This document shows positions 1 through 64,000 of a DNA stretch of 64,000 nt, piece after piece. Under the pieces are notes generated by a model, which ran no database searches, had not been told where the DNA came from, and worked only from the letters and a program-made list of their open reading frames with translations. Numbering within the stretch: position 1 is the first letter of the stretch; the number at the start of each line of letters is the position of its first letter. Both the position numbers and the translations under genes were made by a program. Source of the DNA: an uncultured Eubacteriales bacterium (GTDB lineage Bacteria; Bacillota; Clostridia; TANB77; UBA1234); NCBI GenBank assembly GCA_949283575.1, contig CASDSU010000021.1, forward strand, positions 1-64,000. The letters run 5' to 3'.

Positions 1-1
1 G

Positions 2-103
2 TTTAAATGTGCTGAAAATTTTAATAATGAAATAATGAAGAAACTAATTAACAAAATTGAGGTTTTTGAAGATAAAACAGTAAATATTATCTTCAATTTT
101 TAG
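2..103 (+). CDS. Serine recombinase, C-terminal end only (partial)
   Basis: The frame is open from the first bases of the window to a TAG at 101-103 and encodes about 33 residues. It ends in the pattern LINKIEVFEDKTVNIIFNF. This lysine/glutamate-rich strand pattern with a terminal aromatic is typical of the extreme C-terminus of large serine recombinases and resolvases of Gram-positive mobile elements. The catalytic domain would lie upstream of the window, so the assignment rests on this tail alone. The gene directly abuts an amidase that has lost its own start, so the recombinase probably marks the edge of an integrated or deleted element. Confidence 0.5.
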   Translation, partial: FKCAENFNNEIMKKLINKIEVFEDKTVNIIFNF

Positions 104-104
104 T

Positions 105-692
105 AAAAATTATGAGGTTAATAAAAATATCCCACCAGATGGAGGAGCAGTTTCTGAAAATGGCATAAAAGAAAGTGATTTAAATCTTCAAATAGCAGAA
201 AAACTAAAAGTAAAATTAGAAAATGAGAATTTTAAGGTTGTAATGACTAGAGAAAATGAGAACAATGTTGCAGATTTAGCAGTGCAAAATAGTAGTATTA
301 GAGAAATTAAAACTGCAGATTTGAATAATAGAGTAAAAATTGCTAATGAAAGTAATGCAGCATTACTTGTATCAATACATATGAATAAATTTAAAGATTC
401 AAAATATAGAGGGTGGCAGACTTTTTATTCTCAGAATTCAGAAAGAGGGAAGAAGTTAGCGGAGAGTATTCAGGAGTCTATAAAAAGAAATGTGCAAATT
501 GAGAATAATAGAACAGCATTGAAAATTGATGGAATAAAAATTATAGATAAATCTGTAATTCCTGCTGTTATAATTGAGTGTGGTTTTTTGTCAAATTATG
601 AAGAATGTGAATTGTTACAAGATGATGGGTATCAAGATAAATTGGCAGAAGGAATAAAAATAGGTATTGAAAAATATTTAAAGAGCATGTAA
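105..692 (+). pseudogene. N-acetylmuramoyl-L-alanine amidase (Amidase_3), N-terminus missing
   Basis: The frame encodes the body of a CwlD/LytC-type zinc amidase, which cleaves the lactyl-amide bond of peptidoglycan. Visible family blocks are PPDGGAVSENG with the downstream zinc-ligand glutamate (IKESDLN), the second-histidine block SIHMN, and the catalytic-glutamate block VIIECGFLSN. The N-terminal block with the first zinc histidine (normally D-x-GHGG) is missing. In its place the reading frame runs back into the recombinase tail at about position 84-105 without a start codon. An internal ATG at 243 exists but would drop a zinc ligand. It is best read as a 5'-truncated remnant created at the recombinase junction. 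Confidence 0.7.
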
Positions 693-1091
693 ATAAGCCC
701 AGCATATTTTCTCATACAGAGATGAGTATTCAGTGTTGCAAAGTTGATTCGTTTCGCCAGATGCGTGCTTTTTTAGCAGTTCGTGAATGATATTCTGGTT
801 CAAATAGAAGAGTGCGGTTGCAGTGTCACAGTACAGCTCATCATTCGTCAGCACTCGATGATAGGATTTTTGAGATGCATCCTGATTTTCATAAGTAAAG
901 CTGAGTACCAAATGAGAGTGTTCATCAATCTCAAGCTGTAATTCGCATCCGGTTTTTTCCTGAAAATTGTTCATCAGTTTCCTGAGATCTCCAAATTCTT
1001 CTTCAGTAGCGAAAGCGCTGGAGAACGAGTAGAGGGAGAGAACCATACCCAGAAGGGTGGATACCAGAATCTGAATCATACGCTTAGACAT
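678..1091 (-). CDS. Secreted protein of unknown function with structured mRNA leader
   Basis: A 137-residue protein. It starts at an ATG preceded by AAAGGAG and has a clear signal peptide: MSKRM followed by a hydrophobic stretch ending in SSAFA. The mature part is hydrophilic and has three cysteines, with no family that I recognise. Base composition is distinctly more G+C-rich than the flanking amidase and TraX genes. The last five codons overlap the amidase end, so its natural 3' end and terminator may be lost. Its 5' leader (1098-1206) is a homologue of the leader of the gene at 2021-2189, and both proteins begin with MSK and a signal peptide. The two are probably members of one family, with the TraX-type gene lying between them. 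Confidence 0.6.
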   Translation of the reverse strand: MSKRMIQILVSTLLGMVLSLYSFSSAFATEEEFGDLRKLMNNFQEKTGCELQLEIDEHSHLVLSFTYENQDASQKSYHRVLTNDELYCDTATALFYLNQNIIHELLKKHASGETNQLCNTEYSSLYEKICWAYLHAL

Positions 1092-1097
1092 AAAAAA

Positions 1098-1206
1098 ACT
1101 CCTTTCTTTGGTTCGACTGAACTAAGCTTTGGTTGCAAGAATAAATCTTACATACCACAGAAATGATCGATGTGAGTCAGTCAATCCCACATAATTTTTC
1201 TGTATG
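1098..1206 (-). promoter_or_regulatory. Structured leader RNA, copy A (hairpin with possible pseudoknot)
   Basis: On the minus strand a long hairpin lies at 1206-1151. Its outer stem is ACAGAAA/TTTCTGT closed by CAT/ATG, and its inner stem is ATGTG/CACAT. The loop contains GATTGACTGACT. Downstream, just before the AAAGGAG ribosome site, the sequence GTTCAGTC can pair its TCAGTC with the loop GACTGA. Copy B (2199-2304) keeps the loop and the downstream TCAGTC but changes both sides of each stem. This organisation resembles a translational riboswitch or other cis-regulator. No ligand can be inferred. Confidence 0.6.
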
Positions 1207-1259
1207 TTTATGAGATATTCAAAAACATAATTATTATAGCATGCATTTTTTCTATTATA

Positions 1260-1911
1260 TCAACTGATTAGCGATATCATGTAAGTTATGGCTAACATGT
1301 GTAAAGGATAAAAAGCGTAAAACAGATATTTAGCATTTTTTCCTTTTTTTTCGTTATATAAGCAAATAGGAATTATAGCACATATAGCTGGAATATTAAA
1401 AACGCTATTACTTATATAGCAGTAAAATATTAATAATATTGCATATCCAATAGAATAAAATAGCTTTGAGTTTTTAAATACGTAGAAGATAATAATTGAT
1501 AAAAATCCGTAAAAAGTATAATCCATTGGAATAATTGTAGAAACGCTAAACAAAATAAGCAAAAGTGGTATTTTTATAGCAGGATGTTTAACTTTATCAA
1601 TTACATATAATCCTAATAATCCAGTTGTCAAAGTAGCACCTACATTAAGTCTAAATGCACTTCCTGGTGCAGCTGCTTTCATAAATAAATCATATGGTAT
1701 CTGCGAAATTATTGTAAATATAAGCATTCTAATAATGTATTTTTCCTTACTTTTTGTGTGTGAGAAACCATTAGCGACTTGAAAAGCAAAAATCGGGAAG
1801 GCAAATCTTCCGAATTTGCCTTAAAATTGCATATTCTTTAAATATTCCAAAACCAATATGGTCAATAAACATCGTGATAATTGCTAAAATTTTCAATCCA
1901 AATGAAGTCAT
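1260..1911 (-). CDS. TraX-family membrane protein, frame broken at a CGG codon
   Basis: The gene starts at ATG 1911 with MTSFGLKILAIITMFIDHIG, the typical TraX (acyltransferase-like, multi-pass membrane) N-terminus. After LRQI the frame reads CGG (1812-1810) and would stop 10 codons later. Skipping the C gives GGA AGA TTT and continues as GRFAFPIFAFQVANGF and on to FYPLHMLAITYM, with no further interruption to the TAA at 1260. About seven membrane segments are evident in the combined product. All family-typical blocks are present, so this is either a gene needing +1 frameshifting or a very recent frameshift. The gene is flanked by two paralogous secreted-protein genes. Confidence 0.65.
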
Positions 1912-1972
1912 TTGTCATTCGCCTCCTGACAAACATTTTAGCATTTGTTTATAAACAAAAAAAGTTATTTGA

Positions 1973-2009
1973 CAAAAAAAGAAGGATACCTGTGTGCACA
2001 GATATCCTT
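1973..2009 (-). terminator. Intrinsic terminator of the secreted-protein gene
   Basis: A strong hairpin (AAGGATATCTGTG/CACAGGTATCCTT on the minus strand, two-base loop) is followed by TTCTTTTTTT. It lies just downstream of the TGA at 2021, which shows that the true reading frame of the gene ends at 2021 and not beyond the hairpin. Confidence 0.85.
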
Positions 2010-2020
2010 TTTGCTGTTGT

Positions 2021-2189
2021 TCAGTTGATCTGAGAAAGGTTTTTGTACATCTCCAAAAGTTCGTCGTAGACATCGCCGTGAACAAGAAGAAAGATGTTCA
2101 ACTTCCTGCGCAAAGGCAGCAGTAAAAATGGACACCACCAGAATCAGTACTAGGGAAAACCACCAGATAGATTTCGAATGCTTAGACAT
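2021..2189 (-). pseudogene. Small secreted protein, paralogue of 678-1091, frameshifted
   Basis: It starts with ATG after AAAGGGG and encodes a signal peptide (MSKHSKSIWW, hydrophobic core, FTAAFAQ). After QEV the start frame runs through the terminator. The frame one base further on reads NIFLLVHGDVYDELLEMYKN and then a TGA at 2021-2023, directly before the terminator. A single extra base near position 2095, or a frameshift, is therefore needed. The intact product would be about 55 residues. The leader is homologous to that of 678-1091. Function is unknown. No CGG codon is involved here, unlike the TraX neighbour. Confidence 0.55.
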
Positions 2190-2198
2190 TTAGTCTAG

Positions 2199-2304
2199 CC
2201 CCTTTCTTATGGTTGACTGAACAAGCTTTTAGTTTGCAGAAAAAATTTGCATACCGCAGGGAACATTGAGTTGAGTCAGTCGATCTCAAAAAAGTTCCTG
2301 CATG
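2199..2304 (-). promoter_or_regulatory. Structured leader RNA, copy B
   Basis: This is a homologue of the leader at 1098-1206. The hairpin at 2304-2250 has an outer stem GCAGGAAC/GTTCCCTGC with one bulged base and an inner stem TTGAG/CTCAA, so both stems changed on both sides relative to copy A. The loop GATCGACTGACT and the downstream TCAGTCAACC, which can pair with GACTGA of the loop, are conserved. It lies directly upstream of the ribosome site AAAGGGG of the gene at 2189. Confidence 0.6.
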
Positions 2305-2381
2305 CTTTTAAAACATAACAAAACAGTTTACTTTTGGCGATTTTTGGTATATTATTATGTGGTTAAAGGAGGGCTTATATA

Positions 2382-4190
2382 GTGACAAATCAAGAAAATA
2401 TTAGAAATTTTTGTATAATTGCACATATAGACCATGGAAAATCTACTCTAGCAGATAGATTGATAGAGTTTACTGGGGTTTTAACTAAGCGTGAGATGCA
2501 AGAGCAAGTTCTTGATAATATGGATTTAGAGCGTGAAAGAGGTATTACAATTAAACTTCAATCAGTTAGAACTACTTATAAAGCTAAAGATGGAAAAGAA
2601 TATATATTGAATTTAATAGATACACCAGGTCATGTTGACTTTACGTATGAAGTTTCAAGAAGTTTGGCAGCTTGTGAAGGTGCTATTTTAGTTGTTGATG
2701 CATCTCAGGGAATTGAAGCGCAAACTCTTGCTAATGTATATTTGGCGTTAGATAATAATCTTGAAATTATACCTGTTTTAAACAAAATTGATTTGCCAAG
2801 TGCAAATCCCGAAATGGTTATAGATGAAATAGAAAACGTTATTGGTATTGAAGCTCAGGATGCTCCTAGAGTTTCTGCAAAAACTGGATTAAACATTGAT
2901 CAAGTTCTTGAAAAAGTTGTTACAGCGATACCGGCTCCAACTGGTGATGTGAATGCACCAACGAAAGCACTTATATTTGATTCTTATTATGATAATTACA
3001 AGGGTGCGGTTGCATATATTAGAGTTAAAGAAGGTAGAATCAAAGTTGGCGATGAAATCAAGTTTATGGCTACTAATAAAACATATACAGTAGCTGAAGT
3101 TGGATATTTTGGTGCAGGCACTTACGTTCCAACAGAAGAGCTTACAGCAGGTGAAGTTGGATATGTTGCTGCAAGTATCAAAAATGTATCAGATATCAAC
3201 GTTGGTGATACTATTACTACTAAAAATGAACCAGCAAGTGAGCCTTTACCAGGATATAAAAAGATAATGCCGATGGTTTATTGTGGTATTTATCCAGCAG
3301 ATGGTAGTGATTATGAGGATTTAAAAGCAGCACTTGAAAAATTGTCGTTAAATGATGCTTCACTATTCTGGGAACCTGAGACATCAGTTGCATTGGGATT
3401 TGGCTTTAGATGTGGTTTCCTTGGACTTCTTCATATGGAAATAATTCAAGAACGTATTGATAGAGAATACGATTTGAATGTAATTACAACATCACCAAGT
3501 GTTATTTATAAAGTCATAAAAACTGACGGTGAGAAGTTTGATTTATACAATCCAACAGAACTTCCGTCAATGCAAGAAGTTTCAAAAATGGAAGAACCAA
3601 TTGTTAAGGCTGATATAATGCTTCCAAAACAATATGTTGGAAATATTATGGAGCTTTGCCAAGATAGACGTGGCATTTATAAAGATATGAAATATTTAGA
3701 TGAAACAAGAGTTATTTTGTCTTACGAGATGCCGCTTAATGAAATTATTTACGACTTCTTTGATGCACTTAAATCAAGAACAAAAGGATATGCATCATTT
3801 GATTATGAGATTATAGGTTATAGAGAATCAGATCTTGTTAAACTTGATATATTGCTTAATGGTGATTTAATTGATGCATTTTCGATGATTGTACATAAAG
3901 ATAAAGCATATGGACGTGGTAGAAGAATGGCTGAAAAGCTTAAGACGACTATTCCAAGACAAATGTTTGAGATACCTATTCAAGCTGCCATTGGCGGAAA
4001 AGTTATTGCCAGAGAGACAATTTCAGCAATGAGGAAAGATGTTCTTGCTAAATGTTATGGTGGAGATATTACTCGTAAAAAGAAATTATTAGAAAAACAA
4101 AAGGAAGGAAAGAAGAAGATGAGACAGCTTGGTACTGTTGATGTTCCACAAGAAGCTTTCTTATCAATTCTTAAATTAGATGAAGAATAA
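2382..4190 (+). CDS. lepA: Elongation factor 4 (LepA GTPase)
   Basis: LepA is the ribosome-associated GTPase that back-translocates or remodels stalled ribosomes. The 602-residue product has the usual length and all GTPase motifs: G1 AHIDHGKST, switch region [14 protein letters not shown] and NKIDLP. These are followed by EF-G-like domains and the LepA-specific C-terminal domain ([21 protein letters not shown]). The start is GTG at 2382, with AGGAGGG eight bases upstream. The gene is followed 21 bases later by rlmB and probably forms an operon with rlmB and scpB. Confidence 0.97.
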
Positions 4191-4211
4191 TAATAAAAAG
4201 GAGAGTCTAAA

Positions 4212-5159
4212 ATGAGAGACTTTAAAAATGAAAGAAAGAGTAATACAAAAGGTAAAAGAAATGGTTCTAATAAATCATATAATCAAGAACTTGTAGATTA
4301 TACAAGAAAACAGGGAAGAAGCAATTATTCAAAAACAAATAATAAATCTATTTCAAAACCAAGAAGAGATTACGAAAGAACAGAATCAAAAGTGAAAGCA
4401 AGTAATAGAGATGAAGATACAGGAGATTTCAAAGTAGAAGGTAGAAATGCTGTTATTGAACTTCTAAAATCAGGGAAACCTGTAAATAAGGTATTCATTC
4501 AAAAAGGTGAAAGACAAGGTTCGATTAACGAAGTTATTAAACTTGCTAAGAAAAATAACAACTTAATTTCTGAAGTTGAAAAATCAAAATTGGACATGCT
4601 TTCAGATACGGGACATCATCAAGGCGTTATCGCTTTTGTATCTCCAGTTGAATACAAAACTTTAGATGATATTTTTGCTTTAGCTACTGAAAGAAATGAA
4701 GATCCATTTATACTAATTGCTGATGAAATTGAAGATCCACATAATTTAGGTGCATTAATTAGGACAGCAGAATGTGCAGGATGTCACGGGGTAATAATAC
4801 CAAAAAGACGTGCTGTTGGGGTTACAGAAGTTGTAGCCAAAACATCGGTAGGAGCTACAGAATATGTGCCGGTTGCAAGAGTTAATAATATAAATGAAAC
4901 AATTAAAGAATTACAAGATAGAGGCGTGTGGATAGTTGGTACAGATGGAAATGCTAACAAACTATACTACGAACAAGACTTAACAGGTCCTATTGCAATT
5001 ATAATTGGAAGTGAAGGAAAAGGAATGGGCAATTTAACAATGAAGAATTGTGATTTCTTAGTTAAAATACCTATGATGGGAAAAATCACATCACTTAATG
5101 CGAGTGTATCTGGTGGAGTTGTAGTGTTTGAAGCACTACGACAAAGACTTTCAAAATAA
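4212..5159 (+). CDS. rlmB: 23S rRNA 2'-O-methyltransferase, SpoU/TrmH family (RlmB-like)
   Basis: A SPOUT-fold ribose methyltransferase acting on rRNA or tRNA. An N-terminal extension of about 75 residues is rich in Lys, Arg, Asn and Ser. It is followed by the substrate-binding domain (VEGRNAVIELLKSGKPVNKV) and the knotted catalytic domain with NLGALIRTAECAG, IIGSEGKGM and SLNASVSGG. The gene is in operon context between lepA and scpB. The exact RNA target cannot be told from sequence, but RlmB is the usual annotation. Confidence 0.9.
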   Translation: MRDFKNERKSNTKGKRNGSNKSYNQELVDYTRKQGRSNYSKTNNKSISKPRRDYERTESKVKASNRDEDTGDFKVEGRNAVIELLKSGKPVNKVFIQKGERQGSINEVIKLAKKNNNLISEVEKSKLDMLSDTGHHQGVIAFVSPVEYKTLDDIFALATERNEDPFILIADEIEDPHNLGALIRTAECAGCHGVIIPKRRAVGVTEVVAKTSVGATEYVPVARVNNINETIKELQDRGVWIVGTDGNANKLYYEQDLTGPIAIIIGSEGKGMGNLTMKNCDFLVKIPMMGKITSLNASVSGGVVVFEALRQRLSK

Positions 5160-5189
5160 AAATGACAAAAGCCAGTTCCTTTGTCATTT
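5160..5189 (+). repeat. Perfect hairpin between rlmB and scpB
   Basis: Ten-base perfect arms AAATGACAAA/TTTGTCATTT enclose AGCCAGTTCC. There is no U-tract of terminator length, and the scpB ribosome site follows directly. The arm/loop layout matches the other intergenic hairpins listed here, such as 55284-55324, but the loop is a divergent member. Confidence 0.5.
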
Positions 5190-5206
5190 ATTAAGGAGGA
5201 AATCTG

Positions 5207-5779
5207 ATGGAGAGAGATGAACTTATGCAAGCTGTGGAAGCCATGATTTTTGCAAGTGGTAGACCGGTAAGTACAGAAACATTATCTGAAATATTAGATG
5301 TAGATACAAATGAAGTTGAAAGTGCTATTGAAGCATTAAGACAAATGTTAATTGAGAGAAAAAGTGGAATTCAAATTATTAAAGTAAACGATACATATCA
5401 GCTTGCTACTCTTGAGAAGTTTTATTCATACATTTGTAAATTATTAGACAATAGACCAAAACCAACGTTATCTCAAGCAGCGTTAGAAGTTTTATCTATT
5501 GTTGCATACAATCAAAATACTACAAGAGCTGAGATTGAGAAAATAAGAGGAGTTTCTTCTGATAGTGCATTAAATAAATTGTTAGAATATAGCCTTGTTG
5601 AAGAGGCTGGTAAAATGAATGCACCGGGAAGACCGATGATGTATAGAACAACAGAAGAATTCCTTAAAATGTTTGGTTATACTTCACTTAAAGATTTGCC
5701 AGAATTACCTACGATAAAGGAAGCTCTAGATGAAGAGGATGGGCAAATTACAATTGAAAAAAATGTAGAAGAAAACTAG
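5207..5779 (+). CDS. scpB: Segregation and condensation protein B
   Basis: ScpB is the winged-helix kleisin-associated subunit of the SMC-ScpAB condensin that organises the chromosome. The 190-residue product has the family pattern: N-terminal MQAVEAMIFASGRPVSTETL, the central LSQAALEVLSIVAYNQ, and the RGVSSDSALNKLLE helix-turn-helix with APGRPMMYRTTEEFL. An acidic tail follows. It has a strong ribosome site (AAGGAGGAAATCTG) before the ATG. scpA is not adjacent in this window. Confidence 0.95.
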   Translation: MERDELMQAVEAMIFASGRPVSTETLSEILDVDTNEVESAIEALRQMLIERKSGIQIIKVNDTYQLATLEKFYSYICKLLDNRPKPTLSQAALEVLSIVAYNQNTTRAEIEKIRGVSSDSALNKLLEYSLVEEAGKMNAPGRPMMYRTTEEFLKMFGYTSLKDLPELPTIKEALDEEDGQITIEKNVEEN

Positions 5780-5808
5780 AAAAATATAATAAAATATAGG
5801 AGGTTCAA

Positions 5809-5970
5809 ATGATTCTAACACAACTCCAAAAAGAATTGATACAAGAGATGGTCGAACAAGGAACATCAAAAGAAGTAATTAATACAGTAATAACTAGATT
5901 AGAGACAGCAGAACAACAAGAGGAAATGATGAAATATTTAGTTTCAAACAGAAAAAAGAATATATTATAA
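5809..5970 (+). CDS. Small protein of unknown function downstream of scpB
   Basis: A 53-residue ORF has an excellent ribosome site (TAGGAGGTTCAA) and is followed by a terminator. It starts with MILTQLQKELIQEMVEQG and is predicted to be helical, charged and soluble, with no cysteines. The spacing from scpB (29 bases) suggests it is the last gene of the lepA-rlmB-scpB operon. I do not recognise a family. Confidence 0.6.
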   Translation: MILTQLQKELIQEMVEQGTSKEVINTVITRLETAEQQEEMMKYLVSNRKKNIL

Positions 5971-5980
5971 TTAACAATAG

Positions 5981-6012
5981 AAGAGCTAGAATTATTTTCT
6001 AGTTCTTTTTCT
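5981..6012 (+). terminator. Intrinsic terminator after the lepA-scpB operon
   Basis: The hairpin AAGAGCTAGAA/TTCTAGTTCTT is followed by a run of T. It separates the operon from the serpin gene. Confidence 0.8.
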
Positions 6013-6127
6013 TTGGATAAAAATATAAATGTGTTTTGTATTTCTTGTCGTCTATATTCTTGACGAAAAATTTTATAATGTGATATCCTAAAAATTAAGA
6101 AAATAATAAGAAGAGGAGTGGGGTTTT

Positions 6128-7417
6128 GTGTTTAAAAATGTGTCATTAATAATTTCGTTACTTTTATCAGGAACAATGCTTTTATCAGGATGTTCGCTAG
6201 AAGAGCAACATCCAAATCTAGAGGTATCAAATCCAGAAATAGTTAACCCAATAATTGAACAAGTTAGCGGAGAAGAAGCAGAAATAGGTAATTTAAATGA
6301 AAAAACTATAGGTTTTAATGTATTTGATTCAAGTTTAATTTCTTTTATCGATATAGAAAAATCAAAAGAAAATTATATGATTTCTCCATTATCTTTTAAA
6401 TGCGCTTTAGGTTTAGCTGTGTCTGGTGCAAGTGGAGATACAGCTAAAGAGCTATATAGTGTTTTAGGTTATGATGATTTTTCGGATTTTGAAAGTTTGA
6501 TGAGACGCATAAATGATTTAAAAGTACAATTTGATTCGTATAACGAGAGAATACAAGGTTATGAATGGATTGAAGAAAAAGAAAAGGAAGGTATGAAGAT
6601 TCATTTTGATGTAGCGAATTCAGTGTGGGATGTTTCAGGCAAACTAAAAGAAGATTATATAGAAGAAGTAAAATCAAAAATGAATGCTGAGGCTAAAAAT
6701 ACTTCTATTAATACAGTTGTAGAGGAAGTCAATACATGGGTAAATGAGAAAACAAGAGGATTAATTCCTCGCTTGTTGACTATGGCACCTAATGATTTAG
6801 GTGCGGTTTTAGTTAATACAGTTTATTTGAAATCAAGCTGGTTTGAAGAGTTTAGCGTAAGTTCAAATCCTATGAAATTTACTGATATTAGCAATAACAT
6901 AATTGAAAAAGAAAGTATAAATAAAACAGATAAATTTGCTTATTATAAAGATGATGATTCAGAGTTAGTTATAGTTCCTTTAAATGGTGGAGCAAATATT
7001 GCATATGTTTTGGGTTCTAGAGAGAATATTTCGGAAAAAATAAATAAGGCTGAAAAGAAGAAAGAAATTTATGTAGAAGTACCTAAAATTGAAATGGAAA
7101 CTACATTCGACAAAAAGGAATTAGTAAATTATTTGCAAGCAAATGGAGTAAAAGAAGCATTCTTAGAAACTGCCGATTTTGACAAAATGTCAGAAGATAT
7201 GTCTATTGGAGATATCATTCAAAAAACAAAAATAAAAACAGATGAAAAAGGTCTCGAGGCCGCTGCTGCAACAGCAATAATAATGAAAGATAATGCAATG
7301 TTTATTGAACAAGAAGAACCAATTAAGTTTGTATGTGATAGACCATTTTGTTTCTTTATTTATTCTGAAATAGACGGAGTTAAAGATTTAATGTTCTATG
7401 GAAATTACGTGAAATAA
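6128..7417 (+). CDS. Serpin (serine protease inhibitor) lipoprotein
   Basis: A 429-residue protein has a type II signal peptide (lipobox LLSGC at residues 19-23), so it should be displayed on the cell surface. The serpin fold is evident from NYMISPLSFKCALGLAVSGA, ANSVWDV, VNTWVNEKTRGLIPRLL, VNTVYLKSSWFEEF and the C-terminal FVCDRPFCFFIYSE. The hinge of the reactive loop, EKGLEAAAATA, has the small residues needed for loop insertion, so it is predicted to be inhibitory. The scissile P1 residue falls in MKDNAM but cannot be fixed by eye. Start: the ORF opens at GTG 6128 after GAGGAGTGGGGTT. Confidence 0.92.
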   Translation: MFKNVSLIISLLLSGTMLLSGCSLEEQHPNLEVSNPEIVNPIIEQVSGEEAEIGNLNEKTIGFNVFDSSLISFIDIEKSKENYMISPLSFKCALGLAVSGASGDTAKELYSVLGYDDFSDFESLMRRINDLKVQFDSYNERIQGYEWIEEKEKEGMKIHFDVANSVWDVSGKLKEDYIEEVKSKMNAEAKNTSINTVVEEVNTWVNEKTRGLIPRLLTMAPNDLGAVLVNTVYLKSSWFEEFSVSSNPMKFTDISNNIIEKESINKTDKFAYYKDDDSELVIVPLNGGANIAYVLGSRENISEKINKAEKKKEIYVEVPKIEMETTFDKKELVNYLQANGVKEAFLETADFDKMSEDMSIGDIIQKTKIKTDEKGLEAAAATAIIMKDNAMFIEQEEPIKFVCDRPFCFFIYSEIDGVKDLMFYGNYVK

Positions 7418-7425
7418 ATAATATA

Positions 7426-7473
7426 AGAAAAAGACTAGATGTATATATTTTTAATATATATCTAGTCTTTTTT
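7426..7473 (+). terminator. Intrinsic terminator of the serpin gene
   Basis: A long hairpin AAAAAGACTAGAT ... ATCTAGTCTTTTT is followed by T residues, 10 bases after the serpin stop codon. Confidence 0.85.
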
Positions 7474-7556
7474 ATAATTTCATTATTAAATCACATCAAA
7501 TTCACAAAAAATAAATATAATTCATCTATAATATATTTTTTATTAGAGGAGGAATT

Positions 7557-9125
7557 ATTTTTAAAAAATTTAGTATATTATTAATTATTACGATGTTACT
7601 TTCAATGGGTGTTATTTTTGCATCTACAAATCAAGCTTATTATGACATTGTTTTAAATGATGATGTTACAACTGTAAATGGAGAGGTAATGTCTGAAGAT
7701 TCTACAAGTTATATTTATTTGTCACAGAATATGAATAATGGAGGAACAAGCAAAGAAGCTCTTGAAGCAAACATAAAAGTTGATGACGTGGTTAATATAA
7801 AAGCTCCGGGTACTTATAGATTTACTGGTTCTCTTTCAAGTGGACAAATTGCAATAGATACAAACGTTATAAATGGTGATGTTGAAATTGTGTTAGCTGG
7901 TGCAAGTATTACATGTAAAGATGGTCCAGCAATTGTTGCGTATAACATCAATACAAAGGCTGCTGATAATTGCAATGTAATTATTAAAACTGAAAAAGGT
8001 ACAGAAAGTTATGTTTATGGAACTAGAGTGAAAACTAGCGTAATAGGATGGACTGATCAAGAAAAGATTGTCTACAACATTGAAAAAGGTACTAATGATG
8101 AGGGGCAATATTTTGAACAATATAAGTATGACGGTGCAATTAGTTCTGATATTACTTTAACTTTTGAAGGCGAAGGTACTTTGAAATTTGAATCAGGAAG
8201 AGAAGGTATTGAAGTTAAAGGTGATGTTATCATTAATAGCGGTAATTATATTTTCAATACAGATGAAGATGGAATTAATGCTTGCTTAGATCGTGAAAGT
8301 ATTATTGAAATCAACGGTGGTAACATTTTGGTTGAAACCAATAAAGATGGTCCTCAAGGTGATGGAATAGATTCAAATGGGTATTTGTATATTAATGGTG
8401 GTAATGTATTTTCATTTGCTAATCCAACTACAGGCGACAGTGGAATAGATTCTGATTTAGGAATTTTTATTAATGGTGGTAATGTAGTTGCCACAGGTAA
8501 TATGTATGACATGATTGAAACTGAATCAAAACAAGATTTTATTTTGATTCCATTTAACGAAAAGATTACAGAAGGAACATTAGTAACTGTAGTAAATGAA
8601 AAAGATGAACCTGTTATTGCTTTTGAAACAGAAAGAGATTATACAATTTTGACAATTAGCAATCCCGAATTAAGAAGAGGAACTTATTCTATTTATAAAG
8701 GTGGAACAATTGAGGGAGAGTCAACAAACGGATTGTATTCAAATATAACATCTTATTCAAAGGGAGAAAAAATTAATGTAACAGTATATGCAAAAGAAGA
8801 TGAATATAGGGGAAGAGGACCTGGTGATGGCATGATGATGCCAAATAATATGAACAATAACAAATTAAATGTTGGACTAGTAGTTATTCTTGGCGTTGTT
8901 GCTATTGTTTGTTTGGGAATCGCTCTAATATTTATAAAGAAAGAAACAGGAAGAATAGCAAATTTATTTTTAGGTATAATTGTCGGTGGAGCAATAGTTG
9001 CGATTATATTTATGTTTTCAAATAATGCGAGTATGAATAATCAATTTGATATGCTTAGAGGGGATAGAAATTGGAATGATTTTTCTGGCGAAAGACCATT
9101 AATGAATCAAAATCAACGATTTTAG
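7557..9125 (+). CDS. Cthe_2159-type carbohydrate-binding beta-helix membrane protein
   Basis: The protein resembles the Cthe_2159 family of polysaccharide-binding right-handed beta-helices. Repeating rungs such as GIEVKGDVIINSGNYIF, INGGNILVE and GDGIDSNGYLYINGGN are seen from about residue 190 to 310. Two C-terminal hydrophobic segments (VGLVVILGVVAIVCLGIALI and LFLGIIVGGAIVAIIFMF) anchor it, followed by an Asn/Arg-rich tail. No ATG sits at the expected place. The AGGAGGA ribosome site is followed by an in-frame ATT (7557) opening IFKKFSILLII, which would complete a signal peptide. The first ATG, at 7593, would shorten that peptide. An ATT start or a mutated start codon is likely. Confidence 0.8.
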   Translation: MFKKFSILLIITMLLSMGVIFASTNQAYYDIVLNDDVTTVNGEVMSEDSTSYIYLSQNMNNGGTSKEALEANIKVDDVVNIKAPGTYRFTGSLSSGQIAIDTNVINGDVEIVLAGASITCKDGPAIVAYNINTKAADNCNVIIKTEKGTESYVYGTRVKTSVIGWTDQEKIVYNIEKGTNDEGQYFEQYKYDGAISSDITLTFEGEGTLKFESGREGIEVKGDVIINSGNYIFNTDEDGINACLDRESIIEINGGNILVETNKDGPQGDGIDSNGYLYINGGNVFSFANPTTGDSGIDSDLGIFINGGNVVATGNMYDMIETESKQDFILIPFNEKITEGTLVTVVNEKDEPVIAFETERDYTILTISNPELRRGTYSIYKGGTIEGESTNGLYSNITSYSKGEKINVTVYAKEDEYRGRGPGDGMMMPNNMNNNKLNVGLVVILGVVAIVCLGIALIFIKKETGRIANLFLGIIVGGAIVAIIFMFSNNASMNNQFDMLRGDRNWNDFSGERPLMNQNQRF

Positions 9126-9170
9126 AAGAATCATCCATGTGGTATTCCATTAAATAGATGACATAGCAAT

Positions 9171-9204
9171 AAAAAAGACTCCCTTGTTGGGCGTCTCTTT
9201 TTTT
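9171..9204 (-). terminator. Terminator between the beta-helix gene and the high-G+C block
   Basis: On the minus strand AGACGCCC/GGGAGTCT, with one mismatch and loop AACAA, is followed by TTTTTT. It lies after the TGA at 9229-9231 and marks the end of the frameshifted gene. Confidence 0.7.
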
Positions 9205-9228
9205 CACTGCATAAGAAGCAGTGGATAC

Positions 9229-9737
9229 TCATTCGTAATCTTCTTTACAGGCAGCATCGATGAAAAAAAGATCAACACCAGCGTCTTCGCAAAGTCGCTG
9301 GAAGCAACGTTCTTCAACCTCGTCTTCTTCAGTGTACTTACACTCGTAGGCATGGGCTTGTTCGTACTCAATCCTCTCATTGTAGTGAGGGTCGTTCTTG
9401 ATTTTCTCATAGATTTCACGTCCCCATGAAGTTTCGCGTATTTTTCCATTGTACGTGAGTCCATTGAGAACGTGGATATCTGCTGTAGTGCAAAGAATAG
9501 ATGCCGCTTTCTGGCAAATATTCTCATTGTAAGATAGCGTACACCGAAGAACCTCATCTTTCTTTCTAGCAAAGAGAATCTGTACTTTTTCGCAGATTCC
9601 CAGATTTTCAGCCAGATTATTCCATGCAAACCAGCATATTGTTCTTCTTCGGAAAGAGGCTGTTTTGCCACATACTGTTCGATCTCTGCGGTAGGTGCTT
9701 GGTAAAGGAACATTTCGAACTTTTTCATTTCCATCAT
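9229..9737 (-). pseudogene. Unknown high-G+C gene with a one-base frameshift
   Basis: It starts at ATGATG 9737 after AAAAAGGAG and reads MMEMKKFEMFLYQAPTAEIE to about residue 35 (SEEEQYA). There the start frame becomes implausible. The alternative frame reads WFAWNNLAENLGICEKVQIL, then QKAASILCTTADIHVLNG, and ends EDAGVDLFFIDAACKEDYE at TGA 9229, just before the terminator. One base, probably a T in a GCTTGG context, is missing near 9635. The restored product is about 170 residues, acidic and cysteine-containing, and I do not recognise it. G+C is clearly higher than in the beta-helix gene on one side and addB beyond the block. Confidence 0.55.
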
Positions 9738-9861
9738 CGTTTTACTCCTTTTTGAGTCTTCATCGCCATTTATCATGACGATTACAGGAAATGATTCTTA
9801 AATAGTATTTAAAAGAACACTATCATACCAATTCGGAGTTACAAAAAAATTATACTATCAT

Positions 9862-9890
9862 TTGAAAGTTATGTCAACTTGTGTTATAAT
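9862..9890 (+). promoter_or_regulatory. Promoter of the AcrVA2-like gene
   Basis: TTGAAA and TATAAT are separated by 17 bases. An untranslated leader of about 60 bases follows, before the GTG start at 9956. Confidence 0.75.
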
Positions 9891-9955
9891 GTCTTTGTTG
9901 AATTTATGTTTTCAACAGTATCCCGTCAAATAATTTAGAAAGGATGTGAATTCGA

Positions 9956-10921
9956 GTGGGGAAAAAGCAGAAGTATACCCCTCTCAGGCTGGTTGATGAA
10001 CACAGCCGGGCAATTCGTGAGTTTGAAAAAGCGCGAGCTTTGAGAACAATCGAAGGTGCTGAAGATGAAGTTGGTGCAGCTGTTGAATACGCGGTTACGC
10101 GGATTTACGAGAAGAATGGCATCAATGGTCGCAAACTTGGTGAGAAAGAGAAATATAGTCTCATGTGCCAAAGCTATGATTACGCAATCGCTACGGTGGT
10201 TTCTGCGTACTGGAGCAGGTGCAAACAAGTCTATACCTTCTCACGTGATTTCTACGAGATGCTTCTAGATATGGATGATTTCGAAATCGGATGGTCGCTT
10301 TTTGACTATTTGCCTTACGAAGCATTTTATCTTGAGCTTCTGGATCACAAGGAAATTGATGGTGTGCTTGTGAAGTACACTAAGGGACCGAAGCGTTCTA
10401 TCCTTTATACTATCTGTGGTAAAGAGGGTGGAATGGTTAGCATTAACAGTGGTATTGTCGATCCTCGCGAAAATCTCAGTTACAAGAGTTTTTTCGAAAC
10501 GGAAGTCTACTGCTCAAATGCTGACATAACTGCTCCATATGTAGTGCTTGTAAAGCAAGTACTTGCTTTTACACTTCAAGCGTGCATGTACCTGTGTGCA
10601 AAAAATGCGGATATCGAAGAGAATCCGCTGCAGAAGAAGATTTATACGCCTTCAAAGACTATCAGAAACAGGTTTTCTGAAATTCGTAAGTGGGATGTTG
10701 GCGTGCGAGTTGTGAAGGAACACAAAGCTGCGCAAAGCACTGCGACCGATACTGTCAACGCTCCTGACATGCTTCGGAAGAGACCACGTCAGCATTGGCG
10801 CAAGGCCCATTGGCATACTTATTGGGTAGGCAAGGGGCGCGAGCGCAGAGAACTTAAGTTCATTGCTCCGGTGTTGGTAAATGACAATGGTGATGAGACG
10901 CCGGTAGTTGTTCACCAGTAA
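9956..10921 (+). CDS. AcrVA2-like protein (putative anti-Cas12a family)
   Basis: A 321-residue protein is close to the length I recall for AcrVA2 (about 322), the phage/plasmid inhibitor that binds nascent Cas12a and blocks its production. The C-terminal block RPRQHWRKAHWHTYW, followed by a Gly-Lys-Gly loop and FIAPVLVN, has the same arrangement as my recollection of the AcrVA2 C-terminus (R-P-H, H-W-H-x-Y-W, then PAVFVN). Resemblance over the first 250 residues is weak. The start is GTG at 9956 behind AAAGGA. Unlike the AT-rich host genes it uses CGG as a sense codon (10007, 10100, 10775). No Cas gene or CRISPR array is in the window. Proteins sharing only the C-terminal domain may have other roles. 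Confidence 0.55.
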   Translation: MGKKQKYTPLRLVDEHSRAIREFEKARALRTIEGAEDEVGAAVEYAVTRIYEKNGINGRKLGEKEKYSLMCQSYDYAIATVVSAYWSRCKQVYTFSRDFYEMLLDMDDFEIGWSLFDYLPYEAFYLELLDHKEIDGVLVKYTKGPKRSILYTICGKEGGMVSINSGIVDPRENLSYKSFFETEVYCSNADITAPYVVLVKQVLAFTLQACMYLCAKNADIEENPLQKKIYTPSKTIRNRFSEIRKWDVGVRVVKEHKAAQSTATDTVNAPDMLRKRPRQHWRKAHWHTYWVGKGRERRELKFIAPVLVNDNGDETPVVVHQ

Positions 10922-10928
10922 AACAAAG

Positions 10929-10973
10929 AAAAGAGGAAACTTTGCTTTTAGACAGCGAGTTTCCTCTTTTTTC
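10929..10973. terminator. Bidirectional terminator between convergent high-G+C genes
   Basis: Perfect 13-base arms AAAAGAGGAAACT/AGTTTCCTCTTTT enclose a 16-base loop. There are T residues on the plus side and A residues on the other, so it can serve both the AcrVA2-like gene and the phosphoesterase gene. Confidence 0.85.
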
Positions 10974-10994
10974 GTTTGTAAGTACCTCAAATAA

Positions 10995-12227
10995 TTATTT
11001 CGTACCTTTCTTTTTAGGAATCGTAAGACGGAGCGGATAACGGTAGGTTACACCTTGAGTGGGATGAACAGCGAAAAGTTTCTGAATGGGGTAGTTTGCG
11101 GTGACAAGCCCTTTCATAGAGTAAAGGCTTCCGCCAGGCCAACAGCCATTGACGAACTTTTCAGTAGTAACACCAGAAAGTTCAGAAGGCACATGGAAGT
11201 GACCAAGTTCAAGGTAGTTGTAGCTTAAGCCCATGAGTTCCAAAAGTTCACGGTAGTTCTTTGCAGCACGGTCGATACCGTAGTAGGGAATTCCCTGCCA
11301 AGAGCGAATATCGTCACCATGGAACATCAGGAAATTGAAGCCGTAAATCTTGTCGATTTGCCACCAGGATTTCGTAATCTGCCAGGTAATTCGGTCGTAG
11401 TTTTTGAGTTCAGATTCCATCCATTTGTACACGATGTAGTCCCAGCTGACGTAGTGCAAGTTTTCACCCTTGCTACCGATGCGACCATGGTTACCAGGAA
11501 CCGCAACAACGTGGATTTTGTCGAACAAATGAAGAGCCTTAAGTAAAAAATCACAAAGCAAATCTTTGACACCGATTGCCTGTTCAGTGATTTCGCGATC
11601 GATTTGACGAGTTTGTCCTTTAAAGATGTCGTAGCCTTCGACAATGTCACCAATAAGATGAACATGCAACGAAGAGATAGGGGCAACTTGTTTGTGGCGA
11701 GTAACGATTTCTTCGAGACCTTTGTAAAGCTGTACGAACTGCTTTTCGAGAATGTCCCAATTGTACTCATTAAGACCACCACTAGCTTCGTCGGAGATAT
11801 AGGTACCAGCCTGAATATCCGAAATCATAAGCACGATGGTTTCTTCAGAGTAGTTGCGGTCGACGTTAACCTTAAAAGGCTTGATGTCGCGCAGGGGACG
11901 ATTCTTGATGATATCTTTAATAGAGTCGACAATCATGTCAGTAACGGCAATCTTGGTGAGAAGCTTTTTGTCACGCCTTGCGGCTTCAAAAGAAATGATG
12001 CTAGTACGACGGTCAGAAACTTCATCCTCAAAAGTCTTGGGCGGCGGAGGATATTCTTCACGCAAAAAACGTTTTACAGTTCGTGCAGAAGATTCCTTGC
12101 CTTTAAAATTCGGTCCATATTGTTCGTAAACTTTAGAAATGATTTCCTCTTCAGTATGTCCCTCTTCATGAAGAATACGTGCAAACTCTCTCCAGGTAAT
12201 CGTGGGTTCAACATTCTGATTATTCAT
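10995..12227 (-). CDS. Phage-type calcineurin-like metallophosphoesterase with N-terminal HTH-like region
   Basis: A 410-residue protein. Residues 1-60 (TITWREFARILHEEGHTEEE ... SARTVKRFLREEY) look like a helix-turn-helix or terminase-small-subunit type module. The rest is a calcineurin-like phosphoesterase with the metal motifs in order: MISDIQAG (His replaced by Gln), LIGDIVEG, VPGNHGRIG, MFHGDDI and LGHFHVP. Such proteins occur in phages and conjugative elements and are often labelled DNA-repair exonucleases. The substrate is unknown. It has a strong ribosome site (AAGGAGGAAATCACC). It is convergent with the AcrVA2-like gene and of similar elevated G+C. Confidence 0.75.
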   Translation of the reverse strand: MNNQNVEPTITWREFARILHEEGHTEEEIISKVYEQYGPNFKGKESSARTVKRFLREEYPPPPKTFEDEVSDRRTSIISFEAARRDKKLLTKIAVTDMIVDSIKDIIKNRPLRDIKPFKVNVDRNYSEETIVLMISDIQAGTYISDEASGGLNEYNWDILEKQFVQLYKGLEEIVTRHKQVAPISSLHVHLIGDIVEGYDIFKGQTRQIDREITEQAIGVKDLLCDFLLKALHLFDKIHVVAVPGNHGRIGSKGENLHYVSWDYIVYKWMESELKNYDRITWQITKSWWQIDKIYGFNFLMFHGDDIRSWQGIPYYGIDRAAKNYRELLELMGLSYNYLELGHFHVPSELSGVTTEKFVNGCWPGGSLYSMKGLVTANYPIQKLFAVHPTQGVTYRYPLRLTIPKKKGTK

Positions 12228-12284
12228 GGTGATTTCCTCCTTCAGAAAACACTGTCGGTCGTTTAAAAAATTTCCTTCACATCA

Positions 12285-12313
12285 ACGATAGCATACCAAA
12301 ATTTTGAAGTCAA
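12285..12313 (-). promoter_or_regulatory. Promoter of the phosphoesterase gene
   Basis: TTGACT, a 17-base spacer and TATCGT are preceded by TGC (extended -10). The leader is about 50 bases. Confidence 0.55.
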
Positions 12314-12398
12314 ATTACATTTTGGTTACTTGTTACAAACCCTATAGTATGATAGTATTTTGTAAGATAACAAAAGTTTTCACGAAGGGAGAAATTTA

Positions 12399-15300
12399 AT
12401 GAAATTAGTTTTAGGTAGAGCAGGATTCGGAAAAAGTTATTATTGCATGAATGAAATTAAAGAGTCATTAGAAAGCGAATATGATGGCTCTATTATATAT
12501 ATAGTTCCAGAACAATTCTCTTTAACTGCAGAATATGACATTTCTGAAGTTATTGGAAGAGGTGGAATATTAGAAGTACAAGTTTTGTCTTTTAAACGTT
12601 TGTGTCATAGGATATATAATGAGTTTGGATACAAAAGTGCATCGATATCAAAATCTGCAAAAGCGATGCTTGTTTATTCTGTAATGAAAGATTTAGAAAA
12701 AGAACTTATATTACTAAAAGGCGTAGATAAAAAGCTTGGTCTTGTTACAACAGTCTGTGATTATATATCTGAATTTAAGAGATATAACGTTACACCAGAG
12801 ATGCTTTTAAATGTTAATACTAAAAATGAAAGATTAACAAACAAATTAAAAGAGTTAGCTTATATATATGCAGAATATGAGAAGCGTATCGATGGACGTT
12901 TTATTGATAGTGACGATGATTTAAAAATAGTAATGAACTATCTTGAAAAATCTAAACTTGTATCTGGCTCTAAAATATGGATTGATGGATTCGATGGATT
13001 CACACCACAAGAACTTGAAGTCATAAAAGTTTTAAATAAATGCGCAGACGTAACAATAGCAATTTCTTATGATGATAATAATAGCGAATTGTTCCTACTT
13101 AATCAAAGGACAATATCTAAATTAAAAAGATTTGCGAATGTTGAAGAAATATATTTAGAAGAACCTAAAAGATTTGATAATAAAGAGCTTGTTCATCTTG
13201 AAAAGAATTTTAATATGTTCCCTCCAGAAAAATTTTCTGAAGATACAAAAAATATTGACTTATCTATAATGCCAAATCTTCATATGGAAGTTGAAAGAAT
13301 CGCTTGTGACATTTTGAAAAAAGTTAGAGACGAAGGTTATAGATATGACAATATAATGATTGCATCTAGAAATATTGAGAATTATGAATCTATTTTTAAA
13401 ATGATTTTTGAGCGTTATAACATTCCTTATTTTATAGATGTTAAGAGTGAACTTTCTTTACAGCCATTAGTATGTTTAGTGTTATCACTTTTAGATACTT
13501 GCAGTAGAAGTTTTCAAACTGAGCATATAATCACATATTTAAAGACTGGATTGACTAATATAGACGATATTAATGATATTGATAAATTAGAAAATTATGT
13601 TTTGAAGTTTGGAATAAAAGGTAATAGATGGACTGAAGAATGGGAATATGATAGTGATGATGTAAATGAGAAAATAAATGTCATTAGAAATAATGTAATC
13701 ACACCAATAATTAATTTTAAAGAAAAATTAGCTGGTAAGAAAACGGTTGCAGATTTATCTAAGGCTATATATGAATTTCTGGTAGAGATAAATGTGGAAA
13801 GTAATATTCAAAAATTATTAGATCAAATTAAAGAAAATGAAAATGTGACAAGTAGTGAAACAATGCTTGCTGATGCTCAAATTCAAGTATGGAATATCTT
13901 TATAAAATTACTTGATGAATTAGTAGAGGTAATGGGCGATGAAAGAGTTTCTTTTGACAAGTTTCAATCAATTCTTAAAGAGGGAGTATTAACACAACAA
14001 ATAGGTTTAATACCAACAAGTAAAGATGAAGTTGTAATAGGTGATATAGCTCGTTCTAGAAACTCACATATAAGTATTTTATATATAGTAGGCGTAAATG
14101 ATGGGTTATTTCCAATGCAATATACAAACGAAGGTTTTATTAATGATAGTGAAAGAAACTTGTTGTTAGAAAATGATGTAGAAATAGCAAAAGATACAAA
14201 GATGTTATTACTTGAAGAGAATTTTAATATATATAAAACGCTTACTGTTCCTAAAAAGAAATTACATATCTCTTATCCAATAACAGATGAAGAGGGGACA
14301 ACACTTCGTCCCTCTTCAGTGGTAAATGAATTAAAAAATATTTTCCCTAATTTATGTGAAAATAATTATTTAAATAAAGAATTAACATGGGATGACTTAA
14401 TAAATACGAAGAAGTCTACATTTGTTCATTTAGCATATGAATCACGTAAAGATAAGGAAAATGAGAACATAGATAAGAGATGGAAGATAACTTATAAATG
14501 GTTTGAAAAGTATAATCCAGAATTTATTTCGCTTATTAGTTCTGGCTTGAGCTTTGATAATAATGTTAGCAAACTAACTAAAGTTTCTGCAGACTCATTA
14601 TATGGTACGACAATGAAATCAAGTGTTTCTAAAATGGAAACATATGCATCATGTCCTTTTAAATTCTATTTGCAATATGGTCTTAACGTTAAAGAGAGAA
14701 AAACATATAAGTTAGAAACGCCAGATGTCGGTATTTTTATGCATGATATAATAGATAAATTTTCTAGATATTTAGAAGTACATAATATAAAGTGGCGCGA
14801 GATTGAAAGGGAAGATTTAGAAACTATTGCGTCTCAAATAGTAGATAATACACTTACTGAACGTAAATATAATATATTCACAAGTAACAATAGATTAAAA
14901 TTCTTGAGTATAAAGTTAAAACGCATAGTGAAGAGGGTTTTATGGATAATAACCCTTCATATAAAGAATAGTGAATTCGATATCGCCGGCAGTGAAGTGA
15001 CATTCGGCGAAAATGCAAATTATCCTTCACTTGAAATAGAACTCGACGAAGGTAATAAACTTGTTTTAAACGGCAAAATAGACCGAATGGATATAGCTAA
15101 AACTGAAGAAGGAAAATATATCAGAATAATTGATTATAAATCCTCTTCAAAAGCAATCGAATTATCTAAGGTTTATTATGGTCTTCAGTTGCAGCTTATA
15201 ACTTATCTAGATGTAGTTACAAAAGAAGATTTAATACCTGGAGGTGCTCTATATCTTAAATTAGACGACCCAATTATTCGTTCTAAAAAGAAATTAACAC

Positions 15301-15701
15301 CCGAAGAAGTTGAAGATGAAATTCGTGAAAAATTAAAAATGAATGGTATTATTTTATCTGATGTAAGGCTTGTAAAAGCTATGGACACAGAAATGGCGAA
15401 AGAATCGAAGAATCTAAACCTTTCTATAAAAAAAGACGGTACATATTCTCACATGCCAACTGCAACCGAAGAAGAACTTAAGAGGCTTTGTAAACATACA
15501 AAAAATATTCTGAAAAAATTTGCCGATGAAATATTAAATGGTAATGTAGAAATCAAACCTTCTAGATTAAAGAAGGAAACTCCTTGTGATTATTGTGATT
15601 ATAAAGCTATATGCAATTTTGACAAAGAATTAGGAAATAGATTTAAAGTAATAAATACGATGAAGGATGAAGAAGTATTTGAGAAGACGAAGTTATTTTA
15701 A
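12399..15701 (+). CDS. addB: AddB subunit of the ATP-dependent helicase-nuclease
   Basis: AddB partners with AddA to resect double-strand breaks for RecA. The 1100-residue product starts with the Walker A motif GRAGFGKSYYC. It ends with the RecB-like nuclease region carrying the iron-sulfur cysteines: one in ETYASCPFKFYLQYGL and the cluster CDYCDYKAIC near the C-terminus. Nuclease residues GKIDRMD and IIDYKSS are also visible. Length and order are as expected for Firmicutes AddB. It has ribosome site GAAGGGAG. It is followed by addA after 56 bases that contain a hairpin. Confidence 0.96.
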   Translation: MKLVLGRAGFGKSYYCMNEIKESLESEYDGSIIYIVPEQFSLTAEYDISEVIGRGGILEVQVLSFKRLCHRIYNEFGYKSASISKSAKAMLVYSVMKDLEKELILLKGVDKKLGLVTTVCDYISEFKRYNVTPEMLLNVNTKNERLTNKLKELAYIYAEYEKRIDGRFIDSDDDLKIVMNYLEKSKLVSGSKIWIDGFDGFTPQELEVIKVLNKCADVTIAISYDDNNSELFLLNQRTISKLKRFANVEEIYLEEPKRFDNKELVHLEKNFNMFPPEKFSEDTKNIDLSIMPNLHMEVERIACDILKKVRDEGYRYDNIMIASRNIENYESIFKMIFERYNIPYFIDVKSELSLQPLVCLVLSLLDTCSRSFQTEHIITYLKTGLTNIDDINDIDKLENYVLKFGIKGNRWTEEWEYDSDDVNEKINVIRNNVITPIINFKEKLAGKKTVADLSKAIYEFLVEINVESNIQKLLDQIKENENVTSSETMLADAQIQVWNIFIKLLDELVEVMGDERVSFDKFQSILKEGVLTQQIGLIPTSKDEVVIGDIARSRNSHISILYIVGVNDGLFPMQYTNEGFINDSERNLLLENDVEIAKDTKMLLLEENFNIYKTLTVPKKKLHISYPITDEEGTTLRPSSVVNELKNIFPNLCENNYLNKELTWDDLINTKKSTFVHLAYESRKDKENENIDKRWKITYKWFEKYNPEFISLISSGLSFDNNVSKLTKVSADSLYGTTMKSSVSKMETYASCPFKFYLQYGLNVKERKTYKLETPDVGIFMHDIIDKFSRYLEVHNIKWREIEREDLETIASQIVDNTLTERKYNIFTSNNRLKFLSIKLKRIVKRVLWIITLHIKNSEFDIAGSEVTFGENANYPSLEIELDEGNKLVLNGKIDRMDIAKTEEGKYIRIIDYKSSSKAIELSKVYYGLQLQLITYLDVVTKEDLIPGGALYLKLDDPIIRSKKKLTPEEVEDEIREKLKMNGIILSDVRLVKAMDTEMAKESKNLNLSIKKDGTYSHMPTATEEELKRLCKHTKNILKKFADEILNGNVEIKPSRLKKETPCDYCDYKAICNFDKELGNRFKVINTMKDEEVFEKTKLF

Positions 15702-15737
15702 TTGGACAAGAGAACAGAGCTTTTGTCTAATTTCAAA
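15702..15737 (+). repeat. Hairpin between addB and addA
   Basis: An imperfect inverted repeat ATTGGACAA ... TTTTGTCTAAT flanks AGAACAGAGC. It is similar in arm composition to the GGACAAA hairpin at 55284-55324. It lacks a terminator U-tract and lies within the addBA operon, so it may be an attenuating or RNA-processing structure or a decayed repeat. Confidence 0.4.
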
Positions 15738-15757
15738 AAAGGAGGAGCAATATATAA

Positions 15758-18700
15758 ATGGGAGATGTTAAATGGACTCTTGAGCAACAAAATGCAATAG
15801 ATATACGAAATTCAAAAACACTTGTTGCAGCAGGTGCTGGTAGTGGAAAGACAGCAGTATTAGTTGAAAGAATTATACGCAAAATAATTGATGATGGCGT
15901 TGATATAGATAAGATGCTTATAGTTACATTCACAAATGCTGCTGCGAGTGAAATGAAAGAACGTATACGTAGTAGATTGTATGATGAGGTTAACAAGAAT
16001 CATTCACTTCAAAAACAAATATTATATTTAAATAGATCAAGTATAATGACAATAGATGCTTTCTGTAAAAAAGCAATAAAGGATTATTTTTATAAATTAG
16101 ATATAGATCCTAATTTTAAAATAGTTGATTCTACAGAAGGAGAATTATTAAGATTAGAAGCCATTGATGAAGCTTTGGAAGAGCTTTACGAATCAAAGGA
16201 TGAAGAGATATTAGATGTCCTTGATGCTTATTCTAGTAATAAATCTGATGAGGGGTTAATAAATTTAATACTATCGATACATAGATTTATTCAAAGTTGT
16301 CCAAGCCCTCTTGAGTGGTTAGAAGAAAAAACTGCTATGTATGATGTACAAGATAGCGATTTTTCAAACACTATATGGGGTAAAAAGATTATCAGGTATG
16401 CAAGAAACTTAATTGAAGAATGCGTGGAAGAGTTTAAGATGATGGAGGAGGAACTTATAGATGATCCAGATGCCAAAAATTATCTTTTAGTTATACAAGA
16501 TGACATATTAAAACTTGAAGCTATTAGAAAGAATATGTATACATGGGATGATTATTATAATGCTATTAGATACATTGAGTTTGGAAGATTAAAAGTTGCA
16601 CCTAAGATGGATGAAGCTATGAAGAAAGCTGTTCAAGACCTTAGAAAAAAAGCTAAAGCACTAATAATAGAGTATTTAAGAGATAAAGTCTTTATATCAT
16701 CATCTTCTGAAATATTAGATGATTTAAAAAATGCATACTCTCATGCAAAAGGTATTAAAGAAATAATTTGCTTATTTGATGAACGTTTTAAAAAGAAGAA
16801 AAATGATAAGAATCTATTAGATTTTGCAGACATCGAACACTTGTGCTTACAACTTTTTGAAAATAATAAAGACGTATTAGAAGATTATAAGAACAAATAT
16901 GAGGAGATATTGATAGATGAGTATCAAGATAGTAACCTAATACAAGAAACTATATTAAATAAGATTTCTAACGGCAATATGTTTATGGTTGGAGATGTTA
17001 AGCAAAGTATTTATAAGTTTAGACAAGCAAGACCAGAACTATTCTTAGAGAAGTATAGTACGTATGTTAAATATACTGGTGATACGGATAATCATTTACC
17101 TGAAAATAAAATTTTGTTGTTTAAGAATTTTAGAAGTAATGAAAATATAATTGATGAAGTAAACTTTATATTTAAGAACATAATGTTTAAGGATACTGGT
17201 GAGATTGAATATACTGAAGAAGAATATTTAAAATATGGTGCTACATATTATGAGTATGATGGTGAACCGGCAGAGTTACATATAATTGAAAAGAAAAATA
17301 ATTTATCAGAAGGAGCATCAGCGGATATGCAAGATGATGATGCAACATTAATGATAGAAGATGATATAGAAGAGAAGCTTCAACTTGAGGCTAGAGTTGT
17401 TGCAAATCGTATTAAAGAGTTGGTTGGTAACTTTGAAGTGTTTGATAAAAATACTAAACAAAAGCGAAAAGCAAAATATTCTGATATAGTAATTCTTCTA
17501 AGAGCGACAAAGAATACATCATCTACATTTGTAGAAGAATTATCTAAGAAAAATATACCTGTATATGCAGATTCAAAGAGTGGGTATTTTGAAAATACTG
17601 AAGTACAAATCATTTTATCACTTCTTAAGATAATAGATAATCCATATCAAGATATACCTCTTCTTGCAGTCCTTAGATCTCCAATAGGTAATTTTGATGT
17701 GAATGAATTAACTAAAATAAGACTATATGATAGAAAATGTCCCTTCTATGAAGCTATGCTTATTGCCGCATCCCAAGGTAATATTAAAGCAAAAGTTTTC
17801 ATTGATAAGTTAAATGAATGGAGAGAAAAGTCAAGATATTTAGTTATAAATGAACTAATATCATATCTTTATGATGATACCGGTTATTATTACTATGTAT
17901 CGTTATTGCCACATGGAGATAGTCGTCAGAATAATTTAAAAGTATTACTAAAGAAAGCTACAGACTTCGAAAAATCTAGTTTTAAAGGTCTTTATAACTT
18001 TTTAACTTTTATAGATAATGTTACATTAAGCTCTGGTGATTTTGATTCTCCAAGTGAACTTTCTGAGAATGATGATGTAGTTAGAATAATGAGTATTCAT
18101 AAAAGTAAAGGTTTAGAATTTCCTATAGTAATTCTTTCTGGTACAAGCAAAAAGTTTAATAATAAAGATATGAGAAATCCTATAATATGTCATCAAGATT
18201 TAGGTTTTGGTTTTGATATTGTAGACCCTAAACTTAGAATAACTTATGAAAGTATTCCAAAACTTGCGCTTAAACTTCAAGCAGAACAAGAGATGCTTGC
18301 TGAAGAAATGAGGATTTTATATGTTGCAATGACAAGAGCAAAAGAGAAACTTATAATAACTGCTCTTCACGATAATATAGAGAAGAAAATGATGGAATGG
18401 GGAAATCATCTAAGTAAATATAAAATATCTTCTGCTAAATGTTATTCTGATTGGATATCTAATGCAGTACTTTCTACAAAAAACAATTGGACAGTTAAGC
18501 CTTGGGCGTATTCTGAATTGATTGATTTTAAAGACACTGAAAAGGAAAGTAGAGATACTAGCACAAAGATTTTGAATAATAATGACATAAACTTAGACAA
18601 CCAAATCGAATTTAAAGTAATCAATGAACGTTTTAATTGGAAATATCCATATACTTTATCTACGAATATTCCGTCTAAACTATCAGTTAGTGAGCTTAAG

Positions 18701-19273
18701 AGACTTCATAATATAGAGGATCATTCTAATATTCAAAAGGTAAGAGAAATAGAAATGCCAAAATTCCTTGAAGAGGTCTCATATAAAGGTGCTACTTATG
18801 GTACTTTATTACACAATAAAATGGAACACTTAAATTTCAAATTGGCAAACGAACAATTAAATGACTTATTAAGTGACGTTGAGGATAAAAATACGAAGAG
18901 TAGGTTAGAGAAAGATATTATCCAATTTATGCAAAGTGACCTTTATTCGAAATTAATGACTAGTAAGAAAATTCATAGAGAAACTCCATTTAATTTATCA
19001 ATTTCAGCCAAAAAAGTGTTTAAATTTGATACTGATTCAAATGATGATAATATATTGGTTCAAGGAATTATTGATTTGTTTTATGAAGATGAAGAGGGGT
19101 TAGTGATTGTAGACTATAAAAGTGACAGATTACATAATGCGAACGATTTTGTAAGTAAATATAAAAAGCAACTTGAATATTATAAGATAGCGCTCGAAAC
19201 TATTACACATAAAAAGGTTACAAACGCGTTTATCTATTCATTTGAAATGGCGGATGTAATTAAAGTATTTTAA
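15758..19273 (+). CDS. addA: AddA subunit, UvrD-like helicase and RecB-like nuclease
   Basis: A 1171-residue SF1A helicase-nuclease. Walker A is AAGAGSGKTAVLVERI, motif Ia is TFTNAAASEMKERI, motif II is LIDEYQDSN, motif III is VGDVKQSIYKFRQA and motif VI is VAMTRAKEKLII. The C-terminal nuclease shows GIIDLFYEDEEGLVIVDYKSD and QLEYYKIAL. With AddB it forms the Chi-regulated end-processing enzyme. Its ribosome site is GGAGGAGC. It is complete and the longest gene in the window. I found no in-frame CGG codon by eye, in contrast to the high-G+C genes. Confidence 0.97.
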   Translation: MGDVKWTLEQQNAIDIRNSKTLVAAGAGSGKTAVLVERIIRKIIDDGVDIDKMLIVTFTNAAASEMKERIRSRLYDEVNKNHSLQKQILYLNRSSIMTIDAFCKKAIKDYFYKLDIDPNFKIVDSTEGELLRLEAIDEALEELYESKDEEILDVLDAYSSNKSDEGLINLILSIHRFIQSCPSPLEWLEEKTAMYDVQDSDFSNTIWGKKIIRYARNLIEECVEEFKMMEEELIDDPDAKNYLLVIQDDILKLEAIRKNMYTWDDYYNAIRYIEFGRLKVAPKMDEAMKKAVQDLRKKAKALIIEYLRDKVFISSSSEILDDLKNAYSHAKGIKEIICLFDERFKKKKNDKNLLDFADIEHLCLQLFENNKDVLEDYKNKYEEILIDEYQDSNLIQETILNKISNGNMFMVGDVKQSIYKFRQARPELFLEKYSTYVKYTGDTDNHLPENKILLFKNFRSNENIIDEVNFIFKNIMFKDTGEIEYTEEEYLKYGATYYEYDGEPAELHIIEKKNNLSEGASADMQDDDATLMIEDDIEEKLQLEARVVANRIKELVGNFEVFDKNTKQKRKAKYSDIVILLRATKNTSSTFVEELSKKNIPVYADSKSGYFENTEVQIILSLLKIIDNPYQDIPLLAVLRSPIGNFDVNELTKIRLYDRKCPFYEAMLIAASQGNIKAKVFIDKLNEWREKSRYLVINELISYLYDDTGYYYYVSLLPHGDSRQNNLKVLLKKATDFEKSSFKGLYNFLTFIDNVTLSSGDFDSPSELSENDDVVRIMSIHKSKGLEFPIVILSGTSKKFNNKDMRNPIICHQDLGFGFDIVDPKLRITYESIPKLALKLQAEQEMLAEEMRILYVAMTRAKEKLIITALHDNIEKKMMEWGNHLSKYKISSAKCYSDWISNAVLSTKNNWTVKPWAYSELIDFKDTEKESRDTSTKILNNNDINLDNQIEFKVINERFNWKYPYTLSTNIPSKLSVSELKRLHNIEDHSNIQKVREIEMPKFLEEVSYKGATYGTLLHNKMEHLNFKLANEQLNDLLSDVEDKNTKSRLEKDIIQFMQSDLYSKLMTSKKIHRETPFNLSISAKKVFKFDTDSNDDNILVQGIIDLFYEDEEGLVIVDYKSDRLHNANDFVSKYKKQLEYYKIALETITHKKVTNAFIYSFEMADVIKVF

Positions 19274-19401
19274 TTTAATCAAAAAGTTTGATATTTAAAA
19301 TATCTTGTAATATAATCGTAACAGAAAAGTAATGACCGTGTAAATTATATAAAAATATGCAAAATTAAATTAAGTAATAAAAGAAAGTGAGTGATGCTGA
19401 T

Positions 19402-20424
19402 ATGTTCGGTTTTGGTCAATCCATAGGTATAGATTTAGGAACAGCTACTGTCTTAGTGCATGTAAAAGGTAAAGGGATTGTACTCAGAGAACCATCAGTT
19501 GTTGCTATAGATAGAAATACAGGAGAGGCAGTTTCTGTTGGCGAGGAGGCTAGAAGGATGCTTGGCAGAACTCCAGGAAACATTGTTGCAATAAGACCTC
19601 TTAAAGATGGAGTAATTTCGGATTATTCTGTAACAGAAAAAATGCTTAAATACTTTATAAAGAAAGTATGTGGTAAGTTTGTTATTGCTCCTACAATAAT
19701 GGTTTGTGTGCCATCAGGTGTTACAGAAGTTGAAAAAAAGGCTGTTATAGATGCATCTATGCAAGCTGGTGCAAAAAAAATTTATTTAATTGAAGAACCA
19801 ATCGCTGCCGCAATAGGTGCTGGAATAGACATAAGCAAGGCTTGTGGTAGCATGGTTGTAGATATGGGTGGTGGAACAACAGATATTGCTGTTATTTCGC
19901 TAGGTGGTGCAGTAGTTAGCACATCAATTAAGGTTGCTGGCAATAAATTTGACGAATACATAATTAAGTATATCAAAAGAAAATATAATGTTATTTTAGG
20001 TGATAGGACAGCAGAAGAAATTAAAATAAATATTGGTTGTGTCTTTCCTCGAATGCAAAAACTTGAAATGGATGTTAGAGGTAGACATTTAGGAACAGGC
20101 CTTCCTGTTAATTTAACAGTAAATTCAGATGATATATTAGAGGCACTTCAAGAGCCAGCTATGCAAATACTTGAGGCAGTTATGTCTGTACTAGAAAGAA
20201 CTCCTCCTGAGTTATCAGCTGATATTAGTGATAGAGGAATTTATATGACAGGTGGAGGATGTTTAATTTACGGACTTGACAAACTAATACAAAAACGCAC
20301 AGGTATTAACGTAATGATTGCTGAAGAGTCTGTATCATGTGTAGCTCTTGGTACAGGAAAAGCCTTAGATAACGTAGATATGTTGCAAAAGCTTGATGCA
20401 AGAAGAAAAATACCTAAATATTAA
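19402..20424 (+). CDS. mreB: MreB/Mbl-type bacterial actin
   Basis: Cell-shape actin homologue of about 340 residues. Nucleotide-binding motifs are IGIDLGTATVLV (phosphate 1), VVDMGGGTTDIAVISLGG (phosphate 2) and MTGGGCLIYGLDK (adenosine). Polymer-interface and membrane-associated regions are typical. I prefer ATG 19402, giving MFGFGQSIGIDLG, over an upstream in-frame GTG at 19387 because homologues begin at this position. It is monocistronic here, with no mreCD beside it. Several MreB paralogues may exist in such genomes, so MreB, Mbl or MreBH cannot be distinguished. Confidence 0.9.
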   Translation: MFGFGQSIGIDLGTATVLVHVKGKGIVLREPSVVAIDRNTGEAVSVGEEARRMLGRTPGNIVAIRPLKDGVISDYSVTEKMLKYFIKKVCGKFVIAPTIMVCVPSGVTEVEKKAVIDASMQAGAKKIYLIEEPIAAAIGAGIDISKACGSMVVDMGGGTTDIAVISLGGAVVSTSIKVAGNKFDEYIIKYIKRKYNVILGDRTAEEIKINIGCVFPRMQKLEMDVRGRHLGTGLPVNLTVNSDDILEALQEPAMQILEAVMSVLERTPPELSADISDRGIYMTGGGCLIYGLDKLIQKRTGINVMIAEESVSCVALGTGKALDNVDMLQKLDARRKIPKY

Positions 20425-20436
20425 TATAAAATTCAA

Positions 20437-20472
20437 AGAGGGCTCTAAGTTATTTTTAGATTCCTCTTTTTT
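20437..20472. terminator. Terminator between mreB and the VanW gene
   Basis: The imperfect hairpin AAAGAGGGCTCTAA ... TTAGATTCCTCTTT is followed by T residues and lies between convergent genes. Confidence 0.65.
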
Positions 20473-21215
20473 CATGCTTTATCTATAAAAACGGTTAAAT
20501 TATTCGGGTCATAGACTGTTCTAAATTTTATAGAATAATTATAGGAATTTTTGAATTTAAAATCCAAATTACTTTGAAGGCTGACCGTAGCATCTTGATT
20601 TTTAGGTACATATGCTACAGGGCTACTGTGATGATGATGCTCGGTTATTTCTAAATCCAATGCTTTAACGGCATTATATAGAGTTGACGATAACTGACAA
20701 ACTCCGCCACCATATCCTTCATCTTCTTTGCCGTTACTTAGTAAGATTGTGGCTTCTAAAAAACCATCTTCTTTGCCATATGGTCCACATACTTCATTGA
20801 AAGAAAACTCTTTTCCTGGTTCCAATACATAATTATTTAATCTATCAGAAACAATTTTAATATTATTATATCTATTCTCATCATCTGTTAATATTTTAGT
20901 AGAGTAGGTAGATAAAAAGGTTGGATTTTCTTCTAGCATATTATTTGGGTCATCAAATTGAACATGTTCGTCTTCTGTAATATCAAGTTTTGAATCTACA
21001 TTTGTAAATTCTTTTATCCCTGAATTTTCTCCAGATGTACTATTTATACTTCTTGAAGCTGTTCCATTGTCATCAGAGTTTAACCTATTTACACCATATA
21101 AAGATGAATCCTGCATATTATTTTGTGAATCTGTAATATTGCTATTACTTTTTTCTTCACAACCAGTTAATAAAAGTGTAAAAATTATAAGAGAAAAAAT
21201 ACATATTGATTTCAT
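20472..21215 (-). CDS. VanW-domain lipoprotein
   Basis: The start is set at ATG 21215 behind AGGTG, giving a lipoprotein signal (MKSICIFSLIIFTLLLTGC). A low-complexity Ser/Asn/Asp linker follows. The VanW domain then shows PGKEFSFNEVCGPYGKEDGF, EGYGGGVCQLSSTLYNA and LEITEHHHHSSPVAYVP. VanW-domain proteins are peptidoglycan-associated factors in vancomycin-resistance and sporulating Firmicutes, with no settled reaction. The extracellular location fits cell-wall binding. It is convergent with mreB. Confidence 0.9.
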   Translation of the reverse strand: MKSICIFSLIIFTLLLTGCEEKSNSNITDSQNNMQDSSLYGVNRLNSDDNGTASRSINSTSGENSGIKEFTNVDSKLDITEDEHVQFDDPNNMLEENPTFLSTYSTKILTDDENRYNNIKIVSDRLNNYVLEPGKEFSFNEVCGPYGKEDGFLEATILLSNGKEDEGYGGGVCQLSSTLYNAVKALDLEITEHHHHSSPVAYVPKNQDATVSLQSNLDFKFKNSYNYSIKFRTVYDPNNLTVFIDKA

Positions 21216-21380
21216 AAAAAGCACCTCAATCATATATTGACCAATATAAATAGGAAATAATATGGAATATAATGGAAAAATAATTGTAAGGTATAAAAAT
21301 TAAACAAACTACTTGTTAAATTATGTAATCTGGATTATAATGTATGTTGTAAAATCTCTAGCAGAGAGGAGAAACAAATC

Positions 21381-21692
21381 GTGAAAAAATATATATCAAA
21401 TAATTGGAAAAAAATATTGAGAGTTGGCGGATACATATGTTTAGGCTTAATAATCTTTTTTAAATTGAATGCAGAAAAAACATTATTAGCTGATTATATA
21501 AAATATGGAAAAGAGGTAAAACCTAGTGAAGGAAGTGGAATATTATCTGGTGTTAAAGATAATTTTCTGACAACATTTACAGGAGTTGATTCACAACTAG
21601 TAAAATTTGCTATCATTTTTATTGTAGCAATTATGATAGTAGTTTTCTTTACATCATTGCTAGATAAAAAGAAAGATGCAAAGAAAAAATAG
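21381..21692 (+). CDS. Small two-helix membrane protein, unknown
   Basis: A 103-residue protein starts at GTG 21381 behind AGAGGAG. It has one N-terminal hydrophobic helix (YICLGLIIFFKL) and one near the C-terminus (FAIIFIVAIMIVVFFTSLL), then a lysine-rich cytoplasmic tail. The extracellular loop is about 35 residues. It is single-gene, with its own terminator. I do not recognise a family. Confidence 0.7.
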   Translation: MKKYISNNWKKILRVGGYICLGLIIFFKLNAEKTLLADYIKYGKEVKPSEGSGILSGVKDNFLTTFTGVDSQLVKFAIIFIVAIMIVVFFTSLLDKKKDAKKK

Positions 21693-21710
21693 ATATAAAG
21701 AGATTAATTT

Positions 21711-21741
21711 AGAAGGACTAGAATATTCTAGTTCTTCTTTA
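21711..21741 (+). terminator. Terminator of the two-helix membrane protein gene
   Basis: The hairpin AGAAGGACTAGAA/TTCTAGTTCTTCT is followed by T residues, 18 bases after the stop codon. Confidence 0.8.
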
Positions 21742-21790
21742 TATTAATAACATTATCTAGTTATAATATTATATGAAAGGATGATGTCCT

Positions 21791-23224
21791 ATGAGAAACT
21801 ATACTATGATGACAGATTTATATGAATTAACAATGGCTCAAGCTTATTTTAACTCAAATGAAAAAGATAAGATTGCTATTTTTGATGCATTCTTTAGAAG
21901 AGAACCTCTTGATTCCGGATATGGAATAATGGCTGGTTTAGATAGCATTATCAATTATATTAATAACTTACACTTTAACGAAGAAAATATAGAATATTTA
22001 AGAAGTTTAAAAATATTTTCAATAGATTTTTTAGATTATTTGAAACAATTTAAATTTACAGGTGATATATATGCAATTCCTGATGGTACTCCTATTTTCA
22101 GAAATGAACCTTTAATTGTAGTCAAGGCTCCACTTATTGAAGCACAAATAATTGAAACAGCACTATTGTCTTTCCTAAATGCTAGCATTTGCTATACTAC
22201 CGCAACTAGAAAAATTGTAGAAGCTGCTGGAGATATACCTGTTATGGAATTTGGAGCAAGAAGAGCCTTTGGTCCAGATGCTGCAGTTGAAGCAAGCAAA
22301 TGTAGTATAATAGCAGGAGCTGCCGGAACAAGTAATGTTTTAGCGGGTGAAAAATATAATATACCTGTAATGGGTACAATGGCTCACAGTTTTATTACTG
22401 AAGCCGACTCTGAATATGAAGCTTTTTTAAACTATGCAAAAGCCTTCCCAAATAACTGTGTATTCCTAGTAGACACATATGATGTTTTGAAAAGTGGTGT
22501 TCCAAATGCTATAAAAGTAGCAAAAGACTATTTAATACCTAATGGATGTCGACTAAAAGGCATTCGTATAGATTCTGGAGATTTAGCTTATTTGTCTAAA
22601 GAAAGTAAAAAATTACTTATAGATGCAGATATGGGCGATACAAAAATTTGTCTATCTAACGGTCTAAAAGCAGATACAATTAGATCTTTAATAGATCAAG
22701 GTGCAATCATTGATTCTATAGGTGTTGGAGATAATATTGTTGCTCCAGACAGCAGTAGAGTAGGGTGTGTTTATAAAAATGTTGGAATGATATCTAATGA
22801 TGATGTAATACCTAAAATAAAATTAAGTGGCGACACTGAGAAAACAATAACACCAGGATTTAAAAAAGTGTATAGATTTTATGATAAAAATACTGGATAT
22901 GCACTTGCAGATTTGATTGCATTACATGATGAAAAAATTCCAAAAGATGAATATACATTAATTGATCCTACAGATGAAACAAATCAAACTAAAATAACTA
23001 ATTATACAGTTAAAGAATTACTTGTAAAAATATTTGAAAATGGAAAATTAATTTATAATGATCCAAGTATCTATGATAAGAAAAATTATTGTGCAAACGA
23101 GATGAAGAGTTTATATCCAGAAATAAAGAGAGTAAATAAACCTCATAAACACTATGTAGATTTAAGTGAAGAACTATTAAATGTGAAAAAAGATTTAATA
23201 AAAAGAATTAAAAATTCTATATAA
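21791..23224 (+). CDS. pncB: Nicotinate phosphoribosyltransferase
   Basis: PncB converts nicotinate and PRPP to nicotinate mononucleotide for NAD salvage. The 477-residue product shows the family start MTDLYELTMAQAYF, the catalytic-region GARRAFGPDAAVEAS, MGTMAHSFI (conserved His), VDTYD and GIRIDSGDL. A zinc-ribbon-like tail with few cysteines follows. Its ribosome site is AAAGGATGATGTCCT. It is monocistronic with terminators on both sides. No NAD-responsive element is evident upstream. Confidence 0.95.
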   Translation: MRNYTMMTDLYELTMAQAYFNSNEKDKIAIFDAFFRREPLDSGYGIMAGLDSIINYINNLHFNEENIEYLRSLKIFSIDFLDYLKQFKFTGDIYAIPDGTPIFRNEPLIVVKAPLIEAQIIETALLSFLNASICYTTATRKIVEAAGDIPVMEFGARRAFGPDAAVEASKCSIIAGAAGTSNVLAGEKYNIPVMGTMAHSFITEADSEYEAFLNYAKAFPNNCVFLVDTYDVLKSGVPNAIKVAKDYLIPNGCRLKGIRIDSGDLAYLSKESKKLLIDADMGDTKICLSNGLKADTIRSLIDQGAIIDSIGVGDNIVAPDSSRVGCVYKNVGMISNDDVIPKIKLSGDTEKTITPGFKKVYRFYDKNTGYALADLIALHDEKIPKDEYTLIDPTDETNQTKITNYTVKELLVKIFENGKLIYNDPSIYDKKNYCANEMKSLYPEIKRVNKPHKHYVDLSEELLNVKKDLIKRIKNSI

Positions 23225-23235
23225 TAAAATTGAAG

Positions 23236-23273
23236 AAATAGGACTAAGATGGAATATTCTTAGTCTTATTTTT
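23236..23273 (+). terminator. Terminator of pncB
   Basis: The hairpin AATAGGACTAAGA ... TCTTAGTCTTATT is followed by T residues, just after the pncB stop codon. Confidence 0.8.
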
Positions 23274-23527
23274 GTATTGTAACAGATATTATACATTGCA
23301 CAAAATAAAAGTTTTGTGACAATTGTCCACGCATAAAACGGCTTAATATCAACACTTACACAGATAAAGCTAATTTTTGTCTTTTTTATATTCCGTCATA
23401 TTTCGCCTCTTTTCAGACCTATAAAGAGATATTACCCTTATCAAAAAAATCGATTTTAGACGATTCTCGTGCATCGTTTTTTTGTGTTTTTTTCATGCAT
23501 AAATCAAATTAAAAACTTAATAAAATA
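23274..23527. other. Intergenic stretch without recognisable gene
   Basis: AT-rich sequence has several stop codons in all frames. I see no ORF with a ribosome site and no clear promoter. It probably holds the eroded upstream part of the DUF378-like remnant. Confidence 0.4.
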
Positions 23528-23662
23528 TTTGATTTAGTTGCATCTATATTTGGAGAAATGAGTGCATTTAGTAAGATTATATATACTTTAGTTGGATTGA
23601 GTGGAATTGTTTCTTTTGGAATTTATAAAGAAATAAATAGAATTAAATCTTTATCCAATTAA
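23528..23662 (+). pseudogene. DUF378-family membrane protein, C-terminal remnant
   Basis: An open stretch without start codon encodes FDLVASIFGEMSAFSKIIYT followed by LVGLSGIVSFGI and a lysine-rich end. It matches the second half of small DUF378 proteins (two transmembrane helices), which have the pattern FDLVA-LFG-MS-LSRIIY-LVGLAG. The first helix and start are absent, and a TAA in frame lies just upstream. No function should be expected. Confidence 0.6.
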
Positions 23663-23796
23663 ATGTATTTATCAAGTCCCCTACTTCCTTCTATATGTTT
23701 TTGATAGTTTTATTTTTTGTGCAATGTTTACTTTATTTTTATTAAATGATATTATTAAAAATATATAAATACAAATGAAAACATGGAGGAAGTAGA

Positions 23797-24792
23797 ATGT
23801 TTGATAATAAATTACCCAAATTATTAAGGGATTATTTAAACTATAGCTCTAACTTAAATAAATCATCCAACACTATCAAAGAATATCAATATGATTTAGT
23901 TAATTTTTTAAAATACATAAAACTACAATCTATTAATAATAAAAAAATGACAATTGATGATATTGAAACTATTACTGATATAGATTCTAAATTTCTAAAT
24001 AATATTGATATTAATGATCTTTATGAGTATATGACTTACTTGAAAGATAAATGTAATGATTCTGCTGTGACTCGTGCAAGAAAAGTTGCTAGTTTAAGAG
24101 GTTTTTTTAAGTATTTACATGTTAAAGCAAGAGTTATTGATGATAATCCAGCTAAAGAATTAGAGAGTCCTAAATTAGGAAAAAGATTACCTAAATTTTT
24201 GACTTTAGAACAAAGTACCTCACTACTTGATGGTGTAAAAAATGCACCACTTACAGGAAAGCAACATGATAATAGATTAAGAGATTATGCCATAATAACT
24301 TTGTTTTTAAATTGTGGTATGCGTCTTGCTGAACTTGTTGGAATTGATATTACTCATATTAAATTTGATGAAGCATTACTTACTGTAATTGGAAAAGGTA
24401 ATAAAGAAAGAACAATCTATTTGAATAAAGCTGCATTATCGGCAATTAAAGAATATTTGGAAGTTCGCCCAACAGATGGTGTTGTAGATAAAAATGCTTT
24501 ATTCTTAAGCGAACGTAAAACAAGAATTAGTAGAAGAACAGTACAAAATTTAATAAAGAATTATTTAAGGAATATTTGTGGTCTTTCTGAACATTATTCT
24601 ACGCATAAGTTAAGACATACCGCTGCAACACTTATGTATCAATATGGTGATGTGGATATAAGAGCTCTTCAAGAAATATTAGGACATGAAAGTATCGCAA
24701 CCACTGAAATATATACTCACGTAGATAATTCACAAATACGTGAAGCTGTAGAAAATAATCCTCTTGCGAATTATAATCCTAAAGAACAATAA
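23797..24792 (+). CDS. XerC/XerD-type tyrosine recombinase
   Basis: A 331-residue phage-integrase-family recombinase. The N-terminal SAM-like core-binding domain occupies residues 1-125 (NTIKEYQYDLVNFLKYI). The catalytic residues are visible: Arg in NCGMRLAELVG, Lys in GKGNKERTIYL, His-x-x-Arg in STHKLRHTAAT, His in LGHESIATTEIYTHV, and the nucleophile Tyr in that last motif. The length and presence in a housekeeping context suggest chromosome-dimer resolution, but an element-specific integrase is possible. Ribosome site GGAGGAAGTAGA. Confidence 0.9.
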   Translation: MFDNKLPKLLRDYLNYSSNLNKSSNTIKEYQYDLVNFLKYIKLQSINNKKMTIDDIETITDIDSKFLNNIDINDLYEYMTYLKDKCNDSAVTRARKVASLRGFFKYLHVKARVIDDNPAKELESPKLGKRLPKFLTLEQSTSLLDGVKNAPLTGKQHDNRLRDYAIITLFLNCGMRLAELVGIDITHIKFDEALLTVIGKGNKERTIYLNKAALSAIKEYLEVRPTDGVVDKNALFLSERKTRISRRTVQNLIKNYLRNICGLSEHYSTHKLRHTAATLMYQYGDVDIRALQEILGHESIATTEIYTHVDNSQIREAVENNPLANYNPKEQ

Positions 24793-24797
24793 ATAAT

Positions 24798-24855
24798 TAT
24801 AATCATTATTGGTTAATTTAAAGCAGAAAAAATTAGCCAACGATGATTATTTTTT
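24798..24855. terminator. Bidirectional terminator between xer and the LysM gene
   Basis: A long imperfect hairpin, ATAATCATTATTGGTTAAT against ATTAGCCAACGATGATTAT, is flanked by T and A runs. It overlaps the last codons of the LysM gene. Confidence 0.75.
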
Positions 24856-25122
24856 TATTGGAACAAGAAGCTCTTGACCTTCATATATGATAGAACTATC
24901 TAGATTATTTACCTCTTTTATATTATAAATGTTTTCACTTATATCACCTTCTAAAGTTAAAGCTATTCCCCATAAAGTGTCACCCTCTGAAACAATAATA
25001 GTGTCATATTCAATTGGAGTAGCAGAAAAAACTTTAGATGTAGCCATACTTATAAGGAAAGAAAGTATGCAAACAATTAGAGATATCGAAATTATAAATC
25101 TTGTGAAATTAACTATTTTCAT
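24847..25122 (-). CDS. YneA-like LysM protein, LexA-controlled
   Basis: A 91-residue protein has an N-terminal hydrophobic segment (FIISISLIVCILSFLISMA) and a single LysM domain (IIVSEGDTLWGIALTLEG ... YEGQELLVPI). YneA of Bacillus has the same build and halts division during the SOS response. Two LexA boxes with GAAC-N4-GTTC lie in its promoter region (25138-25149 and 25172-25183), the latter between -35 and -10. That context supports a damage-induced division inhibitor. The ribosome site is AAGGAGG. Confidence 0.85.
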   Translation of the reverse strand: MKIVNFTRFIISISLIVCILSFLISMATSKVFSATPIEYDTIIVSEGDTLWGIALTLEGDISENIYNIKEVNNLDSSIIYEGQELLVPIKK

Positions 25123-25137
25123 AAAAAAACCTCCTTA

Positions 25138-25149
25138 GAACATCCGTTC
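25138..25149 (-). promoter_or_regulatory. LexA box, proximal
   Basis: GAACATCCGTTC matches the Gram-positive SOS box core GAAC-N4-GTTC. It lies between promoter and ribosome site of the YneA-like gene. Confidence 0.8.
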
Positions 25150-25162
25150 TCGTTATGTTTTT

Positions 25163-25191
25163 ATAATACACGAACAGTCGTTCTTTGTCAA
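25163..25191 (-). promoter_or_regulatory. SOS promoter with LexA box in the spacer
   Basis: TTGACA, a 17-base spacer and TATTAT form the promoter. The spacer contains GAAC-GACT-GTTC (25172-25183), so LexA binding would block RNA polymerase. Confidence 0.85.
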
Positions 25192-25264
25192 TCTTTTTTA
25201 TACTCTTCACTAAAATAATTTCTATAATGCTTTAAATAAGAGGAAAAGTAATGATATAATTTTT

Positions 25265-25333
25265 ATGAAATTATAGGAGGTTAATATTACCTTTAAAAAA
25301 GAGAAAGTAGTAAATACTACTCTCTCTTTTTTA
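25265..25333 (+). promoter_or_regulatory. Orphan ribosome site and terminator with no gene between
   Basis: A -10-like TATAAT (about 25255) and a perfect ribosome site ATAGGAGGTTAA (about 25273-25284) are followed, within about 20 bases, by a strong hairpin terminator (AGAGAAAGTAGT/ACTACTCTCTCT with T-run). No start codon or ORF lies between. It looks like the skeleton of a gene whose coding part was deleted cleanly. Confidence 0.45.
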
Positions 25334-25337
25334 TTAT

Positions 25338-25545
25338 ACTGGTCTATAATGTTTTATATCTCCGAGAATTGGTATTACAATATTCATTGCAATAAAAATT
25401 ATTGTAGATATTATCATTAGTTTATTAAAGCTATAAATTGTACTATGCTACAACCAAATATTACATTTTCATAAACAGGTACGTAAGTGCTTAAACCTCC
25501 TGCTATAATATTTGTATCAGGTAATGAAGCTGCTTATACCATATT
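25338..25545 (-). pseudogene. Decayed membrane-protein remnant
   Basis: Two overlapping minus-strand frames without start codons carry coherent protein: one reads AASLPDTNIIAGGLSTYVPV and the other MIISTIIFIAMNIVIPILGD followed by IKHYRPV. A one-base shift near 25430 would join them. No ribosome site or promoter is seen. I cannot name the family, and 25123-25628 otherwise holds no gene. Confidence 0.35.
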
Positions 25546-25628
25546 TTCCCTTTTTAAACAACCTTTCTTGCTGTCTCTAGCTAAATGTTGTATAATCATC
25601 AATACTAAGTTCAAGGAGGATAAAATTG

Positions 25629-26822
25629 ATGGTTAAAAAGATGTTTGCACTTATAATACTAATTTTTGCTTGTTTATACATATATATTTATTTTAATGAA
25701 AATAATAACATGGTTGTTTCTACTAATAACATAAGCACAGAACAAAATAATATTGATCCTGATGTTTTAGAAGAACAAAAAGATAAAATTTCAGAAATTA
25801 TTGATGATATGACTTTACAAGAAAAAATTTGTCAAATGATGATAGTTGCTCCTGAAACATTAATACACACACAAGATTCTTCAACTTCAGGTGATAAATT
25901 AAAAACTGCATTAACCGAATATCCAATCAGCGGTTTCATATATTTTGCAAACAACCTTGAATCTCAAGATCAAACAAAAAAGATGATTAATGACACAAAA
26001 GAAATAGCTAAAGACCTCTCTCTCCTACCTCTTTTCTATAGTGTTGATGAAGAAGGTGGAATAGTTGCAAGATGTGCTTCTAAACTTGGAACAACTAAAT
26101 TTTCTCCTATGTATAATTATCGTAATGATGGCATTGAAACAGCATATAATAACGCCAAAATTATTGCTAAAGACATATCAAATCTTGGCTTTAATTTAGA
26201 TTTTGCTCCCGTGGCTGACACTTGGTCTAATAAAGAAAATACTGTAATAGGTGCTCGTGCATATAGTGATGATTTTATACAAACGGCTGAACTTGTTGCA
26301 AATGCAGTTAAAGGTTTTAATGATGGTGGAGTTTATTGTACGTTAAAACATTTTCCTGGCCATGGTGATACTGCTCAAGATTCACATCAAGAACCTGCTT
26401 ATTCTAATAAAACTATAGAAGAACTTTCAAGCGGTGAATATCTTGCTTTTCAAAGTGGAATTAATGTTGGCGCAGATTTTGTAATGATGGGACATATAGT
26501 ACTTCCTGAAATAGATTCATTGCCTGCATCACTTTCATATAAAATAATTAATGATGAACTCAAAGGGAAACTTCAATTTGATGGTATTATTATTACTGAC
26601 TCGCTTGCAATGGGAGCGGTTTCTAAATTATATACAGCTGATGAACTTGCTGTTATGGCTATTAAAGCTGGTAATGATATCTTACTTATGCCTGCTGATT
26701 TAAAACTTGCTGTTGACGGTATAAGAAAAGCGGTTGAATCTGGAGAAATTAACGAAGAAAGAATAAATGAAAGTGTAAGAAAAATTCTTGAAGTAAAATC
26801 TAAAAGATTAAAAATTTATTAA
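25629..26822 (+). CDS. nagZ: Glycoside hydrolase family 3, NagZ-type beta-N-acetylhexosaminidase
   Basis: An N-terminal hydrophobic anchor (MFALIILIFACLYIYIYF) is followed by a GH3 domain of about 340 residues. Diagnostic are SVDEEGGIVARC, FAPVADTW, the NagZ-specific KHFPGHGDTAQDSH (general acid/base His) and the nucleophile-region IIITDSLAMGAV. It removes terminal N-acetylglucosamine from peptidoglycan fragments outside the cell during wall turnover. The start is ATG 25629 with AAGGAGG upstream. It is single-gene, ending in a hairpin repeat. Confidence 0.9.
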   Translation: MVKKMFALIILIFACLYIYIYFNENNNMVVSTNNISTEQNNIDPDVLEEQKDKISEIIDDMTLQEKICQMMIVAPETLIHTQDSSTSGDKLKTALTEYPISGFIYFANNLESQDQTKKMINDTKEIAKDLSLLPLFYSVDEEGGIVARCASKLGTTKFSPMYNYRNDGIETAYNNAKIIAKDISNLGFNLDFAPVADTWSNKENTVIGARAYSDDFIQTAELVANAVKGFNDGGVYCTLKHFPGHGDTAQDSHQEPAYSNKTIEELSSGEYLAFQSGINVGADFVMMGHIVLPEIDSLPASLSYKIINDELKGKLQFDGIIITDSLAMGAVSKLYTADELAVMAIKAGNDILLMPADLKLAVDGIRKAVESGEINEERINESVRKILEVKSKRLKIY

Positions 26823-26829
26823 ATACGTG

Positions 26830-26888
26830 AAAAGGTTGACAAAGATTTTGGCCATCATGGACGTCCGAAATCTTCATCAACCTTTTTC
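26830..26888. repeat. Terminator-type hairpin with GGACGTCC loop
   Basis: Arms AAAAGGTTGA-C-AAAGATTT and GAAATCTT-C-ATCAACCTTTTT enclose TGGCCATCATGGACGTCC. It lies between the convergent nagZ and PstS-like genes and has T-tracts for termination. The loop shares GGACGTCCG with the elements at 33029-33041, 38391-38431 and 45309-45346. Confidence 0.7.
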
Positions 26889-26891
26889 TTT

Positions 26892-28070
26892 TTATTTAAT
26901 TCTAGTATAACCTGTCTTTTCTACTAACTCTTGACCTTGCTCTGACAAAATCCAATCTATAAATAATCTTACATTTTCGTTTGGATTATCTTTATATGTT
27001 ACTGCATAAAGCGATGCTGTTATTCCATAAGTTCCATTTGATATTGTTTCTGGTGTTGGTTCTATTCCGTCGACTTTTAATGTTTTTACATTTGGGTTTG
27101 CAATCAATGTTTCTAAATAGTATCTGAATGAAAATCCAATTGAATTATCATAGTTCTTATAATCAGCAACTTGTGTAATTATTCCTGACATAAAATCGTT
27201 TACTTGTTCTGTTTTAGCGTCCATTATAGGAGTATCTCCCATAAACCTTTTTAGCATACTTTGACTTCCACTTCCCTCATTACGTTGAAAAGCGAGTATT
27301 TCTTCATCGTTTCCGCCAACATCTTTCCAATTAGTAATTTTACCCGAATAAATATCTTTTATTTGTTGTGAAGTTAAATTTTCTACTGGATTATCTTTAT
27401 TTACAAAGAAGACAAATGCTTCTTTTCCAATCTCTGTATATTCAAATTCTGTTCCTTTTTCTTTTGCTGTTGCAATTTGTTCTTTTGATGGATATGCACC
27501 AAAGAATATATCAATTTCTTTTTCCCCAAGTAATTTATAGCCGCCAACCGTATTATTATATTCAAATGTACCATCTCTATACTCTACAGTTTTAGGATAT
27601 ACCGCATTTATGAAAGCCGAATAAAGCGGAAAAACAGCAGCTGCACCATCTACTCTTGGCAAATTGTTTTCTAATTTTAAAGTTGCCTCTTCATCTAATT
27701 TCATTATTTTGGAATCCTCTTCAAAAGGCATATAATCATACACGTTGATATTTATATCAGTTTTAATTCTTAAACTTTCTTCATGTAATACTATAGCTTT
27801 ATTTATCCCACATGCCACAAGTGTGAACGCCGTGAAACAAAGCCAACTAATAAAGAATTTTTTCCTTTTCTTTTTAGACCAAATTAAAGTAACAAGCAAT
27901 GGTAAAATTAGACTTGCCATACCTAATAATATACTATTTAAATCACGACCAAGTATAAATATAAATAGCATTACATATACAGAACAAAAGAATATTGCTA
28001 CTGTCAAAAGTGTTTTAAGCGCAAACATTCCTATAATCTTTGCAGTAATTTCTTTTTTGAAAATCTTCAT
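26892..28070 (-). CDS. PstS-like substrate-binding domain with N-terminal membrane helices
   Basis: A 392-residue protein has about three to four N-terminal membrane segments and no classic lipobox. The rest is a PBP-like phosphate-binding fold: PRVDGAAAVFPLYSAFINAV, FFVNKDNPVENLTSQQIKDI, YSGKITNWKDVGG, QRNEGSGSQSML and IGFSFRYYLE. PstS family proteins bind phosphate for ABC import. Here the fused membrane region and absence of pstCAB nearby suggest a sensor or scavenging role. The ligand is inferred only from family. Confidence 0.8.
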   Translation of the reverse strand: MKIFKKEITAKIIGMFALKTLLTVAIFFCSVYVMLFIFILGRDLNSILLGMASLILPLLVTLIWSKKKRKKFFISWLCFTAFTLVACGINKAIVLHEESLRIKTDININVYDYMPFEEDSKIMKLDEEATLKLENNLPRVDGAAAVFPLYSAFINAVYPKTVEYRDGTFEYNNTVGGYKLLGEKEIDIFFGAYPSKEQIATAKEKGTEFEYTEIGKEAFVFFVNKDNPVENLTSQQIKDIYSGKITNWKDVGGNDEEILAFQRNEGSGSQSMLKRFMGDTPIMDAKTEQVNDFMSGIITQVADYKNYDNSIGFSFRYYLETLIANPNVKTLKVDGIEPTPETISNGTYGITASLYAVTYKDNPNENVRLFIDWILSEQGQELVEKTGYTRIK

Positions 28071-28097
28071 ATCTTACACTCCCTCAAAAAATATTTG

Positions 28098-28459
28098 TTA
28101 AATTACAAATGCTTTAATTCCCCACAAAATTAACAAGTGTAACGGATAAAAAATATAATAACTATATTGTAGTCTCTTGCTTTTATGTCCCTGTTTCCCA
28201 TTATATAACCATATTGGTATCAATGCAAACATAGCAAATATTTGTCTATGAATAAAATAAGTTTTACTACCAATTAATATTTCATATCCTAACCCTCCAA
28301 TCATCTCCGTATTTATATATAGAAGTATTAAGAATTGTAACTGTTCCTACAGCTGAAAATATCCTTCAACAAGTAAAAAAGCAAATATAGGAAGTGCAAG
28401 TCTACCTATACATGTAAGCCAATCATTGCCAGGAATTCAAATTTCTTAGTTTTTTCCAT
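28098..28459 (-). pseudogene. TraX-family gene, internally deleted
   Basis: A TraX-type start (MEKTKKFEF) at 28459 runs straight into a fragment from further inside the protein (PGNDWLTCIGRLALPIFAF in another frame). It then jumps to the C-terminal part MIGGLGYEILIGSKTYFIH, IFAMFALIPIWLYNG and FYPLHLLILW. Two internal deletions and frame changes make it non-functional. It is a second TraX relative besides 1260-1911, here without CGG involvement. Confidence 0.75.
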
Positions 28460-28537
28460 AATTAGTTCAACTCCTCTTCATGCTCCTAGTATACTAAAAC
28501 CTGATTTATTTATCAATTTTATATTTTCTATAACTAA

Positions 28538-31501
28538 TTACTTATTTACTAAACTATTAATATTTTCTTCCGTGAAATTAATATAAGAAACTTCTATTTC
28601 TTTTGTTTCTGAAGATATATACGATTCTCTCCATTCATTATACTCTTTGTAATCCATAAATTTTTGAAACTCAATTTCTCCTTTTGGAGTTACAAAATAA
28701 ACAATTCCATCATTATCTTCGTCAACTTCTTTTGGAAATTCATCAAACATATCTAATATATAGCTTGTTTCACCATATAGTTTATCCCATGCATCTACCC
28801 AAGCAACTATACTATATGAATCAGTCTCTGGTTCATATTTATACATTGTATATGGCCATAATGCGTCACCAGCTGTACCTTGATTGTGTGACCACATTGC
28901 TTCTAATATACCATTATAATAAAAATTCATCCAATTAAAATCAGTAAGCTGCTCTCTAAATTTATTTGTTACAGGGTCATAGTCGTATATAGTTGTTCTC
29001 ATTGCAGCCATCGGATAATGTGAAAAAGCAATAAGTAATTCTTTTTTTCCATCATTGTCAACATCACATATAGCAAAACTATTTTCTGCCATATCATAAT
29101 TATCCATATATTTATAATCTTCAAATTCAGTTCCGTCCGGTAATATATGATTATAATATAAATCTTTTAAAGCATTTATGTATATTACCTCTTCATAATT
29201 TGAAACAACACGAGTTTTACAATCCTTAACTATCCAAATGCCAGTATCATCTTTTTTTATTGGTCTTATAAGAGTCAAAACATACTCTTTATTATTTAAT
29301 GAGTAAAATACCATACACTCATTTAATCCTGTATATTTTATATCAGATATCTCACCATCACTTATACCAAACAAAACATGCCAATATTCACTTACCACAT
29401 CTTCTGGTTTTAAACGCCAACTATAATGTCCATTATCTACATCATTCTGAAAATACAGCATATCATTGAAACTTATACCTTCTGCATTACCTAAATTCGA
29501 ATAACATTCATCAAATCTTTGTAACTCAGCAAGTTCTCCTGTTTCAAAGTTTATTTCATTTAATATAATCGTAGTATATTCATCACCATCTTTATATGTA
29601 CTATAAAGAAGTTTCCCATTTCTTACACTTTGTACAGCCATATTTTCTACTTGTGGTATCTTCACATCTTGAACTTTTAAAGTTTTTAAATTAACTAAAC
29701 GTGTATTTCCTGTAGAACCAACAACTATAACATTCTCAGAAGCAAATCCAATTATATCATTATATAAATTCTCAACTAAAACTTTTTCTTCTTTTCTAGT
29801 TTTTAAATCTATTTTCCATATTGATGTTTCATTTAAATTCTCGCTTCCACGATTTGAACGATAAACAATATAGTCATTGTTAGGGCTTATTACTGCCTGA
29901 TCAATCCATACTAAAAAGCCATCATTATCACTAGTATCATTATTACCAATCTCATTCATTAAATCACTATATGTTTTTCCGTTATATTCATCACTTGTAA
30001 TTTTATCAAGAGATAATTTTTCTGTATCTATTTTCCAAATACCTAAATTGCCATATATGTAATATGAATTTTCTTCACCATCTTCTATAAAACCGAATGG
30101 TAATGAACCCCATTCTGATGGAAACACAAATACATCTTCACCAATTACAGCCTTATAGAAAAGGTAATTCTCTTCTTCAAATGAGATAGATATTTCTCTT
30201 AAAGTTATATAGAATTTTTCTAACTCAACTTCTTGAGTAGCTCCATCTATAACTGTATAAGCTTTTGTATGTTCATTTATAAAGTTTTCTCTAACTTCTG
30301 TTGAATTTTCTATTATGCCAATTTCTTGTCCTTGTTCATCGACAATTCCTTTTGGATATAATAATTCTATTAATTCGTCATATTCTTCTGTACTTATTGA
30401 ATCAACAAACAATGAAACTTTCTTTCCTTTTATTATGTAATCATAATTGAAGAGGCTATATGAACCTTGTTGAACAATATTTATATCATGTACATTCCTA
30501 TTTGTTAAGCAAACTATTGTCAAAAGTATACATACAGTAAGTGCAACTATAGATATGATAATTCCACTTTTTTTATAATTAATCATATTCTTCACTCTCT
30601 TTTCTGTATTATTCTCACTAAAAGCTATTGGACAAGGAAGTATATTTCTCATATTTCCCGAAGATAATTTAACTAAGCTTTCCATATACCCAACTTTGTT
30701 TTCTTCACCTATTTTCTCAATTGATTCTTCATCACAAAGCATTTCCATATCATTTACAAATAGTCTAAATAAAATCCATGAAATTGGATTCATCCAATGT
30801 AAACTTAAGATTAGATATGCAATTAATTTTGTAAAATAGTCTTTTCTATTTATATGCGTATTTTCGTGTGCTAATATATATTTTTTCTCTTCATCGTTTA
30901 AATTAAGTGTCAAATAAACTTTTGGTTTTATTACTCCTAAAACGCAGGGTGTAGATATCATATCTGTTTCGTAATATTCACCATTTCCTTTGATTGCAAA
31001 CATAACTGTTCGCTTTAATTTTATATATGAAATAAGAGCATATGAGATAAGCATAAAACTACCTGTTAACCAAATTATCATTAATATATCTGTAATTTTT
31101 GCTTCTTCTTTTGGTACTTGAAGAGGGATTATTTCCGGTTCAATTGATTCTATAGTTTCATCTGATTCTATAACAAACTCTAAATCGTCGTGAACAATAT
31201 TATTCACTTCAAAATTCATATCAGAATTTTGCGATTCACTAAAATTCATTTGGCTTATCAAAATATGATTCTCACTACTAGTTGATGTATCAACCAAATT
31301 AAACAAACTAAAATTACTTTCTATAAATGTTGGACAAACAAAACGTAAACCTATAATAATCCACAGATAAAATAATATCTTTCTTGAAGCACCACACTTC
31401 TTTAATATAGATTTAAACGATAAAACTATTAATGCTACAATTGTTGCCATTATATTTATTTTTAATAAAGCAAAAAATAAATTTGAAAGCATCAAATACA
31501 C
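28538..31501 (-). CDS. BlaR1/MecR1-type M56 metallopeptidase with large propeller-like sensor region
   Basis: A 987-residue membrane protein. Residues 1-320 form the M56 domain with several helices and the zinc motif ILAHENTHINRKDYF (HExxH) near residue 213, then LCDEESIEKIG. After a further helix (SIVALTVCILLTIVCL) comes an extracellular region of about 640 residues. It shows propeller-like repeats (NDYIVYRSNRGSENLNETSI, LVNLKTLKVQDVKIP) and an acidic calcium-loop-like CDVDNDGKKELLIAF. Partner BlaI lies 20 bases upstream in the same operon. It likely senses wall stress and cleaves the repressor. The large C-terminal part replaces the usual penicillin-binding domain. Confidence 0.85.
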   Translation of the reverse strand: MYLMLSNLFFALLKINIMATIVALIVLSFKSILKKCGASRKILFYLWIIIGLRFVCPTFIESNFSLFNLVDTSTSSENHILISQMNFSESQNSDMNFEVNNIVHDDLEFVIESDETIESIEPEIIPLQVPKEEAKITDILMIIWLTGSFMLISYALISYIKLKRTVMFAIKGNGEYYETDMISTPCVLGVIKPKVYLTLNLNDEEKKYILAHENTHINRKDYFTKLIAYLILSLHWMNPISWILFRLFVNDMEMLCDEESIEKIGEENKVGYMESLVKLSSGNMRNILPCPIAFSENNTEKRVKNMINYKKSGIIISIVALTVCILLTIVCLTNRNVHDINIVQQGSYSLFNYDYIIKGKKVSLFVDSISTEEYDELIELLYPKGIVDEQGQEIGIIENSTEVRENFINEHTKAYTVIDGATQEVELEKFYITLREISISFEEENYLFYKAVIGEDVFVFPSEWGSLPFGFIEDGEENSYYIYGNLGIWKIDTEKLSLDKITSDEYNGKTYSDLMNEIGNNDTSDNDGFLVWIDQAVISPNNDYIVYRSNRGSENLNETSIWKIDLKTRKEEKVLVENLYNDIIGFASENVIVVGSTGNTRLVNLKTLKVQDVKIPQVENMAVQSVRNGKLLYSTYKDGDEYTTIILNEINFETGELAELQRFDECYSNLGNAEGISFNDMLYFQNDVDNGHYSWRLKPEDVVSEYWHVLFGISDGEISDIKYTGLNECMVFYSLNNKEYVLTLIRPIKKDDTGIWIVKDCKTRVVSNYEEVIYINALKDLYYNHILPDGTEFEDYKYMDNYDMAENSFAICDVDNDGKKELLIAFSHYPMAAMRTTIYDYDPVTNKFREQLTDFNWMNFYYNGILEAMWSHNQGTAGDALWPYTMYKYEPETDSYSIVAWVDAWDKLYGETSYILDMFDEFPKEVDEDNDGIVYFVTPKGEIEFQKFMDYKEYNEWRESYISSETKEIEVSYINFTEENINSLVNK

Positions 31502-31521
31502 TCCTTCTTAATATGGTTTAA

Positions 31522-31884
31522 TTATTGTTTTTTTGAATCTCTAATTAATTTTTGAATCTTTTTAATTTCTTCTTCATCTAAAGTGTTGTCACTTGTAAAA
31601 GCCGCAATAAAAGAATATAATGAACCAGCAAAATTCTTCTCTACAAAATCTTTACTCTCGCGTTTTTGAACTTCTTCTTTGCTAATTAAACTCGAAACTC
31701 TCTTATTCTCATTTTGAGCATAACCTTTTTGACTTAATTTTTTTAGCATAGTATATGTAGTTGTTCTTTGCCAATTTAATTCTTTCAAACAAATTTCTGC
31801 AAGCTCTCTCGACGTAAGTGGTTCATTCTCCCAAATAATCTCCATAACTCTATATTCTGCATCAAATAATTTTACATATTCCAT
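31522..31884 (-). CDS. BlaI/MecI-family repressor
   Basis: A 120-residue winged-helix repressor: LFDAEYRVMEIIWENEPLTS, then WQRTTTYTMLKKLSQKGY (recognition helix and wing) and a dimerisation tail (SLYSFIAAFTSDNTLDEEEI). It is paired with the M56 peptidase as in bla/mec systems. Two inverted repeats in its promoter (31905-31926 and 31944-31956) are probable autoregulatory operators. Confidence 0.92.
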   Translation of the reverse strand: MEYVKLFDAEYRVMEIIWENEPLTSRELAEICLKELNWQRTTTYTMLKKLSQKGYAQNENKRVSSLISKEEVQKRESKDFVEKNFAGSLYSFIAAFTSDNTLDEEEIKKIQKLIRDSKKQ

Positions 31885-31904
31885 ATATTCATCCCCTAAA
31901 ATTT

Positions 31905-31958
31905 TTTGTCTACCTCACTAGACAAATGTATTCTATTACGATAGACAACCATTGTCAA
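31905..31958 (-). promoter_or_regulatory. blaI-M56 promoter with two inverted-repeat operators
   Basis: TTGACA, 17 bases and TAGAAT form the promoter (31930-31958). A perfect palindrome TTTGTCTA-N6-TAGACAAA lies downstream (31905-31926), and GACAA-N3-TTGTC overlaps the -35/spacer (31944-31956). The shared half-site TTGTC/GACAA resembles BlaI boxes. Confidence 0.8.
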
Positions 31959-31965
31959 GAAAAAT

Positions 31966-32001
31966 AAAAGAAGATTAGATATTAATTTTCTAATCTTCTT
32001 T
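31966..32001 (-). terminator. Terminator near the gene stub at 31990
   Basis: The hairpin AAGAAGATTAGA ... TCTAATCTTCTT has a T-rich 3' side on the minus strand. It overlaps the last codons of the stub at 31990-32088. Confidence 0.65.
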
Positions 32002-32088
32002 ATGCTCTCTTACATAAAAACAGCCCTCATATCCCCATAAGGCATAAATAAACTTTCCTTCATCGTCTTCTTTTACAGAATAGACTCT
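31990..32088 (-). pseudogene. C-terminal stub of an unknown gene
   Basis: An open frame without start encodes RVYSVKEDDEGKFIYALWGY followed by EGCFYVREHKED and a TAG inside a terminator. It looks like the last 33 residues of a globular protein. The upstream part has been removed and replaced by the YdcF-type gene region. Confidence 0.4.
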
Positions 32089-32119
32089 CTACTTCTTTTC
32101 ATATTTTTATCAACCCCAA

Positions 32120-32797
32120 TTATAACTCTTTATCGTTTGTTACATTTCCATCTCCAAACACTGGTATAACTTCGCCCAAATACGTTGGTTTTGGCTTGAA
32201 TATGCACTTCACAAAATCTTTATTTCTAGCAAGTATTTCTCTTATTTCTCTATATGTTGCTCCAACATATTGTCTCGGATCTGATGCTGCTCCATATGCT
32301 TCAATTCCTAACTCTCCTGCAATATATAAAGCCCTATACAAATGATATTCTTGCGTTACGATTATAACTTTATCAGCTTCAAATATTTCTTTTGCTCTAT
32401 ACAAACTTTCATAAGTAGAAAAACCCGCATGATCCATAAAAATATCTCCAGATGGTACTCCTTTATCCATAGCAAATTTTTTCATGACATTAACTTCATC
32501 ATATTCTTTTCTGCCATGGTCGCCAGTCATAATTATTTTGGGAGCAACATTATTTTCATATAACTTTATTCCTTCAAGTAGTCTATCCTCTAACATTGGA
32601 CTAGGATTTTCTCCCCAAACGCCTGCGCCTAAAACAATAACACAATCTACATTTTCTAGATTAGAATAATCATTATCTTTTATTATTCTATTCTTTGTAG
32701 AAATTTTTACGTATGCATTTATACTAAAAACAATTATAGAAACCGCTACTATAAGTATAATAAATATCATTAGTATCTTTTTTAATTTTCTCTTCAT
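32120..32797 (-). CDS. SanA/YdcF-family (DUF218) membrane-anchored protein
   Basis: About 225 residues. The N-terminal anchor is KKILMIFIILIVAVSIIVFS. The DUF218 domain shows VDCVIVLGAGVWGENPSPML, LYENNVAPKIIMTGDHG, DHAGFSTYESLYRA and IIVTQEYHLYRALYIA. Family members such as SanA affect envelope barrier function, and the reaction is unknown. The start is set at ATG 32797 after AAGGTG, nine bases inside the longest frame. Confidence 0.85.
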   Translation of the reverse strand: MKRKLKKILMIFIILIVAVSIIVFSINAYVKISTKNRIIKDNDYSNLENVDCVIVLGAGVWGENPSPMLEDRLLEGIKLYENNVAPKIIMTGDHGRKEYDEVNVMKKFAMDKGVPSGDIFMDHAGFSTYESLYRAKEIFEADKVIIVTQEYHLYRALYIAGELGIEAYGAASDPRQYVGATYREIREILARNKDFVKCIFKPKPTYLGEVIPVFGDGNVTNDKEL

Positions 32798-32821
32798 AGA
32801 AATCACCTTATATAACTTTAT

Positions 32822-32985
32822 TTATTTTATCTTTTGCACTTCCTTTTCTGTTTTTTCAGCAATAAATTTTCTGAAATCATCTATATTTCCGCTTACAAGA
32901 CCTTTTTTATTATATACTTGAGCATGGCTTTGATCAAAAACAAATATAAAATACTCTTCTGTTTCAAAAATAATATAACATAAAA
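32822..32985 (-). pseudogene. C-terminal stub, possibly YcxB-like
   Basis: A frame without start encodes YIIFETEEYFIFVFDQSHAQ, then VYNKKGLVSGNIDDFRKFIA and EKTEKEVQKIK, ending at TAA 32822. The end resembles the C-terminus of YcxB-like membrane proteins. The N-terminal two-thirds are missing, and it begins right at the terminator of the 33026 gene. Confidence 0.4.
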
Positions 32986-33014
32986 GAGGTGAAATATCAA
33001 TTATTCCACCTCTT
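32983..33014 (-). terminator. Terminator of the 33026-34573 gene
   Basis: AAGAGGTGGAATA/TATTTCACCTCTT on the minus strand is followed by TTATG. The hairpin is strong and the U-tract is short. Confidence 0.7.
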
Positions 33015-33025
33015 CATTTAGACTT

Positions 33026-34573
33026 TTAACGGACGTCCCCAAGTACAAATTCATTCGAATAAAAATTTATGTATTCCTTATCATAAGTATCTTTCACTAT
33101 TCTATACGTTCCTTTTTCCAACTCTCCATAGAATCTTGTCCAATTTATATCTTGTTTAAATTGGCCATTTTCATCTAATACATATGCTATTTCTTCAAAT
33201 ATCATCTCTGCTTTTGGTTTTAATGCTTTCCATTCTTCATCTACTTTTTGCTCTATCTTATAACTTTTTCCCCAACCATAAGGATCTTCATTTTTGTCTG
33301 TAATTACAATTGTTGCTCCGATTGGTGTTACTGTATCCATTAAAACATCTATTGTAACATTTTCTTTATTTCTATTAAAGATTATATCTTCTACTTTTGT
33401 TCCAACGTCATCTTTTGATGCTATTTCCATTCCATCTGGTATATACGCTCCTGTATTTTGTGTATTGCTATCCTCTTGATCCAAATTCTCATCTACCGTT
33501 GTTCCACTTTGAACTGAAGATATATCAGTTATTCTAGCGGCAAAGTATGGTAGATTTCTTCCTTCTTCAATTAAAAATATATCAAAAGCTTGGTCTACAT
33601 TAAACTTTCTTTGTTTTTGTTCAATCATAATTGCAGATTTGTTTACCATCATTCCGGCTTCGCTCTTTATTTTTCCGCCTTTTTCATCAATCTCAAATTG
33701 TATTGTTTGCAATGCTTTGTCAATCATATATTCTTCACCATTTGAAAAATAAAATGGTTTGTTTTCTACCTCTGTTATTTCTTCTTTTAAATCAAAAGTT
33801 ATGTAAGGCATTTTAAAAGTATCATTGTCTCTCAAATTCTTACTATCTTTATAACTTTCTTCTTTTTTCGTTATGTTATTATAAATATCCAAGAAATTAT
33901 CTGCCTTATTACCTACAGAAACAATTATTTCATCATTACCTTTTGTTTTTATTTTTATTGCAAAATCATCTTCTGAATCATAATACAAAACGTCAATTTG
34001 TTCTTTAACTTCATCTTTAGTTCTGCCAGTAATTCCAAAATATCTTACATTATCGTATTGTTCAAAAACTCCATTATTTAATTTATCAAATGTTTTTGGA
34101 TATTCAAATTCTTTTTTTAACATTGAATACAAGAAATAGTCTTCATCAGTATGATTTTCCCAATTAAAATCATCTAAAATATCACTTGTTTCATTAAACT
34201 TATCTTTTATAGCCTTTTCAATTTCAGCTTTTAGTTCTAATGAAGGAACGCCATACTTTTTATAATAGCTATTCTCAGATAATTCATTTACAGTAAATGT
34301 ACCCTTATTAAGATTATCTACAATATCTGAATTTTCAGCAAATTTGATATCTTGCTTTGCTAAATCATTTTTCAAATCATTCCATATTAAATTAAAAGTT
34401 CCACACCAAGCCGCATTTTCTGCAATCCTATCTTCTAATGAAGTAACTATCTTTATCTCTCTATTATTTACGTTATCTTTTACGTTTTGCATAGTAAATT
34501 GTTTTGCTAATACGAACCCCAAAACTCCTATAACAGCAAGAATACTTATACAAATTAATATTTTCTTTTTCAT
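33026..34573 (-). CDS. Secreted or membrane-anchored protein with C-terminal Ig-like domain
   Basis: A 515-residue protein has an N-terminal signal/anchor (KKKILICISILAVIGVLGFVLA). The body has the pattern AENAAWCGTFNLIWNDLKND and FLIEEGRNLPYFAARITDI, which I do not recognise with confidence. The last 110 residues resemble a bacterial Ig-like fold (YGWGKSYKIEQKVDEEWKAL ... WTRFYGELEKGTYRIVKDTY), similar to Big_14-type domains. The final codons and stop are supplied by a GGGGACGTCCGTTAA repeat element, so the natural C-terminus may have been altered. Confidence 0.6.
   Translation of the reverse strand: MKKKILICISILAVIGVLGFVLAKQFTMQNVKDNVNNREIKIVTSLEDRIAENAAWCGTFNLIWNDLKNDLAKQDIKFAENSDIVDNLNKGTFTVNELSENSYYKKYGVPSLELKAEIEKAIKDKFNETSDILDDFNWENHTDEDYFLYSMLKKEFEYPKTFDKLNNGVFEQYDNVRYFGITGRTKDEVKEQIDVLYYDSEDDFAIKIKTKGNDEIIVSVGNKADNFLDIYNNITKKEESYKDSKNLRDNDTFKMPYITFDLKEEITEVENKPFYFSNGEEYMIDKALQTIQFEIDEKGGKIKSEAGMMVNKSAIMIEQKQRKFNVDQAFDIFLIEEGRNLPYFAARITDISSVQSGTTVDENLDQEDSNTQNTGAYIPDGMEIASKDDVGTKVEDIIFNRNKENVTIDVLMDTVTPIGATIVITDKNEDPYGWGKSYKIEQKVDEEWKALKPKAEMIFEEIAYVLDENGQFKQDINWTRFYGELEKGTYRIVKDTYDKEYINFYSNEFVLGDVR
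33029..33041 (-). repeat. GGGGACGTCCGT element forming the gene end
   Basis: On the minus strand GGGGACGTCCGTTAA encodes Gly-Asp-Val-Arg-stop of the 33026 gene. The same 13-15 bases form the loop of the hairpin at 45309-45346, and a close variant forms that at 38391-38431. Only short arms (ACTT/AAGT) flank it here. Confidence 0.6.
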
Positions 34574-34599
34574 AAAACCACCTCTTCATAATTATATAA

Positions 34600-34870
34600 T
34601 TAAAGTTGATTTAATTCTTCTATTGTTGGCACAATATGACCTGGATGTGTTTTTACAAACTTTATTGTTTTAATCATACTAAGAGCATCTTTTGATTCTT
34701 CTGCTGTTAGATTTCCATTTTGCATTACTACATCAGTTGTTGTTTTACTAATTTCTGATATATTTGGTATTTTATTTGTTATATCTTCATGATTTATAGG
34801 TGGGGCATAATCGTATCCCCAAGTACTAAATACTACAGGTTCATTAGACAATTTAAAACTAAAAAAGTTC
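34600..34870 (-). pseudogene. Unknown gene remnant lacking a start
   Basis: An open frame begins directly after the stop of the MmcQ-like gene without any ATG or ribosome site. It encodes NEWNFFSFKLSNEPVVFSTW, then GYDYAPPINHEDITNKIPN and an acidic C-terminal helix ending in EELNQL. A TTG inside could start an 83-residue product, but no ribosome site supports it. It is likely the tail of a larger deleted gene. Confidence 0.4.
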
Positions 34871-34878
34871 CATTCATT

Positions 34879-35229
34879 TTATTTATTTTTTAATCTAACG
34901 TGAGGTCTTGTCAAATTATAACTTTGTTCAATCAGTTCTTTAACTAAGGAAACATCTATATCCTCGTCTATTATTATAGTATTCCAGTGCTGTTTGTTCA
35001 TATGGTATGCTGGAATTATATAGTTATATGTACTTCTTAATAATTCTGAATATTCAGGATTAGTTTTTACGTTTAAATATAATTTACCATTAACATTCAT
35101 AAGTAATGCAAACCATTTTTTATTATTCATATGTTTCATAACAGTAGTTTCTAAATCATCTTCAAAAGGCATGTCTTCAAAAGCGTTTGGCAAGGTTAAA
35201 CAAAACTCTATAATCTCTCGTTTATTCAT
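34879..35229 (-). CDS. MmcQ/YjbR-family DNA-binding protein
   Basis: About 117 residues with the CyaY-like fold of the MmcQ/YjbR family: NKREIIEFCLTLPNAFEDMP, KWFALLMNVNGKLYLNVKTN, IIPAYHMNKQHWNTIII and LIEQSYNLTRPH. Function is uncertain, and members bind DNA or act in stress responses. The start is ATG 35229, with GGAGG overlapping the end of yolD. It is third in the SOS-type polymerase operon (Y-family polymerase, YolD, MmcQ). Confidence 0.85.
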   Translation of the reverse strand: MNKREIIEFCLTLPNAFEDMPFEDDLETTVMKHMNNKKWFALLMNVNGKLYLNVKTNPEYSELLRSTYNYIIPAYHMNKQHWNTIIIDEDIDVSLVKELIEQSYNLTRPHVRLKNK

Positions 35230-35230
35230 T

Positions 35231-35657
35231 CTATTCAAAACCTCCTTCACTATCCATTTCTAGTATGTCTGGTATGTATATTTCTGGTCCATTTTCTAAT
35301 ATGATAACATTATTATAATAATTAATCTTTTTCACTTTACCAGTTACGGTCTCATATTTCCCTCCAGATTTTTTCAAATCCGAAACAAAATATGTAAAAG
35401 TTACTTCTGGTCTTTCTAATATGTTTTCATTAATTATTTGCAATTTTGTTTCTAATATTGTTTTCTCGTTTTCATCAAGTTCAATTTTTTTATCTGTCAA
35501 TCGAGCTGTTTCTCTAATTTCATCTTCATATCCGAGTTAACGCGGAGAAAGGTGCAAATTGTGCAGACCTTGCTTCAAGAGACATTCTAGGATGTTTTTT
35601 GGATACGTGATGTGGTAAATTTATAATATCTTTATATTGATTATTATCATTATTCAC
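35231..35657 (-). CDS. YolD-like protein, frame broken at a CGG codon
   Basis: It starts at GTG 35657 behind GGAGGAAGC and reads VSKKHPRMSLEARSAQFAPF then SALT. The next codon is CGG (35534-35532), after which the frame stops immediately (ATA TGA). Skipping the C yields GGA TAT GAA and continues GYEDEIRETARLTDKKIELD to the natural end at 35231. The block A-L-T-G-Y-E-x-x-I-x-E-T-A-R-L-T is the YolD family signature, so the reconstruction is secure. YolD partners with Y-family polymerases of the UvrX type, which is the upstream gene. It is otherwise intact, so +1 frameshifting or a fresh lesion is possible. Confidence 0.75.
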
Positions 35658-35669
35658 TATCGCTTCCTC

Positions 35670-37172
35670 CTATTCTTTATGACCTCCAATTTGTCTATTC
35701 CTTTCAATAGTTGTTCCGCCCTCTTCAAGATTCATTCCTTTTATAATCGCATTCTTTCCATATTTGTTTTTTATTTCAATCATAGCTTTTTGAATCTCTT
35801 TTTCGGCTTTTTCTTTCTCTCTTTTCTTTTTTAATTCAGTCTGATCAACAAATAAATCAAGTTGTTCATAATCAAAAGTATTTTTTACAGAATCTTCAGA
35901 CACGACATTATTAGCGCATATATTGATTCTTCTTATAAGCAATTTATCGTTTACAATCTCTTTATATAACCTCATCACAGCTTTTATTAAAATTTGTGTT
36001 GAAGAGGTTTTATGGTCTATATTAACCGTCCCATGAGCATGTTTAGGAATTTCTCTTCCGTACATATCTATAGTAGTTTCACCTGAATATAAACTTCTTC
36101 TTTTAGGATTCTTTAGATTTTCTATATCATATCCAATTGTTAAGACAATTTGATCAGTTAGTAAGTTTTTCTTTACTAAATCAAGAGATAATAACTCGGT
36201 CATTTCTTTTACAATAAGTTTTGTTTTTTCATAATCATACGCACAATGTAAAACTTGCCCTGATGTAATACAACTAGAAGTCGGCTTGTATGCTTTTATA
36301 TTTTCTATTGTAGCACATTCCCATCCCCAACTATGATCAATCAGAAGTTCTGCATTCACACCAAATAATCTATATAGTAAATCTTCATTTTCAATAGACT
36401 TTCTAGCTACATCACCCATCGTAAACATACCATATCTCTCTAACTTTTTAGCATATCCTTTTCCAACTCTCCAAAAATCAGTTAAAGGTCTGTGGTTCCA
36501 CAAAAGCTTTCTATATGTCATCTCATCAAGACCAGCAATTCTTACACCTTGTGCATTTGGTTTTACGTGTTTTGCAACTATATCCATCGCAATTTTAGAA
36601 AGATATAGATTCGTTCCTATTCCCGCAGTTGCAGTAATTCCTGTTGTATCATAAATATCTTGTATAACTTTTGTAACAAGTTCTCTAGCTGACATATTAT
36701 ATGTTTTTAAATATCTTGTAATGTCACAAAACACCTCATCAATCGAATAAACATATATATCATCTGGTGAAAAATATTTTAAATACACATTATAAATTTG
36801 TGTACTATACTTCATGTAGTATGACATTCTTGGAGGAGCAGCAATAAAATCAAGTTCTAATGAAGAATCTCTTTTCAATTCAATATCATTAAAAGATTTA
36901 CCTTTAAACTTATGCCCTGGTGCTTTCTGTCTTCGCCAAGCATTAATTTCTTTTACTTTTTGTATAACTTCAAATAATCTAGCTCTTCCTGGTATTCCAT
37001 AAGACTTTAATGCAGGACTAACAGCAAGACAAATTGTTTTTTCTGTACGACTACTATCTGCTACAACTAAGTTTGTTGTATTAGGGTCAAGACCTCTTTC
37101 TTTACATTCTACAGAAGCGTAAAAACTTTTTAAATCTATCGTCACATAAATCTTCTGTCTATTATCTTGCAT
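35670..37172 (-). CDS. Y-family DNA polymerase (UvrX/UmuC-type)
   Basis: A 500-residue translesion polymerase. Catalytic motifs are VTIDLKSFYASVECKERG (first Asp, steric gate) and VYSIDEVFCDITRYL (SxDE), with TATAGIGTNLYLSKIAMDIV and FWRVGKGYAKKLERYGMFTM. The little-finger domain and Lys-rich C-terminus follow. Its length and partner YolD mark the UvrX-like branch found on Gram-positive chromosomes and elements. Its promoter (37200-37228) overlaps a LexA-like box, so it is expected to be SOS-induced together with yolD and mmcQ. Confidence 0.92.
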   Translation of the reverse strand: MQDNRQKIYVTIDLKSFYASVECKERGLDPNTTNLVVADSSRTEKTICLAVSPALKSYGIPGRARLFEVIQKVKEINAWRRQKAPGHKFKGKSFNDIELKRDSSLELDFIAAPPRMSYYMKYSTQIYNVYLKYFSPDDIYVYSIDEVFCDITRYLKTYNMSARELVTKVIQDIYDTTGITATAGIGTNLYLSKIAMDIVAKHVKPNAQGVRIAGLDEMTYRKLLWNHRPLTDFWRVGKGYAKKLERYGMFTMGDVARKSIENEDLLYRLFGVNAELLIDHSWGWECATIENIKAYKPTSSCITSGQVLHCAYDYEKTKLIVKEMTELLSLDLVKKNLLTDQIVLTIGYDIENLKNPKRRSLYSGETTIDMYGREIPKHAHGTVNIDHKTSSTQILIKAVMRLYKEIVNDKLLIRRINICANNVVSEDSVKNTFDYEQLDLFVDQTELKKKREKEKAEKEIQKAMIEIKNKYGKNAIIKGMNLEEGGTTIERNRQIGGHKE

Positions 37173-37199
37173 AAAATCTTCACCTCACATCTGAGTCTG

Positions 37200-37237
37200 A
37201 TTATAGCACGCAGTTTTTTATTTGTAAACATGTGTTC
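37200..37237 (-). promoter_or_regulatory. SOS promoter of the Y-family polymerase operon
   Basis: TTTACA, 17 bases and TATAAT form the promoter (37200-37228). GAAC-ACAT-GTTT (37226-37237) overlaps the -35 and differs from the LexA box GAAC-N4-GTTC by one base. Confidence 0.75.
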
Positions 37238-37257
37238 GTGTTGAATTTCAAAAAAAT

Positions 37258-37283
37258 AAAGATTGACTTTTAAATCAATCTTT
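37258..37283 (-). terminator. Terminator of the LytTR operon
   Basis: AAAGATTGA/TCAATCTTT with an eight-base loop is followed by TATTTTTTT on the minus strand. Confidence 0.8.
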
Positions 37284-37292
37284 ACTAACATG

Positions 37293-37550
37293 CTAATTAC
37301 TCTCTAACAATTTCTTTGCTTCTCTTTCTGTTATTACACCATGTTCAACAGCAAAATTTATCATCATTATTTTATCCTCTTCATCTTCTAATTTTTGTAC
37401 ATTCTCTATAAAACTTTCCTTAGAACCCCCTGATATCGTTCCATCTTCATTAAACATATATGAACTATAAAAATTATATATACCATATACTATAGCTACA
37501 GTAATTACGAGAATTATTGAAATAATTATTATAACCTTTTTATTTTTCAT
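37293..37550 (-). CDS. Small single-pass membrane protein, unknown
   Basis: About 85 residues. The N-terminal helix is VIIIISIILVITVAIVYGIY, then an acidic extracellular part (SFIENVQKLEDEEDKIMMIN) ending in KKLLESN. The ATG at 37550 overlaps the end of the upstream gene by 11 bases, indicating translational coupling within the LytTR operon. I do not recognise a family. Confidence 0.7.
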   Translation of the reverse strand: MKNKKVIIIISIILVITVAIVYGIYNFYSSYMFNEDGTISGGSKESFIENVQKLEDEEDKIMMINFAVEHGVITEREAKKLLESN

Positions 37551-37830
37551 ATCTATCACCCTCTCTTTTTACTCTATTTAACTTATCGTTTAATATTTTA
37601 ATCGAAATTAGGTTATATAGTACGTTAAGTACAAATACTACTAAAGAAACTATACAATATACTTTTAAACTTTTAGGAACATCTCTAACAAATAAGTCTA
37701 TGTAATTGGGAACCATATCGCTTAGTATATTCAAAAAGATAAATTCTACCAGAGCTACTATTCCTGAAAACACTAAAAATCCCAAAATGAAATATAATAT
37801 CATTTTTAAAATATTTTTAATTTTTTGCAT
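37540..37830 (-). CDS. DUF3021-like membrane protein
   Basis: About 96 residues. Start ATG 37830 lies behind AAAGGAG, with several hydrophobic segments (MILYFILGFLVFSGIVALVE, YCIVSLVVFVLNVLYNLI). Small membrane proteins of the DUF3021 type commonly follow LytTR regulators and antagonise them. Position directly after the LytTR gene supports that reading, though sequence identity is weak by eye. Confidence 0.6.
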   Translation of the reverse strand: MQKIKNILKMILYFILGFLVFSGIVALVEFIFLNILSDMVPNYIDLFVRDVPKSLKVYCIVSLVVFVLNVLYNLISIKILNDKLNRVKREGDRYEK

Positions 37831-37831
37831 T

Positions 37832-38296
37832 TTAAACACTCCTTTCATCTAAGAAATTCATTATGCTTTTTAATTTTCGTCTTGAAACATATTCTTTGCT
37901 ATTATCATCAAACACAACAATAATTTTTCCAGTCTCACTTATATCGAAACTTTTTATATGTTTATAATTCGCAATGCATCCTTTTGAAATTCTTATGAAA
38001 TTTGAGCTCAAATTTTCCACTTCATAAAGTTTACTTTTAATTTTATAATCTTTATCCTTAGTCTTACAATAATTATATTTTTTATCGCTATAAAAACATA
38101 TAATATCATCATAGCTAATTTCTTTTATAGTGTTGTTGCAATTAACTAATACCTTAGAATCATTATTTTTTTCATACTGACTTATATATAAAGCAAGTTT
38201 TTCTACATGTTCATTTAAAATGGGAGATTTTATTAAAATTTCTATTTCGTCTTTGCTTAGCTGCTTATCTTCGATTTTTTCTATTTTAATTTCCAT
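37832..38296 (-). CDS. LytTR-domain transcriptional regulator
   Basis: A 154-residue protein. The first 55 residues are a coiled or unstructured segment. The LytTR DNA-binding domain follows: YDDIICFYSDKKYNYCKTKD, LYEVENLSSNFIRISKGCIA, NYKHIKSFDI and EYVSRRKLKSIMNFLDE. It lacks a receiver domain. Such stand-alone LytTR regulators control the adjacent membrane-protein genes. Confidence 0.9.
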   Translation of the reverse strand: MEIKIEKIEDKQLSKDEIEILIKSPILNEHVEKLALYISQYEKNNDSKVLVNCNNTIKEISYDDIICFYSDKKYNYCKTKDKDYKIKSKLYEVENLSSNFIRISKGCIANYKHIKSFDISETGKIIVVFDDNSKEYVSRRKLKSIMNFLDERSV

Positions 38297-38390
38297 AAAA
38301 TTCCCCCTTTATATATCTTAAGTATAGTCCCATATCTATATAATTTCTACATTTATACCATAAGCGGTTATATAAAACAGATAAACGGCA

Positions 38391-38431
38391 AAAAATCATC
38401 CATTAGGGACGTCCGTCAATGGATGATTTTT
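38391..38431. repeat. Terminator hairpin with GGGACGTCCGTC loop
   Basis: Perfect arms AAAAATCATCCATT/AATGGATGATTTTT enclose AGGGACGTCCGTC. It lies just after alr on the minus strand and can terminate transcription in either direction. Loop family as at 45309-45346. Confidence 0.8.
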
Positions 38432-38440
38432 ATTAATCAT

Positions 38441-39529
38441 TTATTTAAATACTCTTGGAACTCTATCTGAAATTGTACACATTATTTCATAATTTATCGT
38501 GTCACATGAAGAGGCCACTTCTTCTAACGTAATATTTTCGTTATCCCAAATATAAACATCATCCCCTACCTCAACATCTTCAAAATCGGTTATATCCGCC
38601 ATAAAACTATCCATGCATATATTTCCTATAATCGGAACTTTCTTTCCATTTATAACCACTTCTCCTTTGTTAGAAAGTGATCTTCTAAGACCATCTGCAT
38701 ATCCAATAGGAATAGTTGCAACCTTTGTCATTCGAGTAGTTGTAAAGCTTCTTGAATATCCTATTGAAATTCCTTCTTTAACTTCTTTAATGAATGTAAC
38801 CTTAGATTTTAATTTACAAACTGGTTTTAAACTTATTTTTTTCATAGTTTCTTCATAAGACTCATAACCATACAAAATAATACCAGGTCGAACTAAGTTA
38901 TAATAACTATTCTCATAATTCAAAATTCCATTTGACGCTGAACTATGTAGATATTTCAAATCTTTATAACATTCTTTTTCTTCATTCAGTGCAAATTCAA
39001 ATGACTTAAGTTGTTTATTTGTATATTCATCATCATAATCCGCACAAGATAAATGTGTATACATCCCTTCTATTGTTATATTAGGATGTTTTTCTACCTT
39101 TTCAAAAAACTCTTTAACTCTACGAGGATGAATTCCGGTCCTTCCCATACCTGTACCAATCTCAATATGAACTTTTACATCCTTACTAACTTTAGCAAGC
39201 TCTTCTAAAAAGCCTTCTGAACTAAGTCCAACTGTAATATCATACTTTGCAATCTTTTCAACTTCATCCTTATACGGCTGATTAAGTACAAAAATTTCTT
39301 TTGTATATCCAAGCTTTCTAAGTTCAACAGCTTCATCGACAATCGCTACAGCAACTATATCAAACATTTCTAGTATATCTAATCTTTTATTTAAATATGT
39401 TCCATATGCATTCGCCTTTATAACAGGCATTATTTTAACGCCTTCTCCAACATATTTTTTTATTTGCTCCACATTATATTTAAAAGCATTTAAATCAACC
39501 TCTAAAACTGTAGGTCTAGTAACTTCCAT
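38441..39529 (-). CDS. alr: Alanine racemase
   Basis: A PLP-dependent racemase supplying D-alanine for peptidoglycan. The 362-residue product shows PVIKANAYGTYLNKRL (PLP lysine region; the usual Tyr-Gly-His is Tyr-Gly-Thr), HIEIGTGMGRTGI, THLSCADYDD, NLVRPGIILYGYES and SIGYSRSFTTTRMTKVATIP with the catalytic Tyr. The N-terminal block is slightly unusual but all domains are present. It follows rnr after a gap of 25 bases. Confidence 0.9.
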   Translation of the reverse strand: MEVTRPTVLEVDLNAFKYNVEQIKKYVGEGVKIMPVIKANAYGTYLNKRLDILEMFDIVAVAIVDEAVELRKLGYTKEIFVLNQPYKDEVEKIAKYDITVGLSSEGFLEELAKVSKDVKVHIEIGTGMGRTGIHPRRVKEFFEKVEKHPNITIEGMYTHLSCADYDDEYTNKQLKSFEFALNEEKECYKDLKYLHSSASNGILNYENSYYNLVRPGIILYGYESYEETMKKISLKPVCKLKSKVTFIKEVKEGISIGYSRSFTTTRMTKVATIPIGYADGLRRSLSNKGEVVINGKKVPIIGNICMDSFMADITDFEDVEVGDDVYIWDNENITLEEVASSCDTINYEIMCTISDRVPRVFK

Positions 39530-39554
39530 CGATTTCCCTCCTTTTCCATTTTTC

Positions 39555-41483
39555 TTAATCGATAAATTCGAAATCTATTCTTCTAGATAGCTTGTCTGCA
39601 TCTATTACTCTAATCGTAACTTTATCACCAATCTTATATATGTTTTTTGTATGCTCGCCGATCAAAGCTACATTTATCTCATCAAACACATAATAGTCAT
39701 CATTCATATTTTCTACATGAACCAACCCTTCTATTGTATTATCAAGTTCAACAAACGTACCAAAAGAAGTTACTCCAGAAATATATCCTTCAAAAGTCTC
39801 TCCTATGTGTTCTTTCATATACTCGCATTTTTTTATTGTTGTTAGTTCATCTTCTGCCTCTTCTGATTTTTGCTCCATTTCTGAAGAGGTTTCTGCATAT
39901 TGAATTGATAGTCTAGTGTATTTTTCAAATGTTGATCCTGCTATATCACCATTTGCTAGGTAATCTGATATTACTCTGTGAATGAAGAGGTCTGGATATC
40001 TTCTAATTGGTGACGTAAAGTGACAATAGTTTTTTAGTGCAAGTCCAAAATGTCCCAAGTTATGATTACTGTACTTTGCAAGTTGCATCGTTCTAAGCCC
40101 CATCATTGAAATAACTTTCTCTTCCGGCTTACCTTTTGAAATTTCTAATATGTTTTGAATATCTTTTGGCTTTATATTTTCAGGTATATTATCTGTATAA
40201 TTCAAATTATTTAAAAACACTTTAAATCTTTGCAGTTTATCTGCATCGGGGCTTTCGTGTACTCTATAAATAAACGGAATTTTCAACTCTGAAAACTGCT
40301 TAGCTACACATTCATTTGCAAGCACCATAAATTGTTCAATAAGTCTATTAGCAAGTGTTGTTTCATATGGCTTAATTTCAATAACCTTATCATTTTCATC
40401 AACAATAACTTTTGTTTCTGGAACTGAAAAATCTATTGCACCTTCATTTTTTCTTTTATCAATTAACTTAAGTGTTAATTCTTTCATTAACATTAATGTA
40501 TTCACAAATTTTTCATATCCATTTGGAACATCATTTAATTCAATTATCTTATACACATCATCATATGTCATTTTCTTCTTCGAATTAATAACAGCTTTAT
40601 ACAAGTGACTTTCCAAGATATTTGCATCTTTATCAAGCAAAATATCAATAGATAAGGTATTTCTATCTTCGCCTTCATTCAAACTGCAAATACCATTAGA
40701 AAGCTCCTTTGGAAGCATTGGTATAACTGAATCTAAAAGATATACACTTGTACCTCTTTTGGCAGCTTCTTTATCAAGTGGCGTATTTTCTCTAACATAA
40801 TTACTAACATCCGCAATATGCACACCTAATAGATAGTTTCCATCAACCATTTCAAGTGAAATTGCATCATCAATATCTTTTGTATCAGCACCATCAATAG
40901 TAAAAATTTCTTTTTCTCTTAAATCCTTTCTACCATCTGTATTTAACACAACTTGTGGCATCATTTCAGCTTCTTTTTGAACAGCTTTTGGAAACACTCT
41001 TTTATAATCATATGCTCTTAATATCGCAAGTAAATCTACACTTGAATCATTAGCACGACCAAGATTTTCGATTATTTTCCCTTCCGCATTCTTGTTAAAA
41101 CCAGGGTATTGTATTATTTCTACAACAACTTTATCATTATTCTTAGCTTTATTACTGTTCTTTTTTGAAATATATATATCATTAAAAAGTCGTTTTTCAT
41201 CAGGAACTACAAAGCCATAATTCTTACCTTTCATGTAAGTTCCAACTACAGTTTTTGTATTTCTCTCTATAACTTCAATAACTCTACCTTCTGCTCTTCT
41301 CTCCTCAATTTTTTCACTTACTATTTCTACAGAAACGATGTCGCCATTCATAGCTGCACCAATACTATTAGGTGGGATAAAAATATCATCTTCACGGCCT
41401 TCAACCTCTAAAAAACCGAAACCTCTTTCGTGACCAACAAAAATTCCTGTAACTAAATTTCTATTTTTTTTCATAATCATCAT
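39555..41483 (-). CDS. rnr: Ribonuclease R
   Basis: A 3'-5' exoribonuclease. Cold-shock-like domains come first (GIFVGHERGFGFLEVEGRED, GTYMKGKNYGFVVPDE). The RNB catalytic domain has DGADTKDIDDAISLEMVDGN, VHIADVSNYV and YSNHNLGHFGLALKNYCHFT. A C-terminal S1 domain follows (GYISGVTSFGTFVELDNTIE). The start is placed at ATG 41483 after AAGGATTGG rather than the longest frame. It lacks the usual Lys-rich tail. In many Firmicutes it lies near smpB, not seen here. Confidence 0.93.
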   Translation of the reverse strand: MMIMKKNRNLVTGIFVGHERGFGFLEVEGREDDIFIPPNSIGAAMNGDIVSVEIVSEKIEERRAEGRVIEVIERNTKTVVGTYMKGKNYGFVVPDEKRLFNDIYISKKNSNKAKNNDKVVVEIIQYPGFNKNAEGKIIENLGRANDSSVDLLAILRAYDYKRVFPKAVQKEAEMMPQVVLNTDGRKDLREKEIFTIDGADTKDIDDAISLEMVDGNYLLGVHIADVSNYVRENTPLDKEAAKRGTSVYLLDSVIPMLPKELSNGICSLNEGEDRNTLSIDILLDKDANILESHLYKAVINSKKKMTYDDVYKIIELNDVPNGYEKFVNTLMLMKELTLKLIDKRKNEGAIDFSVPETKVIVDENDKVIEIKPYETTLANRLIEQFMVLANECVAKQFSELKIPFIYRVHESPDADKLQRFKVFLNNLNYTDNIPENIKPKDIQNILEISKGKPEEKVISMMGLRTMQLAKYSNHNLGHFGLALKNYCHFTSPIRRYPDLFIHRVISDYLANGDIAGSTFEKYTRLSIQYAETSSEMEQKSEEAEDELTTIKKCEYMKEHIGETFEGYISGVTSFGTFVELDNTIEGLVHVENMNDDYYVFDEINVALIGEHTKNIYKIGDKVTIRVIDADKLSRRIDFEFID

Positions 41484-41581
41484 CCAATCCTTTTTTATAC
41501 ATTTGTAATTATATCCAATCAAAACTTAATACTCAAGTATATTAAAATTGTAATTTATATCATAGTTTTTCATAAAACACA

Positions 41582-41619
41582 AAAAGATATTAGCAAAATT
41601 TATTTCACTAATATCTTTA
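41582..41619 (-). terminator. Terminator of the wall-hydrolase pseudogene
   Basis: AAAGATATTAG/CTAATATCTTT with a 15-base loop is followed by a short T-run on the minus strand. Confidence 0.65.
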
Positions 41620-41627
41620 AATTTTAA

Positions 41628-42785
41628 TTATTTATTTGGCGTCAATACATAAATATGATCATGTTTTCCTGCATCAGCACTTACAAATATATCTGTATAC
41701 TCATCATCTGGACTTAATTTATTCTTTGTTACGCCATCATTTGTACCATTAGAATGAACTATCATACCATTGCCACAATACCCAGTCCTTTATCAGCATA
41801 GTCTTCTGAATGTGTGAAATTTTTCTTGTCATTTAGGAATGTATAAGTTGAATAAATACCTCCATCTTCTCTTATATAATCAAAACCATATGTAACCTTT
41901 AAAATTGTACTTACAAATGCACTGCAATCAAAAATAGCAGTTCCTTCAATCTTCAAATCATCAAGTTCTCCATTTTCAAGCACCCTTATTATCATTCTAG
42001 CACCTTGTTCTCTTGATTCAACAGTCATACTATACTCAGTATCACTATTTAATATCGCTAATACTATCGCATCAAATTTCTTTTCTTCTTCTGCTGTAAG
42101 AATATCTGTGTCAACATCCAAAAGTTCAGCCCACTCTTTTTTAATTTCTTCCTTACGTCTTTCTTCAGCTGCCGCTTTGGTTTCTTTATTATTTATAATA
42201 AATGTATATAAATATGTGTCAATATCTTCCCATGTTGCGTCGTCATCTAATCTTCTATTTACACCATAATATTCTAGCATTTGATTTATAGCTTTTCTAG
42301 TTCCTGGTCCCATTTTCCCATCAATATCACTAGTATAATATCCTAGTTCTTTTAGTTTGGCTTGCAAAGCTTTATTATCTTCTTCTGATTCTGGTGAATA
42401 TTGTTCATTTATAAAGGAATTATTTGCTAAAAGTTTTTCGCATCCACAAATTTTACATACATTTTCAGAATTAAAAATATGGGTTTCTTTTCCTGTATAT
42501 CTGCATTTTGAACATTTATACGTTTTCTTCGTTGTTGAACAAATTTTTGCTGTACCTTTTTTAGTAGTTGAGGGTTTTAATAAGCTTTAAAGAATGTCCT
42601 AATTTAGACCCTGTGGTTGCTCCACATTTACATTTTTTGGGTGCTGTGCATGTTGCTGCAGAATATCTATGAGAACTTCCATATACACTACATTTTGAAG
42701 CCGCAGCAAACGTTGTACCCATCATAATAATCATAAAAACACTAATCGTACAACAGACATATTTAGCTTTCTTCTTAATATGCAT
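41628..42785 (-). pseudogene. Secreted wall hydrolase with PG-binding domain, two frameshifts
   Basis: Signal peptide (KYVCCTISVFMIIMMGTTFA) is followed by a Cys-rich region (CTAPKKCKCGATTGSKLGHS). A +1 shift is needed near 42585. After it come STTKKGTAKICSTTKKTYKC, a peptidoglycan-binding domain (LQAKLKELGYYTSDIDGKMG) and an NlpC-like core with the putative nucleophile in AIFDCSAFVSTIL. A second shift (one missing base near 41796) restores GTGYCGNGMIVHSNGTNDGV and an end HDHIYVLTPNK. Neither break is at a CGG codon. With two indels this looks like a genuine pseudogene. Confidence 0.75.
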
Positions 42786-42965
42786 TCCTCCTTACAAATA
42801 ACTTACAAGGACCTTTATTTACCATTTGGCAATCTAATACAAAATTACCACCTATATCCAATTATACCACTTTATGTAAATTAAAGTAAATTAATGCTAG
42901 TCTTTATGTTTACTATTTAAAAAAAGGAGCATCTCTCTCCTAAAAGATAGATACCCCTCATTTAA

Positions 42966-42998
42966 TTTTGGAAAAAGGAACCGTCCCAATTTCCAAAA
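42966..42998 (-). repeat. Hairpin with GGGACGGTTCC loop
   Basis: On the minus strand TTTTGGAAA ... TTTCCAAAA flank a loop containing GGGACGGTTCC. It lies immediately after ackA (stop at 43000) and can act as its terminator. It shares the GGGACG core with the other hairpin elements but has a different tail. Confidence 0.7.
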
Positions 42999-42999
42999 A

Positions 43000-44208
43000 T
43001 TATTTAACTAATCTTAATGCTTCTTTAGCAATTATTATCTCTTCGTTTGTAGCTATTACAAACATTTTAACTTTTGAATCTTCTGTGCTAACGACACCTT
43101 CATACATTTCGTCGCCCATATGTGAATCATCATATTTGATTCCGAATTCTTCTAAACCATCGATGCAAGCTTTAACAACATCTGGGTTGTGTTCTCCGAT
43201 TCCACCTTCAAATGTGATACAATCTACATGACCAAGAACAGCTAAATATGCACCAACATATTTTCTAACTCTGTATGCTAAAACATCAAGAGCCATAGCA
43301 GCACGCTCGTCACCTTCATCACGAAGCATTCTTAAATCTCTAATATCACCTGTTTTACCAGATAAAGCAAGTAAACCAGATTTTTTATTTAATGTATTTA
43401 ACATTTCATGAATGTCCATATTCTCTCTTTCCATTACGAATTCAAGAATTGCAGGATCTAAATCACCAGATCTTGTTCCCATTACTAAACCTTCAAGTGG
43501 AGTGAATCCCATTGAAGTATCAACACATTTACCATTTTTAACAGCTGTGATGCTTGATCCGTTACCCAAGTGACAAGAAATCATGTTTACTTCATTTACG
43601 TCTTTTCCTAACAATCTAGCAGCTTCTTCTGTTACAAATTGGTGAGACATTCCGTGAGCACCGTATCTTCTGATACCGTATTTTTCATACCAATCATATG
43701 GAACACCATACATATAAGCTTTTTCAGGCATTGTTTGATGGAATGTTGTATCAAAAACTAATACTTGAGGAATACCTTCCATTGTTTCAAAACAAGCATT
43801 TATACCTTGTAATGCGGCAGGATTGTGAAGTGGCGCATAAGGAATTGATTTTGTCTTAAATCTTTCTAATACATCTGGAGTAACAAGTGTAGATTCTTTG
43901 AAGAATGGACCAGCATTTACGACTCTATGACCTATAGCTGAAACTTCGCTTAAATCTTTAACAGCTCCAACTTTCTCATCTGTTAAATATCTAACAACAG
44001 CTCTGAATGCAGCTACGTGATCTGGAAGTGGTAATTCCTCTTTAATCTTAGCTCCATTTCCTTTGTATTCTATAAATGGACTACCAATTTCCCCTTCTGA
44101 AGCACCAATTCTATCGCATTTTCCTTTTGCTAATACTTCTTCGTTATTCATATCAATTAATTGGAATTTTAATGAAGAACTACCGCAGTTAACTACTAAT
44201 ATTTTCAT
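43000..44208 (-). CDS. ackA: Acetate kinase
   Basis: The 402-residue product converts acetyl phosphate and ADP to acetate and ATP. ASKHA motifs are KILVVNCGSSSLKFQLID, FDTTFHQTMPEKAYMYGVPY, RYGAHGMSHQFV, CHLGNGSSITAVKNGKCVDT, MGFTPLEGLVMGTRSGDLDP and FEGGIGEHNP. It lies 27 bases downstream of pta, forming the standard pta-ackA operon for acetate overflow metabolism. Confidence 0.97.
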   Translation of the reverse strand: MKILVVNCGSSSLKFQLIDMNNEEVLAKGKCDRIGASEGEIGSPFIEYKGNGAKIKEELPLPDHVAAFRAVVRYLTDEKVGAVKDLSEVSAIGHRVVNAGPFFKESTLVTPDVLERFKTKSIPYAPLHNPAALQGINACFETMEGIPQVLVFDTTFHQTMPEKAYMYGVPYDWYEKYGIRRYGAHGMSHQFVTEEAARLLGKDVNEVNMISCHLGNGSSITAVKNGKCVDTSMGFTPLEGLVMGTRSGDLDPAILEFVMERENMDIHEMLNTLNKKSGLLALSGKTGDIRDLRMLRDEGDERAAMALDVLAYRVRKYVGAYLAVLGHVDCITFEGGIGEHNPDVVKACIDGLEEFGIKYDDSHMGDEMYEGVVSTEDSKVKMFVIATNEEIIIAKEALRLVK

Positions 44209-44235
44209 TTTTATTTCTCCTTTTTATATAATTTA

Positions 44236-45228
44236 TTATTCCATAGCTTGCATAGCTGTAATCGCTACAACACCAACTATATTATCACTACTGCATCCTC
44301 TACTTAGGTCATTAACTGGTCTAGCAATACCTTGAGTAACAGGACCATAAGCTTCTGCTTTAGCAAGTCTTTCAACTAATTTGTAACCAATATTTCCTGC
44401 ATTTAAATCAGGGAATATTAAAACATTTGCCTTACCTGCGACATCACTATCAGGAGCTTTTTTAGCACCAACTGATGGAACTATAGAAGCATCAAGTTGC
44501 ATCTCACCATCAACCATAAGTTCTGGAGCTTTTTCTTTAACAAGTTTTGTGGCATTTATAACTTTTGAAGTCATATCTGTTAAAGGCGCACTACCGTGTG
44601 TAGAATATGAAAGCATAGACATTCTAGCTTCTTTACCGGTTAACGCTTTCCAACTTTTTGCAGATGAAATTGCAATTTCAGATAATTCTTCTTCGTTTGG
44701 ATTTACGTTAAGACCACAATCTGAGAATAAGAACATTCCATTTTCACCTAAATCACAATTAGGAATATTCATTATAAAAAATGTTGAAACAAGCTTAACA
44801 CCAGGCGCTGTCTTTAAAATTTGAAGAGCAGGTCTTAGTGTATCAGCTGTTGAACAAACGCTACCTGCAACTAATCCATCAGCATCACCTTGTTTAACCA
44901 TCATTGTTCCAAAATATATAGTATTCTTCATTGTTTCTTCTGCTTTTTCTGGTGTCATTCCTTTTGCTTTTCTAAGTTCATAAAAAGCATTTGCATATTC
45001 GCTTGTTTTTTCAGAAGTAGCCGGATCAATTATTGTAATATCTGATAAATCAATACTTCCAGCAATGTTTTGAAGTTCATCTTTATTACCAATTAAAACA
45101 ACTTTTGCAAAACCTTCGTCAGTAATTTTTCTTGCAGCTTCTAATACTCTGATGTCAGTACTCTCAGGAAGTACAATAATTTTCATAGAGCCTTTTACTT
45201 TTTCTTTTATTTCATCAATAAAACTCAT
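44236..45228 (-). CDS. pta: Phosphate acetyltransferase
   Basis: The 330-residue short-form Pta exchanges CoA for phosphate on acetyl-CoA. Visible are KIIVLPESTDIRVLEAARKI, GTMMVKQGDADGLVAGSVCS, MLSYSTHGSA, VDGEMQLDASIVPSV, ANVLIFPDLNAGNIGYKLVE and YGPVTQGIARPVNDLSRGCS. First gene of the pta-ackA operon. Together they indicate acetate-forming fermentation. Confidence 0.97.
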   Translation of the reverse strand: MSFIDEIKEKVKGSMKIIVLPESTDIRVLEAARKITDEGFAKVVLIGNKDELQNIAGSIDLSDITIIDPATSEKTSEYANAFYELRKAKGMTPEKAEETMKNTIYFGTMMVKQGDADGLVAGSVCSTADTLRPALQILKTAPGVKLVSTFFIMNIPNCDLGENGMFLFSDCGLNVNPNEEELSEIAISSAKSWKALTGKEARMSMLSYSTHGSAPLTDMTSKVINATKLVKEKAPELMVDGEMQLDASIVPSVGAKKAPDSDVAGKANVLIFPDLNAGNIGYKLVERLAKAEAYGPVTQGIARPVNDLSRGCSSDNIVGVVAITAMQAME

Positions 45229-45308
45229 AAACGTATATCTCCCTTTATATAAATTTCTTATCGATTATATACTTAAAACTCACGATTTTCAAGAGTTTGA
45301 TGTTTTAA

Positions 45309-45346
45309 TTTTCGTCCATTTAACGGACGTCCCCAATGGACGAAAA
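45309..45346. repeat. Terminator hairpin with GGGGACGTCCGTTA loop
   Basis: Perfect arms TTTTCGTCCATT/AATGGACGAAAA enclose TAACGGACGTCCCC (minus strand GGGGACGTCCGTTA). It lies directly beside the terminator of the neighbouring high-G+C gene. Confidence 0.8.
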
Positions 45347-45380
45347 AGCTCCAGTAGTAATTAAACTACTGGAGCTTTTC
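45344..45380 (-). terminator. Terminator of the 45391 gene
   Basis: AAAAGCTCCAGTAGT/ACTACTGGAGCTTTT is a perfect 15-base hairpin, ending in T residues on the minus strand. Confidence 0.85.
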
Positions 45381-45390
45381 CGCTCATTGA

Positions 45391-45822
45391 TTACAGAAGA
45401 TCAGAATCCTTGACTTTCTGCACACTGGCGATTCGGAACAGTTCCCAGATGCGACGCGAGGAAACCTCCATCCTCATGTTGGGATACTTCTCACGAAGCT
45501 CAAGCGCAGAAGAAACGACGCGGACTTCTTCATCGTTCATCGGCTTCACGGTATGATCCTCAAAAATGGAATACCTCTGCACCGGAACCTGAACAAGATA
45601 ACCATTTACAACATCACGCTGCATCTTGGAAAGCCTGTTCATCGCGCTCAGGAAGCTGTAGCTCGGAACAAAATACCGAACATCTCCGAACATTCGCGTA
45701 ATGAACATCTCCTCGTCATATCCTTTTTGCATCAGCATTTCCACGAATGTGTCACCATCCATGAAAACAGGTTTCAAGCTTGCCGACTGATGATAAGCTT
45801 GGTACATTTTGGAGTTACTCAT
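45391..45822 (-). CDS. Unknown protein of a high-G+C single-gene unit
   Basis: A 143-residue soluble protein: MYQAYHQSASLKPVFMDGDT, DEEMFITRMFGDVRYFVPSY and MRMEVSSRRIWELFRIASVQ. I recognise no family. It has its own promoter (45974-46002), a leader of about 145 bases with a GGATAAG/CTTATCC hairpin, a short upstream ORF whose stop overlaps its start (ATGA), and a strong terminator. G+C is clearly above that of pta and the rluD-like gene. Confidence 0.65.
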   Translation of the reverse strand: MSNSKMYQAYHQSASLKPVFMDGDTFVEMLMQKGYDEEMFITRMFGDVRYFVPSYSFLSAMNRLSKMQRDVVNGYLVQVPVQRYSIFEDHTVKPMNDEEVRVVSSALELREKYPNMRMEVSSRRIWELFRIASVQKVKDSDLL

Positions 45823-45872
45823 TCTAACGACCTCCCATTCAATAGTTGACGAACCATTTTTAAAGTTGCCAT
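45819..45872 (-). CDS. 17-residue upstream ORF coupled to the 45822 gene
   Basis: It starts at ATG after GAGGTCATGTAA and encodes MATLKMVRQLLNGRSLE. It ends at TGA inside ATGA, the start of the next gene. Its last codons (GGGAGGTCG) also form the ribosome site for that gene. The arrangement fits translational coupling or a leader peptide. Confidence 0.5.
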   Translation of the reverse strand: MATLKMVRQLLNGRSLE

Positions 45873-45973
45873 TTACATGACCTCTGTTTCAAATTACTAT
45901 TTCAATACGAAATAGAATGGATAAGGCACAGAGCGTTCTTATCCCAAATCGCTTATTTCATAACAACGAACGT

Positions 45974-46002
45974 ATTATATTACAATTCTTGCATTATGTA
46001 AA
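45974..46002 (-). promoter_or_regulatory. Promoter of the 45391-45872 unit
   Basis: TTTACA and TATAAT are separated by 17 bases. Confidence 0.75.
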
Positions 46003-46048
46003 TAAATATATAAAAAAAGACAATCGGGACAGAAAAATTTGTCCGCAA

Positions 46049-46083
46049 AAAAGAAAGGAGTCCAGTGTTTTTACACACTGGAC
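46049..46083 (-). terminator. Terminator of the small frameshifted gene
   Basis: GTCCAGTGT/ACACTGGAC on the minus strand is followed by TCCTTTCTTTTTT. Confidence 0.8.
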
Positions 46084-46118
46084 CCACTTTCCTGTGAGGT
46101 CATCACACAACTTGGCGG

Positions 46119-46261
46119 TTAGCTGTTAGCGTCTTCGAGAATCCGCATGATGGCGAGCACCACCATGAAGGGATTGCGGTAACGCTCAATGCATTGGAAA
46201 ACTCCTTGCAAGACTAAGAAACGACCGACTGGGAAACCATAGACTTCGCGTTTTCTGCCAT
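46119..46261 (-). pseudogene. Small high-G+C gene with one base missing after the start
   Basis: Behind a perfect GGAGGTAGCAAT, ATG 46261 opens a frame that stops after 15 codons. Inserting one base right after ATG (for example ATGGGC instead of ATGGC) gives M-G-R-K-R-E-V-Y-G-F-P-V, then GRFLVLQGVFQCIERYRNPF and MVVLAIMRILEDANS with TAA at 46119, before a terminator. The restored product would be 47 residues with one hydrophobic patch. An overlapping ORF (ATG 46317, behind AAAAGGAGGACC) covers the start region and may couple translation. Confidence 0.5.
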
Positions 46262-46542
46262 ATTGCTACCTCCTTATGGTGCATTGCAGATGTCGAGTAA
46301 AACCACGGTGCTGCCATCTTCTGCGGTCCTCCTTTTCAGTGACCTCAAATTGATGACCTCTTGGTGTCGCTAACCCATACATGGATTAATACTCATTTCT
46401 TGTTTAACACATTAGATTTTCTTATATAACCTTAAAGTTACAAGATTTTTCTTTTATATGAATTTTCAAAAAAACAAATATCTGGTAGAATAATATCTCG
46501 GAATGTTATTTTAAGAGATGTTTCAAGTGCAAGGAGGTTGAA

Positions 46543-47427
46543 ATGGTACTTACACATATAGTCGAAAAACACGAAGCGAATCAAAAAATAAGCGAACTTT
46601 TAAGAAAGAAATTTAATATTTCTTCTCGCTTACTTACAAAATTAAAGATGAATCAAAAGATCTTGGTAAATAATTCTCCTGTTTTTTCAAGTCATATAAT
46701 TCTTGAAAATGACCAAATTACGGTAAAAATTGATTTTGATGAAGATGACTTCATAATCTCAGAAAAAATTGATCTAAATATATTGTATGAAGATGAATAT
46801 TTATTAGCTGTAAATAAACCAGCTGGTATGGTAGTTCACCCGTCATCGTATCATCCTAATAATACACTAGCTAATGGTGTCAAATACTACTTGAATAATA
46901 ATAAAAAAATTCGCCCTGTAAACCGCTTAGACAGAGATACTTCCGGCATTGTCATATTTGCAAAAAACGAATATATTCAAGAACTTATGAAAAACGATAA
47001 TTCAATGCAAAAAGAGTATTTAACCATCGTTACAGGAATATTGTTAAATAAAAAGGGAACTATAAATAAGCCAATTGCTAGAAAAGAAGGCAGTATTATG
47101 GAAAGAATAGTTGATGAAAATGGACAAATTGCAATAACGCATTATGTTGTATTAGATGAATCTATAGAAAAAAATTTATCTTTGGTTCATGTTACTTTAG
47201 AAACTGGTCGTACGCATCAAATTCGCGTTCATTTCGCCTATTTAGGAAATTCAATTTTAGGTGATACACTATACGGAACTGAAACAAATTTAATAAATAG
47301 ACAATCCTTGCACGCCTGGAAACTATCTTTTACTCATCCAATCACAAAAGAAAAAATACAAATATTAGCCGATATTCCAAATGATATGAAAACAGTAATG
47401 AAATCAACTAATCTTAATGAATTTTAA
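46543..47427 (+). CDS. RluD-like pseudouridine synthase
   Basis: A 294-residue RluA-family enzyme isomerising uridines in rRNA. The N-terminal S4-like region is ISELLRKKFNISSRLLTKLK. Catalytic motif II reads RPVNRLDRDTSGIVIFAKNE with the nucleophile Asp in RLDRDTSG. Further motifs are VNKPAGMVVHPSS, KEYLTIVTG, TGRTHQIRVHFAYLGNSILG and the terminal HAWKLSFTHPITKE. Ribosome site AAGGAGG. RluD is usual for this form, but RluC cannot be excluded. Confidence 0.9.
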   Translation: MVLTHIVEKHEANQKISELLRKKFNISSRLLTKLKMNQKILVNNSPVFSSHIILENDQITVKIDFDEDDFIISEKIDLNILYEDEYLLAVNKPAGMVVHPSSYHPNNTLANGVKYYLNNNKKIRPVNRLDRDTSGIVIFAKNEYIQELMKNDNSMQKEYLTIVTGILLNKKGTINKPIARKEGSIMERIVDENGQIAITHYVVLDESIEKNLSLVHVTLETGRTHQIRVHFAYLGNSILGDTLYGTETNLINRQSLHAWKLSFTHPITKEKIQILADIPNDMKTVMKSTNLNEF

Positions 47428-47652
47428 ATTTCCTAAATCACTAATTAAAATTTCATCAGGATTATTAATTGATGTTAGCATTATATAATCTACACCAACA
47501 TCAGTTAATATTCCTGTTTTTTTAATTAATTCATCATCAATATAAAACTCACAAGAACATCTTCTCCCTATATATCTTCTAATAACTCTTTCCTTATTCA
47601 TTTGATTTAAATTTTGATTCGAAATCGGATTTAAATTACAATTTTCTCGCAT
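47404..47652 (-). CDS. Small conserved clostridial protein, possible spore-related
   Basis: An 82-residue protein has an Asn-rich start and a conserved-looking core RRYIGRRCSCEFYIDDELIK, then GILTDVGVDYIMLTS and ILISDLGNLKFI. Similar short proteins with RRYIGRRC-CEF and DVG-DYI-L blocks occur in spore-forming clostridia. The role is not known. It overlaps the 3' end of the convergent rluD-like gene by 24 bases. Confidence 0.6.
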   Translation of the reverse strand: MRENCNLNPISNQNLNQMNKERVIRRYIGRRCSCEFYIDDELIKKTGILTDVGVDYIMLTSINNPDEILISDLGNLKFIKIS

Positions 47653-47751
47653 ATTACACGTTCTCCTATCTTTATTAGTTACAATATAGTATGCAAAAAA
47701 TTTTTTTGTGTTACTGCCAACATTGCTGACGTCCGTTCAGCCAACAAAAAG

Positions 47752-47781
47752 AAAAAGACCTGCTAATTCGCAAGTCTTCTT
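47752..47781 (-). terminator. Terminator of rnpB
   Basis: GACTTGC/GCAGGTC (one mismatch) with a short loop is followed by TTTTTC, just downstream of the RNase P RNA. Confidence 0.7.
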
Positions 47782-47789
47782 CATGTATA

Positions 47790-48141
47790 ATTTTAAGGAG
47801 CAAATCTATAAGCCGGGTTCTGTCTTGGATAATCATTTATCTAGGACATATGTCGCCACATGCCTCAAGCCACATTTTGCGAAAAAGAAAAGACGAGCAG
47901 CCTATATATTCTTTTTCCAGTGTTGCTCCGGGTGGGGTTTACATAGCAGATATGTCTCCATATCTCTGGTAGGCTCTTACCCTGCCTTTCCATCCTTACC
48001 TTTACAAGTAAAGGCGGTTTATTTCTGTTGCACTTTCCTTAGAGTTACCTCCACCAGCCGTTAGCTGGCACCCTGCTCTATGGAGCCCGGACTTTCCTCT
48101 CGTATTTCTTCAATACCAGCGATTATCTGACTTACTCCTTA
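47790..48141 (-). ncRNA. rnpB: RNase P RNA (bacterial class A)
   Basis: On the minus strand the universally conserved 5' block GAGGAAAGTCCGGGCTCC is followed by AGAGCAGGGTGCCAGCTAA and GGAGGTAACTC. The 3' conserved ACAGAACCCGGCTTATAGAT lies near the end, pairing with the 5' block to form P4. It is the catalytic RNA that matures tRNA 5' ends. Exact ends are approximate. The region also carries open frames, which are incidental. Confidence 0.95.
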
Positions 48142-48190
48142 AATATAATACAATCTAAAAAGAATTATGTCAATATCCATTTTCTTCTAT

Positions 48191-48970
48191 TTATGACCCC
48201 GTCGATGCATACTGCTTCAATCCTATTTTCCATACTCCAAAAGAAATGACCAAAAATATCAATGTTGCAAAAGGTGTAAATCCATACCAAACCGGAACTA
48301 TTCCTTTATCTAGCAAATAAAGTAATGGAAAATAATTTACACATCCAAACGGAATAACATATGTAAATATATTCGCAAACCATTTTTCGTAAATACTTAT
48401 TGGATACGACGAAACCTCTCTGCCACCATCAGAAATTATACTCATAAATTCCATTCCTTCTATTGTCCAAAAACTAAAAGATGCTTTAAGTAATAATATT
48501 GAGAAAAACAGTGTCACAGATCCACATATCATCAAAATCAGTACAAACACTTTGTATAAATCCCAATCAACATTCACTGTAAAAATTGCATAGAGCAAAA
48601 TTACTATTGCATCTACAAGTCTTCCTATTTTTCCAGTTTCAAACTCTGAACATAAAACCTGAAGTGTTATATTTCTAGGTCTTGTAAGTATCCTATCAAG
48701 CAAACCGTTCTTTACTTGTTTATGAAAATGATCGAGTCCTCTTCCAAACATTTCAGTTGTCACGTGTCCAAAAAGTGCAATGCCTGTAGTAAGTAAAATT
48801 TCACTAACAGTGTATCCATCTATACTTCCAAAGCTTTTTAAAAGAATCAATGAACCAATAATAGCAAGAAGAGAGCTAAGCGCAGAAGCAATTACCGTTA
48901 GTATAAAAGAAACCTTGTATTCTATATCACATTTAATATGCATTAGCATTGATTTTAAATATAATAGCAC
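48191..48970 (-). CDS. ABC-2 type exporter permease (DUF990-like) 2
   Basis: A 259-residue, six-helix protein: LTVIASALSSLLAIIGSLIL, GHVTTEMFGRGLDHFHKQVK, NGLLDRILTRPRNITLQVLC and FWTIEGMEFMSIISDGGREV, then YPISIYEKWFANIFTYVIPF. The pattern fits the DUF990-type permease subunit of ABC-2 exporters. It is translated after the sister permease (gap 12 bases) and the ATPase. The substrate is unknown. Confidence 0.85.
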   Translation of the reverse strand: MLLYLKSMLMHIKCDIEYKVSFILTVIASALSSLLAIIGSLILLKSFGSIDGYTVSEILLTTGIALFGHVTTEMFGRGLDHFHKQVKNGLLDRILTRPRNITLQVLCSEFETGKIGRLVDAIVILLYAIFTVNVDWDLYKVFVLILMICGSVTLFFSILLLKASFSFWTIEGMEFMSIISDGGREVSSYPISIYEKWFANIFTYVIPFGCVNYFPLLYLLDKGIVPVWYGFTPFATLIFLVISFGVWKIGLKQYASTGS

Positions 48971-48982
48971 TTCACATCCCTC

Positions 48983-49783
48983 CTATCCACCTTGAACAAC
49001 TAGCTTCTTAGTCGCATTCTTCATAATTATATTTCCTGCAAGTATAACGATAAGGTTCCAAACTAACTGAATTATTATACTTTCAATTCCTTCAGCTATA
49101 GAAATATTACCAACGTAAATTCTAAAAGGCAAGTCCATTATTAACCTAAAAGGTAGCGCATAACAAATTGTCTTTAAAATTCCTGGCATAAAAGGAATTG
49201 GAATAACACCACCTGCAAAGAAATCCGCAACGACACCATATATTGAAAAAATTCCTCTTGACGAAGTTGTAAAAAACATTAAAGAATAAATCAGCATGGT
49301 TAACCCTAGTGACAAAAACAATCCTAAAAACAATGTTACCAGAAATAATATAAAAGCTTCCATTGAAGCTGGCGCCATAAGTCTATAATGCGACGGTAAA
49401 AATATCGAAATAATAATTATAGGTGCAAACCTTAGAAGCGTGCTCGCTACTTTACTTGCCAATAATTTTGAATACCAATAATAATAAATATTAAGTGGTC
49501 TAACAAATTCGTAAGACACCTGCCCCGTAACTATCGAATCATGAATCTCCGAATCAACAAAACTAAATCGCGTAAGCATCAAAAAAGCTTGTCCAAGCCA
49601 TATGTACGACACAAGTTCATGCCACGCCATTGGAGTATCAATTCCTGCTCTGTAATATGCGTTATACATCATGAGCATCATTGCACCCCAAAAAAATTGC
49701 GTAGCAACACCTGCAATTGCCGCAAAACGATACTGAAGACCAATTGCAATTCGAAGCTTAACAAAAGATAAATATGCTTTCAT
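48983..49783 (-). CDS. ABC-2 type exporter permease 1
   Basis: A 266-residue, six-helix permease: RIAIGLQYRFAAIAGVATQF, WHELVSYIWLGQAFLML, DSEIHDSIVTGQVSYEFVRP, LNIYYYWYSKLLASKVASTL and IPFMPGILKTICYALPFRLI. It pairs with the 48191 permease as a heterodimeric channel powered by the upstream ATPase (10-base gap). Confidence 0.85.
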   Translation of the reverse strand: MKAYLSFVKLRIAIGLQYRFAAIAGVATQFFWGAMMLMMYNAYYRAGIDTPMAWHELVSYIWLGQAFLMLTRFSFVDSEIHDSIVTGQVSYEFVRPLNIYYYWYSKLLASKVASTLLRFAPIIIISIFLPSHYRLMAPASMEAFILFLVTLFLGLFLSLGLTMLIYSLMFFTTSSRGIFSIYGVVADFFAGGVIPIPFMPGILKTICYALPFRLIMDLPFRIYVGNISIAEGIESIIIQLVWNLIVILAGNIIMKNATKKLVVQGG

Positions 49784-49792
49784 TTTGCCCTC

Positions 49793-50775
49793 CTATTCTA
49801 TCTTCATATCTGTATACATTTTTGCAATAACTTCTTCTATAGGTGAACTTTCAATTTGTATATCCATAATATTAACTTGCTTTGCTAAATAACCAATTAC
49901 CTCCTGAACTTTTATAATGTTTGAATTAAATTTCAAAACCGCACGCTGCTCATTTTGTTCTACGACATCAACATTCGGAATATTAATTTTTTTCTTGGTA
50001 AACTCATACTGTGCACTCATAATAAATTTAGGCGAGTACTTTTTTCTAATGTCGCTCAGTGAACCATCATAAAGCTTTCTACCCTTGCCTATCAAAATAA
50101 TTCTATTAGTCAAAGCTTCGATATCCTGCATATCATGTGTCGTAAGAATTACGGTAGTTCCCTTCTTTTCATTAATTTCTTTAATGAATTTTCTCACTGC
50201 AATCTTAGAAACAGCATCAAGCCCAATAGTCGGCTCATCTAAAAATAATATCTTAGGATTGTGAAGTAATGAACCTGCTATTTCACATCTCATTCTTTGA
50301 CCTAAACTTAATTGTCTTGTTGGAATTTTTATAATTTGACTTAAATCTAATGCTTCAATTAGCATTTTCCTGGTATCCTCAAACTCTTTGTTTGGGACTT
50401 TATAGATATCTCGTAAGAGATAAAAAGAATCATCGGGTGGAACATCCCACCATAATTGAGAGCGTTGACCGAACACAACGCCAATATTTTTAACATACTC
50501 TTTTCTGTCTTTGTAAGGGACCTTATTATCAATAATACACTTACCACTTGTTGGATTTAAAATACCACACATAATCTTTGTTGTAGTAGACTTTCCTGCG
50601 CCATTCGGACCGTATGTATCCGAACTATCTCGCCCTTCTTAATATCGAACGAAACATCTTGCAGTGCATGAATTTCTCGGTACCTCTTCTTTACAAATGA
50701 CTTTAGCACATCTTTTGGATCTGAACTTCGCTCTGCCACTTTAAATGTTTTAGAAATATTCTCCAGATGTATCAC
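49793..50775 (-). CDS. ABC exporter ATPase, frame broken at two CGG codons in the Walker A region
   Basis: It starts at GTG 50775 (AAGGAGG upstream) and reads HLENISKTFKV ... HALQDVSFDIKKGEIV. The next codon is CGG (50622-50620). Skipping C gives GGA TAC ATA, then a second in-frame CGG (50612-50610). Skipping that C gives GGT CCG AAT GGC GCA GGA AAG, i.e. GYIGPNGAGKSTTTKIMCGI, the Walker A. The rest is intact: QLSLGQRMRCEIAGSLLHNP (signature), ILFLDEPTIGLDAVSKIA (Walker B) and TTHDMQDIEALT, ending at 49793. Both partner permeases are intact, so the exporter is probably still in use or lost function very recently. Confidence 0.75.
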
Positions 50776-50954
50776 AAAAAACACCTCCTTAAAATTTTTC
50801 TAGACAAAATTAAAACGCAACGAATGGACAAAGTTTATACCATAATTCGACAAATGTAAATACATTTTTTAATTAAATTTTCATTTGCTAATATCAGCAA
50901 AACGTTGTATAATATGTAAACTGATATAACCTACATATTTGAAGGAGGATTTTT

Positions 50955-51219
50955 ATGCAAAAACCAATAGTTACAATGGAAATGGAAAATGGAGATATAA
51001 TAAAAATGGAACTTTATCCAAACAAAGCTCCAGAAACAGTTAATAATTTTATTTCATTAAGATGGAAAATATGCAGCATTTGGTCAAGTAATAGAAGGAA
51101 TGGATGCTGTAGACAAAATCGTAAAATCTAGAGTTATCACTAGAAGCCCTTATGGTGGTGGAAAAGATAGACCAGTTGAGCCACCTGTAATGAAAAAAGT
51201 TACAGTAGCATCTATCTGA
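50955..51219 (+). pseudogene. Cyclophilin-type peptidyl-prolyl isomerase, internally deleted
   Basis: It has a good ribosome site (GAAGGAGG) and reads MQKPIVTMEMENGDIIKMEL then NKAPETVNNFISL. It then jumps, out of frame, to DGKYAAFGQVIEGMDAVDKI and KDRPVEPPVMKKVTVASI. About 80 residues, including the catalytic FHRV and Q-F-F blocks, are deleted at about 51060. The gene also ends abruptly at the junction with a truncated VOC gene. Confidence 0.85.
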
Positions 51220-51454
51220 AAATTTATTCCGAATACCAAGCGGATACTCTAATTCGTCAACCTTCCATTTAAAATTTCCCTTATCTATTTCTTGAACCAT
51301 AAGTTGAACTTTGTCTAATTCTAAAAAAGCAAATCTGTTTTCTGGTCTATCATATTCAACGTGAAAGCCTATTAAATCCACGTAAAAATGAAGCGTTTCA
51401 TCTAGATTAAAAACATCAAATTCAGGTATAATCTGATTTCATTCCATTATTCAT
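51220..51454 (-). pseudogene. VOC/bleomycin-resistance family protein, truncated
   Basis: Behind GGAGGAATG on the minus strand the sequence encodes NQIIPEFDVFNLDETLHFYV, DLIGFHVEYDRPENRFAFLE and LEYPLGIRNKF, the N-terminal two-thirds of a VOC (glyoxalase-fold) protein. One extra A after the start puts it out of frame. The 3' third is missing where it meets the cyclophilin remnant at about 51220. Confidence 0.7.
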
Positions 51455-51568
51455 TCCTCCATTTTAATTTTTGGCTCGACGTTTTTATGTAACGTCACTA
51501 TAATTGTTTTCATGAGGTGTTCGGATATGATGTGATTTGCCCTTTTTCTTACAAAAGAAAAGGGGGTG

Positions 51569-51664
51569 ATGCCGGTGATTAAAACTGATTACATATCTTT
51601 GTTAATTGAAGTTATAATTATCGCTTCCTTCTTAAAGATACTAATCAATAAGAAGTACAAATAA
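51569..51664 (+). CDS. Type I toxin, TxpA/BsrG-like hydrophobic peptide
   Basis: A 31-residue peptide sits behind AAAGGGGGTG: MPVIKTDYISLLIEVIIIAS then FLKILINKKYK, one membrane helix and a basic tail. This build and the preceding ribosome site match the short 'putative holin-like' type I toxins of Firmicutes. An antisense RNA is encoded opposite its 3' end. It could start at the GTG two codons later. Confidence 0.7.
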   Translation: MPVIKTDYISLLIEVIIIASFLKILINKKYK

Positions 51665-51751
51665 AAAAAAAATCACCCTATCCTTTGCACGGAAAAACTA
51701 GAGTGATTAGTTAAACTCGGGCAAGTCACATTGTGACTAACACCTCTCTTT
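51663..51751 (-). ncRNA. Antisense antitoxin RNA of the type I locus
   Basis: A minus-strand promoter (TTGACA, 16 bases, TATAAT at 51758-51785) drives a short RNA. It contains TCACAATGTGACTTGCCCGA and ends in AATCACTCTAG ... AGGATAGGGTGATT followed by a run of nine T, opposite the toxin 3' end. This is the usual layout of RatA/SR4-type antitoxin RNAs, which base-pair with the toxin mRNA tail. Confidence 0.7.
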
Positions 51752-51757
51752 ATTTTT

Positions 51758-51785
51758 ATTATACTGTATTTTATGTAGTTGTCAA
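51758..51785 (-). promoter_or_regulatory. Promoter of the antitoxin RNA
   Basis: TTGACA and TATAAT with a 16-base spacer: near-consensus, as expected for an abundant antitoxin RNA. Confidence 0.8.
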
Positions 51786-51836
51786 ATTATAAATTATTTC
51801 TGTTCGCTTCAAATTTATCAAAATCTTCTTAAAATA

Positions 51837-53267
51837 TTAATATTGTATTCCCCAAACAACCATTGTTTTTGCTGGTTTGCCACAACATACGCAAGTGTCT
51901 GAAATGTGTTCCTGCTCTTCTTCAAAAGGAATACATCTAGATTTTGTTCCTCTAATTTCTTTTATTTTAAGTTCGCATTCTTCATCACCACACCACATTG
52001 CCTTTACGAATCCTGGTTGAGTTTTCATTATTTTTTCAAGCTCTTCCATGTTTGTTGCAGTAAATGTAAGTTCATCTCTTCTCTTCTTTGCAGCTTCAAA
52101 TAGATTGTTTTGAATGTTTTCCATCAAATCTTGAACATATTTAACAATATCTTCATCAAGTGAAATAACCATTTTTTCTCTTGTATCACGTCTTGCAACT
52201 GTAAGTTGATTTGCCTCAATATCTTTTGGTCCAATTTCGATTCTAACAGGAATACCGTTTGTTTCATACTCTGCAAATTTAAATCCTGGTGATTTGTCAC
52301 TTCTATCTATAAAAGCAGTAATTCCTGCAGCAGATAATTTTGCAAGAATTTCTTCAGCTTTTGCCATAACGTTTTCTTCCATTTTGATTGGAACGATAGC
52401 AACTTGTCTTGGTGCAATCTTTGGTGGTAATACAAGTCCATTATCATCACTATGAACCATGATTAGTCCACCAATCATTCTTGTAGAAACGCCCCATGAT
52501 GTTTGGTACACGTATTCTAATTCGTTGTTTTTGTTGCTAAAAGTTATATTAAATGGTTTGCTAAATTTTTGTCCGAAGTAATGCGATGTTCCACTTTGAA
52601 GTGATACACCGTTATACATTAAAGCTTCGATTGTATATGTATATTCGGCACCAGCGAATTTTTCTTTTTCTGTTTTTTGCCCAACAATTGCAGGAATTGC
52701 TAAATATTCTTCAAAGAATTTCTTATAAACCATAAGCATTCTAAGTGTTTCTTCTTCAGCTTCTTTAGCTGTTTCATGAATTGTGTGACCTTCTTGCCAT
52801 AAAAATTCTCTTGAACGTAAGAATGGTCTTGTTTCTTTTTCCCATCTACAAACGTTAACCCATTGATTATATAGTTTAGGTAAATCTCTGTGAGACTTAA
52901 CCGTATTTGCATAATATTCACTAAACAATGTCTCAGAAGTAGGTCTAAAACAAAGTCTTTCTTCTAACTCATTGTGACCACCATGAGTGATCCATGCTAC
53001 TTCTGGTGCAAAACCTTCAACATGCTCAGCCTCTTTCATAAGTAAAGATTCTGGTATAAAAACTGGCATATTAACATTTTGATGTCCTGTTTCTTTGAAC
53101 ATACCATCTAAAGTTTTTTGAATGTTTTCCCAGATAGCATACCCATTGGGTTCTAAAATAACGCATCCCTTTACACCTGAATATGTAGCAAGTTTTGCTG
53201 CTCTTACGACATCATCGTACCATCTAGCAAAGTCTTCTGTACGTGAAGTGATTGCCTTATTTTTCAT
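51837..53267 (-). CDS. proS: Prolyl-tRNA synthetase (short archaeal/eukaryote-like type)
   Basis: The 476-residue class II synthetase shows motif 1 ([20 protein letters not shown]), motif 2 ([20 protein letters not shown] and [20 protein letters not shown]) and motif 3 ([20 protein letters not shown]). A C-terminal anticodon-binding domain and a zinc-type tail with CGDEEC and CVCCGK complete it. This ProS form without the bacterial editing insertion is common in clostridia. No T-box leader is visible upstream. Confidence 0.95.
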
Positions 53268-53399
53268 ATAATTTCCCCCTTAAAATTTCATATAATTACT
53301 GCTATTTGTGCTAATTTAAGATTTTATCTATTCTTTTCCAGCACTTTAACATTATACATCTTAAGTACACATAAATCAACATAAATAAAAAGTGTACAA

Positions 53400-53434
53400 C
53401 AAAAGAGAGAGCATTTTTACATGCTCTCTCTTTG
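53400..53434 (-). terminator. Terminator of the SSB-like / repeat-protein unit
   Basis: AAAGAGAGAGCAT/ATGCTCTCTCTTT, a perfect 13-base hairpin, is followed by TGTTG on the minus side and by TTTG on the plus side. Confidence 0.75.
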
Positions 53435-53455
53435 CCAGTTAAAACTGATAAATTA

Positions 53456-54127
53456 TTATTCAATTTTCGTAAAGCTCGAAACAGATACTTCGTAGGCAGT
53501 TCTGGTTTCTTCTTCTCCAGAATCACCCAAACGCTTGGTATATTCTCGGCTCTGAAATCTTCCTTCAAGCCTTATCTTTTCACCCATCTGAAGCTTGAAT
53601 GCATTCTGTGCAATTCTTCCCCACGTAATACAGGGAATGAAGTCACACTTTCCGAATCTACGATTTACAACAATCTTAACTTCAGTAATCTCTCTGCCAA
53701 AGGGTGTAACCCTGTAGACAGTGGGCTTACAGATGTAGCCTTCCAGAAACACCTTGTTATAATCACTCTGCGGATCTGTCTCGCCATTACCTTCTTCATT
53801 CACCTTTATGGACGTTGCGAACACAAACAGTTCGAGCATCCCCTTACCATTTTCAAGAATCTTGTTATGAGAACGGAATTGCCCCTCAACTTCAACACGC
53901 TTTCCTTTCAGCGTATGAGCCTTGATGTCACTGAGCAGGAACTCAGATATGATTACTGGTACAAAGTCTTCAGTGCCACTCAGTCTCGCAACCCTCACTC
54001 TGTTTTTGTAAAAGTTCTCGCATGCAAAATTGTGGCTGTATTCGAAATTTGATTCGAGAACACCGCTCAGCTGCACATTATTGAAACAAGCCTCATGATT
54101 CGTTGCAACATACCGTCTCTCTGTCAT
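53456..54127 (-). CDS. SSB-like protein with two OB-fold regions
   Basis: A 223-residue protein. The second half has the bacterial SSB pattern (NKVFLEGYICKPTVYRVTPF, REITEVKIVVNRRFGKCDFI, CITWGRIAQNAFKLQMGEKI, RLEGRFQSREYTK). The first half looks like a second diverged OB fold (NNVQLSGVLESNFEYSHNFA, LKGKRVEVEGQFRSH). No acidic SSB tail is present. Single-chain tandem SSBs are typical of clostridial conjugative elements and phages. It lies 15 bases downstream of the repeat-protein gene and uses in-frame CGG at codon 5. Confidence 0.8.
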   Translation of the reverse strand: MTERRYVATNHEACFNNVQLSGVLESNFEYSHNFACENFYKNRVRVARLSGTEDFVPVIISEFLLSDIKAHTLKGKRVEVEGQFRSHNKILENGKGMLELFVFATSIKVNEEGNGETDPQSDYNKVFLEGYICKPTVYRVTPFGREITEVKIVVNRRFGKCDFIPCITWGRIAQNAFKLQMGEKIRLEGRFQSREYTKRLGDSGEEETRTAYEVSVSSFTKIE

Positions 54128-54142
54128 TATACATTTCCTCCT

Positions 54143-55156
54143 TTAGTGCTTGTCCTTGAAATTAGAAAAAGTTAATGCTTTCATGAGAAGAATCCTCTTT
54201 TCAAGCATTTTGAAACGTGAAAAACTAGGATCCGCATATTCTTTAACAGGCAAATTAAGTTCGAGTCCAGCTCGAATTTCTCGCATCTGTAAGGCGTTGA
54301 ATTTAGGATTGGCATAAAAGCTTACATCAACCTTTTTGACAAGTCCCATTCTCAGCTGCTGCATCTGGCTTGCATTATATCCCTTACTATACACGCTAGT
54401 ATCGACACCAAGTTCCAAACCAATACGAAGTTCACGCATCTGTGCATGCGTATAGAGTTCGGGTTTGGCATAGATACTAATATCCACACCAGACTTAAGC
54501 CCTCTCATGATTTCATACTGCTGACACTTATTACAATCATCCCATGATTCACGAATCGCCCGCATGCTCATATAAGGATATGCAGGATTCAAAATGAGCG
54601 TTACATCAAACCCTTCAACCATACCAAATCTGATTTCACGCATTTGTTCACTCGTGTATCTAATGTCAGCATATACGCTTACGTCAAGCCCTTCTTGCAT
54701 ACCGTGCCTAATTTCACGCATTTGATACCTTCCAAATTTAGGTGTAACATATTGAGTAATATCAACACCCTTTTCGAGTCCTCTGCGAATTTGCTCCATC
54801 TGATGATAATGGTACTTATTATTCGCATAAATGCTGATATCCAAGCCTTTATTTAAACCAAGTGCAAGTTGTGACATCTGTTTTGCACTAAACTCAGGCT
54901 TTGCAAATGGTGTTGGATCGCCACAGTACAAACTATGTTTTCTGATTTTCATCATTTGATCTGCATCAAACTCAGGTCTCGCAAACACATGCAGGTAAGG
55001 ATTCTTTTCTTCCAATCCCAACCTTATTTCTTTCATTTGCCATTCGTCGTAATAAGTATGGGCATATACCGAAACATCTACACCCTTTTCCAGACCTTCC
55101 TCAATCTGCCTCCGTTGTCTTACGCTGAACTTTTCGAAATCAATATTTCCGTTCAT
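54143..55156 (-). CDS. Protein of tandem DVSVYA-type repeats
   Basis: Starts at ATG 55156 behind AAGGAGG (longest frame begins eight codons earlier). About 337 residues consist of 11-12 repeats of roughly 22-32 residues with consensus QM-x-x-I/L-R-x-G-L-E-x-G-V-D-V-S-x-Y-A-x-P-x-F/Y. Examples are QMREIRAGLELNLPVKEYAD and QMEQIRRGLEKGVDITQYVT. It has no signal or membrane segment. Such repeat proteins are common on clostridial conjugative elements and have no known activity. Co-transcribed with the SSB-like gene from a near-consensus promoter. Confidence 0.75.
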   Translation of the reverse strand: MNGNIDFEKFSVRQRRQIEEGLEKGVDVSVYAHTYYDEWQMKEIRLGLEEKNPYLHVFARPEFDADQMMKIRKHSLYCGDPTPFAKPEFSAKQMSQLALGLNKGLDISIYANNKYHYHQMEQIRRGLEKGVDITQYVTPKFGRYQMREIRHGMQEGLDVSVYADIRYTSEQMREIRFGMVEGFDVTLILNPAYPYMSMRAIRESWDDCNKCQQYEIMRGLKSGVDISIYAKPELYTHAQMRELRIGLELGVDTSVYSKGYNASQMQQLRMGLVKKVDVSFYANPKFNALQMREIRAGLELNLPVKEYADPSFSRFKMLEKRILLMKALTFSNFKDKH

Positions 55157-55221
55157 CTTCCTTTCCTCCTTATAGAACAAATTATTCCCTATAAATCAAC
55201 AACTTGTTTTTTACCGTATAG

Positions 55222-55251
55222 ATTATACAATTTATCAACTTATTTTGTCAA
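55222..55251 (-). promoter_or_regulatory. Promoter of the repeat-protein/SSB unit
   Basis: Both hexamers are perfect consensus (TTGACA and TATAAT) with an 18-base spacer. The leader is about 60 bases. Confidence 0.85.
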
Positions 55252-55283
55252 CCATTCGTTTCTTTAACAAATAAACCTAATTC

Positions 55284-55324
55284 AAAAAATGGACAAAAGT
55301 CTCCGTCCCCTTTGTCCATTTTTT
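55284..55324 (-). repeat. Terminator hairpin with GGGGACGGAGAC loop
   Basis: Arms AAAAAATGGACAAA/TTTGTCCATTTTTT enclose, on the minus strand, GGGGACGGAGACT. It lies just after gpsA and has T-runs for termination. It shares the GGGGACG core with the other elements. Confidence 0.8.
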
Positions 55325-55327
55325 AAT

Positions 55328-56320
55328 CTAAAATTCTGTTTTCTTTCCCCTACTCATTAAGTTTTGAGTAGCTTCCTCTGGTGTTTTTCCTTTATGAATA
55401 ATGTCGTACATTTCATTTATTATTGGAGTACTAACACTGTGCTTTTGTGCAAGTATGTATGCACCTTCAACAGCGTTGATTCCCTCAACAACCATTCCAA
55501 CTTCTTTAACAGCTTCTTCAACAGATTTACCTTGACCAATTAAGATACCAGCTCTTCTATTTCTACTATGCATACTTGAGCATGTAACAAATAAATCTCC
55601 AACCCCAGTAAGTCCATAGAATGTTTGTCTTTTAGCACCGGCTTCAACACCTAATCTAGATATTTCAACAATTCCACGTGTAATTAGTGCAGCTACTGTA
55701 TTATCACCATAACCAAGTCCATTTGCAATTCCACAGGCTAAGGCAATTATGTTTTTCAATGAACCTCCCATTTCAACACCTAATAAATCATCATTTATAT
55801 AAACTCTGAATTTTGGATTCATAAAAACACTTTGTAGGTGTTCAGATAACGCTTCATCTTCACTTGATATAACAACTGCCGTAGGGATTTGCTCAGAAAC
55901 TTCTTCTGCATGACTTGGTCCTGAAAGCGCAGAAACTTTATTATTTGGATATATTTCTTTAATTACCTCTGTATATACCTTTTGAGTATCTTTCTCCATT
56001 CCTTTTGAACAAAGAACAAAAACTTGATTTTCTGTAACAAAAGGAATCATATTATTAAGTGTAGTTCTTATGGCATTTGAAGGTGTAACTATTAGCACAA
56101 TACTTGTATCTTTAAGAGCATCTTCTAATTCTGTATAACATTCTAACCCTTCAGGAATTGTAATATTGGGCAAGAATTTGCACTTTTTATCTTCATTTAT
56201 CATTCTAGCTTCTTCTGGATTATACGACCAAAGCTTAACTTTATGGCCATTGCTATTTAAAAGTATCGCAAGAGCAACGCCCCAGCTACCACTACCTATA
56301 ACAGAAATTTTTTCAGACAT
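55328..56320 (-). CDS. gpsA: Glycerol-3-phosphate dehydrogenase [NAD(P)+]
   Basis: The 330-residue enzyme makes sn-glycerol-3-phosphate for phospholipids. The Rossmann start is ISVIGSGSWGVALAILLNSN. Further motifs are VLCSKGMEKDTQKVYTEVI, ALSGPSHAEEVSEQIPTAVV, GGSLKNIIALACGIANGLGY (catalytic Lys) and FYGLTGVGDLFVTCSSMHSR. It is in the operon der-plsY-gpsA (gap of 3 bases to plsY), linking lipid precursor synthesis steps. Confidence 0.96.
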   Translation of the reverse strand: MSEKISVIGSGSWGVALAILLNSNGHKVKLWSYNPEEARMINEDKKCKFLPNITIPEGLECYTELEDALKDTSIVLIVTPSNAIRTTLNNMIPFVTENQVFVLCSKGMEKDTQKVYTEVIKEIYPNNKVSALSGPSHAEEVSEQIPTAVVISSEDEALSEHLQSVFMNPKFRVYINDDLLGVEMGGSLKNIIALACGIANGLGYGDNTVAALITRGIVEISRLGVEAGAKRQTFYGLTGVGDLFVTCSSMHSRNRRAGILIGQGKSVEEAVKEVGMVVEGINAVEGAYILAQKHSVSTPIINEMYDIIHKGKTPEEATQNLMSRGKKTEF

Positions 56321-56323
56321 ATA

Positions 56324-57043
56324 TTACTTTCCTCCCTTTTCTTCAGCAGCTTCTTCTTTTTCTTTTTTAGTTTTCCATAATTTATTTTCAGTACCATTAA
56401 GCAATCTATCAATATTGGCTCTATGTCTATATATTGCAAGAGAAGCCAATAAACATGCAAATATAAAATAAGGTATTTTAAGAGCTAAGTCTGAGCCTGA
56501 ATCAAATGCATCACCTATTACTAAAACTAATACTGGATACAAAAATGAGCCAAATATTGAGCCAAGAGAAACCATTCTTGATGCTATCATAAGAATTATC
56601 GCAAACAATGCACATGTCCAACCAATTAGTGGCTCAATCGTAAGAATAACTCCAAGTGAAGTTGCTATTCCTTTGCCACCTTTAAAACCATAGTAAATTG
56701 GGAAATTATGTCCAAGTATTGATGCAAAGCCCGCTACAAGTGTTGCATATTCAAAAGCAAGAGGTAACTTGTCTATATCTACAGCACCTTGACCAAAAAG
56801 CATCAAAGCCATTCCTAGTTTTATTGCTATAAATCCTTTCAATATATCAAATGTCAATACTAATAACGCAGGTAATTTACCTAGTGTTCTTAATGTATTT
56901 GTTGTTCCTGCATTTCCACTACCATGATCCCTTATATCGCCTTTTCCCATAAGCTTACAAAGAATGATTGAAAGATTAATGCTTCCAATCAAATATCCAA
57001 CCATTGCAATAACTAATAAGTGCAGTATAAAACTAGATCCCAT
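56324..57043 (-). CDS. plsY: Glycerol-3-phosphate acyltransferase PlsY
   Basis: The integral membrane enzyme uses acyl-phosphate to acylate glycerol-3-phosphate. Motifs: GSINLSIILCKLMGKGDIRD then HGSGNAGTTNTLRTLGK (motif 1), GHNFPIYYGFKGGKGIATSL (motif 2) and RHRANIDRLLNGTENK (motif 3). About seven hydrophobic segments. The 239-residue length includes a Lys/Glu-rich tail (TKKEKEEAAEEKGGK) longer than usual. It lies directly upstream of gpsA, its substrate supplier. Confidence 0.95.
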   Translation of the reverse strand: MGSSFILHLLVIAMVGYLIGSINLSIILCKLMGKGDIRDHGSGNAGTTNTLRTLGKLPALLVLTFDILKGFIAIKLGMALMLFGQGAVDIDKLPLAFEYATLVAGFASILGHNFPIYYGFKGGKGIATSLGVILTIEPLIGWTCALFAIILMIASRMVSLGSIFGSFLYPVLVLVIGDAFDSGSDLALKIPYFIFACLLASLAIYRHRANIDRLLNGTENKLWKTKKEKEEAAEEKGGK

Positions 57044-57060
57044 AATAGTTCCTCCTTATA

Positions 57061-58401
57061 TTATTTTTCCTTTAGTTTTTCTCTTACTATAATTCTAACT
57101 GGTGTTCCTTCAAGTCCTCCAAAGTTCTTTCTTATCTGATTCTCAATGTATCTTTGATAAGAAAAATGGAACAATTTTGCACTATTACAAAATACAACAA
57201 ACGTTGGTGGCCTTGTTGAAACTTGAGTAGCATAATATATTTTTAATCTTCTTCCTTTATCACTTGGTGGTTGTACAAGAGTAATCGCTTCTTCTATTAC
57301 ACTATTAAGCATTCCCGTTGTTGCTCTAAACGAATTTTGTTCATTTACAGCATTTATTAGTGGGAACAGTTTGTCCACCCTTTGACCTGTAAGCGCTGAA
57401 ACAAATATTACTGGAGCATATGTTAAATAAGCAAGTTTTGTATATACATCTTTCTTAAAGGCTTCAAGCGTACCAGTTTCTTTCTCTATAAGATCCCATT
57501 TATTAACTAATATTATTATTCCTTTTCCAGCCTCATGAGCTTCTCCTGCAATCTTAGCATCTTGGTCTGTAACACCTTCTGTTGCATCAATTACAAGCAC
57601 ACATACATGTGAATCTTCGATAGCGGTTTTTGCTCTTAAAATACTGAATTTTTCTATACTTTCTTCAATTTTACTTTTTCTTCTTATTCCTGCTGTATCA
57701 ACGAAAATATACTTACCATGTTCATTTTCAAATTTAGAATCAACTGCATCTCTAGTTGTTCCAGCCACATCTGAAACAATTAGTCTATTTTCTCCAAGAA
57801 TTTTATTAATCATTGAAGATTTTCCAGCATTAGGCTTACCTATTAATGCAACACGAATATATTCCTCATCATCTGTCAAATCCTCTTTTTCTGGGAACTT
57901 GTCATATATTGCATCCAAAACTTCACCAGTACCAAGCTGATTTAGCGAAGATATAGGAAGCGGATCACCTAAACCCAAATTATAAAATTCATAAATATCA
58001 TCTGGCGGCTCTCCTATTTTATCAACTTTATTACAAACTAAAACTATTGGTTTCTTAGTTTTTCTTAGCATTGTAGCAACTTCATAATCTGCAGCAGTAA
58101 CACCTTGCTTTATATCTGTTAAAAAGATAATTACATCTGCAGTTTCCATAGCTATTTCCGCTTGTCTTCTCATCTGAACCAGAATCTCATCGTTTGAATC
58201 AGGTTCAATTCCACCCGTATCAATTAGTGTAAACTTTCTGCCTTTCCACTCAGAATCAGCATAAACACGATCTCTTGTTACACCTGGAGTGTCTTCAACG
58301 ATTGATTTCTTTTCACCTATTATATAATTAAAAAAAGTAGACTTACCAACGTTTGGTCTACCTATCAAAGCAACTATTGGTTTTGCCATTTTTACTTTCA
58401 C
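57061..58401 (-). CDS. der: GTPase Der (EngA)
   Basis: The tandem-GTPase 50S assembly factor. The first G domain has ALIGRPNVGKSTFFNYIIGE, DTGGIEPDSN and VCNKVDKIG. The second has ALIGKPNAGKSSMINKILGE, DTAGIRRKSKIEESIEKFSI and NKWDLIEKETG. The C-terminal KH-like domain ends in FVVFCNSAKLFHFSYQRYIE and GLEGTPVRIIVREKLKEK. Full length, 446 residues. First gene of der-plsY-gpsA. Confidence 0.97.
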   Translation of the reverse strand: MKVKMAKPIVALIGRPNVGKSTFFNYIIGEKKSIVEDTPGVTRDRVYADSEWKGRKFTLIDTGGIEPDSNDEILVQMRRQAEIAMETADVIIFLTDIKQGVTAADYEVATMLRKTKKPIVLVCNKVDKIGEPPDDIYEFYNLGLGDPLPISSLNQLGTGEVLDAIYDKFPEKEDLTDDEEYIRVALIGKPNAGKSSMINKILGENRLIVSDVAGTTRDAVDSKFENEHGKYIFVDTAGIRRKSKIEESIEKFSILRAKTAIEDSHVCVLVIDATEGVTDQDAKIAGEAHEAGKGIIILVNKWDLIEKETGTLEAFKKDVYTKLAYLTYAPVIFVSALTGQRVDKLFPLINAVNEQNSFRATTGMLNSVIEEAITLVQPPSDKGRRLKIYYATQVSTRPPTFVVFCNSAKLFHFSYQRYIENQIRKNFGGLEGTPVRIIVREKLKEK

Positions 58402-58469
58402 CTCACCTTAGACATTTTACAGGAAAAACATGTAAAAGTCAATGATTTAGCAAGGATGCGTAGGATTTC

Positions 58470-59390
58470 CTACGCATCTTGAAACCCTAAAACGGCAATA
58501 CCAATCATTACTATAAAAATACTGATATATTGCGCTATACCAAGCTTTTCCTTTAAGAATATACGTGAAAGCAAAATTGAAACGATGCTATAAGATGCAA
58601 CCATTGGTGCGGAAACAATTGCTGCATCACTCATCGCATACACATATGTGAATTGTCCAGCAGTTTCGAAAATAGCTGCCGAAATTCTATCTTTTTGCTC
58701 TTTTAAGTGCATTCTTTCTTTTTTCACAAAATATAAATATACAAATATGATAAGCGCACATATGAAAAATGTAAGCTCATATGATGTATTTGCAACATTT
58801 TCAAGAGTAAATTCTGTAACATTTCTAAGAGGTGTTGCAGCGATATCATCTAAATAATATGCATCAAAAAATGTTCCAAGAGAATCAATTATGCAATAAA
58901 AAATTGGGAACATGAAAGCAATAAAACCGATTTTATATTTTTTGTTGTTCTGCTTCTCATAATCGTCTTGTTTTCGCTTCTCAAACACCCCAAGTAAAAA
59001 TACACCTAAACAAATTAAAACAACAGCGACTATCGAAGGTAAATTCATTGTTTGTTGCAAAAAAATCGCGCAAAGTATACACACGACTGCACCTGATGAA
59101 TTTTGTATAGGTGAAGATATTGATAATTCTAAGTATTTAAGTCCAAAATACCCTATCGTCATCGACAATATGTACATTATAGAAACCGGCAAATAGATTA
59201 GGATATTTGAAAAATCATAATTCATATCACCAAAAAGTAACATAAAAGCTGCATGAAGTCCCATCACTAACCCAACAATCATAGTTGTTTTCAAATGGCT
59301 ATACTTGTCATTTTCATCAGCACCCTTCTTGTAAAACAGATCTGCCGCCCCCCAAGCAAGCATCGTAATTAAAGCAAATGTAAACCACAT
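58470..59390 (-). CDS. EamA/DMT-family transporter
   Basis: A 306-residue protein with ten hydrophobic helices and the duplicated EamA pattern: ALITMLAWGAADLFYKKGAD in the first half, and YVYAMSDAAIVSAPMVASYS then LKEKLGIAQYISIFIVMIGI in the second. A cytoplasmic Lys-rich loop lies mid-protein (FEKRKQDDYEKQNNKKYK). The substrate cannot be inferred. The stop codon lies inside an inverted repeat (GATGCGTAGGA/TCCTACGCATC) without U-tract. Confidence 0.88.
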   Translation of the reverse strand: MWFTFALITMLAWGAADLFYKKGADENDKYSHLKTTMIVGLVMGLHAAFMLLFGDMNYDFSNILIYLPVSIMYILSMTIGYFGLKYLELSISSPIQNSSGAVVCILCAIFLQQTMNLPSIVAVVLICLGVFLLGVFEKRKQDDYEKQNNKKYKIGFIAFMFPIFYCIIDSLGTFFDAYYLDDIAATPLRNVTEFTLENVANTSYELTFFICALIIFVYLYFVKKERMHLKEQKDRISAAIFETAGQFTYVYAMSDAAIVSAPMVASYSIVSILLSRIFLKEKLGIAQYISIFIVMIGIAVLGFQDA

Positions 59391-59504
59391 ATATTAACTC
59401 ATCTCCTCTTTTGTATTTTTCTTCCATCAAATATGCTATATCAAATTTCCAATTTTTTCAACTAAAATACGATGGACGTTCGCCTACGCTCTTCCTCACC
59501 AAAA

Positions 59505-59560
59505 AAAGAGAGCCTCTTTTCTGCAAATACTGCATTAAGAAAGCTCTCTCTTGCATGCGG
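59505..59560 (-). terminator. Terminator of the 65-residue membrane protein gene
   Basis: Minus-strand AAGAGAGAGC ... GGCTCTCTTTTTTT with a long internal loop; the T-run is strong. Confidence 0.7.
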
Positions 59561-59570
59561 AATATATAGA

Positions 59571-59768
59571 TTACCAGCCGAACAAAACCTTGAGAATCCA
59601 CCGGATAAACGCTATGAGAAGCAAAATTCCGATGACCTTCCAGATGCCGACCATAATCACCCAGGCGAGAATAACGCCAACCGCGTGCTGAATCCACAAC
59701 AGGACATCACCTATCGTGCCACCGAACAGGACAATAATGATGAGTATAATTCCAATCGTCTTGAGCAT
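59571..59768 (-). CDS. Small hydrophobic membrane protein, unknown
   Basis: 65 residues, nearly all hydrophobic, with two to three membrane segments (TIGIILIIIVLFGGTIGDVL, HAVGVILAWVIMVGIWKVIG, ILLLIAFIRWILKVLFG). Ribosome site AAAGGAGCGAG. Own promoter (59823-59851) and terminator. G+C is higher than in the DMT transporter next door. No family recognised. Confidence 0.65.
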   Translation of the reverse strand: MLKTIGIILIIIVLFGGTIGDVLLWIQHAVGVILAWVIMVGIWKVIGILLLIAFIRWILKVLFGW

Positions 59769-59822
59769 TTATCTCGCTCCTTTCACGTCTTTTCGTCACA
59801 AAATGTGTAAAGTTACTCTTAC

Positions 59823-59851
59823 ATTATAACATATTTTTTCAATTGATACAA
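59823..59851 (-). promoter_or_regulatory. Promoter of the 59571-59768 gene, overlapping a divergent one
   Basis: TTGTAT, 17 bases and TATAAT on the minus strand. Its -35 overlaps the -35 (TTGATA, 59843-59848) of the plus-strand promoter of the divergent gene. Confidence 0.7.
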
Positions 59852-59871
59852 ATTTGTATACTTTACATAAT
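59843..59871 (+). promoter_or_regulatory. Promoter of the divergent 59878 gene
   Basis: TTGATA, 17 bases and CATAAT. The predicted start of transcription, about seven bases downstream, coincides with ATG 59878, so the mRNA may be leaderless. Confidence 0.55.
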
Positions 59872-59877
59872 TATGAT

Positions 59878-60297
59878 ATGACACATAGCCATATGGCCGA
59901 CGCGTACGCCTGGGATGCTGAGACCTACAAGAAGAAGGCTGCAAAGTCTCATCCTGTCGGTTTCGGTTTCGGTGCGAGCGTGGAATCTGTAAACTGGGCC
60001 ATCGAGGTCCTGAACACGGTCAAGGATCCCACTGAACGGGATATGCTGACCAAGTTCATGATTGAGCAGCCTTCCCTGCGCCTCATTTTCTCTGCTGAGG
60101 AACAGCATCGCTGCATTGAGGTCACCCAGCAGCTCTTCGATGCCGGCGTCACCGAGTGTGTCGACGAGTGGATGCAGACCAACGATGATGACATGGCTCA
60201 GGCCACTGTCCTGAATGTTGGCGACTTTCTGATCGTCACTGAAGATGGCGTCTACTGCGTGCGCCGCGAAGAGTTCCTCGAGACTCATAAGCTGTAA
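59878..60297 (+). CDS. Unknown high-G+C protein, possibly leaderless
   Basis: 139 residues from ATG 59878 (an alternative ATG is 59893). No ribosome site is seen before either ATG. Sequence blocks: YAWDAETYKKKAAKSHPVGF, GASVESVNWAIEVLNTVKDP, QQLFDAGVTECVDEWMQTND and LNVGDFLIVTEDGVYCVRRE. Soluble, acidic, family unknown. This is among the most G+C-rich genes of the window, and it uses CGG in frame (T-E-R-D-M). Strong terminator follows. Confidence 0.65.
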   Translation: MTHSHMADAYAWDAETYKKKAAKSHPVGFGFGASVESVNWAIEVLNTVKDPTERDMLTKFMIEQPSLRLIFSAEEQHRCIEVTQQLFDAGVTECVDEWMQTNDDDMAQATVLNVGDFLIVTEDGVYCVRREEFLETHKL

Positions 60298-60310
60298 TCG
60301 CTGTAGACAA

Positions 60311-60350
60311 AAGAAGAGCCCATCCCCTAAAAGGATTGGGCTCTTCTTGA
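60311..60350. terminator. Terminator between the 59878 gene and the DUF47 gene
   Basis: AAGAAGAGCCCA(ATCC) ... GGATTGGGCTCTTCTT with flanking T and A runs, serving convergent genes. Confidence 0.85.
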
Positions 60351-60353
60351 TTT

Positions 60354-60977
60354 TTATCCATTCTTAAGTAAAACTTCTTCTACACAATCTGCAATATTTT
60401 CACAAGCATCAAAACATTCTTCAAGCGTTTCATACATTCTTGTCCATTTTATTATTTGAATAGGATCTTTTTCATTCTTATATAGCTCTCTAACAGAGTT
60501 TTCATATAATTTATCAGCTTCTTCTTCTAATTTATTTACTTCAATAACCTTATTTTTTATTTCATTTACATTTTTTAAATTGTTCATTGCAATAATTAAA
60601 TCACAAGTGGTTCCAACAGCTGTTTCTAATAACTTTATAGATTTCTTCATATTTTCCTTTATTTCCGATATTATAAAGATATCTATGTCTATTACTACTT
60701 CATCTATTTCATCAACTAAATCGTCTATTTTGTGTGCTATAGCAATAATGTCTTCCCTGTCAATAGGAGGTAAAAAATCTTTTAAAAGATATTTTTTTAA
60801 TTCATGTAGAATTCCATCTGCTTGATTTTCTATATCATGTATTTTTTTCTTTTCATCAGCAGATGATTCACCATTAAAATTATTTATATAATTTTTTAAT
60901 TCTTTTGTTGCATCTTTTGCAAGAGTTGCAGCTTTAACAAATTGCTCAAAATAACTAAATTCATTTTTCTTCTTCAT
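60354..60977 (-). CDS. DUF47/PhoU-like phosphate transport accessory protein
   Basis: 207 residues, all-helical: FVKAATLAKDATKELKNYIN, DIENQADGILHELKKYLLKD, FLPPIDREDIIAIAHKIDDL, VDEIDEVVIDIDIFIISEIK and LEECFDACENIADCVEEVLL. This matches DUF47 (TIGR00153) proteins that accompany PiT transporters. It lies 18 bases downstream of the pit gene. Confidence 0.92.
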   Translation of the reverse strand: MKKKNEFSYFEQFVKAATLAKDATKELKNYINNFNGESSADEKKKIHDIENQADGILHELKKYLLKDFLPPIDREDIIAIAHKIDDLVDEIDEVVIDIDIFIISEIKENMKKSIKLLETAVGTTCDLIIAMNNLKNVNEIKNKVIEVNKLEEEADKLYENSVRELYKNEKDPIQIIKWTRMYETLEECFDACENIADCVEEVLLKNG

Positions 60978-60995
60978 AAAATCTATACCTCCACA

Positions 60996-62048
60996 TTAAA
61001 ATATTTTCATGAATGCGTATGTAGAAAGCATTCCTAAAAGACCACATCCTGGGAATGTAAGTACCCATGCTAAAACCATTTCTTTTACAACTTTCCAATT
61101 TACATTAGATAATCTTTTAGCTGAACCAACACCCATTATTGCAGTAGTTTTTGTGTGAGTCGTACTTACAGGAATACCTAATGTGCTTGATAAAAATAAG
61201 CATATAGCACCAGCAATATCTGCTGCACAACCTTCATATGGTTCCATTTTTACCATCCCTGTTCCAACGGTTTTAATAATTCTATAACCGCCAATTGATG
61301 TTCCCAAAGTCATAACCACTGAGCATAAAATTATAAGCCACATTGGAATAACAAAATCTGTTACACCAGCATTTCCATTTGCAAGACATATTCCAAGTAA
61401 AAATATTCCCATAAATTTTTGACCATCTTGAGCTCCGTGCATAAACGCCATTGCAGCGCCACCAGCAACTTGTGTCTTCTTAAAAAATCTTGTGGCTTTT
61501 TGCCTATCTACATTCTTAAAAGTTATTCTAATAATTTTAGTAACTAAAAATCCAAAAGTAAAGCCTAAAACTGTGGATATAACTAATCCATATAATACTT
61601 TGACCCACTCACTTCCGTTAATACCCGAAAAACCATGTTGTATCGCAATAGCCGCGCCTGAAATTCCTGCAATTAAAGCATGACTTTCACTGGTTGGAAT
61701 TCCAAACCACCAAGCAGCAATCGCCCAAACTACAATTGAAACCATTGCTGCCGCTAGAGCAATTAACGCTTGCTCTGAATTATTTCCGAAATCAACCATC
61801 TTATATATGGTTTGAACAACAGTAGCATTGAATGTTGTCATTATAAAAACACCTAAAAAATTAAAAATCGCCGCCATCATTATAGACTTTTTAGGTGATA
61901 ACGATCTTGTTGAAACACATGTTGCAATTGCATTTGGTGCATCCGTCCACCCATTTACTAGAATAACACCTAAAGTTAAAATCGTTATTATAATTAATGC
62001 AGGATTAGCTATAAGTTGTTCTAAAAAACTTACAAATGTGATTTCCAT
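60996..62048 (-). CDS. pit: PiT-family inorganic phosphate transporter
   Basis: A 350-residue, ten-helix low-affinity phosphate symporter. PiT signatures appear in both halves: GWTDAPNAIATCVSTRSLSP (GANDxAN-like) and GIPVSTTHTKTTAIMGVGSA. Also AWWFGIPTSESHALIAGISG and AFMHGAQDGQKFMGIFLLGI. With the DUF47 gene it forms a two-gene phosphate uptake operon. Confidence 0.94.
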   Translation of the reverse strand: MEITFVSFLEQLIANPALIIITILTLGVILVNGWTDAPNAIATCVSTRSLSPKKSIMMAAIFNFLGVFIMTTFNATVVQTIYKMVDFGNNSEQALIALAAAMVSIVVWAIAAWWFGIPTSESHALIAGISGAAIAIQHGFSGINGSEWVKVLYGLVISTVLGFTFGFLVTKIIRITFKNVDRQKATRFFKKTQVAGGAAMAFMHGAQDGQKFMGIFLLGICLANGNAGVTDFVIPMWLIILCSVVMTLGTSIGGYRIIKTVGTGMVKMEPYEGCAADIAGAICLFLSSTLGIPVSTTHTKTTAIMGVGSAKRLSNVNWKVVKEMVLAWVLTFPGCGLLGMLSTYAFMKIF

Positions 62049-62074
62049 GTCTACCTCCCTATTTTAATTTGATT

Positions 62075-62701
62075 TTACTTATCCTTACCCTTTATATAAC
62101 CATATATAGAAAACGCAATCATGTCAATTATAAAAAATACAACCAGAATAGCGCTAACTATTGGTTTTAAAAAAGTGCTTATAACAAAAGCAGCTCCATA
62201 AATTATAAATACAACACCTAATAATTTTGCAAGTTTACCTAGTGTTTCTTCATCATCCACTCCAGGCAAATGTATATATATTCGTCCCTTTGCTTTTGGG
62301 AAACAAATTCCCATTATAATAAACCAAATACCAAGCAATATCATCACTATTTTTCTTATATCTAAGTTATATCCCAACGCAAACCCCAATGTAACAATAT
62401 AAAGAACTATTGTAATAGTCGGAATGACCCATTTAACAATTGTCGAAACTTGTTTATTCTCTTCTCTATTTTCATCAGTCAAATCAGTCATAACACAGAG
62501 AAACAATTGGATTAAAGACATAATAACCGGTAAGCCCAAAACTGCAAAAGTTTTAGATGCATAGTTATTAGGATTATTGTTAATGTCGAAATGAATTGGA
62601 ACTTGGTCTGGCAATTTATCATAAACAGAAACTCCCAAAATAATTGGAAATAAACATGTTAGAAAAGTAATTATTAAAATTTTTAAATTAATTTTTTTCA
62701 T
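62075..62701 (-). CDS. DUF1648/SdpI-family membrane protein
   Basis: About 208 residues. The N-terminal DUF1648 helix (IIFTLC-type start followed by DKLPDQVPIHFDINNNPNNY) is a diagnostic block. The SdpI-like helices follow (IVLYIVTLGFALGYNLDIRK, GIWFIIMGICFPKAKGRIYI, LGKLAKLLGVVFIIYGAAFV). SdpI proteins confer immunity to secreted peptides in Bacillus, but here there is no sdpC. The start is ATG 62701 after AGAGGTG. Confidence 0.85.
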   Translation of the reverse strand: MKKINLKILIITFLTCLFPIILGVSVYDKLPDQVPIHFDINNNPNNYASKTFAVLGLPVIMSLIQLFLCVMTDLTDENREENKQVSTIVKWVIPTITIVLYIVTLGFALGYNLDIRKIVMILLGIWFIIMGICFPKAKGRIYIHLPGVDDEETLGKLAKLLGVVFIIYGAAFVISTFLKPIVSAILVVFFIIDMIAFSIYGYIKGKDK

Positions 62702-62706
62702 ATACA

Positions 62707-63294
62707 TCACCTCTTATTGTGGACAAAAGAAATGTCTCCTTGTTCATTTTTATATAACCAACATTCTTTTGAATGTGCATTTATAATTCCCGCTGCTTGT
62801 AAGAATGAGTAAATTGTAACAGAACCTACAAATTTCATTCCACGTTTTTTCATGTCTTTTGAAATTCTATCGGATAATTCACTTGTAGTTTGTCCTTCAA
62901 TTTCTTCTTGTATAATTTTGTAATCCGTGAAGCTCCAAATATAATTTGAAAAGCTACCATAATTTTTTTGAATTTCTTTGACTACTCTACTATTTGTTAT
63001 GCTTGCTAAAACCTTAAGTTTATTACGAATTATATTTTGATTGTTTAAAAGTTCTGATATCTTAACATCATCATAATTAATAATTTTATCGATGTCAAAA
63101 TTGTCATAAGCCATTCTAAAATAATCCCTTTTGTTTAATATACATTCCCATGATAGCCCCGCTTGAAAACATTCTAAAATAAAAAGTTCATATAGCTTTT
63201 TATCATCATAAATAGGAACTCCCCATTCTTTATCATGATATTCTACGTATTTGGGATTTTTCAAATTGCACCAAACACATCTTATTTTATCCAT
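62707..63294 (-). CDS. tag: DNA-3-methyladenine glycosylase I
   Basis: A 195-residue base-excision enzyme of the Tag family: RCVWCNLKNPKYVEYHDKEW, GVPIYDDKKLYELFILECFQ, AGLSWECILNKRDYFRMAYD, KRGMKFVGSVTIYSFLQAAG and INAHSKECWLYK. Cys and His zinc ligands at both ends are present (CVWC, H in HDKEWG, H and C near the end). Function: removes 3-methyladenine from alkylated DNA. Confidence 0.95.
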   Translation of the reverse strand: MDKIRCVWCNLKNPKYVEYHDKEWGVPIYDDKKLYELFILECFQAGLSWECILNKRDYFRMAYDNFDIDKIINYDDVKISELLNNQNIIRNKLKVLASITNSRVVKEIQKNYGSFSNYIWSFTDYKIIQEEIEGQTTSELSDRISKDMKKRGMKFVGSVTIYSFLQAAGIINAHSKECWLYKNEQGDISFVHNKR

Positions 63295-63458
63295 ACAATT
63301 CCTCTTTTCTATTTTGAGTTCGTATACATTTCGATTATAATATAAAATCTTGATTTCTTGTAGGATTCTTATTTACAAATTTTACATATTTTTTACACAC
63401 ACTTTATTATGAGTTAATTTTTTTAATATATCATTCAATCATTCAAAGCAGGATTGAA

Positions 63459-63965
63459 ATGAAAACAAATATATCTAATTTAATGAATGTCGTAGCAGAA
63501 TATGAAAGGAACCTAAGTGAACTATCAAATCAATTATTAGGACATGTGTATACAACTGTAGCTAAAGAATTAGATGGACGCGAAAATGTTATCGAAGATT
63601 TCAAAGCTGACTTTTCAGAAGAATATTCTGATTACTTAGACTACTCAAATAAAATTGTCAAAATAAAACAAGTAATCTATCAAAAAAATAACGAATTAAA
63701 ACTACCTAATGGTAATACGATTCAAGACGCATTGACAGAATTAAATCTACTTAGAAAAAAATCAGATTTATTCACTAGGTTGTTATGGTTCAAAAATGTA
63801 AATAAAAGAATCACAGAAGTTAATAATTCATACTTCGAATGCAAAGAACTAAATTTTAAACCTGAAGAAATTAAAATCGAACTAAAAAAAGTAGAAGAAC
63901 AAATACAAGAAATTGAATTTGAAATATCAAAATTAAACTCAATCGAATTCGAGATTGAATTATAG
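63459..63965 (+). CDS. Coiled-coil protein of unknown function
   Basis: 168 residues, highly helical and charged. Two coiled-coil stretches (SNKIVKIKQVIYQKNNELKL; EIKIELKKVEEQIQEIEFEI) are separated by LRKKSDLFTRLLWFKNVNKR. No signal, no cysteines except CKELN. It lacks a convincing ribosome site: the ATG at 63459 follows CAGGATTGAA. No family recognised. Confidence 0.6.
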   Translation: MKTNISNLMNVVAEYERNLSELSNQLLGHVYTTVAKELDGRENVIEDFKADFSEEYSDYLDYSNKIVKIKQVIYQKNNELKLPNGNTIQDALTELNLLRKKSDLFTRLLWFKNVNKRITEVNNSYFECKELNFKPEEIKIELKKVEEQIQEIEFEISKLNSIEFEIEL

Positions 63966-64000
63966 CCATAATCCCACCCCTCTATTTTTTGGTGCTTGCT

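What the first reader, a model, noticed from the sequence alone, without database searches (positions are those of the whole stretch)
1098..2304. A pair of homologous leader RNAs with covarying stems, invariant loop and a possible pseudoknot
Leaders at 1098-1206 and 2199-2304 (both minus strand) share an outer stem that changed from ACAGAAA/TTTCTGT to GCAGGAAC/GTTCC(C)TGC, and an inner stem that changed from ATGTG/CACAT to TTGAG/CTCAA. The loop core GACTGACT and the downstream TCAGTC, which can pair with GACTGA of the loop, are invariant. The pairing partner ends about 12 bases before the ribosome site. Double-sided changes in two stems are evidence of a selected RNA structure. Both control signal-peptide-bearing small proteins. 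I know of no described riboswitch with this consensus.
Basis: partly seen in the sequence, partly recalled or inferred. Interest (0 to 1): 0.8.

Follow-up and report, generated by a model that had tools for sequence, protein, structure and literature searches.

The report
New pseudoknot leader before foreign genes
A folded RNA at the start of two small foreign-looking genes is real and previously uncatalogued: five more copies, with different sequence but the same folds and knot, sit in front of mostly unrelated foreign genes in close relatives, so it is probably a reusable control element for acquired genes.

Summary
Both leaders (structured part 1115-1229 and 2215-2316, minus strand) fold as described. 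Covariance-model and pattern searches found five more copies in three other genomes of the same family and in the window's own genome, seven in all. On the model-fitted alignment of the seven, 16 of 28 pairs change on both sides while still pairing, against 9.1 in shuffles and at most 6 in slid controls. The pseudoknot itself gains one compensatory change (GACUGA/UCAGUC to CACUGA/UCAGUG). I add a third hairpin (P3, directly after the first arm) and, less surely, a 5' hairpin (P0) at the predicted transcript start. Each copy lies behind a sigma70-type promoter, with the knot ending 10-17 nt before a Shine-Dalgarno. The genes behind are mostly unrelated, have high GC3 (0.35-0.66, native genes about 0.18) and mostly carry signal peptides. 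Orthologous leaders in two species (81% identical) precede unalignable genes. No Rfam family matches; no copy was found outside this one family. Most likely it is a new cis-acting leader family that sets translation (or mRNA lifetime) of single acquired genes. Any ligand, and any effect on expression, is untested.

The parts
1115..1229 (-). Leader RNA 1 (P0, P1, P2 with knot loop, P3, knot strand)
   Evidence: Sequence; fold z -3.5; model R3 87.7 bits
1204..1228 (-). P0 hairpin of leader 1: AUGUUU (1228-1223) / AAACAU (1209-1204), at the predicted transcript start
   Evidence: fold; joint chance of the P0 hairpins about 0.01-0.02
1157..1203 (-). P1 of leader 1: ACAGAAA (1203-1197) / UUUCUGU (1163-1157)
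1170..1192 (-). P2 of leader 1: AUGUGGG (1192-1186) / CUCACAU (1176-1170), loop AUUGACUGA with knot strand GACUGA (1182-1177)
1131..1156 (-). P3 of leader 1: GGU..UGUAAGA / UCUUGCA..ACC
1115..1120 (-). Knot partner UCAGUC of leader 1, ends 10 nt before the Shine-Dalgarno
1233..1263 (-). Promoter-like TTGATA-19-TATAAT of leader 1
   Evidence: Consensus match only
678..1091 (-). P1 protein, 137 aa with signal-peptide-like start, GC3 0.44
   Evidence: distantly related to P3 protein of the sister species (E 3e-5)
2215..2316 (-). Leader RNA 2, same architecture; knot loop GACUGA 2281-2276, partner UCAGUC 2220-2215
   Evidence: Sequence; model R3 78 bits
2256..2301 (-). P1 of leader 2: GCAGGAAC (2301-2294) / GUUC (2264-2261), bulged C, CUGC (2259-2256)
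2271..2289 (-). P2 of leader 2: UUGAG (2289-2285) / CUCAA (2275-2271), loop AUCGACUGA
1965..2189 (-). P2 protein, 74 aa with signal-peptide-like start; probably a decayed gene
   Evidence: unalignable with the 208-aa gene behind the orthologous leader in the sister species

Best explanation
This is a new family of structured 5' leader RNAs, about 105-145 nt, that acts in cis on the single gene behind it. A sigma70-type promoter starts the transcript about 20 nt before P1, so the RNA opens with a small hairpin (P0). The P1-P2 arm follows, then hairpin P3 with no linker. A short tail then pairs with the P2 loop, closing a pseudoknot stacked directly on P2. The knot ends 10-17 nt before the Shine-Dalgarno and 23-31 nt before the AUG, against the upstream edge of the initiating ribosome. 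I infer that forming or opening this fold sets translation initiation; there is no terminator in the leader. Promoter plus leader behave as a module placed before mostly unrelated, recently acquired genes. Shown: structure, covariation, position, modularity, foreign character of the genes. Inferred: transcription start, effect on translation, trigger.
For: Seven homologues in four genomes of one family, found with models R1-R3; with R3 the weakest member scores 45.8 bits, the next family hit 18, and nothing else in 385 genomes reaches E 0.3. Covariation: 16 of 28 pairs with changes on both sides, score 0.452 versus 0.177 in shuffles and at most 0.131 slid. Pseudoknot: C-G for G-C at its first pair in L081, GCUGA/UCAGU by wobble in L118. 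Fixed geometry: knot to Shine-Dalgarno 10-17 nt, to AUG 23-31 nt, in all seven; a promoter 23-29 nt before P1 in six of seven. Modularity: similarity between the two leaders of genome G028 runs from promoter to knot (79% over 128 nt) and stops there; orthologous leaders 2 and 3 are 81% identical, the genes behind unalignable. Genes behind: GC3 0.35-0.66 versus about 0.18.
Against: No expression or probing data. Predicted Shine-Dalgarno accessibility is hardly altered by forming the knot, so no classical sequestering switch is visible. Alignments were fitted to the models, which leans pair counts towards the structure, and R2 and R3 were trained on earlier hits. With R1 the fourth member scored no higher than a chance hit; its acceptance rests on knot, promoter and spacing, and on the later separation. 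P0 is only moderately supported. In the sister species the gene at leader 1's site has only a short leader, so the leader is dispensable there.
Confidence: 0.55

Rival explanations
1. A 5' stabiliser: P0 at the very 5' end and the compact knot protect foreign, codon-mismatched messages from 5'-to-3' decay (RNase J type), without sensing anything.
For: A hairpin lies at the predicted transcript start in most copies. There is no alternative fold at the ribosome site. Cargo genes are unrelated, so a common metabolic signal is unlikely. 5' stem-loops stabilise Bacillus messages: Hambraeus 2002 on aprE, listed in the review PMC3997798.
Against: A simple hairpin would do; it does not explain the conserved knot, the conserved RAAGC linker and the fixed distance to the ribosome site.
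Confidence: 0.2
2. A metabolite or ion riboswitch with unknown ligand acting on translation.
For: Compact pseudoknotted fold, conserved unpaired bases (RAAGC, GGYA) and a 5' leader position.
Against: The genes behind share no pathway; no alternative fold was seen; only one bacterial family has it; no Rfam match.
Confidence: 0.12
3. A DNA element: a recombination or landing site with inverted GACTGA/TCAGTC strands, comparable to integron attI/attC, at which foreign genes are exchanged.
For: The module boundary falls right after the knot strand (GTTCAGTS), and genes behind orthologous leaders differ.
Against: GTTCAGT does not fit the integron core GTTRRRY (own knowledge); there is one copy per gene and none at gene 3' ends; always the same orientation and spacing to the ribosome site; pairs vary through G-U on the transcribed strand (G-U is favoured by the model).
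Confidence: 0.08
4. A leftover from the donor element with no function in the present host.
For: Patchy presence (4 of 13 family genomes) and absence at the syntenic gene in the sister species.
Against: Compensatory changes in sequences that otherwise differ completely, and 81% identity of orthologous leaders while the genes behind decayed or were replaced.
Confidence: 0.05

Closest known systems
Downstream-peptide (glutamine-II) motif, RF01704, and glnA, RF01739
   Same: Pseudoknotted 5' leaders; Downstream-peptide precedes short orphan proteins of 17-100 aa (PMC2864571)
   Different: No match in Rfam searches up to E 1; different host phylum (cyanobacteria)
preQ1-type and other translational pseudoknot riboswitches
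   Same: Hairpin loop pairs with a strand just before the ribosome site
   Different: Here the knot ends 10-17 nt before the Shine-Dalgarno and does not include it; no pathway-linked genes
STAXI motif (RNA pseudoknots near mobile-DNA genes)
   Same: Pseudoknot linked to foreign DNA
   Different: STAXI is a pseudoknot repeated two or three times (PMC2864571); here a single, larger element with P1 and P3
Type III toxin-antitoxin RNAs (ToxI)
   Same: Pseudoknot RNA upstream of a small gene
   Different: No tandem repeats, no terminator between RNA and gene, no toxin family match
HK022 put antitermination RNAs
   Same: Structured RNA at the transcript start (own knowledge)
   Different: Single-gene units with their own terminators; the pseudoknot near the ribosome site points elsewhere

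Membership tests
Any Rfam 15 family | Score above the family's gathering threshold | tested here: not met
   Whole window at gathering: only RNase P; leaders at E up to 10 and five homologue loci at E up to 1: no credible match
Riboswitch | Conserved structured 5' leader with covariation | tested here: met
Riboswitch | Alternative folds that expose or hide the ribosome site or a terminator | tested here: inconclusive
   No terminator in the leader; Shine-Dalgarno accessibility similar with and without the knot; pseudoknot energetics not modelled
Riboswitch | Genes of a common pathway downstream | tested here: not met
   No Pfam, NCBIfam or PHROG assignment for the cargo proteins; at least three unrelated sequences
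Riboswitch | Direct ligand binding | not testable with these tools
   Needs biochemistry
Glutamine-II (Downstream-peptide) riboswitch | Match to RF01704 or RF01739 | tested here: not met
Type III toxin-antitoxin RNA | Tandem pseudoknot repeats before a ToxN-type gene | tested here: not met
   Single element per gene; no ToxN match
Integron attI/attC site | GTTRRRY core sites and attC at cassette 3' ends | tested here: not met
   Boundary reads GTTCAGTS; models find one site per gene only. Integrase not searched
5' mRNA stabiliser | Longer message half-life in cis | not testable with these tools
   Needs an experiment

The most novel reading that the evidence does not exclude
Promoter plus pseudoknot leader is a standing expression platform that one bacterial family keeps at chosen loci and behind which foreign genes are captured, tried and replaced, so the RNA outlives its genes: an integron-like division of labour without integron parts.
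Probability: 0.12. Interest if true: 0.8.

Novelty: new variant of a known kind. Interest (0 to 1): 0.58.

Why it matters
Structured leaders normally go with a pathway. This one goes with newly acquired, mostly secreted orphan proteins and is better kept than the genes behind it. If it controls them, it offers a direct handle on how AT-rich gut Clostridia express or tame incoming GC-richer genes, and a new pseudoknot fold with a ready set of seven natural variants for structure work.

Tried and rejected
Exact-pattern scans of viral contigs and of 85,000 species genomes: only the sister species RGIG4047 was real; other hits lie in unrelated sequence and lack the fold. Weak model hits L067, L069-L079, L082-L084, L112-L115 and L117 rejected as chance: no knot, no promoter and start codon at the right place, and nothing left with R3. 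G025:C37 blastn hit rejected (inside a replication-gene region). Plasmid and phage DNA and protein searches for leader and cargo: nothing. The structure model of the 208-aa cargo protein is too poor to use (pLDDT 45.7), though its second half reads helix-strands-helix. A competing GCAUGCUUU/AAAGCGUGC stem in leader 3 is not conserved. Leader peptide considered: no shared open frame.

Full report
OBSERVATION. The two leaders exist as described. Aligned, they share an outer stem, an inner stem, the loop core GACTGACT and the downstream TCAGTC. Folding agrees for leader 1 (z -3.5, 0 of 200 shuffles as good) and is weak for leader 2 (z -1.2). Two copies alone could not settle the matter.

MORE COPIES. 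A third copy lies at the syntenic place (between a TraX-type gene and lepA) in a same-genus genome, G025, which is Clostridia bacterium RGIG4047 from roe deer cecum. Other family members lack it at lepA. A covariance model of the three (R1) found a fourth in another genus (G028). R2 found a fifth in a third genus (G009), a sixth in G028 and a seventh elsewhere in the window's own genome. R3, built from all seven, separates them from everything else: members 97 to 45.8 bits, next hit in the family 18 bits, and no other hit at E up to 0.3 in 385 genomes of the order. Caveat: R2 and R3 were trained on earlier hits, and with R1 the fourth member (31.9 bits) was no better than a chance hit (32.3 bits). 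It was accepted because the unmodelled knot, the promoter and the start-codon spacing were all there.

STRUCTURE. Order 5' to 3': P0 hairpin, P1, P2 with loop (A/U)N1-2(G/C)ACUGA, P2 and P1 3' strands, P3 (GGY...RCY) with no linker, RAAGC linker, knot strand UCAGU(C/G) (hand alignment, model alignment). On the model-fitted alignment 88.9% of cells pair, 16 of 28 pairs have changes on both sides, and the covariation score is 0.452 against 0.177 in shuffles and 0.036-0.131 when slid. RNAalifold on the same alignment finds P1, P2 and P3 with 14 double-changed pairs of 18. The knot is mostly invariant, which by itself says nothing, but its first pair is G-C in three copies and C-G in one, and one copy keeps the core through G-U. 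Three copies do not form that first pair as aligned. P0 is supported only moderately (joint chance 0.01-0.02).

CONTEXT. In all seven the knot ends 10-17 nt before a Shine-Dalgarno and 23-31 nt before AUG. In leader 3 that AUG opens a two-codon frame (AUG AGA UGA); the 208-aa gene follows with its own ribosome site. Six of seven have a sigma70-type promoter 23-29 nt before P1. No leader holds a terminator. The genes behind are small (72-208 aa), have GC3 0.35-0.66 against about 0.18 for native genes, and have no Pfam, NCBIfam or PHROG assignment. Five have signal-peptide-like starts, two do not. The proteins behind leaders 1 and 3 are distantly related (E 3e-5); the others are not recognisably so. 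Native genes of the window use no CGG codon in 14,146 codons, while the foreign ones do, an independent sign of foreign origin.

MODULARITY. DNA similarity between leaders runs from the promoter to the end of the knot and stops. Leaders 2 and 3 are orthologous by position and 81% identical, but the genes behind cannot be aligned. At leader 1's site the sister species has a similar promoter, a short leader without the knot and another gene.

FUNCTION. The position at the upstream edge of the ribosome footprint, the absence of a terminator and the mostly unrelated cargo point to a cis-acting element of translation initiation, or less likely message stability. Forming the knot barely alters predicted Shine-Dalgarno accessibility, so a classical switch is not evident. 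This step is inference.

KNOWN FAMILIES. No Rfam 15 family fits. The nearest precedent in kind is the Downstream-peptide motif, a pseudoknotted leader of short orphan genes in cyanobacteria (PMC2864571), but there is no match to it. Distribution as searched is a single family within its order; metagenome collections could not be scanned.

VERDICT. A real, new structured leader RNA family with a solidly supported fold and a narrow host range; mechanism open.

Noticed in passing
window 1260-1910 (-), site at 1815; L062 about 8300-8960, site at 8853: The TraX-type gene needs the same +1 frameshift (ATT C GGA / ATT C GGT) in the window genome and in the sister species. Both sides are under strong purifying selection (dN/dS about 0.03 and 0.11, dS above 1), and the zero-frame codon at the site is CGG, which is absent from 14,146 native codons of the window: a candidate programmed frameshift at an unused codon.
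   Followed up: partly
window, native genes: CGG is never used in native genes of the window (0 of 14,146 codons) but is used in the GC-richer foreign genes; the genome may lack the matching tRNA. tRNAs of the whole genome were not examined.
   Followed up: partly
window 9207-9776 (-), 9956-10918 (+), 10998-12227 (-), 53459-54127 (-), 54146-55180 (-): Further single foreign genes with high GC3, some phage-type (SbcD-like exonuclease phrog_284, single-strand binding protein phrog_26861, phrog_6160), each with consensus promoter and own terminator, without the pseudoknot leader.
   Followed up: partly
window 54146-55180 (-): Protein made of about 26-residue repeats (QMREIRxGLExGxDVSxYAxPxF).
   Followed up: no
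L118 1341-1431: A 91-nt near-perfect inverted repeat lies just upstream of the seventh leader's promoter in the window's own genome.
   Followed up: no
L062 7592-8200 (-): At leader 1's syntenic site the sister species has a different secreted gene with a similar promoter but only a short hairpin leader, a natural variant lacking the knot.
   Followed up: partly
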